From positions 1,550,001 to 1,614,000 of the forward strand of contig NZ_CP063458.1 of NCBI RefSeq assembly GCF_015169395.1: a stretch of 64,000 nt of DNA, read 5' to 3'. This document shows, one piece after another, positions 1 to 64,000 of this stretch; the first letter of the stretch is position 1, and each line of letters begins with the position of its first letter. Both the position numbers and the translations under genes were made by a program. The stretch comes from Humisphaera borealis. GTDB taxonomy: Bacteria > Planctomycetota > Phycisphaerae > Tepidisphaerales > Tepidisphaeraceae. Below the pieces are notes generated by a model. It had not been told where the DNA came from. It made no database searches and saw only the letters and a list, made by a program, of their open reading frames with translations.

Positions 1-837
1 TTCGGTCAGCAGGATCGATGCTTGGACCGTCTGGATCTGCAGCGGGATGTTGATCAGGTTCTCGGTGTCGGGGACGTCGGCGCGGGTTTCTTCGAAGTCG
101 GATTTCCGCACCTGCATGACTGCCAGTCGGCCGTCGGCGAGCAGTTCCAGGGACTGCTGGGCGCGGGTTTGCAGCGCCACCCGTTCCGCCCGTTCGTTCT
201 GGAACAGAAGCTGATACATCTTGTCGGTATCGACCCCCACTTCCATCAGCCGGGCCGCAAGCCGCAGGGTGTAGGGCCGGGTGTTGGCGAACTGGAACCA
301 CCCGGTGTCGCTGGCGATCGCCAGGAAGATCGCCGAGCCGATGTTGGTATCGATCGGAATGTCCCACTGGTCGAGCAGTTCCGCGACGATCTCCCCCGCG
401 GCCGAGGCTTCGGTGATGACCAGTTTCGTCGTCGCCCAGTCCTCCTGTGTCAGGTGATGGTCGATGACGAGCTTGGGCACCTTCCAGTTGAGAATACGGT
501 CTTTCAGTCCCGGCAACTGCGACCAGGTGCCGGTGTCGCAGGAGACGAATGCGTCAAAGCGGGAGAGGTCATTGAGCTTCTCGGGCCACCCCTTGTCCGC
601 GTCGTGACAGATGATCTTGTTGGTCTCGACGACGAACGCGTATTTGCGCGGCAGCTTCGACAGGACGAGCAACTCGGCATCGATCCCCACCTTGCGAAGT
701 CCCAGAATCAGCGCGACGCAAGTGCCCAGGGCATCTCCATCGGGGCGCACATGTGTGGTGACCAGAATCCGCTTGCAGCGCGACGCCACTTCGATGATCG
801 CGCGGTAGGGGTCGAGGGTGGAGGGGGTTGCTGTCAT
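1..837 (-). CDS. nrnA: DHH-family phosphoesterase, NrnA-type (3' end outside window)
   Basis: This reading frame runs from an ATG at 837 leftward off the window edge with no stop, giving the first 279 residues. The N-terminal half carries the DHH-domain signature THVRPDGDALG (about residues 25-35) and later VIDHHLT, the metal-binding DHH motif that names the family. NrnA-type enzymes degrade nanoRNA to mononucleotides and often also dephosphorylate pAp, in the cytoplasm; that role is known for the family and inferred here. The C-terminal DHHA1 domain begins in the visible part but is truncated. The frame lies 118 bp downstream of ribF on the same strand. nrnA and ribF commonly occur together with rbfA and truB, so co-transcription is plausible. 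A closely related DHH protein such as a RecJ-like exonuclease is less likely because the length and motif spacing fit NrnA. Confidence 0.85.
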   Translation of the reverse strand, partial: MTATPSTLDPYRAIIEVASRCKRILVTTHVRPDGDALGTCVALILGLRKVGIDAELLVLSKLPRKYAFVVETNKIICHDADKGWPEKLNDLSRFDAFVSCDTGTWSQLPGLKDRILNWKVPKLVIDHHLTQEDWATTKLVITEASAAGEIVAELLDQWDIPIDTNIGSAIFLAIASDTGWFQFANTRPYTLRLAARLMEVGVDTDKMYQLLFQNERAERVALQTRAQQSLELLADGRLAVMQVRKSDFEETRADVPDTENLINIPLQIQTVQASILLTE

Positions 838-955
838 GACGTCGTGATGAGTTTCGATTCGCAATCGCGCTCTCGAAGTCGTCTGCGGTCTCGCTAAACA
901 CCGAGGCAGACTGCGTGAAGTATCGTCAACGCTTGCATTTGTGGAAGGGCTACAA

Positions 956-1909
956 TCATTGTTCGCGCCGCGTTGGGCCTGCAATGCGCCGGATGACCCC
1001 AATGTCCTTCGCAATCTGTGCCTTCAGCGCGTCGATCCCCGGAAGTTTCCACTGCTCGCGGACCCAGTCGATCACCTCGACCGACAGGTGCTGACCGTAG
1101 ATATCCCCGTCGAAGTCGAGAATGTGGGCTTCGACCTGTCTCTTGTTCTCCCCGAACGTGGGCATCGTACCGATGCTTAAAGCGACGGGATGCGATTGCC
1201 CCCCGATCGTGCAACTTGCCGCGTAGACGCCGTCCGTGGGAACCATGAGATCGGCGCAGTCGAGGTTCGCGGTGGGGATGCCGATGGTTCGGCCGCGCTG
1301 GTGACCTTTCACCACCGGCCCTTCCAGGACGTAGGGACGACCGAGGCAGGTCGTGGCGTCCCGCATTCGGCCTGCATCGACCAGAAACCGCACGAGCGAG
1401 CTACTGAGCGGCGCAATCTGTTTATCGACCATCGCCGTCTCGATAGGTTCAACGACATGAAGCGTGACGCTTGTTCCCTGGGACCATTCGCGCAACTTCG
1501 GCACCGTTCCGCCACGGGCCTTGCCGAAGGTGAACGATTCCCCTTCGACCAGGTGCGCCACGCGCGATTCGTCTTTCAGGATCGCCCAGAACGCTTCGGC
1601 ACTGAGCCCCAGCACATCGGGCGTCGGGGCGAGGACGACGTAGTCATCAACCCCCAGGTCGGCAATCAGCCGCTGCTTCGTCGCGGGCATGGTCAGGCGG
1701 GGAGGGGCGAGTTCGGGCCTCAGGACAGTGAGTGGGTGCGGTTCAAACGTAACGATCGCAACCTTGCCCGACGGCGAACGAGGCCGCAGCGCGTTACAGG
1801 TCGCGATGATGTGCTGGTGCCCGAGGTGGACGCCGTCAAAGTTCCCGATGGTCACCGCCGAGCCTGGCGGCAGCGATCGCAGCCCGTCTAAACCTTCCCT
1901 TACGTTCAC
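956..1909 (-). CDS. ribF: Bifunctional riboflavin kinase/FMN adenylyltransferase
   Basis: RibF makes FMN from riboflavin and then FAD from FMN, in the cytoplasm. The 317-residue product has the usual bacterial length. The N-terminal adenylyltransferase domain shows the nucleotidyltransferase motif TIGNFDGVHLGHQHI (about residues 21-35). The C-terminal flavokinase domain begins near residue 190 and shows VVKGHQRGRTIGIPTANL, the PTAN motif that binds ATP and riboflavin. The start is a GTG at 1909, supported by a GGAG sequence about 10 bases upstream. The gene precedes nrnA on the same strand with a 118-bp gap. No FMN riboswitch was recognised upstream, where only about 50 bases separate it from the divergent gene region. 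Confidence 0.93.
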   Translation of the reverse strand: MNVREGLDGLRSLPPGSAVTIGNFDGVHLGHQHIIATCNALRPRSPSGKVAIVTFEPHPLTVLRPELAPPRLTMPATKQRLIADLGVDDYVVLAPTPDVLGLSAEAFWAILKDESRVAHLVEGESFTFGKARGGTVPKLREWSQGTSVTLHVVEPIETAMVDKQIAPLSSSLVRFLVDAGRMRDATTCLGRPYVLEGPVVKGHQRGRTIGIPTANLDCADLMVPTDGVYAASCTIGGQSHPVALSIGTMPTFGENKRQVEAHILDFDGDIYGQHLSVEVIDWVREQWKLPGIDALKAQIAKDIGVIRRIAGPTRREQ

Positions 1910-2022
1910 CTGCGTTTGCTCCTTTGATCTTTCGCGTTTCCTGACCGGCGCAATCTACTATAATGCGAGCGTGGGGACACCTACCCGACAGTCTTGAAGC
2001 TTCTGGAACAAGAGGTCACGCG

Positions 2023-2604
2023 ATGCGACGGTTCTCGAACGTAGCGATCGGTCCGGTGGTCCTGATGCTCGCGCTGACGTTCGCCATGCAACGCGCGGGC
2101 TACGCCCAGGTGGCCGACACGCGAAAGATCGGGTTCGTCTGCCACATGACCAACGACGCGACGGCGAAGGTGGTGAAGAAGGAACTGGCCCGGTTCATCA
2201 GTGCACTCCGGCCGACGCAATCGTTTGATGTCATCGTCGTCACCGAGAAAGGCGACGCCGCCGGCTACGCGAAGGACGGTGTTCCCGTCGCCGCGACCGA
2301 CGACAACAAGCGGCTGGTGCTGCAATTCCTTGAGACCGTGAAACCCACCAGGAGCGACAATCCCATCGCCGCGATGAAGCTGGCACTGGGACGCAAATAC
2401 ACCCTGCTCTACTTTCTGACCGATGCGCCGACGCTGCACAAGGACTTTACCGAACCGAAGATCACCGCGCTGAATGTGAACAAGATCAGGATTTCCACGC
2501 TGCTGTTCGAGACGTTCACCAAGCCGACCGAAGCGATGCTGATCTCGATCGCCGAGAAGAACGCTGGTCACTTCCGCTATATCCGGGCGAGCGATTCGAA
2601 TTAA
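2023..2604 (+). CDS. Secreted VWA-like protein with degenerate metal site
   Basis: The product is 193 residues from the ATG at 2023, chosen because it directly precedes a good signal peptide (basic MRR, a hydrophobic stretch, then AGYA as a likely cleavage site); an in-frame start 60 bases earlier has no signal peptide. The rest resembles a von Willebrand A fold and aligns along its length with the C-terminal half of the next gene (shared pattern ending in HFRYIR versus TYRYIP). The position where MIDAS DxSxS would be reads CHMTND, so the metal-binding aspartate and serine are missing. It probably acts in the periplasm as a binding or scaffold protein; the function is unknown. It is followed after 47 bp by the related DLH-VWA gene. 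Confidence 0.6.
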   Translation: MRRFSNVAIGPVVLMLALTFAMQRAGYAQVADTRKIGFVCHMTNDATAKVVKKELARFISALRPTQSFDVIVVTEKGDAAGYAKDGVPVAATDDNKRLVLQFLETVKPTRSDNPIAAMKLALGRKYTLLYFLTDAPTLHKDFTEPKITALNVNKIRISTLLFETFTKPTEAMLISIAEKNAGHFRYIRASDSN

Positions 2605-2651
2605 TGTGCGACGGCCACGATAGCCTTGACCTGAGCATGAGGAGTTACGCC

Positions 2652-4007
2652 ATGAGAGCAAAGCTGTTACCCCAATCCGTCCTACGGACACTGGCTGTCG
2701 CTGTGGCGATGCTTCCGGCGTTGTCTGCGCTTTCGGCCGTCAAGACGCAGGACGTGACGTACACCGTCGACAAGACTCCGTACGTCGGTTTCCTGGCGTA
2801 CGACGACGCGAACGACGCGAAACGCCCCGGCATTCTCATCGGCCCCGAATGGGTCGGCCTGAACGACTACGCCCGCGGCCGCGCGAAACAACTGGCCGAG
2901 ATGGGCTATGTCGCGTTCGTGTTCGATCCCTACGGCGGCGGGAAGAACGCCGCCGACGTCAAGCAATCCGCAGAGTGGTCCGGGGCGCTCAAGGCCGACC
3001 GGCCGGAGCTACGCAAACGCATCACGGCGGCCCTGGAAACGTTGAAGAAGCAGGACCGCGTCGATGCAAAGAAGATCGCCGCGATCGGCTACTGCTTCGG
3101 CGGAACGACGGTCCTTGAACTGGCCCGCAGCGGTGCCGACGTGCAAGGCGTCGTCAGCTTTCATGGCGGCCTCTCCACCACCCTGCCCGCCAAGGCCGGC
3201 GAACTGAAGGCAAAGGTTCTGGTTTGCCACGGCGCAATCGACCCGTTCGTCCCGCCGGCGGAGGTCGCCGCGTTCGAAAAGGAAATGCAGGACGCCAAGG
3301 CCGATTGGCAGCTCGTCAGCTACGGCAACGCGGTGCATTCGTTCACCAACCCGGCGGCGAAGGGGGAGATTCCGGGGGCACAATATGACGAGAAAGCGGA
3401 CAAGCGGTCCTGGGAGGCGATGACTACGTTCCTAAGGGAGGCATTTACGCCCGGAACTTCTGTTCTTGTGCCGGAAGGTCCCAACGGAGCGGTATTCGCT
3501 GACGGAAAGCGGGCCCGCACCGTGATCTTCATCTGCGATGGCAGCGGAACAATGGTAGTCAAGCTTCAACATCTCAAGGTCGCGCTGTCGCAGGCCGTCG
3601 ACGCTCTGCATGACGACCAGCAGATGATGAACGTGATTTTCTTCAGTGATGGAACGGCAACCGCGTTCGATTCTCGCGCCAACGTTATTGTAAACGCCGC
3701 AACAAAGGCTCAGGCCAAGGCGTTCATCGAGAATGCCTCTTCACGCGGATCATCTGAACCGTTTGCGGCGGTTCGCAGTGCGGCACGGCTGTCGGCCGAT
3801 CTCGTATACTTCCTGGCCGATGGTGAAATGGAGATTCCAGGCACTCCAAATCTTGTGATTGATGAATTTGCTCGCGCCAACTTCCATCCGATGACGCGAG
3901 TTAACACAATCCTGTTTGAGAACAAAGAGCCAGGATCGGAGCGGGCGCTGAAGGAAATCGCAGCCAAATACAATGGCACCTACCGGTACATACCGCCGAA
4001 CGACTGA
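2652..4007 (+). CDS. Secreted dienelactone hydrolase-VWA fusion protein
   Basis: This 451-residue protein starts at the ATG at 2652, which has AGGAG about eight bases upstream and leads directly into a signal peptide. Residues 35-270 are a dienelactone hydrolase-like alpha/beta hydrolase: the nucleophile is in GYCFGG (Cys148), with Asp197 (GAIDPF) and His229 (NAVHSF) completing the usual Cys-Asp-His triad. Residues 288-451 form a VWA-like domain starting with VIFICDGSGTM, where the MIDAS DxSxS is nearly intact (D296, S298, T300). DLH enzymes hydrolyse lactones or esters; the substrate here is unknown. The VWA half is a paralogue of the preceding 193-residue protein, which points to tandem duplication and fusion. 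Both probably act in the periplasm. Confidence 0.82.
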   Translation: MRAKLLPQSVLRTLAVAVAMLPALSALSAVKTQDVTYTVDKTPYVGFLAYDDANDAKRPGILIGPEWVGLNDYARGRAKQLAEMGYVAFVFDPYGGGKNAADVKQSAEWSGALKADRPELRKRITAALETLKKQDRVDAKKIAAIGYCFGGTTVLELARSGADVQGVVSFHGGLSTTLPAKAGELKAKVLVCHGAIDPFVPPAEVAAFEKEMQDAKADWQLVSYGNAVHSFTNPAAKGEIPGAQYDEKADKRSWEAMTTFLREAFTPGTSVLVPEGPNGAVFADGKRARTVIFICDGSGTMVVKLQHLKVALSQAVDALHDDQQMMNVIFFSDGTATAFDSRANVIVNAATKAQAKAFIENASSRGSSEPFAAVRSAARLSADLVYFLADGEMEIPGTPNLVIDEFARANFHPMTRVNTILFENKEPGSERALKEIAAKYNGTYRYIPPND

Positions 4008-4205
4008 AGATATGCTCGCAATGAAGACGCTGTTGGAAGGTTGTGCGGTGATGGGCGCGTCAGCATTCGCATGGCGAAGGATCTCGGGCAGTTTTCGGTG
4101 GTTGATCGACGACGAGGTCGAATGAGGCCGAGCATCGACGTAACCAATTTCAGTTGAATTGCAGGATGAGTGCTTCGTAGAATCGAAGGCAAGAGAAACG
4201 CTACT

Positions 4206-4427
4206 ATGCCAATGACCCGCAACCAAATCCTTCTGGAAGCCCAAAGCCTCTCGGCCGAAGATCGGAATGCCCTGATCGAGGACTTAAGGCAATCGGGCGA
4301 AGATTTCACCCCGGAACAACTCGCCGAAGCGCGTCGACGCATCGAGGCCGTGGATCGGGGCGAGCTCGGCACTTTGCCCGGTGAGCAGGTCATGCAGGAA
4401 GTGCTTCAATCCCTGAGGCGGCGATGA
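4206..4427 (+). CDS. Antitoxin of addiction-module type (RelB/Unstab_antitox-like)
   Basis: This 73-residue protein begins at the ATG at 4206, where homologous antitoxins start; an upstream in-frame start would add twelve residues. The sequence pattern (SLSAEDRNALIEDL followed by a charged helix and a flexible C-terminus) is that of the short 'putative addiction module component' antitoxins, which bind a ParE/RelE-fold toxin and repress their own promoter. The stop codon overlaps the start of the toxin gene as ATGA, the usual translational coupling for type II modules. The family call is from pattern recognition. Confidence 0.72.
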   Translation: MPMTRNQILLEAQSLSAEDRNALIEDLRQSGEDFTPEQLAEARRRIEAVDRGELGTLPGEQVMQEVLQSLRRR

Positions 4428-4708
4428 CGCATCGCTTCAACCTGAAGGCACGGGAAGAGTTCAAGAACGCCTGCGATTTCTATAATGATCAGAAACCAGG
4501 GCTGGGGTATGAATTTGCGATGGAGGTGGGCCTCGCCATCGCAGTGATTCGCGACGCGCCAAACCGATGGCCATTGATTGACCGGGGTATTCACAAGTAC
4601 AGGCTCGACAGATTCCCCTACGGAATTCTCTATCGCATCTTGGATGCACAGCTTTTCGAAATCGTGGCCGTGTTCGACCTGCGTGCAGAGCCAGGAAGTT
4701 GGCGTTAA
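4424..4708 (+). CDS. ParE/RelE-superfamily toxin
   Basis: The 94-residue product matches the ParE/RelE toxin fold in size and pattern: an N-terminal helix with AREEFKNACDFYNDQKPGLG, a central strand region, and the C-terminal FPYGILYRI and IVAVFDLR segments typical of these plasmid-stabilisation toxins. Members inhibit gyrase (ParE) or cleave mRNA on the ribosome (RelE); the target cannot be decided here. It overlaps the antitoxin by four bases (ATGA). The pair stands alone between a secreted-protein gene and a kinase gene, consistent with horizontal acquisition or a small stabilising module. Confidence 0.75.
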   Translation: MTHRFNLKAREEFKNACDFYNDQKPGLGYEFAMEVGLAIAVIRDAPNRWPLIDRGIHKYRLDRFPYGILYRILDAQLFEIVAVFDLRAEPGSWR

Positions 4709-4727
4709 ACGGCGGTCGAGCGACCCC

Positions 4728-5861
4728 TCACTCCGGCGACGGCAACTCCCCAATAAACTCTGCCAACTGCGTCGCCGTCGGCGATACGCCTGTCCGCACG
4801 TAGTAGCCGCTCGTCGCCGTGCCGACGCAGAGGCTTTCTTCCAGGTCCAGCCCGAGCATTCGGCCGAGGCAGAAGCCGCCGTTGAAATGGTCGCCGGCGC
4901 CGGTGCTGATCTTGGGTTCCTTGATGAACGGCCCGGCGAAGGTGCCGTGCTCGCCGGCTGTTGCTGCCGCCGCGCCTCGCCGCGGGTGAACGACCACGCA
5001 GTGCAGGTTCAGCTTCTCGCGGATGCGCTGCGCCGTCTGCACAATCTGCATCTCGGCGTCCCCCTTCACGGGCACCCCGATCACTTCGGCGATCGTGCTT
5101 GCTTCCTTTAGGTTCAGCCCCAGCGTCACGTCGACGATCCCCTGGTACTTGGTCAGCGTGTTCATCGCGTGCAGGATGTCGGCGTGCGTGCGCTTCTCGG
5201 GGTCGCACAGGTCGATGAACAGGCTGCGCTTCTTGCCCGTGCGATTCGGCACGCCAAGGGCCAGGCTCTTTTCCCAGATCTCGCCGAGGAACGGCAGCAT
5301 CACCCAGTTGACCATGCCGACCAGATCGGCTTGCTCCAGCAGTTCCACCCAGCGGTCCTGGCCGACGCGGGACATCAGGTTGTCCCAGTTGATGTCGCCC
5401 ATCTCCTTGGTGTACTTGCCGAGCATCAGCTTGCCGTCTTCGAACTCCAGCGCATCGGTGTGCCCCGGCTCGCCGAGGGAGATGACATTGGCGTGCTCGG
5501 CCATCTCTGAAAAGACGCTGTGAATGGTCGGAAAGCCGACCGCACCAACATAGGTCACGCCCACGCCGGCCGCGGCCAGCGCGTTGGCCATGATCGGGCC
5601 GTTCCCGCCGAGCTTCATCCGCTTGACCATCAGCTCGAAGTTCATGCTCTTGCCGGCGGCGGCAGAGACCTTCTGGCCGAGCAGTTCGATGGTCGGAATG
5701 GCGTCGTACGCCTCGTGGCTGTGGCGCTTGTCGACGACGGCAATGATCTCGTCGACAAACCCGTCCAGGCCGATGACCGCCTTCTTCCCGGCGAGCGACG
5801 GGATCGCGGCGGCAAGCTTCTGACTGGCGGACGCACAGATGGATTCACGGGGCTTTGACAT
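4728..5861 (-). CDS. PfkB/ribokinase-family carbohydrate kinase
   Basis: This 377-residue kinase transfers phosphate from ATP to a sugar or nucleoside. The C-terminal PfkB signature STGAGDHFNGGF is present at about residues 319-330, with Asp324 as catalytic base. The N-terminal region has the typical GLDGFVDEI and LGGNGPIMANALAAAG segments, which resemble the substrate-binding GGNxxN region. The ATG at 5861 was chosen over an upstream in-frame start because the added 20 residues look like translated intergenic DNA. The substrate is not evident; the sequence is longer than ribokinases. A palindromic repeat pair of the GTAGGGCGGG type lies in the upstream gap. Confidence 0.85.
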   Translation of the reverse strand: MSKPRESICASASQKLAAAIPSLAGKKAVIGLDGFVDEIIAVVDKRHSHEAYDAIPTIELLGQKVSAAAGKSMNFELMVKRMKLGGNGPIMANALAAAGVGVTYVGAVGFPTIHSVFSEMAEHANVISLGEPGHTDALEFEDGKLMLGKYTKEMGDINWDNLMSRVGQDRWVELLEQADLVGMVNWVMLPFLGEIWEKSLALGVPNRTGKKRSLFIDLCDPEKRTHADILHAMNTLTKYQGIVDVTLGLNLKEASTIAEVIGVPVKGDAEMQIVQTAQRIREKLNLHCVVVHPRRGAAAATAGEHGTFAGPFIKEPKISTGAGDHFNGGFCLGRMLGLDLEESLCVGTATSGYYVRTGVSPTATQLAEFIGELPSPE

Positions 5862-5872
5862 GGTTGTGATTT

Positions 5873-5995
5873 GTAGGGCGGGGACTGCCCGCCATAGAGA
5901 GCTCTCAGTGCGGTGAGGCAATTACTTTTGCATCAGATTCGTTTGGAAACGCGCGACGACGCACCCGCGATTCCATCGGCGGGGCCGTGCCCGCC

Positions 5996-5999
<4 letters not shown>
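5873..5999. repeat. Pair of inverted GTAGGGCGGG palindromic repeats
   Basis: Two copies of a short palindromic element sit in opposite orientation in this gap: 5873-5893 reads GTAGGGCGGGGACTGCCCGC and 5978-5999 reads as its complement ending in CCCGCCCTAC. Each copy can form a GGGCGGG/CCCGCC hairpin. The right copy overlaps the last bases of the neighbouring lipoprotein gene. The GTAGGG lead-in is shared with the other repeat family at 15,009-15,119 and 48,952. Confidence 0.6.
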
Positions 6000-6917
<918 letters not shown>

Positions 6918-7010
6918 CTACGACGTTGAGTCGCGCGACCAGGTCATCGTCAATATCCCCGCGACCACGATAAGGCCAACTTCCTTTCGCACATCGCCTT
7001 CTGTCGTTGG

Positions 7011-7036
7011 TCATTCATTCATTCATTCATTCATTC
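7011..7036. repeat. TCAT tetranucleotide repeat (6.5 units)
   Basis: Uninterrupted TCAT units run from 7011 to 7036 and overlap the stop codon of the BamE-like gene on the minus strand, where they read as GAAT/TGAA repeats. Every frame through the repeat meets TGA, so slippage changes at most the last residues. Confidence 0.85.
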
Positions 7037-7365
7037 AAGAAGCCAACTGGTGAAACCGTAGTACCGACCTCACGCACCACTTCCTCGACACGTCCCTCGT
7101 CAAACTTCACGGCAACGTGAAACGTTGAACTATTCGGAACGAGGTATAACCAGACGTTCTCTCTCGCGCGATTGGCGGGACCCAAAATGTATGCTACTTC
7201 GCCGTAGGTCATGCCGGGGCGAACACGATCCACCATGGCTCTCACAGCGCCGTTGTCCTGGCGATTTTGTGCCGAACGCCAACTCTGCCACTGCGTCGTT
7301 GAACCGCGTGCCCAAACCACAGAGAGCACCGCTGTCACGACGACAAATCTGAACACATGCCGCAT
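7027..7365 (-). CDS. BamE/SmpA-like small secreted protein
   Basis: The 112-residue product has an N-terminal signal-like hydrophobic stretch (residues 4-19) and a domain resembling the BamE/OmlA fold: VRPGMTYGEVAYILGPANRA is the helix-turn segment seen in these proteins, followed by a WLY strand and a second strand pair. BamE-type domains mostly assist outer-membrane or envelope assembly; whether that holds here is unknown. It lies 17 bp downstream of guaB on the same strand. Its 3' end runs into a TCAT repeat. Confidence 0.5.
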   Translation of the reverse strand: MRHVFRFVVVTAVLSVVWARGSTTQWQSWRSAQNRQDNGAVRAMVDRVRPGMTYGEVAYILGPANRARENVWLYLVPNSSTFHVAVKFDEGRVEEVVREVGTTVSPVGFLNE

Positions 7366-7382
7366 TCGCCGATCTCCCGCCG

Positions 7383-8915
7383 CTACTTACTCTCTCCCGC
7401 GAAATCCAACGTGTAGTTCGGCGATTCCTTCGTGATCTGGATGTCGTGCGGATGGCTCTCTGCCATGCTCGCGGCGGACACCCGAACGAACTTCGCGTTC
7501 TTCCGCAGTTCCTCGATCGATTTCGTGCCGCAGTAGCCCATGCCGGCCCGCAGACCGCCGACCAGCTGATACACGAAATCGCTCAGGTGGCCGCGATACG
7601 GCACGCGGCCTTCGACGCCTTCGGGGACCAGTTTGCCGCGGTCCTTCACGTTGCCCTGGCCGTAGCGGTCGGCCGAGCCGACCACCATCGCGCCCATGCT
7701 ACCCATGCCGCGGTAGGCTTTGTAGCGCCTTCCGCCGTGAATGATGGTTTCGCCGGGCGATTCATCGAGGCCGGCGAACAGGCTGCCCATCATGCAGGTG
7801 CTTGCCCCGGCGGCGATCGCCTTGGTGATGTCGCCGGAATGCCGGATGCCGCCGTCGGCGATGACCGGCACGCCAGCGGCTTCCGCGACGCTGACGGCCG
7901 CGAAGATCGCCGACACCTGCGGCACGCCGACGCCGGAGATGATCCGTGTCGTGCAGATCGCCCCGGGGCCAATGCCCACCTTCACAGCGTCCACGCCGGC
8001 GTCAATCAGGTCTTTGGCGCCCTGTGCCGTGGCGATGTTGCCGGCGATCACCTGGATGTCCCAACGCCTTTTGATCTCCCGGACCGTCTCGATGACGTTG
8101 TTCGAGTGGCCGTGGGCGGTATCGACGACAACGACATCGACCTCGGCCTTGATCAGAGCCTCCACCCGGCGGAAATCTTTCACGCCCGTCGCCGCCCCGA
8201 CGCGCAATCGGCCGCGCTTGTCTTTGCAGGCATTGGGGAACTGGTGCAGTTTGTCCAGGTCCCGCATGGTGACCAGGCCCGCCAGGCGGTGGTCCTTATC
8301 GACCAGCAGCAGCTTCTCGACCTTGCTCTTGTAGAGGATGCGCTCGGCGTCTTCGAGGCTGGTTTCCTCCGGCGCGGTGACCAGGTTTTCCTTGGTCATC
8401 ACCTCGCCGATCTTGCGGTTGTCGTCTTCCTGAAACTTCAGATCGCGGCGGGTCAGGATGCCGACCAGCTTGGGCACCTTGCCGTTGCCGGCGGCCGACT
8501 GAGCGCTCAGGCGTGCCCCGCCGTCGCTGCCCCCTTCGACAATCGGGATGCCGCTGACGTTGAAATCCCGCATCACCTGCCGGGCGGTGCCGATGGTCGC
8601 CGACGGCGGAAGGACGATCGGGTCGACGATGACACCGTTCTCCGACCGCTTGACCTTCTCCACCTCGCGGGCCTGGTTTTCGACCGACAGATTCTTGTGG
8701 ATGATGCCGATCCCGCCTTCCTGGGCCAGCGCAATCGCCAGGGCCGATTCAGTCACGGTGTCCATCGGGGCACTGATCAGCGGGATGTGCAACTCGATGT
8801 TGCGGGTGAGCCGGGTGTGGGTATTGGCGTCCGCGGGGACGAAGTCGCTGCGGGCTGGAATGAGCAGCACGTCGTCGAAGGTGATGCCGTCCTGAAGAAT
8901 CTTGGGGTGATCCAT
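7383..8915 (-). CDS. guaB: IMP dehydrogenase
   Basis: GuaB oxidises IMP to XMP with NAD, the committed step of GMP synthesis, in the cytoplasm. The 510-residue protein has the standard layout: a split TIM barrel, with an N-terminal FDDVLLIPA motif, two CBS domains inserted at about residues 95-220, and the catalytic loop [12 protein letters not shown] with Cys321. The mobile flap and [10 protein letters not shown] motif follow. The ATG at 8915 matches the family start. A 160-bp stretch of its C-terminal half is duplicated 840 bp downstream. The divergent neighbour is rpmH. Confidence 0.97.
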
Positions 8916-9163
8916 GTAGCAGGAATACGGGGCGACGGGCGAGGTGTCAAGTTTGGTGATAACTTCCAGACAGGGGCACTGGCATTGGCGGGAACTTTCC
9001 GCTAAAGTGAGGAACTCACTCGTGCCCGCTGCCGAAGGACCGGCTAGTCGGGGTGCGATGCGTGAGTTTGACGTTATTGCAGCGAAGTGCGTCGCAGTCT
9101 CGGCTCCCGCCCGGCCGAAAGCGAACCATCGGACAAGACCCAGAGGCGATCGGAGCAGCGACC

Positions 9164-9298
9164 ATGCATTACCCCCATCGAATCAGCAAAGTGAAGCGCG
9201 CCCGCAAGATCGGTTTCCGCGCCCGCATGCGGACCACCAACGGCCGCAAGATGATCAACCGCAAGCGCCGGGTCGGCCGTCGCGTGCAGGTCGTCTGA
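9164..9298 (+). CDS. rpmH: Ribosomal protein bL34
   Basis: This 44-residue protein is a part of the large ribosomal subunit. It shows the bL34 pattern: a basic N-terminal stretch, [19 protein letters not shown] and VGRRV. The start at 9164 follows GGAG by nine bases; upstream extensions in the same frame have no family match. In most bacteria rpmH sits beside rnpA near the origin. Here no rnpA follows; instead a strong terminator comes within 35 bases. Confidence 0.95.
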
Positions 9299-9329
9299 TC
9301 GAGCGAATCATACAGCCTTAGAACGGCTC

Positions 9330-9374
9330 AAGGGCAGGCGAAGCACGACGGCGTCGTGGCTCGCCTGCCCTTTT
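9330..9374 (+). terminator. Rho-independent terminator after rpmH
   Basis: The arm AGGGCAGGCGA pairs with TCGCCTGCCCT across a loop that itself can pair (ACGAC/GTCGT), and the hairpin ends in TTTT. The position, 32 bases past the rpmH stop, fits termination of a monocistronic rpmH transcript. Confidence 0.85.
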
Positions 9375-9441
9375 GTGTTGATTGGGATCGTTTCGAGGGA
9401 CGTTTGCCGCTGCCCTGTGAAGTTTAATCCCGTAGCTGACG

Positions 9442-11634
9442 TCAATCCCGTAGCGCCTCGTTCAGCGCTGCTTCGATCTCATCCTGTCCCTCGCCGGCGG
9501 GTTCCGAGCCGTCTTCAAAGGCTTCGGGGAACTCTTCGTACAGGATCTCGATCTCGCCTTCGTCGGTAATGAGCTGCATCGGCAGTTCGGCTTCGACATC
9601 GACGGCCGATTCCTCGTCCGCCGCGATCTGGTCCAGATGATGCCCGTTGGTCGCAGACTGCGGGGCCGGGGGAATGCCGGGGGCCGGAATCGCGAACGCC
9701 AGATCACCCATCAAGTTGCCGCGAGATGATGCGTTGCCCGGGAGGGAATCCGTCAGACCGCCGAGCCCGCTGGAGCCGGGCTCGAGGCCAAAGATTCGCT
9801 CCGCGGCGTCGGTGTCGGTCGATGGCGAAGAAGCTGTTACTGGGGTACCTGGCTCGACAGAAGCTTCGCCGGGCGAAACCTCGGCCAAGGCAGTCGCATC
9901 GGGGGTAGTGTCTATCTCATCGGTGGCAACGGCGTCAGCGGACAGTGTTTCGGCCGACCATTCGCCTTGCGCTACTTCCGACGGAACGGCATTTTGTTCT
10001 GCGGCAAATTCATCGATCGCTGCGACCGGTTCCGTGTGTTCGGCTACCGCTTCTTCTGCAGCGGTTTCGAAAAGATCAGTCGGAAGGGGCGGCGGTACGT
10101 CGGCGAGCGACAGACCCTCGTCGTGTTCGGACACGGGCTGTTGATCCAACAAAGGCGTTTCAGCGGTGAGGTCCACCGGCTCCCCGCCAAACTCCGCGGC
10201 TTCGGCGGTCTCGGCCGATTGCAGGAAGTCCTGCGACAACTCGAGAGATTCCGGAGCTTCGGCAACCGGCTGCCATTCGTCGACTTCGCTCTCGGCGGCG
10301 ATTTCAGGTGCGACCTCCGCGGGGATTTCCGGTCCGCCGGCCTCGACCTCGCCGACCTCACCTGGCTCGGCAATCTCGGCGGCAGCATCGGCATCTGGTT
10401 CTGCCATGCCCGAAAATCCGGCCGTTTCGGCGGGGCCGATGTCGGTAAAGTCCAGACCATTCAGGGCAGCTTCAGTATCGCTATCGATGGGTAGCGAAAG
10501 CTCATGCCCCTCGGTGATGTCCTGGCCGACCGGCGCGTCGACCGACACCTCATTCGTGGACTCAGGTTCGGCCTCCGTTGCCGCCGATTCTGCGGAGAAC
10601 GTCTGGTCGTCGCCGGCCTCCTCTTCGGAGGTTTCCGCGAACGCAACATCGTCGATGCCGGTTTCGCTCAGGGTGGCCGAGAGGTCTTCATGCAGGTCGT
10701 CGTCGTTGCCACCGGCGGCCGCTATCTCGGGGATTTCTTCGTGAGGTTCTTCATGGGGCTCGAAGATTTCGAGCTCGCCGGTTTCCGGCTCTTCCTCCAC
10801 CGCCGAGCTGAACTGCTGCTCGAAGGCCTGTTGTCCGATCGGATCTTCGACCGGTGCAAGTTCGTCGGACAGGCCGTCAAGTTCCGGGAGTTCGAGTTCA
10901 GCTTCGTGGTCGTCTGCGTCAGCTTGCGTGGAGGCCGCAACGGTGTCGTTCGGTTCTTCGGAGGATTGCTCTTCCAGTGCGTCGCCGGAGGCCTCACTCT
11001 CGGCGGGCAGTTCTTCGTTGGCATCAGCCGAGTGATCTTCGGGTTGTTCTTCGCCGGCGTAGTCTTCGGGGGCTTCGTCCGAGGCCTGCGACGAATCGGC
11101 AAACGCCGCCGATGCGATACCGCCGCCGAACCCCATCGCGGCCGCCGGAACAACGGCAGCCGCCGTCGGAGAGGGGACGCCGAAACCGAACGACGGCGGC
11201 GGGGTTCCTTCGGCTCGCTTGCGCGCGACCGGTGCCGGTGCTTGTGCCGGTGCCTGTGCCGCGGCGGCCTGCTTCGTGATCGCCGATGCGGGAACGTCAA
11301 TGACGCCTTGGTAATACCCGATCGCCAGCAGCCCCTGCTGCTGCTGATAGGGAAGGTTCACGAGGTCGCAGAATTCGGCGATGAGTTGCTGGGCGGCGGG
11401 ATCGGACTGTTCGGACGCGTGAACCTCACGCTGATGCTTGCGGTCCCGGAAGCGCATGATCTGCACGAAACGACCGCTGCCATCACCGCTGGTCCAGTTC
11501 GGCCCCATCTGCTCGTAGACTTCGAACAGGTCGCAGCCCAACCGCATCAGGACCTGGCGAAATCGACGCAGGAGGCGGACGTGTTCGGCCCGGCGTTCCT
11601 TGGGGACGATGTAACTATTGGTCTGCAGAAGCAT
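9442..11634 (-). CDS. Long acidic, mostly disordered protein with N-terminal globular domain
   Basis: From the ATG at 11634 the product is 730 residues; a GTG at 11670 would add twelve. Residues 1-125 look folded: they contain YIVPKERRAEHVRLLRRFRQ and FVQIMRFRDRKHQ, which recalls a ferredoxin-like dimeric alpha/beta barrel domain, though I cannot name the family. Residues 130-730 are of low complexity, dominated by Glu, Ala, Asp, Pro and Ser, with no hydrophobic core; that region is likely extended and strongly negative. No signal peptide or membrane segment is visible, so it is probably cytoplasmic. The role is unknown. Neighbours (rpmH and a transporter gene) give no functional hint. Confidence 0.7.
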   Translation of the reverse strand: MLLQTNSYIVPKERRAEHVRLLRRFRQVLMRLGCDLFEVYEQMGPNWTSGDGSGRFVQIMRFRDRKHQREVHASEQSDPAAQQLIAEFCDLVNLPYQQQQGLLAIGYYQGVIDVPASAITKQAAAAQAPAQAPAPVARKRAEGTPPPSFGFGVPSPTAAAVVPAAAMGFGGGIASAAFADSSQASDEAPEDYAGEEQPEDHSADANEELPAESEASGDALEEQSSEEPNDTVAASTQADADDHEAELELPELDGLSDELAPVEDPIGQQAFEQQFSSAVEEEPETGELEIFEPHEEPHEEIPEIAAAGGNDDDLHEDLSATLSETGIDDVAFAETSEEEAGDDQTFSAESAATEAEPESTNEVSVDAPVGQDITEGHELSLPIDSDTEAALNGLDFTDIGPAETAGFSGMAEPDADAAAEIAEPGEVGEVEAGGPEIPAEVAPEIAAESEVDEWQPVAEAPESLELSQDFLQSAETAEAAEFGGEPVDLTAETPLLDQQPVSEHDEGLSLADVPPPLPTDLFETAAEEAVAEHTEPVAAIDEFAAEQNAVPSEVAQGEWSAETLSADAVATDEIDTTPDATALAEVSPGEASVEPGTPVTASSPSTDTDAAERIFGLEPGSSGLGGLTDSLPGNASSRGNLMGDLAFAIPAPGIPPAPQSATNGHHLDQIAADEESAVDVEAELPMQLITDEGEIEILYEEFPEAFEDGSEPAGEGQDEIEAALNEALRD

Positions 11635-11941
11635 CTGGCACAATCCCGGGGAGTTACAACATTCGCCCACCCTGCGGGATGGACGAGCGATCGGCTGGTG
11701 CGGCGATGTTGCCGCTTGCGTCTGGCCGCCCGCGGCTCACCACGGCATGCGTTGCCGGGCATGCCCCACCGCCGGCCAGAATGGTTATCTTGCCACAACC
11801 ATAACTTAGGGGCAAACGGTCAAAGCGCAACCTAAAAAGACTGTCACGCTCCGATAACTTCTTGTAAGAAAACACATCTTCGGCCCATACCCGCCCGATT
11901 AAACAAACCAGACGTCCGAACCGCACAGACCCAACACCCCC
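11635..11941. other. Intergenic region between divergent genes, nothing recognised
   Basis: These 307 bases separate the acidic-protein gene (minus) from the transporter gene (plus) and must hold both promoters. I see no convincing coding frame, RNA gene or repeat here. Confidence 0.5.
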
Positions 11942-13018
11942 GTGATCACTTCCATCCTGTTCAACATCCTCGGGCCGATTCTCGTCCTGGTACTGCTCGG
12001 GTCGCTGGCACGTTGGCGGTTCAAGATCGACGTCGGCTCACTTTCCAAGCTTAACATCTACATTTTCTTGCCAGCGTTCTTCTTCGATCACGTGGTCAAC
12101 AGTGAGTTGTCGATCGGTCAGGCCGCCGGGGTGGTGCTGGCGACGGTCCTTCAAGTGGCGATCCTGGGCGGGTTCGTCTGGGGTGTAGGCCGGGCAGTCG
12201 GGGCGAGCCGTAAAACCATTGCCGCGATGGCGATGTGCGTGATGTTCTACAACGCGGGCAACTACGGGCTGGCGCTGTCCGAACTGGCTTATCCGGGGAA
12301 AGCGGTTTCGGGCGTCAGGGCATCGCCGTCGGCAGATTCGGGACCTCAATCCGATCCAACCGCCCCGCCTCCGTTCCATGCGCCCCCAACGGCTCCGACC
12401 GCGGCCCGCAACGGTCCGGCCGTGCAGGCATTTGTCGTGTTCTGCCAGAACATTCTCAACTTCACCGTCGGGCTTTTCATCGCAGGAAGTGCCGGCGGAG
12501 GATCGGCCGCCGACTCGCTGCGAAAGTTTGTACGAATGCCCACCGCGTACACGCTGGCGATCGCGCTGCTGGCCCGATGGTGGCGCGTGGAAGGGGGCGA
12601 GATCCCGAAGATCGTCAACCTGACCGCGCAATACCTGTCGCGCGGATTGGTCCCGCTGGCACTGATCACCCTCGGGGCCCAATTGGCACTGCAACCGCGC
12701 TGGCCGCGATGGAAGCCGGTCTCGTTTGTGCTGGTCGTCCGGCTGCTTTGGGCGCCGGCACAGATGGCGCTGATGCTCTACGGGCTGCATCGGCTTTTTG
12801 TCGGCCGATCGGAGGTCCTGGCGCTCTGGCCGTGGCCGGCGGAGAATCTCATCCTCACGGCCGGCGTGCCGACGGCGATCAATACGCTGCTGGTCACGCT
12901 GGAGGTCGGCGGCGACGCCGAACTGACCGCCGACTGCGTCTTCTGGACGACCGCGTTCTCCGCGATCACGATCACCTTCTGGCTCGTGCTTCTGCAATCG
13001 GGATGGATCACGTCGTAG
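11942..13018 (+). CDS. AEC-family membrane transporter
   Basis: The 358-residue product is a polytopic membrane protein of the auxin efflux carrier type (Mem_trans). The first helix FNILGPILVLVLLGSLARW, the FLPAFFFDHVV segment and the CVMFYNAGNYGLAL motif, which carries the Asn-Gly-rich kink of the family, all fit. Members export organic anions; substrates vary (malate, malonate, auxin) and cannot be read off here. A hydrophilic Pro/Ala/Ser-rich insert at about residues 120-158 interrupts the central loop and is longer than usual. The start is a GTG at 11942. Confidence 0.83.
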   Translation: MITSILFNILGPILVLVLLGSLARWRFKIDVGSLSKLNIYIFLPAFFFDHVVNSELSIGQAAGVVLATVLQVAILGGFVWGVGRAVGASRKTIAAMAMCVMFYNAGNYGLALSELAYPGKAVSGVRASPSADSGPQSDPTAPPPFHAPPTAPTAARNGPAVQAFVVFCQNILNFTVGLFIAGSAGGGSAADSLRKFVRMPTAYTLAIALLARWWRVEGGEIPKIVNLTAQYLSRGLVPLALITLGAQLALQPRWPRWKPVSFVLVVRLLWAPAQMALMLYGLHRLFVGRSEVLALWPWPAENLILTAGVPTAINTLLVTLEVGGDAELTADCVFWTTAFSAITITFWLVLLQSGWITS

Positions 13019-13030
13019 CCAACCATGCAC

Positions 13031-14986
13031 TCATCGATTGCCAGAAAGTGCCTTCTCGATCAATTCGACGTCGTACACGCAGCCACCCCAGGTGCCGCCG
13101 CTGACGGACTGAAGGAGCGCCCAGAGCCGGGTGTCGGCTGGAAGGCCGGGGTCGGCGGCAAGATCGGCACGGGGCAAGCGGCGGGATAGTTCCGCCGTCC
13201 CCCACGCGGAATCGCCGGCGTCATTGACCAGGTCAATCGTTCCTTCCAGCGCATTACGGTCGATGACGATGCGGATGCGGTCGCCGTCGAGCACCTTTCC
13301 GATCGGGCCGCCGGCCAGTGCCTCGGGACCGACGTGTCCGATACACGCGCCGGTGCTGACCCCGCTGAACCGCGCATCGGTCACGATCGCCACATGTTTG
13401 CCGAACGGCAGGTGCTTGAGCGCGCTGGTGATCTGATAGGTTTCCTCCATGCCAGCGCCCATCGGTCCCCGGCAGATCAGCACGATGACGTCGCCGGGCT
13501 GAATCTGGTTGGCCTTGATCGCGGCGATTGCCGACCGCTCGGCGGTAAAGACGCGTGCCCGGCCGGTCATGCGATAGACGCCGTCGATATCAACGACGGT
13601 GGGATCGATCGACGTGCTCTTGATGACGCTGCCCTGGGGTGCGAGGTTGCCGCGGGGGAAGGTGACTGTGCTGGTCAGGCCGCGTTCCTTCGCGACGCCC
13701 GGCGACATAATGACATTGCCGGCGTCGATGCCGTCCTGCGAAAGCAGCGTCGCGCGGAGCCTTTGGCGACGATCGCTGTTCTGCCACCAGTCGAGCATCT
13801 CGCCGAGTGGCGCGCCGGTGGCGGTCAGGGCATCAAGGTGGAGCAAACCGAGATCCCGCAGGTGCAGCATTACCTCGGGTACGCCGCCGGCGAGGTAGAC
13901 CTGCACCGTCGGATGGCCGACCGGGCCATTGGGGAGGGCATCCACCAGTCGCGGCACCCTGCGATTGATCGCGTTCCAGTCGTCTACCGTCGGCCGTCGC
14001 AAACGGGCGGCGTGGGCAATCGCCGGGATATGGAGCAGGAGGTTGGTGGACCCGCCAAACGCGGCATGCACCGTCATCGCATTCTCAATCGCCTTGTCGG
14101 TCAGGACGTCGCGCAGCTTGATTCGGCGCAGTTCGATGGCGCTCAGCGCCCGGGCGGATCGGACGGCGATATCGAGCCAGAGCTTCGACCCCGAGGGGGC
14201 CAGTGCCGAATGCGGCAATGACATGCCCAGCGCTTCGCCGACGACCTGCGACGTGGCGGCGGTGCCGAGGAACTGGCACCCCCCGCCGGGCGAGGCACAG
14301 GCCCGGCAGCCGAGTTCGGCGGCTTCCTCGAGCGTGAGCGTCCCGTGGGCGTAACGCGCGCCGATGGTTTGGATTTTGCCGGCGTCTTCGCCCTCTTCCG
14401 GAGGCAACGTCACGCCGCCAGGCACCAGGACACACGGCATATCGCCGCAGCCGGCGAGCGCCATCATCATCGCCGGCAGGCCCTTGTCGCAGGTGGCAAC
14501 CCCCATCACGCCGAAGCGGCGCGGCAGCGACCGAATCAGTCGCCGAAGCACGATCGCCGCGTCGTTGCGGTACGGCAGGCTGTCCATCATGCCGGCGGTC
14601 CCCTGCGTTCGACCGTCGCAGGGATCGGTGCAGAACCCGGCGAACGGAATCGCGCCCAGGCGTTTGAACTCGCGCGCGGCGGCCTGCATGAGCAGCCCCA
14701 CCTCCCAATGCCCCGAATGGTACCCCAGTGCGATTGGCGTTCCGTCGTCGGCACGAAGTCCGCCGCTGGTGGAAAGGATGAGAAACTCCTTTCGGCCCAG
14801 TTCGGCCGGGTTCCAACCCATGCCGGCGTTCTGCGTCAGCCCGAAGAGATCGCCGCTGGCCCAGTTGCGCAGGATGTCATCCGTCAGCGGGAGCGCCCCG
14901 GCGGGCCCGGCGGCCTTGGTCGCGACGTCGTAGGCTTCCTCCGGCGTGGACAGCAGTTCGGTCAGTGAAGGCGGTGCAGTCGGCAT
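13031..14986 (-). CDS. yjhG: YjhG/YagF-family sugar-acid dehydratase (IlvD/Edd superfamily)
   Basis: This 651-residue enzyme belongs to the IlvD/Edd dehydratases, which remove water from dihydroxy acids using an iron-sulfur cluster. It matches the YjhG/YagF subgroup (D-xylonate dehydratases, about 655 residues) from memory over its length: [61 protein letters not shown] and [20 protein letters not shown]. Cysteines in SDPCDGRT, ATCDKG and GCRAC are the likely cluster ligands. The product would be 2-keto-3-deoxy-pentonate if xylonate is the substrate. No other pentose-oxidation genes lie nearby, so the pathway is incomplete in this window. Confidence 0.9.
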
Positions 14987-15008
14987 TCCGGGATAATACG
15001 CGACAACC

Positions 15009-15119
15009 GTAGGGTCTGCCTGAGCACCGTAGGGTCCGCCTTGGCGGACGCGAGAGGTCGCCGGGCCGGTGATTGCGTTCGTAACGGTGGCACGCCGCGT
15101 CCGCCAAGGCGGACCCTAC
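15009..15119. repeat. Cluster of palindromic repeats with GTCCGCC/GGCGGAC stem
   Basis: Three copies lie in this gap. A degenerate one is at 15009-15027. A full one is at 15029-15049: a GTAGG leader, then GTCCGCC-TT-GGCGGAC. A full one in reverse orientation is at 15099-15119. The reverse copy supplies the TAG stop codon of the adjoining DUF4394 gene. A further exact copy lies inside the prophage at 48952-48972. The arrangement resembles REP-type elements. Confidence 0.82.
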
Positions 15120-16750
15120 TGGATGGAGATCGATATCGGGGCGAACCCCTTGGGCACAAGGCCGATGGGCGTCGCCTGGCCGGTGTTGAGATCGACGCTG
15201 AACAGCAGCACGACTTTGCCGCGAACACCGAACGTCGCCAGCGCACGATCGGTGCCGTTTCGCGTCACGATGTCCAGCCCGACCGGTCCGGTGACGGCGG
15301 CTTGAAGCGCGCCCACGGTGAATACCTGCCCGCTGGTCGGCGGCGTGGTGCCACCGGGCGAACCGATCGTCGTCAAAACCGCCAGCCGCGTGTCGATGGC
15401 GTAAAGCGTGGTCGAGGTGGCACCGGCAAAGTTGTCCGTATGCGCGATCGCCGAGATCGCCGGGTTCGACGCCCAGTTGGCATCGGTGCTGGCGTAGGCG
15501 AGCGGTCCGTCGAACTGCGTTCCTGCCAGCGACGGATCGGGGTCGATGATCTGCCCCGTTCCGGCACTGATCCGCACGTTGTCGCGGGCCGTGTTCACAA
15601 TGCGAACCACCTCGCTGACCGGATTGAAGTCCATGTCGGCAGGGAAGCCGGGCTTCAGCGAGACGTCCGTCGCCGTACCGACTGCCGACGCTGCGCCGGT
15701 CGCGGCGTCAATCGCGTAAAGGCGATTCTGGTTGGTGAAGCCGTAGGCGATCTGCGACGAAGACCTGACGTCGATCGTGACAAGGGCTTCCTTATCGGCG
15801 AGCCCTTCGACCTTGACGCTCGAAAGCGGAACGTTCGGCAGGTTGCTGTCGACGGTGACGAGCCTGTTCTTGCCGTCGATCATCAGCACGCGCTCGCCCT
15901 TGGGCACGACAGCAATATCGCGGACGGGCGTTCGGGTCGTGCTGCCTTTGATCCGCTCCACGCGGGTTGCGGTGCCCGTGGACAGATTGATCGTGTAGAA
16001 GTTGCTCTGGTTCGCGGTATTGGTCAGCGACGCATAGGCCGTCTGAACGCCGTCGCGGTTATCGATGTCGAAACCGGCGTATTGCGTGACGTCTAAGCCA
16101 AGTCCGCCCACGGTTGCAAGGCCGCCGGTATCGGGCGACGTGGGTGTTCCGCCAGGTGAGCCGATGCGCACCAGCGTGTTGGTATCGGCGTCGATGCCGA
16201 ACAGGGTGGTGGACGAAGCGCCGACGGTGTTGTTACTGTGTGCGATCGCCGCGACCGACGGGTTAATCCCGAACGACGAATCGCCTTGCGGATACGCGAG
16301 TGCGATGTCGATCTGCACGCCGGCGATGTTGTCGTTGTCGTCGATCACTGTGCCGGTGATCGGATCGACGCGAAAGTTGCTGTCGGCGTCGCTGACCACG
16401 CGCAAATGGTCGGCGACGGGGCTGAAGTCCACGCCGAACTCCGTACCCGCCAGCGGCGGAGAGAACGCCGCCGCGCCGACCGCCGTCGCCAAGCCGGTGG
16501 TCGGGTCGATGCGAAACAGCCTGCTCGAACTTCCCAGGCCGAAAAGCTGCCCGGTGGCGGGACGGAAGTCGATCCCCAGTAGTGCTTCGCCGCGGGCCAT
16601 TCCCCGGACCTTGATGCGGCCGAGCGTGTCATCAGGCGTCGCCGAATCGAACACCAGCAGCGTGCTCGGACCGGTCAAAGCCAGCGTGGCGGCAAAGAGT
16701 CGGCGGGGTTCAAGGGGTTGGATCAGCGGTAGGTTCGGGGGTTGTGTCAT
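15116..16750 (-). CDS. Secreted protein with two DUF4394 domains and LEPR-XLL-like motif
   Basis: The 544-residue product starts with a short Pro-rich lead and PLEPRRLFAATL, the LEPR-XLL-type motif found near the N-terminus of planctomycete surface proteins. Two DUF4394 units follow, at about residues 22-265 and 280-540, each with the pattern LLGIDFRP-x-GQLFGLG, RLFRIDPTTGLATAVG, FGVDFSPVADHLRVVSD. These repeats likely build beta-propeller-like sheets outside the cell; the function is unknown. The last codon runs into a palindromic repeat that supplies the stop. The paralogue 16948-18612 lies immediately upstream on the same strand. Confidence 0.82.
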   Translation of the reverse strand: MTQPPNLPLIQPLEPRRLFAATLALTGPSTLLVFDSATPDDTLGRIKVRGMARGEALLGIDFRPATGQLFGLGSSSRLFRIDPTTGLATAVGAAAFSPPLAGTEFGVDFSPVADHLRVVSDADSNFRVDPITGTVIDDNDNIAGVQIDIALAYPQGDSSFGINPSVAAIAHSNNTVGASSTTLFGIDADTNTLVRIGSPGGTPTSPDTGGLATVGGLGLDVTQYAGFDIDNRDGVQTAYASLTNTANQSNFYTINLSTGTATRVERIKGSTTRTPVRDIAVVPKGERVLMIDGKNRLVTVDSNLPNVPLSSVKVEGLADKEALVTIDVRSSSQIAYGFTNQNRLYAIDAATGAASAVGTATDVSLKPGFPADMDFNPVSEVVRIVNTARDNVRISAGTGQIIDPDPSLAGTQFDGPLAYASTDANWASNPAISAIAHTDNFAGATSTTLYAIDTRLAVLTTIGSPGGTTPPTSGQVFTVGALQAAVTGPVGLDIVTRNGTDRALATFGVRGKVVLLFSVDLNTGQATPIGLVPKGFAPISISIQ

Positions 16751-16947
16751 CGGTCGGCATTCCGGTGTCGGGCGTTACCGCCTGAACATCGTCCCAAACC
16801 GCTCTGCAGCGTCAGTTACGGCCGATCCTCTCGACTATCGGACGCCTGGCGATCAGATCGCCGGCCGTAAAATACGGTGCCCCGCCCGGTTTGACGCGGG
16901 CGGGGCAGCAGTTGCAGACGAGGGATTTTGAAAAGCCGCGATCAGCT

Positions 16948-18612
16948 TCAGACCGCAACAGGGAAGCTCAACGCCATGCCGACGGGGACGACGCCGTTGG
17001 GCAGATTTCCAATCACCGTGGCGGCACCGGTCGTCAGGTCAATCCGGTAAAGCGCCCGGCCGCCCGACGACTGGCGGAAAATCGCATAGCCGGTGTCGGC
17101 CGAGTTGTTGGTGACGATGTCGAACAGCGAAACGTCTTTGACGTTCACGCCCAGCGCTCCGACGGTGAACAGTTGCCCCGTGTTGGGCGACGTCGCCCCG
17201 CCGGCGGTGCCGACCGTGACCAGCACATCCTGCTTGGCGTCAATCGCGAAGAGCGTCGTGCTAGGCGTCGCAGCGACGTTGCTGCCGTAGGCAATACCCG
17301 TCACGCTGGGTGTGGCGGCGGCGTTAACGTCGGTGCTGGCGTAGACGATCGGTCCGTCAAACTGAACGCCGGCGGTGACGACGTCGGAGTCAACAATCTG
17401 CCCGTCGATCGGGTTGTAGCGAACGTTTTCGCCGGCAGTGTTCACGACGCGGATCAGGTCAACGCTGGGGTTGAAGTCCATATCAAGCTTGGCCTTCTTG
17501 TTCAGCGTCACCGTGTTCCGTGAGCCGACGGCCTGGGCCGCGCCCGTCGACACGTTGATTGAGTACAGGCGGTTCTGGTTCGAGAGGCCCAGCAGCGTGC
17601 CATCAGCCGGGCGCTGATCGATGCTGATGATCTTCTCTTTCTTGCCCAAACCGCTGATTCGGACCGGGCTGGATTTGAGATTGGGTATCGCCGCGTCGAT
17701 GGTGTAGAGCCGGTTGGCGGGATTGACGATGACGATCCGTGATCCCGACGGCACGACGGCGATGCCGCGGATCGGCGCGTTGACCGCGCGAACTTCGCCG
17801 ATGAGGGTGGCCGCACCTGACGTCAGGTTCACACTGTAAAAGCCGCTGCGACCCTTGGCCCCGGTTGCCAGGGTGGCGAACGCATTGTTCGTGCTGCCGA
17901 CGGTCTCAATATCGAACCCCGTGACCTGTGTCGCATCGACGCCGAGGGCCCCGATGGTTGTCACGTTCCCGTTGTTCGGCGAGTCGGTTACACCGTCCAC
18001 CGAGCCGATCGCGACAAGCGCGTTGCGGTCGGCGTCGATGCCGTAGAGCGCGGTCGGCGTACCGGCGGCGACGTTATTGGTGTAGGCGGCGGCGACGACC
18101 GTGGGATTGGCTCCGGCGTTGATGTCGCCGGTCGCGAAGGTGAGCGGAAGATCGGTCTGGGTGTCGGCGACGCCGGCATCGAAGTCTACGACCGCCCCGG
18201 TGTCGGGATCGAGCCGCAGGTTGACGTCGGTGTCGCTGACGACCCGAATGCGATCCGCGGACGGATTAAAGTCGAAGCCGAACTCGGTGCCTGACAGCGC
18301 CGGCAGGAATGCCGCGCCCCCGGCACCGACTGCCGTCGCCCGCCCGTTGGTGGGGTCGATGCGGTAAAGACGGCTGGTGTCGCCCAGTGCATAGAGCTGG
18401 CCGTTGGCCGGGCGAAAGTCGAGCCCTACCAGCGATTCGCCGCGGGCCAGTCCCTTCACCTTGGTCTTGGCGATGGTCTGGTTCGGCGTGGCCGAATCGA
18501 AGTAGACCAGGACATCGCGACCGCTGATGCCGACGACCGTGCTCAGCAGTTTGCGGTCTTCAAGGGTCTCAATGACGCTGACTTTGACGGGTTCGGTGCT
18601 AAGACGGTGCAT
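16948..18612 (-). CDS. Secreted protein with two DUF4394 domains and LEPR-XLL-like motif (paralogue)
   Basis: This 554-residue protein has the same build as its downstream neighbour. The N-terminus carries VIETLEDRKLLSTVV, an LEPR-XLL-type motif, followed by two DUF4394 units (about residues 25-280 and 290-550) with repeated LVGLDFRPANGQLYALG, RLYRIDPTNGRATAVG and FDFNPSADRIRVVSD elements. The start at 18612 is backed by GAGGAGG seven to ten bases upstream. It is a tandem duplicate of 15116-16750, separated by about 200 bp. It is probably exported and surface-associated; no enzymatic motif is visible. Confidence 0.83.
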   Translation of the reverse strand: MHRLSTEPVKVSVIETLEDRKLLSTVVGISGRDVLVYFDSATPNQTIAKTKVKGLARGESLVGLDFRPANGQLYALGDTSRLYRIDPTNGRATAVGAGGAAFLPALSGTEFGFDFNPSADRIRVVSDTDVNLRLDPDTGAVVDFDAGVADTQTDLPLTFATGDINAGANPTVVAAAYTNNVAAGTPTALYGIDADRNALVAIGSVDGVTDSPNNGNVTTIGALGVDATQVTGFDIETVGSTNNAFATLATGAKGRSGFYSVNLTSGAATLIGEVRAVNAPIRGIAVVPSGSRIVIVNPANRLYTIDAAIPNLKSSPVRISGLGKKEKIISIDQRPADGTLLGLSNQNRLYSINVSTGAAQAVGSRNTVTLNKKAKLDMDFNPSVDLIRVVNTAGENVRYNPIDGQIVDSDVVTAGVQFDGPIVYASTDVNAAATPSVTGIAYGSNVAATPSTTLFAIDAKQDVLVTVGTAGGATSPNTGQLFTVGALGVNVKDVSLFDIVTNNSADTGYAIFRQSSGGRALYRIDLTTGAATVIGNLPNGVVPVGMALSFPVAV

Positions 18613-18774
18613 GACGTTCCTCCTCGGGATGTCGACAATGGGGACCAGTCACTGCATCCAACTGGCGATGCAGCTGCAACTGGTTTGACGATCGTAACGA
18701 TACGCAAAAAATCGACGAGCGAATCGTGAGATTAGTTTAATGTTCCATGCAGGGGTTTGCCCGACCTCAAGACA

Positions 18775-18814
18775 GAAGCCCCGCGCGCTCGCCGCGGCGA
18801 AGGCATGGGGCTTC
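18775..18814. terminator. Hairpin between cytochrome and DUF4394 genes (possible terminator)
   Basis: GAAGCCCC at 18775-18782 pairs with GGGGCTTC at 18807-18814, within the gap downstream of the cytochrome gene on the minus strand. No T-run follows on that strand, so intrinsic termination is doubtful. Confidence 0.35.
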
Positions 18815-18849
18815 GAGGCAAATCGGTGTCGAGGTGGCGTACTTGAAGG

Positions 18850-19992
18850 CTACTTGGCCGGCGGAACCGGTGCCCAGACGGCACCTTCGTTCACCCACGC
18901 GCGAAGGATTCGGAGTTCTTCGGCCGTGACCGGTTTGTCTTCCTTCGGCGGGGGCATTACTTCGTCCTCGTCGTCGGTCAGAATGTGCTTGATAAGCAGG
19001 CTTTCCTCGCTGTTTCCCTTGATGTAGAGCGGGCCGTCGCTCCCGCCGACCAAGGCCAGATCCTCGGTATGCATGCGGAGCTTACCCTTGTTCTTCTCTT
19101 CGCCGTGGCAGTAGATGCACTTGTCGATGAAGATGGGCCACACTTCCTTGGCGAAGTCGATCTTCCCGCCGGTAGTGGCCATGGGGACGGTCGCCGGCTT
19201 GGAAGCCGGAGCGGTCGCCGACGGAATCGTGACGGCTTCCTGCGTGCCGGGAATTGCGGGAATTGCCGGGCGGGTCGGCGGCGCGGCAACGGGAACCGAT
19301 GGCGTCTTCTTCTCCTTTTCGCGTTCCTTGGCAATGTGCTTGGGCAACTGTTCCCCGGTCGCCAGCGCGATGATATTCTTTAGATTGTTGGGGTACGCTA
19401 ACTCACCGCCGTCATGGGCGACCCACCCCATCGCACCCGCCAACAGCACGACGGCGAACTGCCAGCCGAGTTGTCCGGGAGCCTGGGTGGCGGTGACAGT
19501 CAGGCCTTTGCCGGTTTCGGCAGCCCGCATCGCGGCGGCGCTTTCGGTCGCCACTTTCAGTTCATACCGGTGCTTCCGGCGGAGCTGAACGGTCGCCCAG
19601 ACCAGCACGGCCAGGCTGATCGCCGTCACGGCGATTCCGCCCCAGCGGTGCCAGAAGATGTCACTCTTGGTATCGAAGGGGTCAATGAAGCCCGAATCCT
19701 TCTGCGGCGCCCACGCCCAGCCGGCCAGCACGGACGGCACAGCGCCCAAAGCCCCGATCGCCAGGCAGTAGTAGACGATACTGATCGGAATCCGGCGGAA
19801 CACCACCCGAAGCACCGCGGCGATCGCGCCAGCCAGCAGCAGTGCAATGGGGATGTGCACGACCATCGGGTGCGTCAGGCCCTGGGCGTACCAGATACGC
19901 TCGCCGGGCGAGAGGGGATCTGCGGCGAAAGCCGGCGCGGCGACAACGCCGAAAACTCCGATGGATGCCGCGATGATTGGGGTCAATTTCAA
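18850..19992 (-). CDS. Membrane-bound c-type cytochrome (planctomycete PSCyt1-like domain)
   Basis: The 380-residue product starts at a TTG at 19992 preceded by AGGAGAG, with a signal peptide (APAFAA near residue 24). Hydrophobic segments at about residues 42-62, 70-92, 117-134 and 176-192 form a membrane domain resembling DUF2231-type quinone/heme membrane modules. A Lys/Pro-rich linker follows, and then a cytochrome domain with heme-binding CIYCHG (Cys292-His296) and the MHTEDLALVGG and EVMPPPKE motifs of the planctomycete PSCyt1 family; the Met of VMPP is a plausible distal ligand. It probably carries electrons in the periplasm. Partners are not in the window. Confidence 0.85.
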   Translation of the reverse strand: MKLTPIIAASIGVFGVVAAPAFAADPLSPGERIWYAQGLTHPMVVHIPIALLLAGAIAAVLRVVFRRIPISIVYYCLAIGALGAVPSVLAGWAWAPQKDSGFIDPFDTKSDIFWHRWGGIAVTAISLAVLVWATVQLRRKHRYELKVATESAAAMRAAETGKGLTVTATQAPGQLGWQFAVVLLAGAMGWVAHDGGELAYPNNLKNIIALATGEQLPKHIAKEREKEKKTPSVPVAAPPTRPAIPAIPGTQEAVTIPSATAPASKPATVPMATTGGKIDFAKEVWPIFIDKCIYCHGEEKNKGKLRMHTEDLALVGGSDGPLYIKGNSEESLLIKHILTDDEDEVMPPPKEDKPVTAEELRILRAWVNEGAVWAPVPPAK

Positions 19993-20122
19993 GTTGCGCT
20001 CTCCTGCGAATTGGTCCGCATGAAACTTTCACCAGGCGGCTGGGTCTAATGAGTGGAGATCGACATCGGGACATACGCCCGCCGATGCTTCCTCTGCCTC
20101 AGACCCCCGGACGGAGACCGCC

Positions 20123-22600
20123 ATGCTCAACTGCCTTACCGCCTTCGACTTCCGAGTCTCACAGCCTCGTGCGGGGTTTATCCTAGTCGGCAGGCGACGT
20201 GTCGTCGCGGCCTGCCGGTTTCTTACGGTTCTGCTGATTGCCATCATGGGAATCGCAATGCCCGCGCGAGGCGACGGCTTCATCGTGATCCACAACCCGC
20301 CGGCTCGCCCGGTGACGCCCGGGCACTTCACGTTCGCACCGCTCGAGGTCACTTATCATCGGGTCAACGTCGAGATCTCGGACAGCGTTGCCACAACCAC
20401 GGTCGAACAGGAATTCTACAATCCAAACCCGCAGCGGTTGGAAGGAACTTACCTGTTCCCCCTGCCGGACGGCACTCACATCGACAAGTTCTCGATGGAC
20501 GTCAACGGCAAGATGATGGAGGCCGAACTCCTCGACGCCGGTAAGGCCCGGCAAATCTATGAAGACATCGTCCGCCAGGCCCGTGATCCCGCCCTGCTCG
20601 AATACGCGGGCCGGTCGGCGTTCAAGGTTCGCATCTTCCCGATCGAGCCACACAGCCGCAAGCCCGTCAAAATCACCTATACGCAGCTTCTTAAAACAGA
20701 CACCGGATTGACCGAATACGTCTATCCGCTGAACACCGAAAAGTTCAGCTCCAAGCCGCTCAGCCAGGTGTCGGTCAAGGTGAGCCTCAAGTGCTCCGAG
20801 CCTATCAAGAGCCTCTACTGTCCCAGTCACGACGTCGAGATCAAGCGAGACGGCGACAAGGCGGCGGTTGTCGGCTGGGAGCGGGCCAATGTGCGACCCG
20901 ACACCGACTTCAAAGTCATCTACTCGCGCACCGACAAGCCCGTCTCCGTCGATCTGCTCACCTATCGCAACGGCCCGGACGACGGCTACTTCCTGTTGCT
21001 GGCGGCCCCGGGGATGACCGCACCCAAAGGCGAAATCCAGAAAAAGGACGTCTGCTTCGTTCTCGATACCAGCGGTTCGATGTCGGAAAACAACGGCAAG
21101 AAGATGGAGCAGGCCAAGAAGGCGCTCTCGTTCTGCCTGCAGAACCTTAACGAAGGAGACCGTTTCGAAATCGTTCGCTTCAGCACTGAAGCCGAGCCCC
21201 TGTTTAACGAACTCCGCGCTGCCGACAAGGCAAACCTGGAGACGGCACAGAAGTTCGTCGCCTCGTTACGCCCCATCGGCGGTACCGCGATCAACGACGC
21301 ACTGACCAAGGCGATGGAACTAAAATCCAAGCGTGGCGGCGACGACAAGGAGCGCCCTTACGTCGTGATCTTCCTGACCGACGGGCAGCCGACGATCGGC
21401 GAGACCAACGAAGACAACATTCTTGCGGCGATGAACAAGGCACAGGAAAAAGGTGGCGCGGCCGGTTCGACCCGCGTGTTCTCCTTCGGCATCGGCACTG
21501 ACGTCAACACGCACCTGCTCGACAGGATTGCATCGGGCACGCGAGCGTTCAGCCAGTACGTCCTCCCCGACGAAAACCTCGAGGTAAAGCTCAGCAACTT
21601 CTACACGAAGATCAAGGAACCGGTGCTGGCGAACGTGGAAGTGACCTTCACCGGCGGCGACATCAAGACAACGCAACTGTATCCCAACGCCCTGCCGGAC
21701 CTGTTCAAGGGAGAGCAGGTCATCCTGTTCGGCCGCTACAGCGGCAAAGGTGCTGCAGCCGTAAAGATCAGCGGAACCCTCAACGGTCAGAAGCAGACGT
21801 TCGTGCAGGACGTCACGTTCGCGGAGAAGGAGACGAAGAATGCCTTCATTCCGGCACTCTGGGCGACCCGGCGTATCGGCTTCCTGCTGGACGAAATCCG
21901 CCTGCGCGGGGAGTCGAGGGAGCTTCGCGATGAAGTGACTCGGCTGGCGCGGGAGCATGGCATCGTCACGCCATATACCGCTTTCCTGATTCTCGAAGAC
22001 GAGTCGCGGCGGAACGTGCCGCTGGCGATGCAGACGTTGCGGGAGTTGCGAGCCGACGCCCCCGCCGCCAGCAGTGCCGCCGGCCGATACGAATCGGCTC
22101 GCGACGAGTTCAGCGACCGCCGATCCCGCGCCGGCGAGAAGGCTGTCGCCAACGCCAAGGATGTTGACGCGCTCAAGCAGCAGTGGAATCTGGAGCAGGG
22201 CCAGCGTGGCGGCGAAGAACTGCGGAAGCGCCCCGCCGGAGCCCCCGGCCCCGTCGCGACGACGCCCGGCGGAAGGCAACCGCAAGAGCCCGGACAGGCC
22301 GCGGCGGCTGGTAGCGGCGGCACCGGCAATGAATACGGGTACCGGCAGGCACAGAATTACACCCAGCAGGCCCGTGTCGTGAACGGCCGTGCGTTCTACC
22401 AGAATGGCAAGACCTGGACCGATGCCACCGCGCAGGAGGCTGTCGCGAAGAACAAGGCTCTGCGACAGCAGGAGGTCAAGTTCAACACCGACGCCTACTT
22501 CGCACTGCTTAAGGAGTACCCTGAGTCGGCTCAGTGGCTCTCGCTGGGTGAGGAAGTAGATGTCGTGCTCGGCGACACGCTATATCAGATCCGCGGGTAG
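20123..22600 (+). CDS. Secreted VIT-VWA domain protein
   Basis: The 825-residue protein has a hydrophobic signal segment (residues 32-47, ending MPARG), then a VIT domain at about 60-190 (DGTHIDKFSMDVNGKMMEAEL, ARQIYEDIVRQARDPALLEY) and a VWA domain at about 305-480 with an intact MIDAS (VLDTSGSMSENNG). A helical and Gly/Pro-rich C-terminal region follows, ending in a conserved-looking domain with GRAFYQNGKTW and GEEVDVVLGDTLYQIR. VIT-VWA proteins, related to inter-alpha-trypsin inhibitor heavy chains, are common in planctomycetes; their role is unknown. The ATG at 20123 follows GGAG by six bases. It is divergent from the cytochrome gene. Confidence 0.87.
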   Translation: MLNCLTAFDFRVSQPRAGFILVGRRRVVAACRFLTVLLIAIMGIAMPARGDGFIVIHNPPARPVTPGHFTFAPLEVTYHRVNVEISDSVATTTVEQEFYNPNPQRLEGTYLFPLPDGTHIDKFSMDVNGKMMEAELLDAGKARQIYEDIVRQARDPALLEYAGRSAFKVRIFPIEPHSRKPVKITYTQLLKTDTGLTEYVYPLNTEKFSSKPLSQVSVKVSLKCSEPIKSLYCPSHDVEIKRDGDKAAVVGWERANVRPDTDFKVIYSRTDKPVSVDLLTYRNGPDDGYFLLLAAPGMTAPKGEIQKKDVCFVLDTSGSMSENNGKKMEQAKKALSFCLQNLNEGDRFEIVRFSTEAEPLFNELRAADKANLETAQKFVASLRPIGGTAINDALTKAMELKSKRGGDDKERPYVVIFLTDGQPTIGETNEDNILAAMNKAQEKGGAAGSTRVFSFGIGTDVNTHLLDRIASGTRAFSQYVLPDENLEVKLSNFYTKIKEPVLANVEVTFTGGDIKTTQLYPNALPDLFKGEQVILFGRYSGKGAAAVKISGTLNGQKQTFVQDVTFAEKETKNAFIPALWATRRIGFLLDEIRLRGESRELRDEVTRLAREHGIVTPYTAFLILEDESRRNVPLAMQTLRELRADAPAASSAAGRYESARDEFSDRRSRAGEKAVANAKDVDALKQQWNLEQGQRGGEELRKRPAGAPGPVATTPGGRQPQEPGQAAAAGSGGTGNEYGYRQAQNYTQQARVVNGRAFYQNGKTWTDATAQEAVAKNKALRQQEVKFNTDAYFALLKEYPESAQWLSLGEEVDVVLGDTLYQIRG

Positions 22601-22631
22601 GCTCGCGGCCGTCAAGCACGGCGAGCAGGAA

Positions 22632-22690
22632 AAGCCCCGCAGAATAGAACAGCCCCGCAGAAGCGAGTTGATCGCCGCTGCGGGGCTTAC
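22632..22690. terminator. Hairpin terminator between convergent genes
   Basis: AGCCCCGCAG occurs twice (about 22633 and 22651) and either copy can pair with CTGCGGGGCT at 22678-22687. The element sits between the converging VIT-VWA and LEPR-XLL genes, which suits a two-way terminator. Only short T/A runs flank it. Confidence 0.6.
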
Positions 22691-22719
22691 TGTTTAGGTC
22701 GCGGTCCAAAGACTTGGCG

Positions 22720-25700
22720 TTACAGCCCTGTCACGATGACCGACCGGATGACCGATGAACCGGCCAACCCGCCGCCATTGGCCAGGCTGAATCCCTGGAC
22801 ATCAAGGGTGTGCGCGCCGTTGGAGACGACCCACGGCTGGTAGTCGGCGGTATCCGTCCCGACGACCGCTCCGATGTCTCCGGCGATTGCGAACGGTCGA
22901 GCGCTTTCCACCCGCACGACATTGCCGTCGAGCTTGAAGACCGCGCTCTTGGTAACGCCGGCGGTGTTGGCCCGGATGCTGTAGGTCCGGCCGCCGCTGA
23001 AGTCGATGGTCATGCCATCGACGATGGTGGCGACGTCCTGATCCGTCGTCGCGTCGACCAGTGTCAGGGTGGTGACACCGAAAGTGGTCGCGGGCGGGGG
23101 AGACGCCGGCGGCGACACCGGTGGCGGAGAGGTCGGTGGTACGGCCGGGCTGCCGGGGGCGGCGACCTGGAGGTGCGTCAGGTGCGTCGCACCCGTCGCC
23201 GCACCGCCGATGCCAATACTGAGCTTTCCGTCATTCACCGTGACAGTGATCGACTTGCTCGCAAACACATTGGCGGCCAGGCCCTGGTAGTTGAATAACT
23301 GCTGGCCTTCCACCCAGACGTTGTTCGTCGATGTCGCGGCTGCATCGCCGACGCCCACCGTGACGGTGTAAGTTCCGTTGGGTACTGCAAGCTCCCAGCG
23401 GGTACCGGCCTTCACGCCGACGTTCGTGTCGAGCAACTGATCGGCGTTGATCTCCCGGTCGGCAACGGCATCGGCGTTGGACGCGGACCAGCCATAGGTC
23501 AAACCGTTGCGGGCGGCGTAGATGTCGCCGGCATCGATCGTGTAGCCCGCTACCGCGGGTGCCGCGGCCGGCTGGAAGTTAATGCTGACCGGCGAGAACG
23601 TCACCGGCGGAGGCACGGTCGGGGTGCCGGCGGTGGAGAAGTTCACGACGATCGGCGTACCCGCGACGCCCGTACCGTTCTGACCGGAGTAGGCCGTCGC
23701 GATCAGGGTGCTGGCACCCGTGGGCACTGACCACGGCGTGTAGTCGGAGCCGACTTCACCGGCAATGCTGTACGGGCTGAAGTTTTCCGTGCGGACCACA
23801 CTGCCGTTGACGCTGAACACCACGCTGCCGATGGCGGTCGGACCCGGTTCGGCACGAACCGTGTACTGCTTGCCGCCGGTCAGATCGAGCACCGCCCCGT
23901 CAGCGAATGAACCGAGCGGCGCATCGGTGGCGGCATCGAGCAGCGTAAGCCCGGCCAGCGTGGGGCCTGTAGTCGGGGGCGGCGGTTCGACCGGGCCCGG
24001 GTTGGTCGGCGAAGGTCCTGCACCGTTGGCCGCTTTGACGTTGGTGATAAGGAAGACGTTGTCCTGGAAGTCGTAGTTCCGCGCCAGGTAATCCATCCCC
24101 ATGATGTACGCATTGGGGATCAGGTTGCCGCTGCGGTCTCGCGCCGGCCAGAACCGGATGTGGTGACCGTAGTTGCCACCGGGCTGTTCCTGCTTGTTGA
24201 GCTGGTCCTCGCTCCATTCGCTGTCCACGCGGAAACCGAAGCTGCCCGTCGGGTTGAACGCGTTGGCGCCCGTCGCGCCGGCGGTGGTCCTGGGGAGCAG
24301 GCTCTGCGCCTCGACACCGCTGTGCGTGATCAGCCCCTTCAGCGCCATGTTCGACTTCTCGTACCACGAAAGCTTGGCCGTATCGCCCTGGCTCTGATAC
24401 GCGACGAGCTGCCGCACCGTCACCGGCTGATTCGCGTCCACGCGCTGCCAGAGGCCGCTGAGCACTTCCTCGCCGACGGCGGTCCGCTTGCCGCCGGTGT
24501 TTAGCGCTTCGCCCGGCTTAAGGATCTGGGTTCCGAACCCGAAGATCGTGTTGATGATCGTCGGGAGATTCGCTTCCTGGTCCTGCTCGTTCTTGAGCTG
24601 GTAGTAGCCGCGGAGTTCGATGACCTTCGGGCCATCGGTGGTGGTGATCGTCAGCGTGTTCTTGTACGTGCCGTTAGCGTTCTTGCTGCGGCCGGTCAGG
24701 TCGATCGTTTCGTTGACGGTCGTGGTCGGCGGCGCGGTGGCGACGAACTTGATTGTGACCGTCACCGACTGGCCCGGAAGAAGAACGGTGCCAGCCGCCG
24801 GTCCACCGGTGATCCGCCATGCCGAGGCATTGCTAAGCACGAGCGAACTGATCGTGATCGGCGTGCTCTTGTTGTTCGTGATCTTGAGCGAGCCGGTGTC
24901 GTGAACGACGTTGTTCGGCGGCTGATAGAACAGACCGGTCTCGGGGTCCTTGAGCTGCGCCGGTGGCTGCACGCCGATGCGGTTGAACACCAGGCGGTCG
25001 TTGTACGGAACGCCGTCGAGGTTCTCGTAGGTGACTTCTGCAGTGACCGACGGTGCGGCGATCTTCACGTTGCGGATGATGCCGATGAAGTCATTGACGT
25101 CGAACGAACCGTTGCCGTTGACGTAATCCTCGCTCGTGAACACGTAGGCGTTGGGGACGATCGTGCCGTCGGCATTCTTGAGCGGGTAGAAGCGAACCTT
25201 GCGGCGGTCGGCGGCGGTGAGTTCGCCGGTGTTGAGGTTGTCCTCGCTGTAAGCCGTGTTGCCGAAGATCGGGAACGTGATGTACAGGCCAAAAGTGGCA
25301 GCGCCGGGGTCGAAGCTTCCGGGCCCATTGGGATTCAGGGTCACGCTCTGGGCTTCGGTGCTGTTGATCGTCAGCACTTCGGTCTTGCTGGTGGGGCTTC
25401 CGGCGGTGTAGTAGCCGAACCGCGCCGCCGGTGATCCACCGGCGAAGGTGCCCAGCGTCTGGATGATGATCGGCCCGCTGACCGACTTCACGAATCGCTG
25501 TGCAACGACTTCGTCACTGGCACCGAGGCTTTCGGTGAGGTTGTAGAGATCGGTGTTGGCGGCGTTCTTATCGCCGGTATTGATGTTGAGCTGATACAGG
25601 TCGAACAGCCGCTGAAGCGAGGGTTCGTTCTGTCCGCCGGTGCCGGCGGTCGCGAGCCCGCGGAGCGGGACAGTGATCGACGGCTTGCTCGCGTCGGCGC

Positions 25701-27996
25701 TGGTGATGACGAGCGACGAGGTATGAATCCCCAGCGTCGTCGCGGCCGGTGCCTTGTAGACCACCTGCACGGTGACCGTCGCCCCCGGCGTCAGAACGCC
25801 GGGCAGACCCTGGGTCGCGGTGATCTGGAAGTTGCCGGCCTCTCCGCCGGAGATTGCCAGCCCGGTGATGCTCAGGTTGGTGGTGCTGGTGTTGGTGATC
25901 CGAAGCTTGGCCGCACCACTGGTCTGGCCGCGGACGGCGTTCATGACCAGGACACCCTTGTCGAGCAGGATGCTCGTGCCCTTGACGGTGGTCACCGACG
26001 TGGGGCCGCCGGAGCCGTCGGTCGAAGGACCGGGCGGCGGGGACGGAGGGACCGTCACGTTGCTGGGACGCAGGAGCGTGATCTTCTGTCCGCCGAACTC
26101 GGCGATGAAGAGCATGCCGTTGCGCGGATCGCTGGCATTGGCCGGGTTGCGGTATTCGATCAGGTCGACGGGATCGGTAAATGCGGCCTGGCCGCCAATG
26201 CCGGCAATGGTCTGAGAGGCATCAATGCCGCCGCTGAGGTTGGGGGTCAGCGCGATGATGTCGTCGCCGCCGGAATAGCGGACCACCAGCAGTTTGCCCT
26301 TGAGGGCTCCGCCGAAGGTGTCGCTCTTGTACTCGATCATCCCGTTCGGGGAGTAGCTCTGGCCGAAGTCATAGGCGGCCGGCGCCCAGTTGACGTCGGG
26401 CTTCACGCCGACCGGATACGACGCGATCTCCTGGGGGTCCACGCCGCTGGTCGGGTTGCCGCCGTTGAACGCGAACTCGCCGCGCGACGGGTTGGGATGG
26501 CCGTAGTACTTGCCCTGCTGAACGTTAAACAGCCAGTCGTGCTCGGTTTCGCGGACGTTCGTCAGTCCGGGGATGACCGGGCCGGAATAGAGCCCGCCCG
26601 AAGGGGGCCGCGCGCCGGACGTGGTGTTCGACGCAGGCGTGTTGCCGCCCGCAGCCGATCCGTTGACGGCGGTGTAAAGCTTGCCGTTGGAGTGCCAGAC
26701 CAGGTCGTAGCCGTTGCGAACGCCGGTGGCGTAAAGCGTCAGCGGTGCGCCCGGGGCATAGGGGTTGTAGGTTCCGCCGGCCTCGGTGGTCTTGGCGTTG
26801 AGCGCGCCCTGGCCGTTGGTGATTCGCGTGGCGATCGCGTTGACATCGAGCCGCAGAATCGCGGCGCTGAGACGGTTTTCGTTGCGGTTACCCCACGACA
26901 GATCGGCAGCGCCCATCGCGGTATTGGCACCCTGGGATACGTACAACGCCCCGTCGGGGCCGAAGGTCGCCTGGTTGGTCAGGTGGTCGCGGACGGACCT
27001 GGGCAGGTTCGTCACGTAGTCCTGGTAGGTTCCCAGGTTCGCGCCGCTGAGGCGGCTGATTTTGCCGGTCCAGTTGGTGCCGTTGGTTTCGGCCTGCTGG
27101 GTGTGGGTGACGAAAAGAACCAGGTTCGACGAGGTGCTGGATGGGGCAAAGACCAGCCCGATGATGGACCGTGCTCCGCCGTTGGCCGTGTTGACCGTGC
27201 TAATCGACTGCTTATTGCTGAGCGTGCCGTCGGCGCCAACATCGAACCGCTGGATCACGCCGTCCAGAGTGCCGGCGTAAAGCTTGCCGTCCGGGCCGAT
27301 GACGACCGAGGTATACTCCTTCGCCTGTGCCGCAGCCTGCTCGACCTTCGTGAAGTTGATGGCGCTCGCAGCCGGCCCGCCGACCGTACCGGTCGTGAAG
27401 GTGCTGGAGAACGGGGTCATCGAGGTGCCGGTGACGTCTTTCACGCCGACGGTCACGTTGAACTGGTAGAGCGTGTTGGGGTCGAGATAGACGTGGGGCT
27501 GGAACACAATGGAATCGCCGCCACCGCTGGTGCCGGAGGTTCCCGGCACGACCGCGCCGTCAGACACCCTGACGACGGTCACAGAACCGTTGAGCGTCGT
27601 GGGATCGAGCCCGCCGTTCGGAAGCGACAGGTCACAGGCGATGAACGCGTCGCGGCGCACGCCGGTCGTACCGTTGGCAGGCCGAACCGCCGACACGGAA
27701 GGCGACGCCAGCGCCGCGGCGAGGACCTGTGTACCCGACCCGCCGGTGGCAGTACCGGAAGTGCCCAGGTCGCCGGCCAGCATCTGGCGCGATTCGAGGG
27801 TCTCGACAACGGGGCACCAGGCCCTGGCGACGACGAGGCGCGACCGGAGGCCGCCGATCTCTGAAGAAGGACTGAGTTGCCGACGATCGACGGGACGAGA
27901 TTGTGTACGAAAACGACCAAACACCTGATTAGTCCTCTGTTTAATGTTCGAGCCGTCCCCGAGCAGGCTCGAGGTACGCGATCCAGAACTTCGCAT
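22720..27996 (-). CDS. Giant modular secreted protein (LEPR-XLL, sugar-dehydrogenase-like propeller, malectin-like domain)
   Basis: From the ATG at 27996 the product is 1,758 residues; a TTG three codons earlier is also open. VVETLESRQMLAG near residue 70 is an LEPR-XLL-type motif. An Ig-like domain follows (about 105-200). Residues 210-660 form a beta-propeller like glucose/sorbosone dehydrogenases, with SVVIGPDGKLYAGTLDG, TFGPDGALYVSQG and GVRNGYDLVWHSNGKLY. Next come a Hydin/DUF1573-like 'choice of anchor' domain (about 690-780), two related blocks with a second anchor-type domain, an Ig-like repeat, a malectin-like carbohydrate-binding domain (about 1490-1640) and a final copy of the Ig-like repeat. 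It is surely extracellular; the propeller may bind or oxidise sugars, which is inference. Confidence 0.82.
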   Translation of the reverse strand: MRSSGSRTSSLLGDGSNIKQRTNQVFGRFRTQSRPVDRRQLSPSSEIGGLRSRLVVARAWCPVVETLESRQMLAGDLGTSGTATGGSGTQVLAAALASPSVSAVRPANGTTGVRRDAFIACDLSLPNGGLDPTTLNGSVTVVRVSDGAVVPGTSGTSGGGDSIVFQPHVYLDPNTLYQFNVTVGVKDVTGTSMTPFSSTFTTGTVGGPAASAINFTKVEQAAAQAKEYTSVVIGPDGKLYAGTLDGVIQRFDVGADGTLSNKQSISTVNTANGGARSIIGLVFAPSSTSSNLVLFVTHTQQAETNGTNWTGKISRLSGANLGTYQDYVTNLPRSVRDHLTNQATFGPDGALYVSQGANTAMGAADLSWGNRNENRLSAAILRLDVNAIATRITNGQGALNAKTTEAGGTYNPYAPGAPLTLYATGVRNGYDLVWHSNGKLYTAVNGSAAGGNTPASNTTSGARPPSGGLYSGPVIPGLTNVRETEHDWLFNVQQGKYYGHPNPSRGEFAFNGGNPTSGVDPQEIASYPVGVKPDVNWAPAAYDFGQSYSPNGMIEYKSDTFGGALKGKLLVVRYSGGDDIIALTPNLSGGIDASQTIAGIGGQAAFTDPVDLIEYRNPANASDPRNGMLFIAEFGGQKITLLRPSNVTVPPSPPPGPSTDGSGGPTSVTTVKGTSILLDKGVLVMNAVRGQTSGAAKLRITNTSTTNLSITGLAISGGEAGNFQITATQGLPGVLTPGATVTVQVVYKAPAATTLGIHTSSLVITSADASKPSITVPLRGLATAGTGGQNEPSLQRLFDLYQLNINTGDKNAANTDLYNLTESLGASDEVVAQRFVKSVSGPIIIQTLGTFAGGSPAARFGYYTAGSPTSKTEVLTINSTEAQSVTLNPNGPGSFDPGAATFGLYITFPIFGNTAYSEDNLNTGELTAADRRKVRFYPLKNADGTIVPNAYVFTSEDYVNGNGSFDVNDFIGIIRNVKIAAPSVTAEVTYENLDGVPYNDRLVFNRIGVQPPAQLKDPETGLFYQPPNNVVHDTGSLKITNNKSTPITISSLVLSNASAWRITGGPAAGTVLLPGQSVTVTIKFVATAPPTTTVNETIDLTGRSKNANGTYKNTLTITTTDGPKVIELRGYYQLKNEQDQEANLPTIINTIFGFGTQILKPGEALNTGGKRTAVGEEVLSGLWQRVDANQPVTVRQLVAYQSQGDTAKLSWYEKSNMALKGLITHSGVEAQSLLPRTTAGATGANAFNPTGSFGFRVDSEWSEDQLNKQEQPGGNYGHHIRFWPARDRSGNLIPNAYIMGMDYLARNYDFQDNVFLITNVKAANGAGPSPTNPGPVEPPPPTTGPTLAGLTLLDAATDAPLGSFADGAVLDLTGGKQYTVRAEPGPTAIGSVVFSVNGSVVRTENFSPYSIAGEVGSDYTPWSVPTGASTLIATAYSGQNGTGVAGTPIVVNFSTAGTPTVPPPVTFSPVSINFQPAAAPAVAGYTIDAGDIYAARNGLTYGWSASNADAVADREINADQLLDTNVGVKAGTRWELAVPNGTYTVTVGVGDAAATSTNNVWVEGQQLFNYQGLAANVFASKSITVTVNDGKLSIGIGGAATGATHLTHLQVAAPGSPAVPPTSPPPVSPPASPPPATTFGVTTLTLVDATTDQDVATIVDGMTIDFSGGRTYSIRANTAGVTKSAVFKLDGNVVRVESARPFAIAGDIGAVVGTDTADYQPWVVSNGAHTLDVQGFSLANGGGLAGSSVIRSVIVTGL

Positions 27997-28513
27997 CCAA
28001 CACAATGTGTCGCTTAGGCGTGCAGACCCGGAACTCTCCGGCGATACGTCCTAAAGCTCTGCCGTCGCAAATCCCACGTGCCAGTAATCGCGTTCACGCG
28101 TTTATCGGGCAGTGACTGCTCCCCATAGACGACACCCTATCCGTCGGCAGTTCGTGCGATACCGAGATTCATATCAGTGGGAACCTCCCAACAGGGCGGT
28201 CCCGACTCCGAGGACACAATGGTACCAATTGCACCCCAAAGCAAGTTGGAATCGACCCGAATCAACAAAATGAAACCGGCCCCAGCCGTCGCAGCCGCTT
28301 CCGTCGGCAAGGACCTGAATACTTTCCACTGGATGACAGATTGTTGCCCAGGGGTTTAACGACGGCGCAGAAGGACTGACCACCATACGGAAGTCGGTAA
28401 CGCGACCAAACGCGGGGCGTCAGAAATGGATTGGCCAGACCAATGGGCCCGGTATCGATATGGAATTAGAATCGATCAGGAGTCTGTCGTGTTGCGACGA
28501 CTTTCCCAGACCC
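27997..28513. other. Intergenic region, nothing recognised
   Basis: About 500 bases separate the giant secreted protein gene from the response regulator gene. Short open frames of 60-70 codons exist on both strands but show no domain, signal peptide or good ribosome site. The region probably holds the promoter of the giant gene. Confidence 0.45.
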
Positions 28514-29221
28514 TCAGGCATCGGATTTGGATAGCTGGGCATCGACCGGGGCCATCCCCATATCGAGCGATAACCGCACTAGTTCGGCGAGGCTGTCGGC
28601 ACCCATCTTGGTCATCGCCCGCGAGCGGTGCACTTCGATGGTCTTCTCGCTCAACTCAAGCTGCCGGGCGATCTGCTTGTTGGCCATCCCGGAGACGACC
28701 ATCGCCATCACTTCGCGTTCGCGGCTGTTGAGGGTGTCGTAGCGGCCGCGGGCAATCATCTCGCGGCGACGGACCACTGCCCGCTTCGCGTCGAGCGAGA
28801 TCGCCTCCTGCACCACCGCGATGAGCCGAGCTTTATCGAAGGGCTTTTGAATCAGATCGAACGCACCGCGCTTCATGACCGCGACGCTGGTATCAACGTC
28901 GGCGACACCCGTCAGGAAGATGACGGGAAGGTGCACGCCACGATTCTTCAACTCGCCCTGGATATCAATTCCCGACATCTCCGGCAGATCGACGTCCAGA
29001 AGCAGGCAACCCCGCAGGTCGGACGAATGTGCGCTCAGAAAAGCCTTGCCCGATTCGAAACACTCGACACGCATGCCCTGGCTGGTGAGCACGGTGCTGA
29101 CGAGTCGGCGGATGGCCGGGTCGTCGTCTATCACGTAGACAAATCCTGCCACAGTTGTCGAAACAATCTCGGTCTCGAAAGTCTGGGTCCCGTCGCCGTG
29201 GGAAACGAGTTCGTGTGTCAT
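28514..29221 (-). CDS. FixJ/NarL-type two-component response regulator
   Basis: The 235-residue product starts at the ATG at 29221; an upstream in-frame start would add 56 residues of non-conserved sequence. The receiver domain shows FVYVIDDDPAIRRLV, the phosphorylated Asp in LLLDVDLPEMSG, and the conserved Thr/Lys positions in FLTGVAD and IQKPFD. The C-terminal LuxR-type helix-turn-helix contains LNSREREVMAMVVSGMANKQIARQL, SEKTIEVHRSR and MGADSLAELVRL. It is the architecture of FixJ/TodT/StyR regulators, which act as phosphorylation-dependent transcription activators. No histidine kinase lies beside it, so it is an orphan here. Confidence 0.9.
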   Translation of the reverse strand: MTHELVSHGDGTQTFETEIVSTTVAGFVYVIDDDPAIRRLVSTVLTSQGMRVECFESGKAFLSAHSSDLRGCLLLDVDLPEMSGIDIQGELKNRGVHLPVIFLTGVADVDTSVAVMKRGAFDLIQKPFDKARLIAVVQEAISLDAKRAVVRRREMIARGRYDTLNSREREVMAMVVSGMANKQIARQLELSEKTIEVHRSRAMTKMGADSLAELVRLSLDMGMAPVDAQLSKSDA

Positions 29222-29767
29222 GGCAGTGTTCCGATCAAACTGATGTACAACGCCCGCTGGAGCTGACGAATTATTGCTGAAAGACCTGATAGGCCGCTTG
29301 CATTGAACTGGCTGCAACCGCGCGGTGAGATGTTGTGCAAGATCGTTGTAGCAAGATGCATTGTGCTCGGTATTACGATCTTGTGTCAAGCTTACGCAAG
29401 ACTCGTTTTACGGCTTTCCGCCCGCCGACAGAACGTGCTCAGGCAATCGAGTCTTCGTAAGTCCGAATCTCTCAGAGACGATACCTGACACTAGACGGGT
29501 TCCACCGGACCCAAGATTGCATTGTGCGACCGGATCACCCGGATCGCCTTTGAACCGAATGTACTGTAGAGCCCGTTTACAACAACCCGTTGACCTACAA
29601 CGACGGAAACCAGACCGCGGTTCGGACCAAATCTTTTTGATCTCCCTGGAGGTGCGTAAAAGACAACCTGAATTCTGGCAATCTGGTGAAGATTGACCGG
29701 CTCTCCCGCGCTGCCGTCACTGCCAGGATCACGCGGCAAATCACCGACCGAGTCGCCGACGCCCACT
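29222..29767. other. Intergenic region with one weak open frame
   Basis: This 546-bp gap lies between the helicase and the response regulator genes. A 114-codon minus frame (29491-29835) overlaps the helicase 3' end and contains VVVGQRVVVNGLYSTFGSKA, which faintly recalls an OB-type strand pattern, but it has no clear ribosome site or family. Nothing else is recognisable. Confidence 0.35.
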
Positions 29768-31810
29768 TCAACCCTTCGAACGATGGGTTCGAACCGGTCC
29801 ACCGGCCGTCCTCGCTTCTGCGACAGCCGCCTCAAACTCCGCCGCCGACAGCAGACCCGCTTCGGCCAGAAATCGACTTGGACGACTGGCTTTGAACTTG
29901 CCGGCGGCGCTTCGCGACGTCACGTCCTGCCTTTTCTTGCACCAGGTCACGCGCAGCGTCTTCTTCGCCCGGGTGAAACCCACGTAACACAGCCGCCGTT
30001 CCTCATCCAGGCCGCGTTCCGGCCGATCGGAGACCGCCTTGTGATGCGGCAGAATCCCCTCTTCGCACCCGATCAGATACACGACTTCGAACTCCAACCC
30101 CTTGCTGGCGTGCAGACTCATCAGCCGAACACTTCGGGCGTCGTCGGCTTTATCGCTGTCGGTATACAGGCTGATGCTTTGTAGGTAGTCGGCCAGATCA
30201 GCCCGCGGATGGTCGCGGCAATAGACGGCGATGCTATTGAGCAACTCCGTCACGTTCCGCTTACGCTCTTCGTATTCGGGCGTCGCGGTCGGCGGTGCCG
30301 ACTTGCTCGCCTTCTCGCCGTACCGCTCCTTCAGAAAATCATCATACCGTGATCGGGTCACCAGATCGTCGGCGATCGACCATACGCTCCGCCCGCTCGA
30401 GCCGATGCTGAAAATGTCCAACACCGCCCCACAGGCCCGAAGCGCCGCATCACCCAGGGGCTTGCCGTGTTCGTCGGTGATCTCCGGTGCGCGGCGAAGC
30501 GCGGTCAGAAGATCGGCCGCCTGCTGCTCGGCCCAGCTCTCTAACCGACCGATCAACGTATCGCCCATGCCGCGGGTGGGCTTGTTGGCGATTCTTGCGA
30601 AGCTGATGCCGTCCTTGGGATTGCAGACGAAACGCAGCATCGCCAGGACGTCCTTGATCTCCAGCCGGTCGTAGTAACTTCCACCGCCGACCACCGTGTA
30701 CGGAATCTGCCGCCGCGTCAGCGCCTGCTCGACGGCACGGCTCATGTCGTTGGCGCGATAGAACACCGCGATCTCCGCCGCTTGAGTGCCTTCGCGAATC
30801 TCCTTCTGGATGTTCTGGCTGATCGCGTCGGCCTCATGGTCCGGCGTCTCGACGCCTACACACTTGGGCAATTCGCCGGGCGGGCGGATCGCGCTGAACG
30901 GTACTTCGATTCGATCCAAACAGTGCCGAATCAACCGGTCCGCAACCTCCACGATCTGCGGCGTGCTGCGGTAGTTGACGCCCAGCTTCACGACCTTGCA
31001 CGAGCCGGTCTTGTGTCGCCCCTTCTCGATGAACCGCGGAATACTGTCCGGGCTGGCCCCCCGCCACTCGTAGATGCTCTGGTCCATGTCGCCGACGGCG
31101 AGCACGTTATCGTCCTTGCCGGCGATCAGCTCGACGATCTCATTCTGGGCACGATTGGTGTCCTGGTATTCGTCCACCTGAATGAAGCGGAACTTGCGCT
31201 GCAATTTGTCCTGCACCAGCCCCTCGCTGCGAAGCAGTCGGGCGGTCTCGGAAAGCATCCCGCTGAAGTCCACCTGTCCGCGTTCGCGAATCAGCCGAAC
31301 GTAGTCGCGGACGATGTTTGTTTCTTCGTGGCTCGCCCGGCCGGACGCCAGCTCCTCCAACGCGTCGTCGTCGCCCAGATTCTCGCGCCAGTCATTGGCC
31401 AGAGTGGCGAGCAGGCGTGCTTGCGGCTTGCTGGCTTCGATTCCCTTCTTGCGCGCAATTTGCAGTATCAGGTCGATCTGGTCGTCGGAATCGATGACGG
31501 TCAGGCGAGGCTCGTAACCGAGCGGGCGGCCGAACTTACGCAGCAGAATTCCGCATAGGCCGTGAAAGTTGGAAATGAACACGGCGTTGGCTGCCTGACC
31601 GAAGCTTCCCGCAATCCGCTGGCGCATTTCGTCGCGGGCTTTGTTGGTGAACGTCAGGCAGAGGATGGCCCCTGCGTCTACGCCGCCACGAATCAGCCGG
31701 CCGGTGCGCTCGGTAAGGGTTCGCGTTTTTCCCGAGCCCGGCCCGGCCAGCGCGAGAATTCGCCCGGTGACATGACCGGCGACTTGTTCCTGTTCGGGGT
31801 TGAGTTTCAT
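29768..31810 (-). CDS. UvrD/PcrA/Rep-family ATP-dependent DNA helicase
   Basis: The 680-residue helicase starts at the ATG at 31810, where LNPEQEQ matches the family start (LNxxQ, Q motif). Superfamily 1A motifs are in order: Walker [11 protein letters not shown] (Lys28), [12 protein letters not shown] (Ia), QVDEYQDTN (II), [13 protein letters not shown] (III), LGVNYRST (IV), [11 protein letters not shown] (V) and [12 protein letters not shown] (VI). Such enzymes unwind DNA 3' to 5' in repair and replication restart. The length is similar to Rep and PcrA, so the choice among UvrD, PcrA and Rep is open. TspO is divergent. Confidence 0.92.
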
Positions 31811-31878
31811 GGGCGACGGCGGGCCGGGAAGATACGCCGACGAGCGCAAAACGCAACGGTCGCGACTACTGTAGATTC

Positions 31879-32346
31879 ATGCGAAACGCCGTTGCCCTCA
31901 CCGGGTTCATCATTCTGTGCCTTGCGGCCGGCGGAATTGGCGGCTGGTTGACATCCGATGCTGTCCGCAGCTGGTATCCGACACTCGTCAAGCCGAGCTG
32001 GAATCCTCCGCCTTGGATCTTCGGCCCGGTCTGGACCACGCTCTACGTAATGATGGGCATCGCCGCGTTCCTGGTGTGGCGGGCCCACTCGAAGCTCGGC
32101 ACCCGTGCCCTGACGCTGTTTGCGATCCAACTGCTCCTCAACGTCGCCTGGAGCTGGATCTTTTTCAGCCAGCGGCAGATCGGCTGGGCGGCGGTTGAAG
32201 TGGTGGTGCTGCTACTGGCCATCATTGCGACGACGGCCTTGTTCTGGCGCGTTTCCCGGCCGGCCGGCGCTTTGATGTTCCCCTATATCGCCTGGGTGTC
32301 CTTCGCGTCGTTTCTCAACTTTACGATCTGGCAGTTGAACCGATGA
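31879..32346 (+). CDS. tspO: TspO/MBR-family membrane protein
   Basis: This 155-residue protein has the five-helix TspO build. The diagnostic stretch between helices 1 and 2, [19 protein letters not shown], matches the family motif, as do [30 protein letters not shown] and the final LNFTIWQLN. TspO proteins bind porphyrins and related tetrapyrroles in the membrane and affect stress responses. It stands divergent to the helicase gene with only 68 bp between starts and converges on the universal stress protein gene. Confidence 0.93.
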
Positions 32347-32439
32347 GCGCAAAAGACCGGCCGGCCGAGACGTCTTGCGTCGCGACCGGCCGTCTACAGC
32401 GTGAGCCTTTTGAACCGGCGGCGTTCGCCACCGTTGCGA

Positions 32440-33111
32440 TCACCTCTCCGCGGCCGCAACGGCATCGGCGTGCTCGGCCGGCTCCTCGCTCAGCTGCGTT
32501 GCCGGGACTGGCGGGTGAGCAACCGTCAGCACCGGGCAATGTGCGTGGCGAACGACCATCTCGGCCGTTCCACCCAAAAGCAACCGACCCAATAACCCAC
32601 GGCCGTGCGTGCCAATGACAATGACATCGGCCTCCCAGTCCTTCGCCGCGGCGCAGATATGTCGGGATGCCGCGCCTTCGTGAAGCACCGACGTCACCTT
32701 GATGCCCTCGGGAATCCTGGAAACGATCTCCTGAAGCAACCGCTGCGCCGATTCACGCCGCTCAGCCCGAAGTGCCGGCTCGGCGTAGGCCAGCTCCGGC
32801 GAGACCGAACCCGGCTCCGGAACCACATGAACCACCGCCATCGCGGCTCCCGTGGTCCGTGCGATTCTTACACCCAGTTCCAGCGCCCACTCCGCCTGCT
32901 TGCTGTCGTCAACCGCGACCATCACGCGAGAGAACGCATGCGGCGTGTGTTCCCATGTGCTGAGCGATTCCATCTCCCGCCGCAACGCCCGACGCGCAGC
33001 TGCCAGACGGCTTTCCACCCCTTTGGTGCCCGCTTCGCCCGAGGCGGCGAGTACGGTCTGCTCTTCTTCAAGGTAACGTTCCACCGCGGCAAGAAGTGAT
33101 TGAGTCGACAT
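32440..33111 (-). CDS. Universal stress protein (UspA family)
   Basis: The 223-residue product has a single Usp domain at about residues 60-200: SRVMVAVDDSKQAEWAL at its start, and the ATP-binding loop GTHGRGLLGRLLLGG followed by VVRHAHCPVLTV, so it is of the ATP-binding type. An extra helical N-terminal stretch of about 55 residues is not part of the usual domain, and the C-terminus is Ala/Glu-rich. Usp proteins are cytoplasmic and rise under stress. The neighbouring TspO converges on it; no terminator with a clear T-run separates them. Confidence 0.9.
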   Translation of the reverse strand: MSTQSLLAAVERYLEEEQTVLAASGEAGTKGVESRLAAARRALRREMESLSTWEHTPHAFSRVMVAVDDSKQAEWALELGVRIARTTGAAMAVVHVVPEPGSVSPELAYAEPALRAERRESAQRLLQEIVSRIPEGIKVTSVLHEGAASRHICAAAKDWEADVIVIGTHGRGLLGRLLLGGTAEMVVRHAHCPVLTVAHPPVPATQLSEEPAEHADAVAAAER

Positions 33112-33339
33112 GGTAGCCTCCGAAAGCGGGGCCTGACGGCCCTGCGGCCATCACCGTGCTTCATCCTCCCCAACCTTCACAACGGATTATTCGCCCCGAG
33201 CGCCGGCCCGACCATCGGAAAACGAAACTGTTATCGCATGGGCCTGCGACCTATGGCCATAGGAGTCCTCCCCATCCCGGCGCACGTCGTGCGCCACCAT
33301 TCCAGCCGAGCCCGTTTTGCCCGATGATCCTCGGGGCCC

Positions 33340-34722
33340 ATGGCCGACGAATCCGACGAACCTCGCCCGCGATTCACCCGGCCCACGCCCGGCCGATGGG
33401 CCGCCCTTGCCGCCTTGCTGGCCTCGATCGCTCTTCCACTGCTGCTGATCGACGATCCCAGGCACGCCCGGGCGACGGCGATCGCTGGTGCCTGCCTCGT
33501 CCTTTGGATGAGTGAGATCGTCCCGCTCTTTGCGACGACGCTTCTGCTGCTGGCCGCAACGCCACTTCTGCTGGGCCCGCTCGACCCGGCCGCATTCTCC
33601 CTCGGCCGCGTCATGGGGTGGGGTGCTAATCCGGTCATGGCGCTGTTCTTCGGCGGGTTCACACTTTCACTGGCGGCATCCAAGTGCGGACTCGATCGAT
33701 CCGTCGCCGCGCTGATGGTCCACTGCTCCCGCGGCAGCCAGCGGGGACTGCTCGCCGCCGTCATGATCGGCACCGCGCTGATGAGCATGTGGATGAGCAA
33801 CATCGCCGCCGGCGCGATGATGATCGTCACCCTCCGGCCACTGTTCCCGCTCGGCGCTGCCACTTCCGGCGAATTGGCGCGGTTCCGTCAGGCAGTGCTG
33901 CTCGGGGTCGCGTTCGCGGCGAACTTCGGCGGCATGGCCACGCCCATCGGCAGCGGGCCGAACCTGATCGCAATCGGTGCGGTCCGCGGCATCTTCGCGA
34001 TCGACTTTGCGCACTGGATCGCGTTCGCCCTGCCGTTGACGATGTTCATGGTCGCCGTGAGCTGGGTACTGCTGGTGCGGCTCCATGGGGTGAGTGGCCC
34101 CATGCACGCGGTCATCATCGACGCGCCGCCGCTCGGCAATCGCGGCAGAGCCGTCATGGTGCTGCTGCTGTTCACGATCGCCGCCTGGTTGACCGAACCG
34201 CTTCACCACGTGCCCTCCGGCGTGATTGCGATCGCATTAGCTGGAACCCTCTTTGCCGTTCGATTGCTCGAACCGGCCGACCTCAAGCGCATCGAGTGGG
34301 ATACGCTGATGCTCATCGCCGGCGGTCTCTCGCTGGGCGAACTGCTCGATAAATCCGGCATCGCCCACACCATGGCCGGATCGCTGCACGGGTCTGCGAT
34401 GCCCGATGCTTGGCTGCTGCTGGGATTCATCGTTGCCTGTGCCCTGATCTCCGCCGTCGCCAGCAATACCGCCGCGTCGGCGATGCTCATCCAGATCGGC
34501 CTGGGCATCAGCCCGACCGCGTCGTTCGCGGTGCTGGTGGCGCTGGCGGCGTCGATGGGCGTTCCATTCGTGATCAGTACGCCGCCGAACGCAATCGCCT
34601 ACAACCAGGGCGGCCTGCGTCCCCGCGATCTGATGATCCCCGGCTTCATCCTGATGGCGGTCGGCTGCGCGCTGCTTGCCCTGACCGGCCGGTTCGCCCT
34701 GCGGACCGCGGGCGTTCCGTAG
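33340..34722 (+). CDS. DASS (SLC13)-family anion:sodium symporter
   Basis: The 460-residue product is a membrane protein with about eleven hydrophobic helices. It carries the two DASS hairpin motifs with Ser-Asn-Thr type sodium/anion sites: LMSMWMSNIAAGAMM (about 148-162) and AVASNTAASAMLIQIG (about 371-386), and PIGSGPNLIAIGA. Members take up dicarboxylates, citrate or sulfate with sodium; the substrate is not decided by sequence. It is monocistronic, and the tRNA-Ser gene follows 90 bp later. Confidence 0.88.
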   Translation: MADESDEPRPRFTRPTPGRWAALAALLASIALPLLLIDDPRHARATAIAGACLVLWMSEIVPLFATTLLLLAATPLLLGPLDPAAFSLGRVMGWGANPVMALFFGGFTLSLAASKCGLDRSVAALMVHCSRGSQRGLLAAVMIGTALMSMWMSNIAAGAMMIVTLRPLFPLGAATSGELARFRQAVLLGVAFAANFGGMATPIGSGPNLIAIGAVRGIFAIDFAHWIAFALPLTMFMVAVSWVLLVRLHGVSGPMHAVIIDAPPLGNRGRAVMVLLLFTIAAWLTEPLHHVPSGVIAIALAGTLFAVRLLEPADLKRIEWDTLMLIAGGLSLGELLDKSGIAHTMAGSLHGSAMPDAWLLLGFIVACALISAVASNTAASAMLIQIGLGISPTASFAVLVALAASMGVPFVISTPPNAIAYNQGGLRPRDLMIPGFILMAVGCALLALTGRFALRTAGVP

Positions 34723-34812
34723 GTCTCGCGGAGACGTCGCCGACGATGCAAATGCCGCCACCGTTTGACGCTCCGCGCTGCGAACGATAAGATGCCTCCC
34801 CGAACGTCGTCA

Positions 34813-34903
34813 GGAGAGGTGGCCGAGCGGCTGAAGGCGACGGTTTGCTAAACCGTTCTACGGAGTCATATCCGTAGCGAGGGTTCGAATCCCTCCCTCT
34901 CCG
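34813..34903 (+). tRNA. tRNA-Ser(GCT)
   Basis: The sequence folds as a class II tRNA with a long variable arm. The acceptor arm GGAGAGG pairs with CCTCTCC, the discriminator base is G, the anticodon loop is TTTGCTAAA (anticodon GCT), the variable stem is TACGGA/TCCGTA and the T loop is GGTTCGAATCC. CCA is not encoded. The prophage-type genes begin about 160 bp downstream. Confidence 0.97.
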
Positions 34904-35014
34904 TTGAATGATCAGCCCGTGACTCCTGCATGCAGGATTCGCGGGTGTATGTAGTTGGACGCCCAAGTTTAGAATCTTGGACAACGACTTTAGACGAGCG
35001 TCAAGCGCGCACTT

Positions 35015-35045
35015 AAAGCCGGGCCTATGCGGCCTGGCTTTTTTT
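35015..35045 (+). terminator. Rho-independent terminator
   Basis: AAAGCCGGGCC pairs with GGCCTGGCTTT around a five-base loop (one G-T pair), and a run of seven T follows on the plus strand. It reads in the direction of tRNA-Ser and marks the border with the leftward phage genes, whose last stop is at 35066. On the minus strand no comparable T-run follows. Confidence 0.82.
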
Positions 35046-35065
35046 GTGGGCTGATCGAAGGGGCT

Positions 35066-35425
35066 TTAAACCACCTTCGATGGGCGGCCGAACGGCACCG
35101 CCTTGTTCATTGCGACCCGCCTGGCTTCGCAGCTGCAGTCGGGTTCCGATTCCGCACCATCCGGCAGCAGCCAGCGGTTGACCTGCCGTAGATCGGCGAT
35201 CGCTCGCTTCGCCAGCCGGGCGATTCCTGTCCTGTTCAGCACCCGCGCCACCAGGTCGCCAAGCCCACGGCAGCGGTAATGCCCCCGCGGGCAGAGATCG
35301 AGGGCGGCGTGCTCGGCAATGTCCCGGCCGTCCACCACGCAGGGGCACACGCCATTGCAGCGGAACGCGTCCGCGCGGATCAGGCAGCGGTGGCAGGTGG
35401 CGAGGTTGCTGTGAAAGTCGGCCAT
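35066..35425 (-). CDS. Cys-rich phage protein of unknown function
   Basis: The 119-residue product is the last gene of the leftward late block. Its N-terminus has clustered cysteines (CHRC, CNGVCPC, then CPRGHYRC), which suggests a zinc-binding module; the C-terminal half is basic. The start overlaps the previous stop as TGATG. Its position next to tail-tip genes suggests a virion-associated or late accessory role, but I do not recognise the family. Confidence 0.6.
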   Translation of the reverse strand: MADFHSNLATCHRCLIRADAFRCNGVCPCVVDGRDIAEHAALDLCPRGHYRCRGLGDLVARVLNRTGIARLAKRAIADLRQVNRWLLPDGAESEPDCSCEARRVAMNKAVPFGRPSKVV

Positions 35426-36129
35426 CAGAACACAGGCGTTATCGTGATGGTGCCGTTGGCACCCGGGGAGCCGCCGAAGCCGTAGTTGTTCAGGCAGGGG
35501 TTCAGGACGGTGTTTTCGGCGCTGAACACCCACCCAGACTCGCAGTCGTCGGTTTCAGCCAGCGTGCCGTTGAACAACACGCTCTCGCCAGCTGCCCCAC
35601 CCGTGTCGCCACGCTTACTGATCGTCGCGACCGGCGTGCCAGGGAAGCCAGGGGAGCCGGCCGACAGGTGATTGACGTAGATCCAAAACTGCGTGACCTC
35701 GTACACCAGGATGCCCGAGCAGGTGGTGCCCGCTCGCCGCTGCTGGACGATGCCGTCGATGTTGGCCGACCAGCCGCAATAGCCACCGGCGGCGTCGTTG
35801 CGTGCAAGGTTGTAGGTGCCGTTGACGGTGCCGCTGACGATCCGGGCCGACTCGCCGCTGACGAACGGGGCGCAGTCGGTGCAGGTGGTCGCCAGATCAA
35901 CGCCGGCCACCGTCGCGACCAGGCTCTTGGGCACGCGGCCGGCACAGCCGAAGCATACCGCCGACGTGCAATCCCCCATCACGATCTTGCCGGTCTCGGT
36001 GAAGAGGATCTTGCCGTCGCGGAACTTGATCGGCCCGTTGAGAAGGTCCACGAACGGCCGAGCGGCCGTTCGTGGCGACGTTCGCCACCGCAGCGGCGGC
36101 CGGCGGATCTGGGGAGGCTGGGGGATCAT
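35425..36129 (-). CDS. Phage protein, probable tail-tip or host-contact component
   Basis: The 234-residue product begins at the ATG at 36129, overlapping the previous stop as TGATG, which decides the start. The Cys content is high (CTSAVCFGCAGR, TCTDCAPF, DDCESGW, NPCLNNYGFGG), and the rest is Gly/Thr/Ser-rich and beta-like, ending in NGTITITPVF. Such profiles are common in extracellular phage tip or fibre proteins with disulfides or bound metals. No family is recognised; the role is inferred from place. Confidence 0.58.
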   Translation of the reverse strand: MIPQPPQIRRPPLRWRTSPRTAARPFVDLLNGPIKFRDGKILFTETGKIVMGDCTSAVCFGCAGRVPKSLVATVAGVDLATTCTDCAPFVSGESARIVSGTVNGTYNLARNDAAGGYCGWSANIDGIVQQRRAGTTCSGILVYEVTQFWIYVNHLSAGSPGFPGTPVATISKRGDTGGAAGESVLFNGTLAETDDCESGWVFSAENTVLNPCLNNYGFGGSPGANGTITITPVF

Positions 36130-38330
36130 CAGCAGTCCTCCCCGGTGTGCAGGTCGACCAGCTCGCCGGCGTCCTTGGCCTCCAGCACCAGGAACTCGCG
36201 GTAGCGGCCTTGGATCTTGTCGTTGTCGCCGTCGACGGTCCACTCGACCAGCGCCGTCACCCAGTCCGTCTTCGGGATCTCCTTGCCCACCGCCCAGAGC
36301 TTGATCGTCCCCTCCACGTCGCGATAGGCCAGGGCCGGCGAGAGATCAGGCGGGCTGACGTACTCGCAGGTGGCGAATCGTGAGACGGCCGGGATCTGCT
36401 CTTTGACCAGGTCGCCGCTGGCGAACTTCAGTGGCTGGCCGGTTTGGTCGAACAGCTTGTACGTCAGCGTGCAGGTTTCAGTCGGGCTGCCAGCCTTGCC
36501 ACCGTCCACGCTGGCCAGGCAGGGAAACGTCCCAGGCGGTACCTCGATCGAGTTGCTGGCGAAGCCCAGCGGCACGGCCGGCTGAACGCCGCCGCCCGTG
36601 CCGTCGAACAGCCGCTTGGTCTCCGGCCGGACGATCGACGTCCCCGCTCCGCTGCCGTTGCCCGTTCGTTTGCGCACCTGGGCCAGGTAGTACTCGCTCG
36701 GCATCCAGTACGTGTTGAGATAGGCGTCGGTCCGCGGTGGGTCCTGGCTGATCCTTACCTCCGACACCCGCCCGCTCAGCTCCACCCGATGGAAGCCTGC
36801 CGCCGCCGCCAGCAACGGCTCACGACCGCTGGTGATGACGAACCGCTCCGCCAGCTTGCGGGCCTGCGCCGTCAGCCGGTCCTTGTTGTCTGGCTTGCCC
36901 TGCTCCTGGACGAGCTGCATCTCCGGTCGCTGCAGCACCACCGACTTCCCGTCGCTCAAGGCGTTCTGGATTTCGGCATCACCCAGCACGGTCAGTCCGC
37001 CGGTGTCCTGACGCAGGCCGAAGTCGAAGTAGACCGGCCGCTTCTGGTCGTCACGAATCTCACGGCTGAACGTCACCCGCAGATCGCCGTCCGCCAGCTC
37101 CTTGGCGTGTGCGAAGGGATCGTCGGTGTCGTCCACGTCCAGCGTGATCAACGGCTCCTTCACCGTCAGCACGCTGAACTCCAGGCCCACCGGCGTGCAC
37201 CGGACGAACGAGCTCGATCGACGCCACCGCCCGGTGATTGGGTCCTTCACCGCGATCTTGGCCTCGACGATCAACCCGGCATCCTGGATCGTCACCGTCT
37301 CGCCGCCCTCGGGGTTGCTCTCGTTCTTCAGCCGCTTGACCACCCGGGTGATCGGAGCCTCGCCGAAGTCCGCGCGGCTCAGGCGAATCGAGCGGTAGAG
37401 CTGGTCGAGGTAGAGCTGCTGGCGTTCGCGGGCGACGTTCGACAGCTTCCGGCGCAGCGTGGCGATCGGGTCGCCGCCCAGGTCGTCGATCGACTTCAGG
37501 TTACGGTAGACGCCGTCCGCGCGGAGCGGGTCCTTCATGACGAACGTCCAGGTGCGATCGGACGGCCCGGTCACCGTCTTGGTCTCGATCGCTGGCGTCG
37601 GCCGGCTGGTGACGATCACAGTGCTGCCGCGCCGGTCCACACCCGGCAGCGGGATCTCCGGCAGCTTGTCGGCCGCGGGAAGGTCCAGCGCCGGCCCCTC
37701 GCCGAAGAAGTAGACCTTGGTGCCTCCCACCATCTGCGGGCAGAGCACCATGCCGAACGCGTCGAGGATGTCGGCCAGGGCCGTCGCCGCGTGCTGCTCC
37801 AGCCCGGCCGTGGTGAGCAGGAACGGAAACTGGTTGACGCCCTCGTGTACACCGGCCACATCCGGAAGACCCATCTGCCCGATCAGGTACTCGATCAGGT
37901 CCTTGTTGGTCTTGATCAGATCCTCGGGCCGCTCTTCGTCCTGATCGGCGGCGGTGGCCGCCCGCTTGGCTGGCAGGTTGGCCCGCCCGCCCCTTGGTGC
38001 CTTGTACGTCTCCCGCGCGTCCGTCAGCACCACGCGATACTTCTGGATGATCGGAGCGTGCGGCGGGTTGATGTCGCGTGCGATCTCCGCCGCCTGGAAG
38101 TCGGCGATCCGCAGATCCTGGATCGTCAGGTCCGGCGTCGTGTCGTTGCTGCTGTAGAACCTCAGGTCGCCCGCGCGTCGCAGATCCGCCGCCAGCGTGG
38201 CGTAGCCGGCCGGCGTGCAGGTGAAGCTGTTGCTCGACGGCTCGAACCCCGCCCGCCAGGTGAACTGGCCCTCCAGCGTGAGGGGCACGCCCTTGAAGCG
38301 GATGAGGTTGTACGTCACGCCCGACGCCAT
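36129..38330 (-). CDS. Large phage tail-associated protein (possible hub or tip)
   Basis: At 733 residues this is the largest gene after the tape measure. The early part (residues 1-120) has the beta pattern GVTYNLIRFKGVPLTL and RFYSSNDTTPDLTIQDL; the middle includes SRPTPAIETKTVTGP and long helical segments; the end is beta-rich with GTIKLWAVGKEIPKTDW. Position downstream of the tape measure corresponds to distal tail/hub proteins in siphoviruses. I recognise no enzyme motif. It is followed by overlapping smaller genes with TGATG coupling. Confidence 0.62.
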   Translation of the reverse strand: MASGVTYNLIRFKGVPLTLEGQFTWRAGFEPSSNSFTCTPAGYATLAADLRRAGDLRFYSSNDTTPDLTIQDLRIADFQAAEIARDINPPHAPIIQKYRVVLTDARETYKAPRGGRANLPAKRAATAADQDEERPEDLIKTNKDLIEYLIGQMGLPDVAGVHEGVNQFPFLLTTAGLEQHAATALADILDAFGMVLCPQMVGGTKVYFFGEGPALDLPAADKLPEIPLPGVDRRGSTVIVTSRPTPAIETKTVTGPSDRTWTFVMKDPLRADGVYRNLKSIDDLGGDPIATLRRKLSNVARERQQLYLDQLYRSIRLSRADFGEAPITRVVKRLKNESNPEGGETVTIQDAGLIVEAKIAVKDPITGRWRRSSSFVRCTPVGLEFSVLTVKEPLITLDVDDTDDPFAHAKELADGDLRVTFSREIRDDQKRPVYFDFGLRQDTGGLTVLGDAEIQNALSDGKSVVLQRPEMQLVQEQGKPDNKDRLTAQARKLAERFVITSGREPLLAAAAGFHRVELSGRVSEVRISQDPPRTDAYLNTYWMPSEYYLAQVRKRTGNGSGAGTSIVRPETKRLFDGTGGGVQPAVPLGFASNSIEVPPGTFPCLASVDGGKAGSPTETCTLTYKLFDQTGQPLKFASGDLVKEQIPAVSRFATCEYVSPPDLSPALAYRDVEGTIKLWAVGKEIPKTDWVTALVEWTVDGDNDKIQGRYREFLVLEAKDAGELVDLHTGEDC

Positions 38331-39575
38331 TTAGAAGTACCCCGGCTGAAGGTTCGCATTCACCGGCCGGCGGAGCTTGCCCAGCCGCTCGGCCGTCACG
38401 TCCAGCGACGCCTCGCTCACGAACTCATACTCCCACGTGGTTTCCCGCCGCACTCGATCGACCGGCCGGCACACCACCACCGGCGGCTTGGCCAGCAGCT
38501 TGGCGTCCAGGATCGGCTCTGGCGCCTTCAGGTACCGCAGCACGGTCAAGGCACGCCCGCGTTGCACGGCCCGGTAGACCGGGGCTTTCAGACCGAACCT
38601 CGGCAGCGTGCCGAAGTATTCGAACACCGGCCGGTCCGCCCCTTCCTTCGTCGTCGTGAACGTGTTGTCCCACTCCAGCAGGTCGTCTCCCTCCGTGCTG
38701 CTCAGCATCGAGAACGACGCCTTCACCCGCCGGTCCTGGTGGGTGTTGTAGTCCCACCGTTCTCGGAGGATCGTGCCCGCCGGCCGCACCAGGTCCTTGA
38801 TCGCAATCGGGTCGCCGCTGAAGGCGAAGTCGATCGACAGCGTCTGCACCTTGCCGTAGTGCTCGTCCAGCTCCGTCGCTCGCACCAGGTCACCGTCGAA
38901 GATCTCCGCGCCGGCCGGTGCCGCCGGCAGCGGTGTCGCCAGCTCGGTGAAGGTCAGCGTCCACTCCACCCGATCCTCGGCCACGTTCTTCACTTCCTCG
39001 GTCGTCAGGGGCCAGAGGTTGGCCGGGTACAACGCGCGGATGCGTGGTTGGGTTGCGGTGCGGAAGACGGCGGCGGCGTTGGTGCCGCGCCCCTCGCCGC
39101 GGTAGGTGACTGCCTTGAGGTTGCTGGCCCGCGTGGCCACCGACACCGAGAAGCTGCTCTGCTCGTCGCCGCCGCCTTCGCCGTCGCCCTGGTTGAGCGA
39201 CGTTGCGATCTCGAACTGCAGCCTCTTGACCAGCGGGGCCTCTTCGCCGGCCGGCAGCAGCTCGAACGACTTGACGTGCGGCCCGCCCTCCAGCGATTGC
39301 GCCGGCAGCACGCTGTACTCGAGCACGCCAGTCAGCCCGGAGATCAGCAGCGGCAGGCCGCTCAGCCGGAACGCCGCGCACACCGCCGCCAGCTTCAGGC
39401 CGAAGTCCGCCGCGTCGGTCCCCTGGATGTACCCTTCACCCTTCACGCTGACGGTGGTGCCGATCCTCCCCAGGCCGTCCTTCATCTCGGCCGACTCCGA
39501 GGCGGTGTAGTCCACGAGCTGAAAGTCAGCCGTGCCGTACGTGGCCTTGAACAGTGCGTCAAACTCACCGGCCAT
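38331..39575 (-). CDS. Phage tail protein (distal tail-like)
   Basis: The 414-residue product sits right after the tape measure, where siphoviruses encode the distal tail protein. It opens with FDALFKATYGTADFQLVDYT and is rich in beta-forming segments such as VEWTLTFTELA, TLSIDFAFSGDP and ETTWEYEFVSEASLDV. Its start overlaps the tape-measure stop by one base (TAATG). Family membership is not certain, and the function is inferred from gene order. Confidence 0.62.
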   Translation of the reverse strand: MAGEFDALFKATYGTADFQLVDYTASESAEMKDGLGRIGTTVSVKGEGYIQGTDAADFGLKLAAVCAAFRLSGLPLLISGLTGVLEYSVLPAQSLEGGPHVKSFELLPAGEEAPLVKRLQFEIATSLNQGDGEGGGDEQSSFSVSVATRASNLKAVTYRGEGRGTNAAAVFRTATQPRIRALYPANLWPLTTEEVKNVAEDRVEWTLTFTELATPLPAAPAGAEIFDGDLVRATELDEHYGKVQTLSIDFAFSGDPIAIKDLVRPAGTILRERWDYNTHQDRRVKASFSMLSSTEGDDLLEWDNTFTTTKEGADRPVFEYFGTLPRFGLKAPVYRAVQRGRALTVLRYLKAPEPILDAKLLAKPPVVVCRPVDRVRRETTWEYEFVSEASLDVTAERLGKLRRPVNANLQPGYF

Positions 39576-41209
39576 TAGAGGCCCTCCGCCGTGAGAGACC
39601 GGAACTCACCCGACGCCTGCTGTTCTTCCAGCCAACGTCGCAGCTCGCTCATCGACTTGTTGCCGATCTGCCGAGCCAGCGACGCGGCGTCGGTATCCGG
39701 GCCGACCTTGATCGTCACCGTCCGCTCCGTCCGACTGTTGCCCAGCTTGGTGTCCACCAGCGGCGTGCCCGATCCGATCAGTGCCCCGCCGGCTCCGCCC
39801 ACCAACGCCCCGATCAGCAGCCCCAGCGGGCCGAAGAAGCTGCCGACCGTCACACCCAGCCCGACACCCGCCCCGATCCCGCCCGACAGCCCCACGTCGC
39901 CGGTAAGGCCGTACGCGAGCCCGCCAACGCCCAGCCCAGCGCCAGCACCCAGCCCCAGGCGTCCGCCCAGGCCGCGAAGCAGTCCGCCGCGTGCGGCACC
40001 GCCAACGCCGCCGGCAGCCGCCGCCGCCCCGCCCAGACCGCCCGGGCCGCCGCCGGCCGCCTGGGCCGCGTTGGCCGCGCCGATCCCCGCCGCCAGGGTG
40101 AAGTAGCTGCTCGCCAGGTTGGTCACCACCCGCACAGCCGAGATGCCCGCCGCCCCCAGCCCGATTTCCTTGATGTTGTTCAGGATGGCACCGGCGATCG
40201 GCAGCACCTGCTGAACTGCCCGGGTCACCGCACCCACCGCCGCCACGATCGCGTCGGCCGCCGCCTGCGCCTTGGCAGCCGCTTCCTGGGGGTGGTCGCG
40301 AATCCAGCCCACCACCTCTTCGACGACCGGCCGGAGAGCCCCGCCCAGCCGCTGGCCAAAGCTGGTCGCCACGCCCTCCAGGTTGCCCAGGATCGCCGTC
40401 GCGTCCGTCACCACGCCTTTGAAGTTCAGCCCCTCCGCGAACCCCGACCCGAAGCCGCGGTTTAAGGAGCCCCGGGCGTCGGCCAGCGTCGACAGCAGCC
40501 CCTTGATCCCCAGGCTGCTCTTGGCCGCGCCATCGGCGAAAGCACCCGTCCCGCTGGTCATCCGGCGGAACGCTTCCTCCACCATGTCGAACGAGATCTT
40601 CCCCTTGGTCACTTCGGCGTCGAAGCCGGTGCCCTTGAGCCCCGTCATTTTCTCCAGCTCGCGTCGCAGCGGCACGCCCCGCTCGGCGAACTGGAGCAGC
40701 TCCTCGGTCTGGAGCTTGGTCTTGCTCATCACCTGGGCGTAGATCAGCCCGACCTCCTGCAGCGGCTTGTCGGCGATCGCCGCCACGTCGCCCAGGGCCT
40801 TGAGCGACGGCAGCACCTTGTCGGCCGCCATCCCGAAGCCCAGGAACTGACGGGCTGTCGCCACGATCCCCGGCAGCTCGAACGGCGTGGCGGCGGCGAA
40901 CTTCGTGAGGTCCACCATCATCGACTTGGCACGGCCGGCCGAGCCAAGCAGCACCTCCATCGAGATCGTCGCCGCCTCCATGTCGCCGGCGAGCTGCAGG
41001 CCCGTGCCGATCGCCGAGCTGAGGCCGGTCGCGATCGCCTGGCCCACCGTCGCTGCCAGCGCCGCCACGCCCAGCAGCGGGTTAGCCAGGAACGCCGTCA
41101 CCACCGGCGGGAAGGTCTGCGCGATCGCCGTCGCCTCCAGCATGCCCTGGCGGAACGGGGCCACGTTGAGCCCGAGTGTCGAAGTTGCCGCGCCTGCGTC
41201 GAACGACAT
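39575..41209 (-). CDS. Phage tail tape measure protein
   Basis: The 544-residue product has the tape measure pattern: an N-terminal segment with MLEATAIAQTF, then the conserved block GDMEAATISMEVLLGSAGRAKSMM, TPFELPGIVATARQFLGFG and GIKGLLSTLADARGSLNRGFG. Hydrophobic and Gly/Ala-rich helices (residues 340-470), including GGLLRGLGGRLGLGAGAG, follow, and a C-terminal charged helix ends it. In the virion it sets tail length and later enters the host membrane. At about 0.15 nm per residue the length would suggest a tail of roughly 80 nm, which is a family-based estimate. It follows the chaperone genes as expected. Confidence 0.88.
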   Translation of the reverse strand: MSFDAGAATSTLGLNVAPFRQGMLEATAIAQTFPPVVTAFLANPLLGVAALAATVGQAIATGLSSAIGTGLQLAGDMEAATISMEVLLGSAGRAKSMMVDLTKFAAATPFELPGIVATARQFLGFGMAADKVLPSLKALGDVAAIADKPLQEVGLIYAQVMSKTKLQTEELLQFAERGVPLRRELEKMTGLKGTGFDAEVTKGKISFDMVEEAFRRMTSGTGAFADGAAKSSLGIKGLLSTLADARGSLNRGFGSGFAEGLNFKGVVTDATAILGNLEGVATSFGQRLGGALRPVVEEVVGWIRDHPQEAAAKAQAAADAIVAAVGAVTRAVQQVLPIAGAILNNIKEIGLGAAGISAVRVVTNLASSYFTLAAGIGAANAAQAAGGGPGGLGGAAAAAGGVGGAARGGLLRGLGGRLGLGAGAGLGVGGLAYGLTGDVGLSGGIGAGVGLGVTVGSFFGPLGLLIGALVGGAGGALIGSGTPLVDTKLGNSRTERTVTIKVGPDTDAASLARQIGNKSMSELRRWLEEQQASGEFRSLTAEGL

Positions 41210-41877
41210 TCAATCCTGCTTCGAAGGCCCTTTGCCTTCACCGTCATTTGCCGTGCCAAGCCCCAGCTGGGCATACAGCATCTGGAATCCCGCCTTGCCG
41301 CTGAACCGCTGCGACTTCGTGCCGCCCGGCCCGTCACTCATCGGCCCCACGCCGTCGGCGTCCGGCTCGCCGGCCACGCTCACCTTCAGCCGCTCTTGCT
41401 TCATCCGCTGCTCGATCCGCTCGTCTCGTTTTAGCCTGGCCGCCAGCAGGTATCCGAACGACACGACACCGAAGTCCAAGGCGGCGGCCGGCGTCATGGC
41501 CGGGCAGATCTCGATCAGCGCCGCCACCGCGTCCCACAGGTCGAACGCTAGATCGCCGCCAGCCCCATTGCGGCCCGCACCTGGTTGCGACGGGCCGCCC
41601 GTTTTTTTTCGAGGTGGGACCCCATGTAAGCGCCGATCGTGGTCGTCACATCGTCGCGAACGTCGTCGTCTTCGAGCAGCTCGCGAAGCCCGCCGGCGTC
41701 GGCGTCACTCACCAGGCCGAGGATCTGCTGGATCTCCGCCTCGCGGGGCAACGCCAGCCGCATGGTGGCGAACTCCTTGAGCGTCACCTCCCGCACGGTG
41801 AAGGTCTTGCCGCCGATTCGAAGCTGCAGGTCCCACAGCGGGACGTTATTGGGCTTGGTGTCTTGATCGATGAGCAT
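41210..41877 (-). CDS. Predicted -1 frameshift fusion of tail assembly chaperones (222 residues)
   Basis: The fusion reads frame zero from 41877 through the AAA codons ending at 41602, then slips back one base and continues from 41602 to 41210. The second frame is open from the slip site to its stop and contains GGDLAFDLWDAVAALIEI and LDFGVVSFGYLLAARLKRDERIEQRMKQER, a helix-rich tail-chaperone-like part. Without the shift the second part would only have an internal GTG (at 41527) with no clear ribosome site. Tail assembly chaperones in siphoviruses are made as a short and a frameshifted long form, in a set ratio, to guide tube growth along the tape measure. Gene order (tube, chaperones, tape measure) fits exactly. 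Confidence 0.8.
41548..41877 (-). CDS. Tail assembly chaperone, short form (lambda gpG-like)
   Basis: This 109-residue frame-zero product is the short chaperone. It has a beta-rich N-terminus (VPLWDLQLRIGGKTFTVREVTLKEFATM) followed by helices, typical of the phage tail chaperone-1 pattern. It ends soon after the eight-A run at 41602-41609, in which a portion of ribosomes is expected to shift to the longer product. It lies between the tail tube gene and the tape measure gene. Confidence 0.8.
   Translation of the reverse strand: MLIDQDTKPNNVPLWDLQLRIGGKTFTVREVTLKEFATMRLALPREAEIQQILGLVSDADAGGLRELLEDDDVRDDVTTTIGAYMGSHLEKKRAARRNQVRAAMGLAAI
41572..41609 (-). promoter_or_regulatory. -1 ribosomal frameshift site with downstream hairpin
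   Basis: On the coding strand the slip site is A-AAA-AAA (part of eight A at 41609-41602), in the frame-zero codons GAA AAA AAA. Five bases downstream a GC-only stem begins: GGCCCG (41596-41591) pairs with CGGGCC (41577-41572) around a 13-base loop. This heptamer and spacing match known -1 frameshift signals. Confidence 0.78.
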
Positions 41878-41935
41878 TTGGTGCCAGGTAAGAGGACAGA
41901 GAGAAAGACGCAGAGACGGATTGCACCGCGAGGTG

Positions 41936-42445
41936 TTACGACGGCGGCGCGCCGATGTAGCCGTACGCCTTGATCGTGCCGAGCTGGGCGCGGTCGGGAT
42001 AGAACTGCCACTCCACGCGGACCACGTCGGGCACGTCGCCGTTGCGGTTGGGCGGGGTCACCTTCTTTGGCACGGCCTTCAACAGGTTGATGTCGAAAGT
42101 CGTCGTCGCCTCGGCGATTTCGTTGGGGTGTAGCTTCAGCAGCGCAGCGTAGCTGTACAGGTCGGTGTTCAAGCCGCTGGGCTGCAGCGGGATTGAGCCG
42201 CTCGTCCACCAGGGGAACAGGGCCTGGTACTGCGCGGCGGTGATCTCCCGGAAGTTGGTGACGATCATGCCGCCCAGTCCGAGAATCCAGTGGCCCAGGT
42301 CGATTGGCCCGAGGCTGCCGACCCGCTTCTCCTTGAGGATCAGATCCAGCGTCGGCGTCACGTCGTCGACCGCGCCGAACTCGGTAGAGCCCCAGGTGAC
42401 GTCCCAGGCACCGAGCTTGAGATTGGCAATGTCATAGGTGTTCAT
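41936..42445 (-). CDS. Major tail tube protein
   Basis: The 169-residue product precedes the chaperones, the standard place of the siphovirus tail tube gene. Its pattern is that of tube proteins: a short strand start (YDIANLKLGAWDVTWG), a Pro/Thr stretch with FGAVDDVTPTLDLIL, the loop GLGGMIVTNFREIT, and a final beta region with VVRVEWQFYPDRA. Hexamers of it would form the tail shaft around the tape measure. The start overlaps the stop of the upstream terminator-like protein gene by four bases. Confidence 0.82.
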   Translation of the reverse strand: MNTYDIANLKLGAWDVTWGSTEFGAVDDVTPTLDLILKEKRVGSLGPIDLGHWILGLGGMIVTNFREITAAQYQALFPWWTSGSIPLQPSGLNTDLYSYAALLKLHPNEIAEATTTFDINLLKAVPKKVTPPNRNGDVPDVVRVEWQFYPDRAQLGTIKAYGYIGAPPS

Positions 42446-42894
42446 AGGGGTACGTACTCCAGGTCAAAGTTGGCCACCCACTCCGGGCGGCCCTTGTCGT
42501 CACGGTTGATGTAGTCCGGCCCGCGGAGGTTTTGCACGGCGAGGATCTTGTGCGTCGCCGTCCCGCTGGTCGGCAGCTGCAGGTTGCGGATCGGCTTGCC
42601 CTGGGCGTCGAGCAAGGCCCGCACGATCGCCAGCGCCCTCGCCCGCACGTCCGCCTCCACGTACCCGACCGACCGGGCCTGGATGGACGCGGTTGGCAGG
42701 CCGATCGTCGAGACGGCACCGGCGTAGTTCCGCAGCTCGGTGTAAACGCCGACCCGGCCCAGGCTGTCCAGCGGCACCTGCGTCTCGTCGGCCGGCCCGG
42801 TCCAGATCGACCGCCCGCCGGATTCGTTGATTGACAGCGTCGCGACCAGGTAGGTCGCGAGCTTGTCGAGGAGGTTGTGCGGGTCGAGGGGCAT
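42442..42894 (-). CDS. Probable tail terminator/completion protein
   Basis: The 150-residue product starts at the ATG at 42894 (MPLDPHNLLDKLATYL), chosen because the in-frame extension upstream runs into the previous gene. It lies directly before the tail tube gene, as tail terminator proteins do, and is followed by it with a four-base overlap. The helix-then-sheet layout (LLDKLATYLVATLS, then SVGYVEADVRARALAIVRALL) is typical of such small connector proteins. The specific family is not certain. Confidence 0.62.
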   Translation of the reverse strand: MPLDPHNLLDKLATYLVATLSINESGGRSIWTGPADETQVPLDSLGRVGVYTELRNYAGAVSTIGLPTASIQARSVGYVEADVRARALAIVRALLDAQGKPIRNLQLPTSGTATHKILAVQNLRGPDYINRDDKGRPEWVANFDLEYVPL

Positions 42895-42902
42895 TTCGGT
42901 TG

Positions 42903-43289
42903 TCAGTCGGCGGTCGTCGCCTTCACTCTTGCCGCCACGAAGGGGGCGAACTTGGGAGCGGCCGCACGCACGGCCGTCTCCAGAAACTTCCACTGGCCGC
43001 GCGGGTTCTGTCGCGGGCCGACGTCCTTCTCCGGCGGGCGTTCGTGCCGGGCCGCCCCATACCGGATGTTGAAGCCGATCGTCTTGCTCACCTTCAGGCC
43101 CACCATCACCGCCGGCTCGCTGGTGGCGCTGGCCTGCAACGCGCCGCTCTCCACCGGGCAGATCTCCTGGGCGTCGCCGAGCACGTGCTCGCCGAACTGA
43201 TCGACCGCCGTCCTCGCCGCCGACACGGCCGCCGCGTCGAAGCGGTTGAGGCCGCGGAGGATTTCAGTCATGTCGATCGAGGCGGACAT
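42903..43289 (-). CDS. HK97 gp10-like head-tail protein
   Basis: The 128-residue product matches the HK97 gp10-like (minor capsid/tail completion) pattern: an N-terminal helix pair (MTEILRGLNRFDAA, ARTAVDQFGEHVLGDAQEICP), the central CPVESGALQASATSEP with the G-x-L-x-x-S turn, then the IRYGAARHERPP and final helix WKFLETAVRAAAPKFAPFVAARV. Such proteins link the head and the tail. The ATG at 43289 is preceded by GGAGTGACC. Confidence 0.8.
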   Translation of the reverse strand: MSASIDMTEILRGLNRFDAAAVSAARTAVDQFGEHVLGDAQEICPVESGALQASATSEPAVMVGLKVSKTIGFNIRYGAARHERPPEKDVGPRQNPRGQWKFLETAVRAAAPKFAPFVAARVKATTAD

Positions 43290-43294
43290 CGCGG

Positions 43295-43630
43295 TCACTC
43301 CTTGACGAAAATCTCCAGGTGGCTCAGCCCGCCGCTCTTCTGTCGATCGACTACAAACACCACCTGGTACGTCTTTCCGGCCGAGCCGTCGACCGTGGCC
43401 GCCAGGCGATCGCCGGCCTTGATCGTCACGCCGGCGACGGCCGGTTTCAGCACGTAGATCACGCCCGACGCGTCCTGGATCGTCGCCCCCAGCGTGAACC
43501 GCTGGGCCTGTCGTGGGGCGTCGACCGCACACCGGGCGGTCAGGGTCGACGGCGACGCCCATGAGGCCGTACCGTCGCGGGCGCTGGCCCCGCGGGCGAT
43601 GTGGCTGGTGAGCGTGGCGTTGGTGATCAC
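43295..43630 (-). CDS. Head-closure-like small phage protein
   Basis: The 111-residue product begins with a GTG at 43630 that overlaps the stop of the upstream gene (GTGA), which decides the start. It has a beta-rich pattern with FTLGATIQDASGVIYVLK, VTIKAGDRLAATVDG and TYQVVFVVDRQ, as in head-closure proteins of siphoviruses, and lies between the connector and gp10-like genes, where such proteins are encoded. I infer its role from place and pattern. Confidence 0.62.
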   Translation of the reverse strand: MITNATLTSHIARGASARDGTASWASPSTLTARCAVDAPRQAQRFTLGATIQDASGVIYVLKPAVAGVTIKAGDRLAATVDGSAGKTYQVVFVVDRQKSGGLSHLEIFVKE

Positions 43631-44436
43631 AGGATCCTCCCGCTCTTGAGCCGGTACGGCCGAAGCAGATCCGCCGCCTGCCGCACCAGGTTCTTCTCCC
43701 GCCCACCGCCGGCCGCCGGGCGGTAGCTTTCCTTGAGGCTGCCGACGTCCTGGCTGGCCAGCCCGTCGTGCTGGGCGTCCAGGCGGGCCGCCCGTTCGCC
43801 GAGCAGGATCGCGTTGGCCTGGTGCAGGACGGCCAGCTTCACGTTGCGCGGCACGACGGCGGTCTTGGTCGTGTCGTCCCAGTCCCAGACCTGCTCGGCG
43901 ATCGCGTACGCCGCCGGCGGCCGAATCGCCTGACCGGGTGCGGTCTGGTACCGCTCGTAAGGCACGCGTGGGAACTCCAGCGTCTGGACGGCGGGGTCCA
44001 GGTCGTACCGCCGGCCCTGCCACGGCCCGGCGGCGTCGATCTCCGCCGTCGCCTGCACCAGGGCCGCCAGCTTGTCGGCGTCGCTGGCGGCCCGGTAGGC
44101 GGCGAGCTGCGTCGACGGCACCGATACCAGCACGGCCGATGCGGTGGCGACGGTGAGGTAGCTCGGCCCGGCGTCCGTCGAGCCGGCGATCGTGCGGCTG
44201 CCGTCGTTATAACTGCCGTCGTCCCAGGTGATGCGGTACCCGTAGGCGTACGTCAGGCCCAGGGCCGGCTCGTCGAAGCTCTTGCGCCAGATCCCGCCGC
44301 CGGCGTTGACCATCGCCGTCCCCGCCGCCACCACGACCGCGTTGGTGTCGGTCCGCTTGACGCCGTAGGTGTTCGTGCTGTCGCGAAGCACCACCGAAGC
44401 GGGCGTGTCACCGGAGATTTCGACTTCGATAGTCAT
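43627..44436 (-). CDS. Head-tail connector-like protein (DnaT-like helical core)
   Basis: The 269-residue product has two parts. Residues 1-85 are beta-rich, with VVLRDSTNTYGVKRTDTN and TYAYGYRITWDDGSYNDG. Residues 90-269 resemble the phage head-tail connector / DnaT-like ssDNA-binding-annotated family: YLTVATASAVLVSVPST, AAYRAASDADKLAALVQATAEIDA, WQGRRYDLDPAVQTLEFPRV. The latter family is often found as the first connector after the capsid. A beta domain fused in front is unusual, and may be a decoration or fibre anchor. Confidence 0.7.
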   Translation of the reverse strand: MTIEVEISGDTPASVVLRDSTNTYGVKRTDTNAVVVAAGTAMVNAGGGIWRKSFDEPALGLTYAYGYRITWDDGSYNDGSRTIAGSTDAGPSYLTVATASAVLVSVPSTQLAAYRAASDADKLAALVQATAEIDAAGPWQGRRYDLDPAVQTLEFPRVPYERYQTAPGQAIRPPAAYAIAEQVWDWDDTTKTAVVPRNVKLAVLHQANAILLGERAARLDAQHDGLASQDVGSLKESYRPAAGGGREKNLVRQAADLLRPYRLKSGRIL

Positions 44437-44440
44437 GGGT

Positions 44441-44470
44441 CAGTAGGCAGTAGGCAGTAAGCAGTACGCA
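44441..44470. repeat. Short tandem repeat GTAGGCA-type
   Basis: Four near-copies of a seven-base unit (AGTAGGC, AGTAGGC, AGTAAGC, AGTACGC) lie in the small gap between two late genes. It has no coding role I can see. Confidence 0.6.
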
Positions 44471-44483
44471 GAGAAGCCGCGGC

Positions 44484-45617
44484 TCAGCTGGGGACGTTCA
44501 CCGTCACGTTGCGGACGATCGTGGGGTTGCTGGTCTCCACCTGGCCGTCCGAGTTGGTGACCAGCTTGTTGGCCGGCGTCGCCAGGATGGCCGTGGCGAT
44601 GTCGCCGGCCGACGCACCGCTGCCGGGGTTGGTCGTTGTCACGTACCCGCTGCCGTTGGTGGTGAGTTTGTTGCTCGGGCTGGCGAGGATCGCGGCGGCG
44701 GCGGCGGTGGCGATTGTCGAGGACGAGGGCAATGCCGCGACGGCGCTGGCCGTCGCCAGGCTGCTCACGTCGGCCTTGAAGGTGTTGGCGTTGTCGGTGT
44801 GGGCCAGCGTGCCGGTGACGTTGAGCTTGTCGAGGTAGCCGGCGCGGGCGCCGGTCCAGTTGGACGTGCTCAGTGCCGTCGCGGCCGGGGCGATCGCGTT
44901 GCCGCTGCTGTCGACGGCGCGGACACCGACGCCGCTGATCGTCCCCGAGCCGGTCCCCAGGATGCGGCCGTTCACGTCGCCGTTGACAACGCTCGCGCGA
45001 ATCTCGCCACCGGTGTTGACGCTCGGCTTGTAGTCCGGCGTGCGGACGAGGATGGAGTTGACCGTCGACGTGAGGGAAGCGAGGTCTGGCGCGGTGCCCG
45101 TGTACTCCGTCCCATTCCCGCCGTAGGAGACGCCCAGCGACACTTGAGTCGTCTGTGGGAGCGTCAGATTGCCCAAGCCGACGTCAAAAGCAACGCCGTC
45201 GCGGACGTCGCTGGCCGCGGGGACAACAAGCGATCCGGTGTACTCGCTTCCGTTGCCGAACACCGTGCCCGATCGCACGTCGGTTTGGTTGGGATGACCG
45301 CCACCGGTGTACTCGCCGACGTACTGATAGGTGCTGCCGTCGAACGAGCCGTAGTTGGTGCCCGACTGGACGTTGGCGACTTCGGGCAGGACGACGTTGC
45401 CGGTGAACTCCCCTACATACCCGTAGGTCACGCCCGCCCGCACGTCTGCTATCGCGGGAAGGACGAGCTGGCCGCTGGCCTCTGTGCCGCCTCCGCCCCC
45501 ATACGGAAATCCGTAACGAACCTCGCCCTGCGGGGGCAACTGCAGACTGCCTTCGAGCTCGTCGCTCTCGCCGTAGAACACGCCTTCACGCACGTCTGCC
45601 TGGTTGGGGTAGCTCAT
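44484..45617 (-). CDS. Phage repeat protein with VRxGxxYG units (fibre or decoration-like)
   Basis: The 377-residue product starts at the ATG at 45617 (MSYPNQADVREG). Residues 1-190 consist of about seven imperfect units of 22-30 residues with the core DVRxGVxYG and a closing YTGxLxLP. Residues 300-370 contain a second repeat pair (AILASPSNKLTTNGSGYV, AILATPANKLVTNSDGQV). Repeats of the first kind are seen in phage structural proteins, where they probably form extended beta structures. No enzyme motif is visible; a fibre or capsid decoration role is inferred. Confidence 0.66.
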   Translation of the reverse strand: MSYPNQADVREGVFYGESDELEGSLQLPPQGEVRYGFPYGGGGGTEASGQLVLPAIADVRAGVTYGYVGEFTGNVVLPEVANVQSGTNYGSFDGSTYQYVGEYTGGGHPNQTDVRSGTVFGNGSEYTGSLVVPAASDVRDGVAFDVGLGNLTLPQTTQVSLGVSYGGNGTEYTGTAPDLASLTSTVNSILVRTPDYKPSVNTGGEIRASVVNGDVNGRILGTGSGTISGVGVRAVDSSGNAIAPAATALSTSNWTGARAGYLDKLNVTGTLAHTDNANTFKADVSSLATASAVAALPSSSTIATAAAAAILASPSNKLTTNGSGYVTTTNPGSGASAGDIATAILATPANKLVTNSDGQVETSNPTIVRNVTVNVPS

Positions 45618-45675
45618 GGGTTCAATCCTTCGAACGGGGTCTAAACGGTCCTCGTCGGTCCTGCTCCGCTGAACA

Positions 45676-47079
45676 TCAGCGGACGCTTGCTCGCACGGCC
45701 GCCACATCAACGGCGGGCCAGGACGATTGCTGTCGCAGCTCGTCGCACGCCGCGCCAACCCAGACCGGTCCGCCTGGTGCATTGCTCGGCCAGGTGCAAC
45801 TGTTTTCGAAGATCGCCAGCTTGCCGATCTTGATCACCTGCTTCGCCTGGGGATGCGGGGTGCTCGCGTCCTTGCCGGTCAGCCGGCAAAGGTCCAACTT
45901 GATCGCCGCCTGGCTGGCCTGGGGGTTCGCCGGCCCGTTGTTGGCGAAGACGTTGCCGGAGATCTCGGCCTCCTTGACGTTGCTCGCCTCGATCGCCCAG
46001 CCCCGTCGCTCTATAACGCCGACGTCGCTGCCGAGCGGACGCTCGCCCAGGAACAGGTTGCGAGTGATCTTGCCCGTGACGCCGCCGGGCACGATCGGAC
46101 CCGCGCCATTGACCAGGCCGAAGCTCATGTGGATCGGGTTGTCGATGAACTGATTGCCGACGATCTGCCCGCCGCACCGTGCTTGGAGCCCGTGCGAGCA
46201 GGCGGCGGAGATCCGGGCCTCGGTGACCGACAGCTGCCGGCTCTCGCCGGTGATGTAGAGGTTGTGGTTTCGCATCCGGCTCGCGCCCGCCGGCTGGCTT
46301 TCCCGCCAGCCGTTGTGGTGGTACCGGCCGCCCCGCACTTGGATGCCATCGCAGGCGTCGACGTACACGCCGTGGCTGTCGTCGCCGGTCTGGCTGTAGT
46401 TGTCGTGCACGTCGCAGTTGACCATGTTCAGAGCCTTGCCGCGGTTCGCGCCGAACGCCTCAGCTGCCAAGCCGATCGTGAAGCCGGTGATCTCACAGCC
46501 GTTCAAGACCGTCACCTCGCAACCCAGCAGTCGAACGCCCTGGGCGGTCGGCTGGCGGGCGCTGAAGCGGATGCCATTGATCACCAGCTCGATTGCCCGC
46601 CACAGCGTCAAGGCCGAGCCCTTGTTGACCGTGATCAGGGGGGCGGGCCCGTCGCCGTACGCGGCGATCGTGACACCCTTGAGCCGCAGAGCCGTGTCGG
46701 CAAGCTGCGTCGTCCAGACGCCGCCCGCCGCCAGCCAGACCGTGTCGCCCGGCTTGGCCGACCGCACCGCCTCGGCCCAGTTGTCGCCCTGGCTCACATG
46801 GATGCCCGCCGGCCGCGGAGGAACCACCACAGGCGGCGGCAACACGACGACGGGCGGCGTGACAATCGGCGGCGACACAGGCGGCGGCGGAGTCACCGTG
46901 CCAGGTTCGGGCGCAGGCGTCGGAGCCGGCGCGGGCACCGGCCGGAACGCCGCGTCGAGCACGGCCGCCAGCTCCGCCGACACCGGCGACTCGCCGACCT
47001 TGGGCTGGGCGGTGAACACCCGCTTGACCTCCTGGCCCGCGTCGTCGAGGACGTCGATCGTGTATTTGCGTGTCGCCAT
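45676..47079 (-). CDS. Parallel beta-helix protein, probable tailspike/fibre
   Basis: From the ATG at 47079 the product has 467 residues: a small beta domain (ATRKYTIDVLDDAGQEVKRVFTAQP), a Pro/Val-rich linker (about 53-100), then a right-handed beta-helix of the pectate-lyase-like type with regular strands such as GVRLLGCEVTVLNGCEI, ALNMVNCDVHDNYS and GIQVRGGRYHHNG. Motifs like AWDAVRSAKPGDTVWLAAG (here WAEAVRSAKPGDTVWLAAGG) open such helices. It could bind or cleave surface polysaccharide of the host. The start after the linker-lacking upstream frame is supported by its position after GGAGTCAGC. Confidence 0.75.
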   Translation of the reverse strand: MATRKYTIDVLDDAGQEVKRVFTAQPKVGESPVSAELAAVLDAAFRPVPAPAPTPAPEPGTVTPPPPVSPPIVTPPVVVLPPPVVVPPRPAGIHVSQGDNWAEAVRSAKPGDTVWLAAGGVWTTQLADTALRLKGVTIAAYGDGPAPLITVNKGSALTLWRAIELVINGIRFSARQPTAQGVRLLGCEVTVLNGCEITGFTIGLAAEAFGANRGKALNMVNCDVHDNYSQTGDDSHGVYVDACDGIQVRGGRYHHNGWRESQPAGASRMRNHNLYITGESRQLSVTEARISAACSHGLQARCGGQIVGNQFIDNPIHMSFGLVNGAGPIVPGGVTGKITRNLFLGERPLGSDVGVIERRGWAIEASNVKEAEISGNVFANNGPANPQASQAAIKLDLCRLTGKDASTPHPQAKQVIKIGKLAIFENSCTWPSNAPGGPVWVGAACDELRQQSSWPAVDVAAVRASVR

Positions 47080-47141
47080 GCTGACTCCGTTTTCTTCCAG
47101 CTCCCAGCTTCGGACTCCCGACTTCGGCACGCCCCGCGTGC

Positions 47142-48059
47142 CTACTCAACGATCTTGAACTCCACCAGCAGCGACGACTGCGGCAGCGTATTGCCCAGCG
47201 TGCCGGCGACCGTGATCGTGAACTCCAGCGTGTCGCCCGTCGCCACGTCGCGCTCGGTGCCGATCGACAGGGTCGCCAGCGTCAGGTCGCGGGCGACGTA
47301 GTCGGCCAGGAGCGCTCCGCCGGTGACCTTGGTGGAGTTGGCGGCGGTGGCGATGTTGACGATGGCCTGCGTGCCGGTGCCAGCGGCTCCCTTGTTGACC
47401 AGGCCGAACGTGGCGTAGTTGGTGTCGCTGGTCGCCAGGTCGGCCGCGTTGACGAACGACACCCGGCTGATCTGCGCCGCCGAGCCGACCGAGGGCACCG
47501 GGATGCAGAACTTCGTCGAGCCCGCCGACGTCGCGATCGTGCCCAGGGGAATCACCAGCGACTTGGTCTGCATCGCCGTGCTGGCCAGCGTGCCGGTGAT
47601 GCTGCCAGTGGAGAGGCCGAAGCGGGCGTACACCGCCGGCGTGACGGTGGTGATCGTCGAGCCGCCGGTGACGACGGTGAACAGCGGGATGCGCGTGGCG
47701 GTGAACGCGCTGGTGTTCTTACTGACCGTCCCGGCCGAGTCGACCTCGACGTAGTTGGTCGTCGAGCTGCTCAGTGCGATCGTGCCGGCCGACACGCTCA
47801 CCAGCGTGTTGCCGAACCGCACCTTGCCGGCCCGATACCCGAGCGTGAGCCCGGTCGTCGTGTCGGCGTTCTGGGCGCACCAGGTGTCGGCGGGCGCGAC
47901 CGCGTTGAGGTCGTACCCGTTGGCAGTCGAGCCGACCGTGCCGGCCTCCAGGCCGTCCAGCATGTCCTGGACGAAGTCACTGAAGAGCGTCCCGGTGAGG
48001 AGATTGAACTGCCGGTTGTCCTTGTCCAACGCGGCGATCTGGGTGCTGTTGAGCTGCAT
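47142..48059 (-). CDS. Phage structural protein of unknown type
   Basis: The 305-residue product starts MQLNSTQIAALDKDN and is followed by LFSDFVQDMLDGLEAG; the rest is Ser/Thr/Gly-rich beta sequence with low-complexity parts (TGSITGTLASTAMQTK, GLVNKGAAGTGTQAIVNI). It lies between the beta-helix protein and small late genes. The profile is that of virion or fibre proteins, but no family is recognised. Confidence 0.6.
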   Translation of the reverse strand: MQLNSTQIAALDKDNRQFNLLTGTLFSDFVQDMLDGLEAGTVGSTANGYDLNAVAPADTWCAQNADTTTGLTLGYRAGKVRFGNTLVSVSAGTIALSSSTTNYVEVDSAGTVSKNTSAFTATRIPLFTVVTGGSTITTVTPAVYARFGLSTGSITGTLASTAMQTKSLVIPLGTIATSAGSTKFCIPVPSVGSAAQISRVSFVNAADLATSDTNYATFGLVNKGAAGTGTQAIVNIATAANSTKVTGGALLADYVARDLTLATLSIGTERDVATGDTLEFTITVAGTLGNTLPQSSLLVEFKIVE

Positions 48060-48075
48060 GGTGCGTCCTTGCCTT

Positions 48076-48115
48076 CGTGCCTTCGTGCCTACGTGCCTAC
48101 GTGCCTACGTGCCTG
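48076..48115. repeat. Tandem repeat, five units of CGTGCCTA
   Basis: Five eight-base units (first one CGTGCCTT, last CGTGCCTG) fill the gap in front of the structural gene 47142-48059. A related CGTGCCT string occurs at about 56,848, ahead of another late gene. Confidence 0.7.
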
Positions 48116-48120
48116 GTGCT

Positions 48121-48402
48121 CTACTTCTTGGCCGACTCGGCTTTCTTCTTCGCCTCCGCAGCCGCCGCTTCGGCCTGCGCGGCCGTTTCGGCTTCGGTCA
48201 ACGGCAGCGGGTTGACGATCTGGCCCGTCGCCTCGTCCTTCACTTCGTAGCCGCACTCCGTTGCCCAGGCGGCGGCCCTGGCGTCGTCGGTGGACGCCTG
48301 CCCGTCGACGAAGCTGAGGCAGTACGGACCGTGCCGGCGGTTGAAGCCGGCGTTCCTGATGCGGACCTTCCAAGGTCCGGTTGCTCGCTTTGCAGTTGCC
48401 AT
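48121..48402 (-). CDS. Small phage protein with basic N-terminus and Ala/Lys-rich tail
   Basis: The 93-residue product starts MATAKRATGPWKVRIRNAG and has HGPYCLSFVDG, a pattern like a small DNA- or RNA-contact domain; the end is a long Ala/Glu/Lys helix. It lies between capsid genes and fibre-like genes. I recognise no family. The start at 48402 has AGAACAAGATGG context and no earlier alternative that keeps the frame without entering the neighbour. Confidence 0.5.
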   Translation of the reverse strand: MATAKRATGPWKVRIRNAGFNRRHGPYCLSFVDGQASTDDARAAAWATECGYEVKDEATGQIVNPLPLTEAETAAQAEAAAAEAKKKAESAKK

Positions 48403-48467
48403 CTTGTTCTCCAAAAGTTGTCTTGCCTGACTTCGGTCACACGCCGTGCCTGCCGCCGCCGGCTGCC

Positions 48468-48938
48468 TTACAGCGACTGCGGCTGCAGATACGCCAGATA
48501 CGTGATCGACGGCGTCGTCCCGGTGGTGGTGAGCACCAGCCTGACGTAGCGCTGTTTGATCACGGCCCCGATCACGCCAGTGCCGGCCGCGGTGACCGCC
48601 ACCGATCCTCGGGCGACAAACGTCGCGTTGTCTGCCGAGTCCTGCAGCGCGAACGTGTAGGTTTCGTTGCCGTCGTCGGTGTCCATCGAGCTGACAAAAA
48701 CATTGGCCGACATGGGCTTGCCCGCACCGCCCGGGGCGAACCCCTGCCCCAGGTCCAGCGCGGTGGAGTTGAAAGTGGCCGTCTTGGTCACCGACGCCTG
48801 CAGCATCAAGTTGGCGTCCTGCGGTCCGATGACCGAAGGCTCCGCCATGAACTGCGTCGCCACAAGCGAGAAGAGAACGACGGCGACCAGTGCCGCCAGT
48901 CCGAGAAGGGGAAGTCCGAGGGTGGTCAGGTGATTCAT
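48468..48938 (-). CDS. Bbp16-like capsid cement protein with N-terminal hydrophobic segment
   Basis: The 156-residue product contains the Bbp16-like capsid-cement pattern from residue 40: DANLMLQASVTKTATFNSTALDLGQGF, TYTFALQDSADN, and IKQRYVRLVLTTTG. Such proteins stabilise the capsid surface. The start at 48938 is supported by GGAGACAGA about 13 bases upstream. It adds a hydrophobic stretch (LPLLGLAALVAVVLFSLVA) before the internal Met31, which has no ribosome site. The hydrophobic stretch is odd for a cement protein. It lies next to the major capsid gene, as expected. Confidence 0.75.
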   Translation of the reverse strand: MNHLTTLGLPLLGLAALVAVVLFSLVATQFMAEPSVIGPQDANLMLQASVTKTATFNSTALDLGQGFAPGGAGKPMSANVFVSSMDTDDGNETYTFALQDSADNATFVARGSVAVTAAGTGVIGAVIKQRYVRLVLTTTGTTPSITYLAYLQPQSL

Positions 48939-48951
48939 TGCTTCTGTCTCC

Positions 48952-48972
48952 GTAGGGTCCGCCTTGGCGGAC
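48952..48972. repeat. Palindromic repeat copy inside the phage late operon
   Basis: This copy is base-for-base the element at 15029-15049: GTAGG, then GTCCGCC-TT-GGCGGAC. It lies between the major capsid and cement genes, next to the ribosome site of the latter. Confidence 0.85.
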
Positions 48973-49025
48973 GTGGTTGCGATTCGTCTGTCTGCTTCCG
49001 ACTCCAGCTCCGCCGGCGGCGAGCT

Positions 49026-49937
49026 TTAAGCGTTGGTGATGCCCTTGATGCGGCACGCGGCACGCGGGTGGAACACGGCCAGGCCGATGTTGGCCTCGAC
49101 CAGGTCGCTGTAATAGGTGCCGAGCAGGCCCACTTCGACGTGCTCGATCATCTTGCTGCCGATGAGGCCCTGGACGTACTCGCCGTCCGAGTCCGAGCCG
49201 GGGCGTACGACGTAGAGGCTGGTGGTGACGTCGGAGCTGCCCTGGGTTTCGTTGAAGTCCAGGATGGCGGACTCATCACCGTCTTCGTCCAGCAGCTCGA
49301 TCGCCGCGCCGTCGTACATCGAGACCTGGCCGGCGGCGTCCATCATCGAAGCCCCGCCCGCCGTCGCCTTCAGCAGCGACGAGATCTTTCGGCGGACCGC
49401 CTTGCTGCAGACGATCTTCTTCTGGCTGTTCGAACCGACGACGGCGTCGAGGGCCCGGTCGAGCATGTCGAGCGTGAGGGCCGCGCCGTTGGCACCGGCG
49501 GTGATCACCTGGTTGCCGGTGAGCCGGCCGTTGAGGCCGTAGAACTGCAGCGGGTCGTTGGCCGGGTCTCCCTTGATGACGTACTTGTCATAGTAGAGGC
49601 CGGCCTTCTTGATCTTGGCACCGATCGAGTTGGCGCGAACGATGTCGCCCTGCTTGTTGACGATCTGGCGGTCGGTCCGCACCTCGCCGCCCATGATCGC
49701 CAGGGATTCGATCAGCGGGTTGATCACGCCGGTGTCCGGCGTGTAGCTGCCGTTGATCGCGCGGAAGGCGATCCCGCCCAGGGTGTCCTGGCGGCCGTAG
49801 CTGTAGGTGAATCCGTCGACAGGGATGAACCGCAGCATGCGCAGGAAGATCGATTCGTTGGTGATCTTCTGCACGAGGCCGCGACGCATCGGGTCGTTGG
49901 TCTGGTTGGCGTAGTCGAGCAGGCTAATGGCTGGCAT
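49026..49937 (-). CDS. Major capsid protein
   Basis: The 303-residue product is the likely HK97-fold major capsid protein. It starts at the ATG at 49937 following GGAGATTTGACC, and its N-terminus MPAISLLDYANQTNDPMRRGLVQKIT is typical for Mu-like/related major capsid proteins. Motifs fitting the fold include FTYSYGRQDTLGGIAFRAING, VRTDRQIVNKQGDIV and IVCSKAVRRKISSLL. Its place between the scaffold and the cement gene agrees. No cross-linking or protease motif was sought in detail. Confidence 0.85.
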   Translation of the reverse strand: MPAISLLDYANQTNDPMRRGLVQKITNESIFLRMLRFIPVDGFTYSYGRQDTLGGIAFRAINGSYTPDTGVINPLIESLAIMGGEVRTDRQIVNKQGDIVRANSIGAKIKKAGLYYDKYVIKGDPANDPLQFYGLNGRLTGNQVITAGANGAALTLDMLDRALDAVVGSNSQKKIVCSKAVRRKISSLLKATAGGASMMDAAGQVSMYDGAAIELLDEDGDESAILDFNETQGSSDVTTSLYVVRPGSDSDGEYVQGLIGSKMIEHVEVGLLGTYYSDLVEANIGLAVFHPRAACRIKGITNA

Positions 49938-50036
49938 GGTCAAATCTCCTTATTGGTCTTGATCGTCGGTCTCACTCACGAAGCAGAGGCTGCCGGCGGG
50001 TCACAGGGCTTCGTGGCCTGCGACGCGCCGGGCGGA

Positions 50037-50615
50037 TTACTTCGCTTCCGTAACGGCCGGGGCTGGGGCCGAGCGGGCCGGCGCGGACGACTTCAGGCCC
50101 AGGGCGATCGACTCGGTCGCCGAGAGCTTGGTGACGTCGATCGTGTCGCCGGGCTTCTTGCCGCCGGCGTCGACGCCGCCCTTGTCGGTGACCGTGCCGC
50201 CGGCGACCTTGAAGTCGGCCTGGTACGCGGAGCGGATCGCCTGCTCTTCGGCGGGCCACTTGGTCGGATCGTTGCCGAGCTGCTTGCGGTACGCCTCGGG
50301 CAGATCCTTGAGCTTCGAGCCCAGGTACTGCTCGCGGGCGGCCGACTGCTGGCTCTGCTGGCTATGAGCGGCCAGACCGTCCGCCAGCAGCTTCTGCACC
50401 TCGGCGGCGGTGAGCGGCTTCTCACCGGCGTCGGCCTTGCCGGCGGCGGTCGGGGCGGGGGCTGGCTTCGCCTGGGCCTGCTGCTGGAGAGCGAGCATCT
50501 GATCCTGCAGCGGCTTGAGCGCCGCCGTGAGGCTGGACGTCACACTCGCGGTGATCGCGTCCTGCAGGGCCTTGGCGTCGATGCCGCCGGCCGGCGGCTG
50601 ATTGGCATCAGTCAT
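50037..50615 (-). CDS. Capsid scaffold-like protein
   Basis: The 192-residue product starts at the ATG at 50615 (MTDANQPPAGG) with AAGGA eight bases upstream. Residues 30-110 are a long Ala/Gln-rich coiled coil (ALQDAITASVTSSLTAALKPLQDQMLALQQQ), then a linker and a globular part with LPEAYRKQLGNDPTKWP. Such profiles are typical of scaffolding proteins just upstream of the capsid gene. No protease domain is visible. Confidence 0.72.
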   Translation of the reverse strand: MTDANQPPAGGIDAKALQDAITASVTSSLTAALKPLQDQMLALQQQAQAKPAPAPTAAGKADAGEKPLTAAEVQKLLADGLAAHSQQSQQSAAREQYLGSKLKDLPEAYRKQLGNDPTKWPAEEQAIRSAYQADFKVAGGTVTDKGGVDAGGKKPGDTIDVTKLSATESIALGLKSSAPARSAPAPAVTEAK

Positions 50616-50674
50616 CTTTCGTCCTTGCCGCGGGGCGGCGTTAAAGAGTCGTTTGAATGGGTTTCGAAGGCGCA

Positions 50675-53623
50675 TTAACGGGGCCTCCGAGTTGGAACTT
50701 TGATCGGTGAACTCATCGCCTGGCGGCGGGCCCGGCTCACGCCCACGGTGTCACGCAGGGGCGTCAGTTTCTTCGGCGGTGTGAAGCCTTTGGCGTAGCC
50801 GCCCAGCACTTGCTGGCCGAGCTGCAGATCCTTGAACCGACGCTGGGCCTCGGCACCGCTGACGCCGAGCAGCTTGCTGGCGTCGGCCAGCCCGGCCGCT
50901 TCGGCCAGGTCTTTGGCACTGGCCAGCTCGGGGATGAACGCCCGCGTGCTCTTGCCGCAGAACGGGTGGAACGGCGGACCGCCGCGGGGCAGGCGGTCGA
51001 TCGACGGATAGGTCGAGTCGCCACCGCTCAGGCTGAACACCATGCCCAGGTACGCCGTGCAGAAGTTGCCGGAGAAGGTTCCGACGACCCGCACCAGGTC
51101 GATGCCGCTTTGCTGGAAGCGGTTGTGCCGGGCCTTCTCCATCACCTCGCGCGTCTTGGTAACGGCGACGAGCCGGGCGTAGTGGGCGGTGTCGAACTGC
51201 ATCGTGCCGCCGTTGCGGGTCGGGATGGAGATCTGATCGCCGATGGCGGCCTTGAGTGCGTCACGCAGTTCGCGGATGGCGGCTTCGGGTTCGCCTTCGA
51301 TGATCCCGCCGGCCAGGATGCGGTTGAGCTTCGACTCGTCGATCGCCCGCTGGCTGGTCTGGGTGACGATGAAGTCAGCCTGCTCCTTGAGCGCGCCGTT
51401 GGCTTTGTCCAGGTCGGTCGCGATGTCGCGGGCGAGGATCTCCACCGCGTCGCGATCGATCCGGCTGAACGAGGCCGACACCGGCGAGCCCGCCGGATTC
51501 ACTCGCAGCTCGGCAACTTCGACCGCCGCCGCGTTGAGCCCGTTGGTGTACGCTGCCGGCGCGTTCGTGCCCGCCCAGCTTTGAGTCAGCCGGCCGTGGC
51601 CGGCGAGGATCGTCTCGACTTGGCTCAGCTGCTGGCTGGCTCGCAGCCGGCGGTAATCCTTGCTCCCCTGCGTGCGGCCCTTGGGGTCGAGGATGATCGC
51701 CTTGAGCTTGTTCTGCGTGCCGGCGTAGATAGACACCAGTTGGTCCAGGGCCGGGCCGGAAACGCCGGCGCGTGATGCGTCTGCCATGATCGAGACCAGC
51801 AGGAGGACAAGGGCGATCAGCTTCGCGGCACCGCCGAACGGCAAGACCCCGCCGCCAGGTTGACCAACGCCTGGTTGCCCACCGCCAGGTGCGTCGGGTG
51901 CGTCGGGCGCATCCGGAGCCACCTCGGGGAACAGGGCTTCGGCTTCCTGGCGGCTCATGCCGAGCATGGTCATCGCGTTGAGGATGCACGCTTCGCGGGG
52001 CAGCTCGCCGCCGTAGTACGCCACCTGCAGATCGCGGATGCCGTTGAGCGCACCAACCGTCGAACGCAGGTCGTTGCCGGCGACGGCGTCGGTCTGATCC
52101 TGGCCACCGCCAGGGAGTTGCTCACCGCCAGGTGAGTTGCCGCCCGCCAGGGCCGGGTCCATGAGGAGGGACGAGGGCGTGTTCGCCTTCGCCTCTTCGT
52201 CCAACTCGGCGAGTTCCTGCTCGACGGCCGCGGGGTCTTTGAGCTGCTCGATGAGCGATCGCCGGACCGACAGCAGGCCGGCCCCGCGGAGGATCGCCTG
52301 GCGCTCGGCCATGTCTTTCTCGTCGGCGGGAATTCCATCGCGCAGCTCGACGGCGACGGGGCCGCGGTCGTACCGCACGCCGGGCAGGGTCTGCTCCAGG
52401 TCCTGCGCCACGCCGACGGCTCGGCGGATGCCGGCCTTCCAGTACGCCGCCTTGCGGGCGGCCTTGGTGAGGGAGTTGAACGATTCGAGGCGCACCTTCT
52501 TGTACGCGTCGGGCGCGGCGCCTTCCTTCAGGCCCAGCAGCACCGGCGACGTTTCGGTCCGCACCAGCAGCTGGTTGAGCACGAACGCGCGATCCTTGAG
52601 CGCGACCTCCAGCTCCGCCGTCCAGGTGATGTACTTGGGGATCTGGTTGGGATCAGTGAATGAGAAGGCGTCGGCGTCCGCGCGGATGTTCCCCTTCTCA
52701 TCGAACGCCTCGGCCGGGAAAACCATTTTCGGATCGCTGTGCTTCAGCAGCACGCGGGACACCTGGCTGTTCTTGGCGTTGAGGGCGTCCTGCAGGTCGA
52801 TCGCGCCGTCGTAATCGCTCACGGCCTTGCCGCGGATGATCAGGTTGGGAATCCAGGTGACGACGTTGACGCCGGGGATCGTGACTTCCACCTCGGCGGG
52901 CAGTTCACCCCCCGCGTTGCGGGCGTCCTTGAAGCCGGGCCACTGGTCGAGGGCGAGCGGCTGGCCCATTTTCTTTCCGCCGTCGTCGAGCTGCCACAAC
53001 TTCCGCTCGATCTTGCCGGGCGTGTAGACCTGCTCCAGGAGGAGCCAGATCGGCTTGTCCTTGAGGCCGACGTTCTCGACGCTCAGGCGAACGTACCGGT
53101 CGTACTGGCCGGCGGCGGAGATCGGGCCGTCCGGGAAGATCTCGTCGGCCGGGATCTGGCGGAGGTAGACTTGGCCGCCCTTGATGCACGCCTCGAGGAA
53201 ACATTCCCCTTCGTAGCTGGCGTCCACCGCGCAGCCGTAGAGCAGGGAGTGGAGGTTGCACCGCTCGGCCAGCGCGGCGATCGCCGCCTGCTGGTATTCG
53301 TCGTCCGACCGCAGCAGCGGCTCCTCGCCGAACAGCAGGTCTGCCCCCTTGAGGGAGATCAGACCGAGCACGTTGTAGCTGAGATACAACTGCACATTGC
53401 GATCGCCGACGCGGACGGGGGCGAAGTCGTACTGCGTCCGCTGCTCGTCCAGGAAGTACTCGCGGTGCTTGCCGTCGAACAGCAGCCGGGCCTGGCGGAT
53501 GCGTTCGAGCCGGGCCTGCTGCTCGTCCGACAGGAACGCGCCATAGCCACCCGCCCGCGCCGCGTTGAACGCGGAGCCGGTCGTGTAGACCCAGACGGCG
53601 GGGATGGCGGTGTTGAGCTGCAT
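50675..53623 (-). CDS. Portal protein fused to a MuF/SPP1 gp7-like minor head domain
   Basis: This 982-residue protein combines two usual neighbours. Residues 1-500 fit a phage portal (LLFDGKHREYFLDEQRTQ, GADLLFGEEPLL, NLIIRGKAVSDYDGAIDLQDALNAKNSQVSRVLLKH). A Pro/Gly-rich linker with repeated PGGG and PDAP units follows (about 515-592). Residues 594-616 are hydrophobic (LIALVLLLVSIMA). Residues 620-970 form an SPP1 gp7/MuF-like minor head domain with VAVTKTREVMEKARHN, FSGNFCTAYLGMVFS and the GGPPFHPFCGKSTRAF zinc-like motif. The portal ring would anchor the tail; the fused part would act at the vertex during assembly. No stop separates the parts. Confidence 0.87.
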   Translation of the reverse strand: MQLNTAIPAVWVYTTGSAFNAARAGGYGAFLSDEQQARLERIRQARLLFDGKHREYFLDEQRTQYDFAPVRVGDRNVQLYLSYNVLGLISLKGADLLFGEEPLLRSDDEYQQAAIAALAERCNLHSLLYGCAVDASYEGECFLEACIKGGQVYLRQIPADEIFPDGPISAAGQYDRYVRLSVENVGLKDKPIWLLLEQVYTPGKIERKLWQLDDGGKKMGQPLALDQWPGFKDARNAGGELPAEVEVTIPGVNVVTWIPNLIIRGKAVSDYDGAIDLQDALNAKNSQVSRVLLKHSDPKMVFPAEAFDEKGNIRADADAFSFTDPNQIPKYITWTAELEVALKDRAFVLNQLLVRTETSPVLLGLKEGAAPDAYKKVRLESFNSLTKAARKAAYWKAGIRRAVGVAQDLEQTLPGVRYDRGPVAVELRDGIPADEKDMAERQAILRGAGLLSVRRSLIEQLKDPAAVEQELAELDEEAKANTPSSLLMDPALAGGNSPGGEQLPGGGQDQTDAVAGNDLRSTVGALNGIRDLQVAYYGGELPREACILNAMTMLGMSRQEAEALFPEVAPDAPDAPDAPGGGQPGVGQPGGGVLPFGGAAKLIALVLLLVSIMADASRAGVSGPALDQLVSIYAGTQNKLKAIILDPKGRTQGSKDYRRLRASQQLSQVETILAGHGRLTQSWAGTNAPAAYTNGLNAAAVEVAELRVNPAGSPVSASFSRIDRDAVEILARDIATDLDKANGALKEQADFIVTQTSQRAIDESKLNRILAGGIIEGEPEAAIRELRDALKAAIGDQISIPTRNGGTMQFDTAHYARLVAVTKTREVMEKARHNRFQQSGIDLVRVVGTFSGNFCTAYLGMVFSLSGGDSTYPSIDRLPRGGPPFHPFCGKSTRAFIPELASAKDLAEAAGLADASKLLGVSGAEAQRRFKDLQLGQQVLGGYAKGFTPPKKLTPLRDTVGVSRARRQAMSSPIKVPTRRPR

Positions 53624-53640
53624 GGTTCAGAAAGCTGGTC

Positions 53641-60632: not shown

Positions 60633-62032
60633 GCAAGGAAGCCATGACCGCCAAGGCAATGAAGCCGCTGCCCGTCCACCCGCTCGCCACCATCCTCCCC
60701 CGCATGAGTGATGGGGAGTTCGCCGCCCTTAAGGATAACGTCCGCACGGTCGGGCGGATCGTCGACCCGATCGTCACGCTGGACGGCAAGGTGCTCGACG
60801 GACGCCACCGTGACCTGATCTGCTGCGAGCTGGGGATCGAGCGGCGGACGGTGGAGTTCAAGTCGAGCTGGGGCTCGCCCGTCGAGTACGTCTACAGCAA
60901 GGCGTGCCACCGCCACATGACCGACAGCCAGAAGGCGTGCGCGGCGGTGGGCGTGATGGAAGCGCGGGTCGTCGACGGGAAGAAGCGGTCGGCGGAGAAC
61001 CTGAAAAAGGGCACCCGCAAAATTGCGGACTCGGGGCCGACGATCGGCAGCTCGGCGGTCGTCGCCGCCGGCATGTTCGGCGTGTCGCCACGGTACGTCG
61101 ATTACGCCCGGAAGCTCAAGAAGCTGGACGGCAAGCTCTTCGAGGAGACGTTGCAGGGGCGAACCACATTGCCCCGGGCGTTCCGGGTCGTTCGCCGGCG
61201 TGAGAAGATGACCGCCCTGAAGGCGAAGAAGCCGGTGCTGACGATCGCCGGGAAGTACTTCCTGATGCCGCCGGGCGATGCGGTCGCACGCCTGAGCGAA
61301 CTGCCCCGCAAGAGCGCCCGGCTGATCTTCGCCGATCCGCCCTACAACATCGGCGTCGACTACGGGCGGGGCGCGGCGGCGGACAAGCTGGAGCCCAAGG
61401 CGTACCTCGAGTGGTGCACGGACTGGCTCGCCGAAGGTCGCGATGTGCTCACGCCGGACGGTTCGCTGTGGCTGCTCATTAATGATGAGTGGGCGGCGCA
61501 GTTGTCGATGGCGGCGACGGGCCTGGGCCTGCACCTGCGGAACTGGATCATCTGGGTGGAGTCGTTCGGGCAGAACTGCTCGGACAAGTTCAACCGCACC
61601 AAGCGGCACCTCTTCTACTTCGTCCGCGATCCCAAGCAGGTCGTCTTCAACCACGACGCGTTCAACCGCCAGAGCGCCCGCCAGGTGCTCTACAACGACG
61701 GGCGGGCCAATCCCGGCGGCAAGCTCTGGGACGACGTCTGGCACGTGAACCGCCTGGTCGAGCCCGACCCCGAACGCATCCCCGAGTTCCCCACGCAACT
61801 GCGGTGCGACCCGATCAAGGCAATCGTCGCCGGTTGCAGCGATCCGGACGACCTGGTCGTCGATCCGTTCAACGGGAGCGGCACCACGGGCGAAGCGGCA
61901 CTGAGCCAGGAGCGGAACTACGTGGGGATCGATCTAAGTCCGAAATGGCTGGGGCTCGCGGGGCACCGCCTGGGGAAGGTGGGGCACGCGGCCCAATCTC
62001 TTGATGAGCTGGAAAGGAAGTCCATCCAATGA
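60629..62032 (+). CDS. ParB-like domain fused to beta-class DNA methyltransferase
   Basis: The 467-residue product starts at 60629, overlapping the GNAT stop. Residues 12-100 form a ParB-like domain (VHPLATILPRM, IVDPIVTLDGKVLDGRHRDL); a helical region follows. Residues 205-450 are a DNA methyltransferase, with the catalytic motif DPPYNIG (236-242) and the AdoMet motif DPFNGSGTTGEAA (412-424). This order is that of beta-class N6-adenine or N4-cytosine enzymes. It probably modifies phage DNA; no cognate nuclease gene is nearby, so it is of the orphan type. ParB-methylase fusions are known in phages. The following gene overlaps by ATGA. Confidence 0.92.
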   Translation: MSKEAMTAKAMKPLPVHPLATILPRMSDGEFAALKDNVRTVGRIVDPIVTLDGKVLDGRHRDLICCELGIERRTVEFKSSWGSPVEYVYSKACHRHMTDSQKACAAVGVMEARVVDGKKRSAENLKKGTRKIADSGPTIGSSAVVAAGMFGVSPRYVDYARKLKKLDGKLFEETLQGRTTLPRAFRVVRRREKMTALKAKKPVLTIAGKYFLMPPGDAVARLSELPRKSARLIFADPPYNIGVDYGRGAAADKLEPKAYLEWCTDWLAEGRDVLTPDGSLWLLINDEWAAQLSMAATGLGLHLRNWIIWVESFGQNCSDKFNRTKRHLFYFVRDPKQVVFNHDAFNRQSARQVLYNDGRANPGGKLWDDVWHVNRLVEPDPERIPEFPTQLRCDPIKAIVAGCSDPDDLVVDPFNGSGTTGEAALSQERNYVGIDLSPKWLGLAGHRLGKVGHAAQSLDELERKSIQ

Positions 62033-62283
62033 ATGAAGTCGCAGATCGAAAGTCCGAATTGAGCGATCGCCGGATGATCGGCCTGACCGCGTGCAACACG
62101 CTCAAGGTCCGGTTTCCCGGTCGCAGCGTGGACGTGCTGTTGACGTACCCGGACGACGCCAAGGCGGTGTGCGTCGAGGTGCGGCGGCGGCTCGGCCGGC
62201 GGGTCGAGGATCACCAGATCCTCCAGGCCCTGATCAACGAACGAAAGCGCGGCAACGCCGCCGTGAGAGGAAGGAAGCGATGA
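62029..62283 (+). CDS. Small early phage protein
   Basis: The 84-residue product starts with an ATGA overlap on the methyltransferase stop. It has a compact pattern of strands and a helix: LKVRFPGRSVDVLLTYPDDAK and VCVEVRRRLGRRVEDHQILQALINE. The family is not recognised. It is followed by a further ATGA overlap at 62280. Confidence 0.6.
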   Translation: MNEVADRKSELSDRRMIGLTACNTLKVRFPGRSVDVLLTYPDDAKAVCVEVRRRLGRRVEDHQILQALINERKRGNAAVRGRKR

Positions 62284-62546
62284 CCGACCGCAAACGGCAA
62301 CGACTGATCCGCCGCGTCCGCGATCTGTGGATCGGCTGCGCCACGCTCCGCGGCCAGCTCGACGGCACACGCCACCGCCTGGCGGCGCAGACCGCCCTAG
62401 CGACGACCGTCCCGGGGCTGGCGTATCTGGCCCCGACGATCGCCGAGGCGACGGCCGAGGCGATGAGCGACGCGAGCGAGCTGGCAAAGATCGACGCCTG
62501 GTGTGCCCAGACGATGGAGCAGCTCGGAAGCGACGTCACTGTCTGA
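62280..62546 (+). CDS. Small helical early phage protein
   Basis: The 88-residue product starts at the ATG at 62280, which overlaps the previous stop (ATGA), so a longer frame open upstream is not needed. It is all-helical: a basic N-terminus (DRKRQRLIRRVRDLWIG), then Ala-rich helices with AEATAEAMSDASELAKIDAW. The role is unknown; it is encoded among the early genes. Confidence 0.6.
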   Translation: MTDRKRQRLIRRVRDLWIGCATLRGQLDGTRHRLAAQTALATTVPGLAYLAPTIAEATAEAMSDASELAKIDAWCAQTMEQLGSDVTV

Positions 62547-62599
62547 ACGAACGAACAACGCGGCCGGGTGAGCCCGGCCCATTAGATGAAGGGAGTCCC

Positions 62600-63322
62600 A
62601 TGAGTGTCCTGATGGAAGAGCCGCCGGTTTTCGCGACGCCGCCGACGCGCGTCGCCGACCGCGGCATGTTTCAGTTGCGGCAGTACTGCGTGTGCCCGCG
62701 CTGTGAGACCGCGATCCCCACCGACTGCGTGCTCCGCCACAACCTGGACGAAGGCGAGAAGGACCTGGGCGAGCGGCGGATTTCGATCTACTGCCCGGCC
62801 TGCCTTAGTGCGTACACCGCGTGGTTCGCAATCTCTGACGGGTTCGCCCGCCAGGCGTCGCCGATCAGCGTGGTGAACGACCCGGCCCTGATCGACACGC
62901 TCAAGGGCGGGTTGGAGCGGGTGCGCGGCGACCGGCGGGTGGTTCGCGACCAGAGCCCGGTGCCGATCGCCGTGAGCGCCGACGGCGTCAACTCCGTCAC
63001 GCTGGCGCAGCTGGTGGCACAGCAGGAACTGACGCAGCTCAAGCTTGCCGAAACGACGCTGGCGCTGAGCGTCGAGCGGGCGCTGGTGCGGAAGCTGACG
63101 GCCGAGCGGCGTATCCCGCCCAACGCCACCGCCTGCGCCCCGGGCGGGCGGACCGTCCAGGTGGCCCCGTCGCCACGCGTCGCTGAGGCCGCCGCGCTGG
63201 ACGTCGCCCTGGCCGGCGAGGCCCAGGGGCTCGGGGCGGAAACCCAGACCTTCCAGGAGCGGACGATCGACCACGAGTTCGATCAGCGCCCCCCGAACTT
63301 CGACAGTGACTTCGGACTTTAG
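62600..63322 (+). CDS. Zinc-ribbon early phage protein
   Basis: The 240-residue product starts at the ATG at 62600 with GGGAG upstream. Residues 30-75 contain CVCPRCETAIPTDC and ISIYCPACLSAYTAWF, two Cys pairs that suggest a zinc ribbon. The rest is helical with QLVAQQELTQLKLAETTLALSVERALVRKL (a coiled-coil stretch), followed by an acidic end. I do not recognise the family. DNA binding or a protein hub role is plausible. Confidence 0.62.
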   Translation: MSVLMEEPPVFATPPTRVADRGMFQLRQYCVCPRCETAIPTDCVLRHNLDEGEKDLGERRISIYCPACLSAYTAWFAISDGFARQASPISVVNDPALIDTLKGGLERVRGDRRVVRDQSPVPIAVSADGVNSVTLAQLVAQQELTQLKLAETTLALSVERALVRKLTAERRIPPNATACAPGGRTVQVAPSPRVAEAAALDVALAGEAQGLGAETQTFQERTIDHEFDQRPPNFDSDFGL

Positions 63323-63502
63323 CCAGGCCCCGTGGCCAGAAAGGAGGTGCGGTTCGTGATGGAATCGCAAGTCGCATGGAGGCGACCTCTTTGAACAGCG
63401 TGCCGCCGGAGTCCCGCCTGGCGGCACGTCTTGAACGGTTTGGAAGGATGTGCCCGCGGAATCGAGGCACGTTCGGCAGGTTCGACCCCTGCCCCGTTCG
63501 TT

Positions 63503-63721
63503 GTGACCGACGGCGTCGACATCTTCCTTCGCAACGCCTCGGTCGACGAGCTGGACATCTGGATCGACCAGGGCGGCGAGCTGCCGGCCCGCGTGAGGCT
63601 GCGTTACCTGCGCGAGCGGGAGATACGCCAGGCCGTCCGGGCCGGCGTGCACGAACGGACGATCGAACGGGCGCAGGTCGACAAGGAGCGTCGGCAGGCT
63701 CACAAGGAGAAAGTGGCATGA
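63503..63721 (+). CDS. Small basic early protein upstream of the transposase-like gene
   Basis: From a GTG at 63503 the product has 72 residues; a TTG at 63431 would add 24. The part DGVDIFLRNASVDELDIWIDQGG and the basic helix LREREIRQAVRAGVHERTIERAQVDKERRQ are plausible protein sequence. Its stop overlaps the next ATG (ATGA), which supports it. Start and role are uncertain. Confidence 0.5.
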   Translation: MTDGVDIFLRNASVDELDIWIDQGGELPARVRLRYLREREIRQAVRAGVHERTIERAQVDKERRQAHKEKVA

Positions 63722-64000
63722 CATCCGCGGCGGGCCATCTCACGATCGCTTCCTCCCCCACCGAGGGGCCGGGTTTCCCTATGCCGGTTTCCGGTGTTGC
63801 GGTTGAGGGTGGTTCGCCACGGGCGTCAGGCATCGCTTTCATCTCGTCGGCCGAGGCGGCCGAGCGGTCGGGCCGGAACGTCGGCCACGTCAACCGCATG
63901 TGTGCCACGGTCTGGTTTGCCCAGGGGCTGGCCCGCCAGGAGAAACGCGGCAAGGCGCGGGCGGGCTGGTACGTGAGCGAGGAAGCCGACCCTGCCTTCG
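63718..64000 (+). CDS. Start of a probable MuA-like transposase (cut by window edge)
   Basis: The visible 94 residues begin at the ATG at 63718, overlapping the previous stop, and run off the edge. Residues 39-94 (FISSAEAAERSGRNVGHV, CATVWFAQGLARQEKRG, AGWYVSEEADPAF) look like the winged-helix module at the start of MuA-type transposases. The long low-complexity lead (residues 1-37) is unusual; an internal ATG at 63781 is another start. The catalytic DDE domain would lie beyond the edge. The call depends on the Mu-like context. Confidence 0.45.
   Translation, partial: MTSAAGHLTIASSPTEGPGFPMPVSGVAVEGGSPRASGIAFISSAEAAERSGRNVGHVNRMCATVWFAQGLARQEKRGKARAGWYVSEEADPAF

Follow-up and report, generated by a model that had tools for sequence, protein, structure and literature searches.

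The tail-chaperone frameshift is conserved among long-tailed phages (Xu, Hendrix and Duda 2004, as cited in PMC5009743), and its mechanism is established, as is the lambda model (PMC5009743). In Arthrobacter phage Reedo (NC_071032), the tail assembly chaperone is annotated as a joined two-piece CDS (10171-10784), and a −1 slip at G_GGA_AAC reproduces the annotated CDS end exactly. The slip site of phage lambda is G_GGA_AAG. The dnaX gene of Escherichia coli uses A_AAA_AAG with an upstream Shine-Dalgarno-like stimulator. No earlier description of a tail-chaperone frameshift in Phycisphaerae prophages was found in the literature searched.

Herein, we describe a tail chaperone locus in a 64-kb window (the whole stretch of DNA that was analyzed) that very probably, judged from its sequence, uses lambda-like G/GT −1 ribosomal frameshifting in a siphophage-like prophage of the Phycisphaerae (Planctomycetota). 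Like lambda G/GT, the locus lies between the tube and tape measure genes, shifts in the −1 direction near the 3′ end of G, would yield both a 0-frame and a fusion product, and has poorly conserved ORF sequences. Unlike lambda, it carries A_AAA_AAA, followed after 3 nt by a strong GC hairpin, and its host is a planctomycete. It resembles Reedo, in which the joined −1 chaperone CDS directly precedes a tape measure 37% identical to that of the window over residues 63-257; the heptamer differs, and the comparison covers tape measure and layout. As in E. coli dnaX, an A-run heptamer decoded by tRNA-Lys is followed by a hairpin. However, dnaX terminates right after the shift, whereas the shift in the window would give a longer product and has no clear Shine-Dalgarno-like element. 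We regard the locus as an ordinary, well-supported case of the known tail-chaperone frameshift, which it extends to Phycisphaerae prophages.

Prophage Setting

The host genome is a single contig of 7.19 Mb, and the neighborhood of the locus is a prophage that includes a CI-like repressor with a peptidase S24 domain. Its genes are ordered TerS, TerL, portal, major head protein, probable tail terminator, probable tube, G/T, and tape measure. The canonical order of tube, chaperones, and tape measure given in the initial annotation is borne out, the tape measure by family match and the tube by position only. The tape measure protein (39575..41209, minus strand, 544 aa) has a TMP_3 domain (phrog_9959, E=4e-44; PF20155, E=1e-19). 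The probable tail tube gene (41936..42445, minus strand) matched no family and is placed by position. The probable tail terminator (42442..42993, minus strand) is a weak assignment, its match to Pfam Phage_tail_terminator_6 (E=0.003) falling short of the cut-off. Two overlapping ORFs lie between the tube gene, so placed, and the tape measure gene, as in a G/GT pair.

No near DNA match of the prophage was found among phages. P0001 and the probable tube protein had no confirmed relatives among viral contigs, and a first tape measure scan of genome contigs gave no relatives. Elsewhere in the window, a 982-aa protein (50675-53623, minus strand) matches a portal (residues 36-483, phrog_533) and a minor head protein (residues 661-906, phrog_4611), so that it appears to join a portal to a minor head protein of the MuF type. 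An N6/N4 DNA methylase gene (PF01555, 60527-62032, plus strand) lies on the upstream side of the prophage. Near its downstream edge, tRNA-Ser(GCT) (34813-34903, plus strand) is a possible integration site; a search for an attachment-site repeat of this tRNA gene found no exact match of at least 14 bases elsewhere in the window.

Gene G and the Slippery Heptamer

Gene G, the probable 0-frame tail assembly chaperone gene, spans 41548..41877 on the minus strand, from an ATG at 41877 to a TAG at 41550-41548, and encodes 109 aa. Read on the minus strand, its codons GAA AAA AAA CGG place A_AAA_AAA in frame at 41608-41602, which agrees with the GAA AAA AAA and heptamer reported in the initial annotation. 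The heptamer is 17 codons from the 0-frame stop and thus near the 3′ end of G, where a G/GT slip site is found. It sits inside an A8 run (41602-41609), and no other run of eight or more A occurs anywhere in the window, whichever strand is read; one further A-run, of 7 A, lies near 35045.

A scan of both strands in the window and in 14 related loci covered 1,010 ORFs with a minimum length of 80 aa. It looked for A_AAA_AAN lying no more than 35 codons from the stop and leading into a −1 frame open for 85 codons or more. The pattern occurred six times in five loci, every time at the chaperone position. The broader pattern X_XXY_YYZ (Y = A or T) gave nine matches, two of them outside the chaperone position. 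The null for both counts is the window and its related loci, some of which were picked as tape measure relatives and not for their heptamers.

The identity of G as a chaperone rests mainly on position and layout. No named family matched the chaperone proteins at a significant score. PHROG matches had E values of 0.15-0.44, and two of the three were tail assembly chaperones. The model of G (mean pLDDT 67) shows a beta hairpin followed by helices; a Foldseek search of viral models ranked tail assembly chaperones first, second, and fourth (best E 0.04), and a search of the PDB returned nothing significant.

The −1 Frame

The T part (41210..41602, minus strand) extends the −1 frame for 130 codons, to a TGA that ends at 41210 and adjoins the tape measure ATG at 41209. 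It thus reaches roughly to where the tape measure begins, as the T frame of a G/GT pair does. Its translation reads TGGPSQPG...GGDLAFDLWDAVAALIEI..., and the remaining two frames across this stretch contain three and seven stops. After the G stop, G+C by codon position is 0.68/0.47/0.84 in the −1 frame, similar to neighboring genes such as the portal gene (0.69/0.45/0.88). The frame therefore is open from the slip point to 41210 as had been proposed, with a base composition by codon position like that of its neighbors.

The initial annotation also held that this second part has no proper start of its own. An in-frame GTG does exist at 41527, 20 bases beyond the G stop, and T could in principle be a separate gene translated from it or by reinitiation after that stop. 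What stands of the earlier claim is that the GTG has no convincing ribosome-binding site. Starting there would also cut the predicted first helix of T (residues 22-32, at low confidence in a model that is poor overall), and in several relatives (L028 and L022) the −1 part has no start codon near its beginning. We consider a separate T gene extremely unlikely. The frameshift reading also matters for annotation: it supplies the correct gene model for a G/T pair that gene callers would split.

Conservation in Related Loci

Related loci were gathered via relatives of the tape measure protein. The initial annotation had suggested comparing the A-run in related phages, and this comparison was positive: L051, L049, and L050 all keep A_AAA_AAN near the end of G. 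L051, a viral contig, has an A9 run with A_AAA_AAA and a similar G (pairwise BLASTP E 3e-5), and L050 has an A9 run with A_AAA_AAG (G pairwise BLASTP E 1e-5). L049 carries A_AAA_AAC, with only A6 before the C; its G relation is weaker, since G aligned at 13% identity. A search of the phage collection with the G protein of L051 gave no match. All three loci have a −1 extension past the heptamer that reaches toward the tape measure. The G and T parts of the window, L049, and L050 aligned as one profile, and the window T part aligned with the T parts of L051, L049, and L050. Pairwise similarity of T is weak, one comparison giving E=0.02 and another no match.

Seven more distant Phycisphaerae prophages carry a slippery heptamer at the equivalent position. 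It is A_AAA_AAG in L030 and L031, A_AAA_AAC in L032, A_AAA_AAA in L034, C_CCA_AAA in L029 and L033, and G_GGG_GGC in L028. The G/GT layout is thus kept in L051, L049, L050, and these seven class relatives; the layout and its conservation are directly observed. The closest cellular relatives of G/T are carried by a member of the same family. With the window, eleven loci with differing heptamers in related hosts form a set for slip-site comparison.

The shift is not universal, because in the remote relative L024 the ORFs are fused into one, and L038 and L039 (G117), which are related to the N-terminus of the tape measure, have just one ORF in the interval from tube to tape measure. No slippery site was seen in L038 or L039. 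Long-read assemblies often misjudge the length of homopolymers. One extra A would fuse the two frames of the window, so the true run could be A9 and G-T one intact ORF, as in L024. The neighboring genes are intact, however, and the two-frame layout recurs with different heptamers in three related loci from other assemblies, which makes an assembly error very unlikely.

The main rival is slippage by RNA polymerase within the A8 run, because the host has two lysine tRNAs and there is a precedent in Thermus dnaX. In this case the polymerase would insert an extra A there, and part of the mRNA would carry G-T as one continuous frame that ribosomes read without shifting. The run lengths here (A8) and in L051 and L050 (A9) would suit such slippage. 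In Thermus, which likewise has two lysine tRNAs, dnaX uses RNA polymerase slippage (PMC5009743), and the present host has both tRNA-Lys(UUU) and tRNA-Lys(CUU). The relatives argue for the ribosome instead. In L049 only A6 precedes the C. Among the class relatives the run is A6 or A7, shrinks to A4 in C_CCA_AAA, and is missing altogether from G_GGG_GGC, yet the ribosomal heptamer register is kept throughout. The pattern of downstream hairpins also suits ribosomal slippage. Transcriptional slippage as the sole route is accordingly unlikely in our judgment.

Hairpin and Other Possible Stimulators

A probable stimulatory hairpin lies at 41570..41598 (minus strand), 3 nt past the slip site. Its 8-bp GC stem has arms GCGGCCCG (41598-41591) and CGGGCCGC (41577-41570) with three further inner pairs, and its fold energy is −22.4 kcal/mol. 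The pairing of GGCCCG with CGGGCC around a 13-nt loop, 5 nt past the slip site, had been noted earlier; it is present, but it makes up only the inner six pairs of this larger stem. The hairpin was considered as stand-alone proof of the shift and rejected in that role, as shuffled GC-rich sequence often folds equally well. For the window, 16 of 200 shuffles did so, and the hairpin alone is therefore weak evidence.

Hairpins opening 3-8 nt past the heptamer were also compared with in-phase positions within 4 kb at each locus. Against these neighboring coding positions, the window hairpin was not significant by itself (p=0.06), and the eleven loci combined gave a significant p=7e-4. In an anti-Shine-Dalgarno test, the window showed no upstream signal above the chance level (p=0.29); combined over the eleven loci, the test was significant at p=2e-4, led by L028, L029, L031, and L032. 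Both combined values are somewhat optimistic, because both tests were picked after several sequences had been viewed. In L028, another Phycisphaerae prophage, AGGAGG occurs about 7 nt upstream of G_GGG_GGC (about 9,675-9,730, reversed orientation) and is a possible dnaX-like Shine-Dalgarno stimulator.

A broader proposal is that the shift of Phycisphaerae prophages is tuned across the class by an upstream Shine-Dalgarno-like element and a strong downstream hairpin, with transcriptional slippage contributing at A8-A9 runs in hosts that have both lysine tRNAs. We regard this as speculative and rather unlikely.

Proposed Mechanism

Under −1 ribosomal frameshifting, most ribosomes would translate G and terminate at 41548. 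A minority, with tRNA-Lys(UUU) occupying both the P and the A site over AAA AAA and held by the GC hairpin just downstream, would move back by one base and continue to 41210, giving a predicted 222-aa G-T fusion. The slip and its efficiency are inferred. By analogy with lambda, G would coat the tape measure and the T part would recruit the tube protein; these roles are likewise putative.

The tRNA complement is compatible with such a slip. The tRNA-Lys(UUU) of the host reads AAA, so both tRNAs at A_AAA_AAA could re-pair fully after slipping. In E. coli, A_AAA_AAG is stronger than A_AAA_AAA (PMC5009743). The use of the weaker E. coli site, the weak similarity of T, the non-significance of the window hairpin taken singly in GC-rich DNA, and the chance-level Shine-Dalgarno signal in the window all count against the frameshift reading. 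The in-frame heptamer, the open −1 frame, the related loci, and the gene order support the programmed −1 frameshift first proposed in the initial annotation.

The same genome also has at least 13 tRNA genes packed into a dense array (L086; G000:C1 near 4,478,700-4,480,500), where Lys(UUU) and Lys(CUU) each occur in a second copy; the array may lie on a mobile element.
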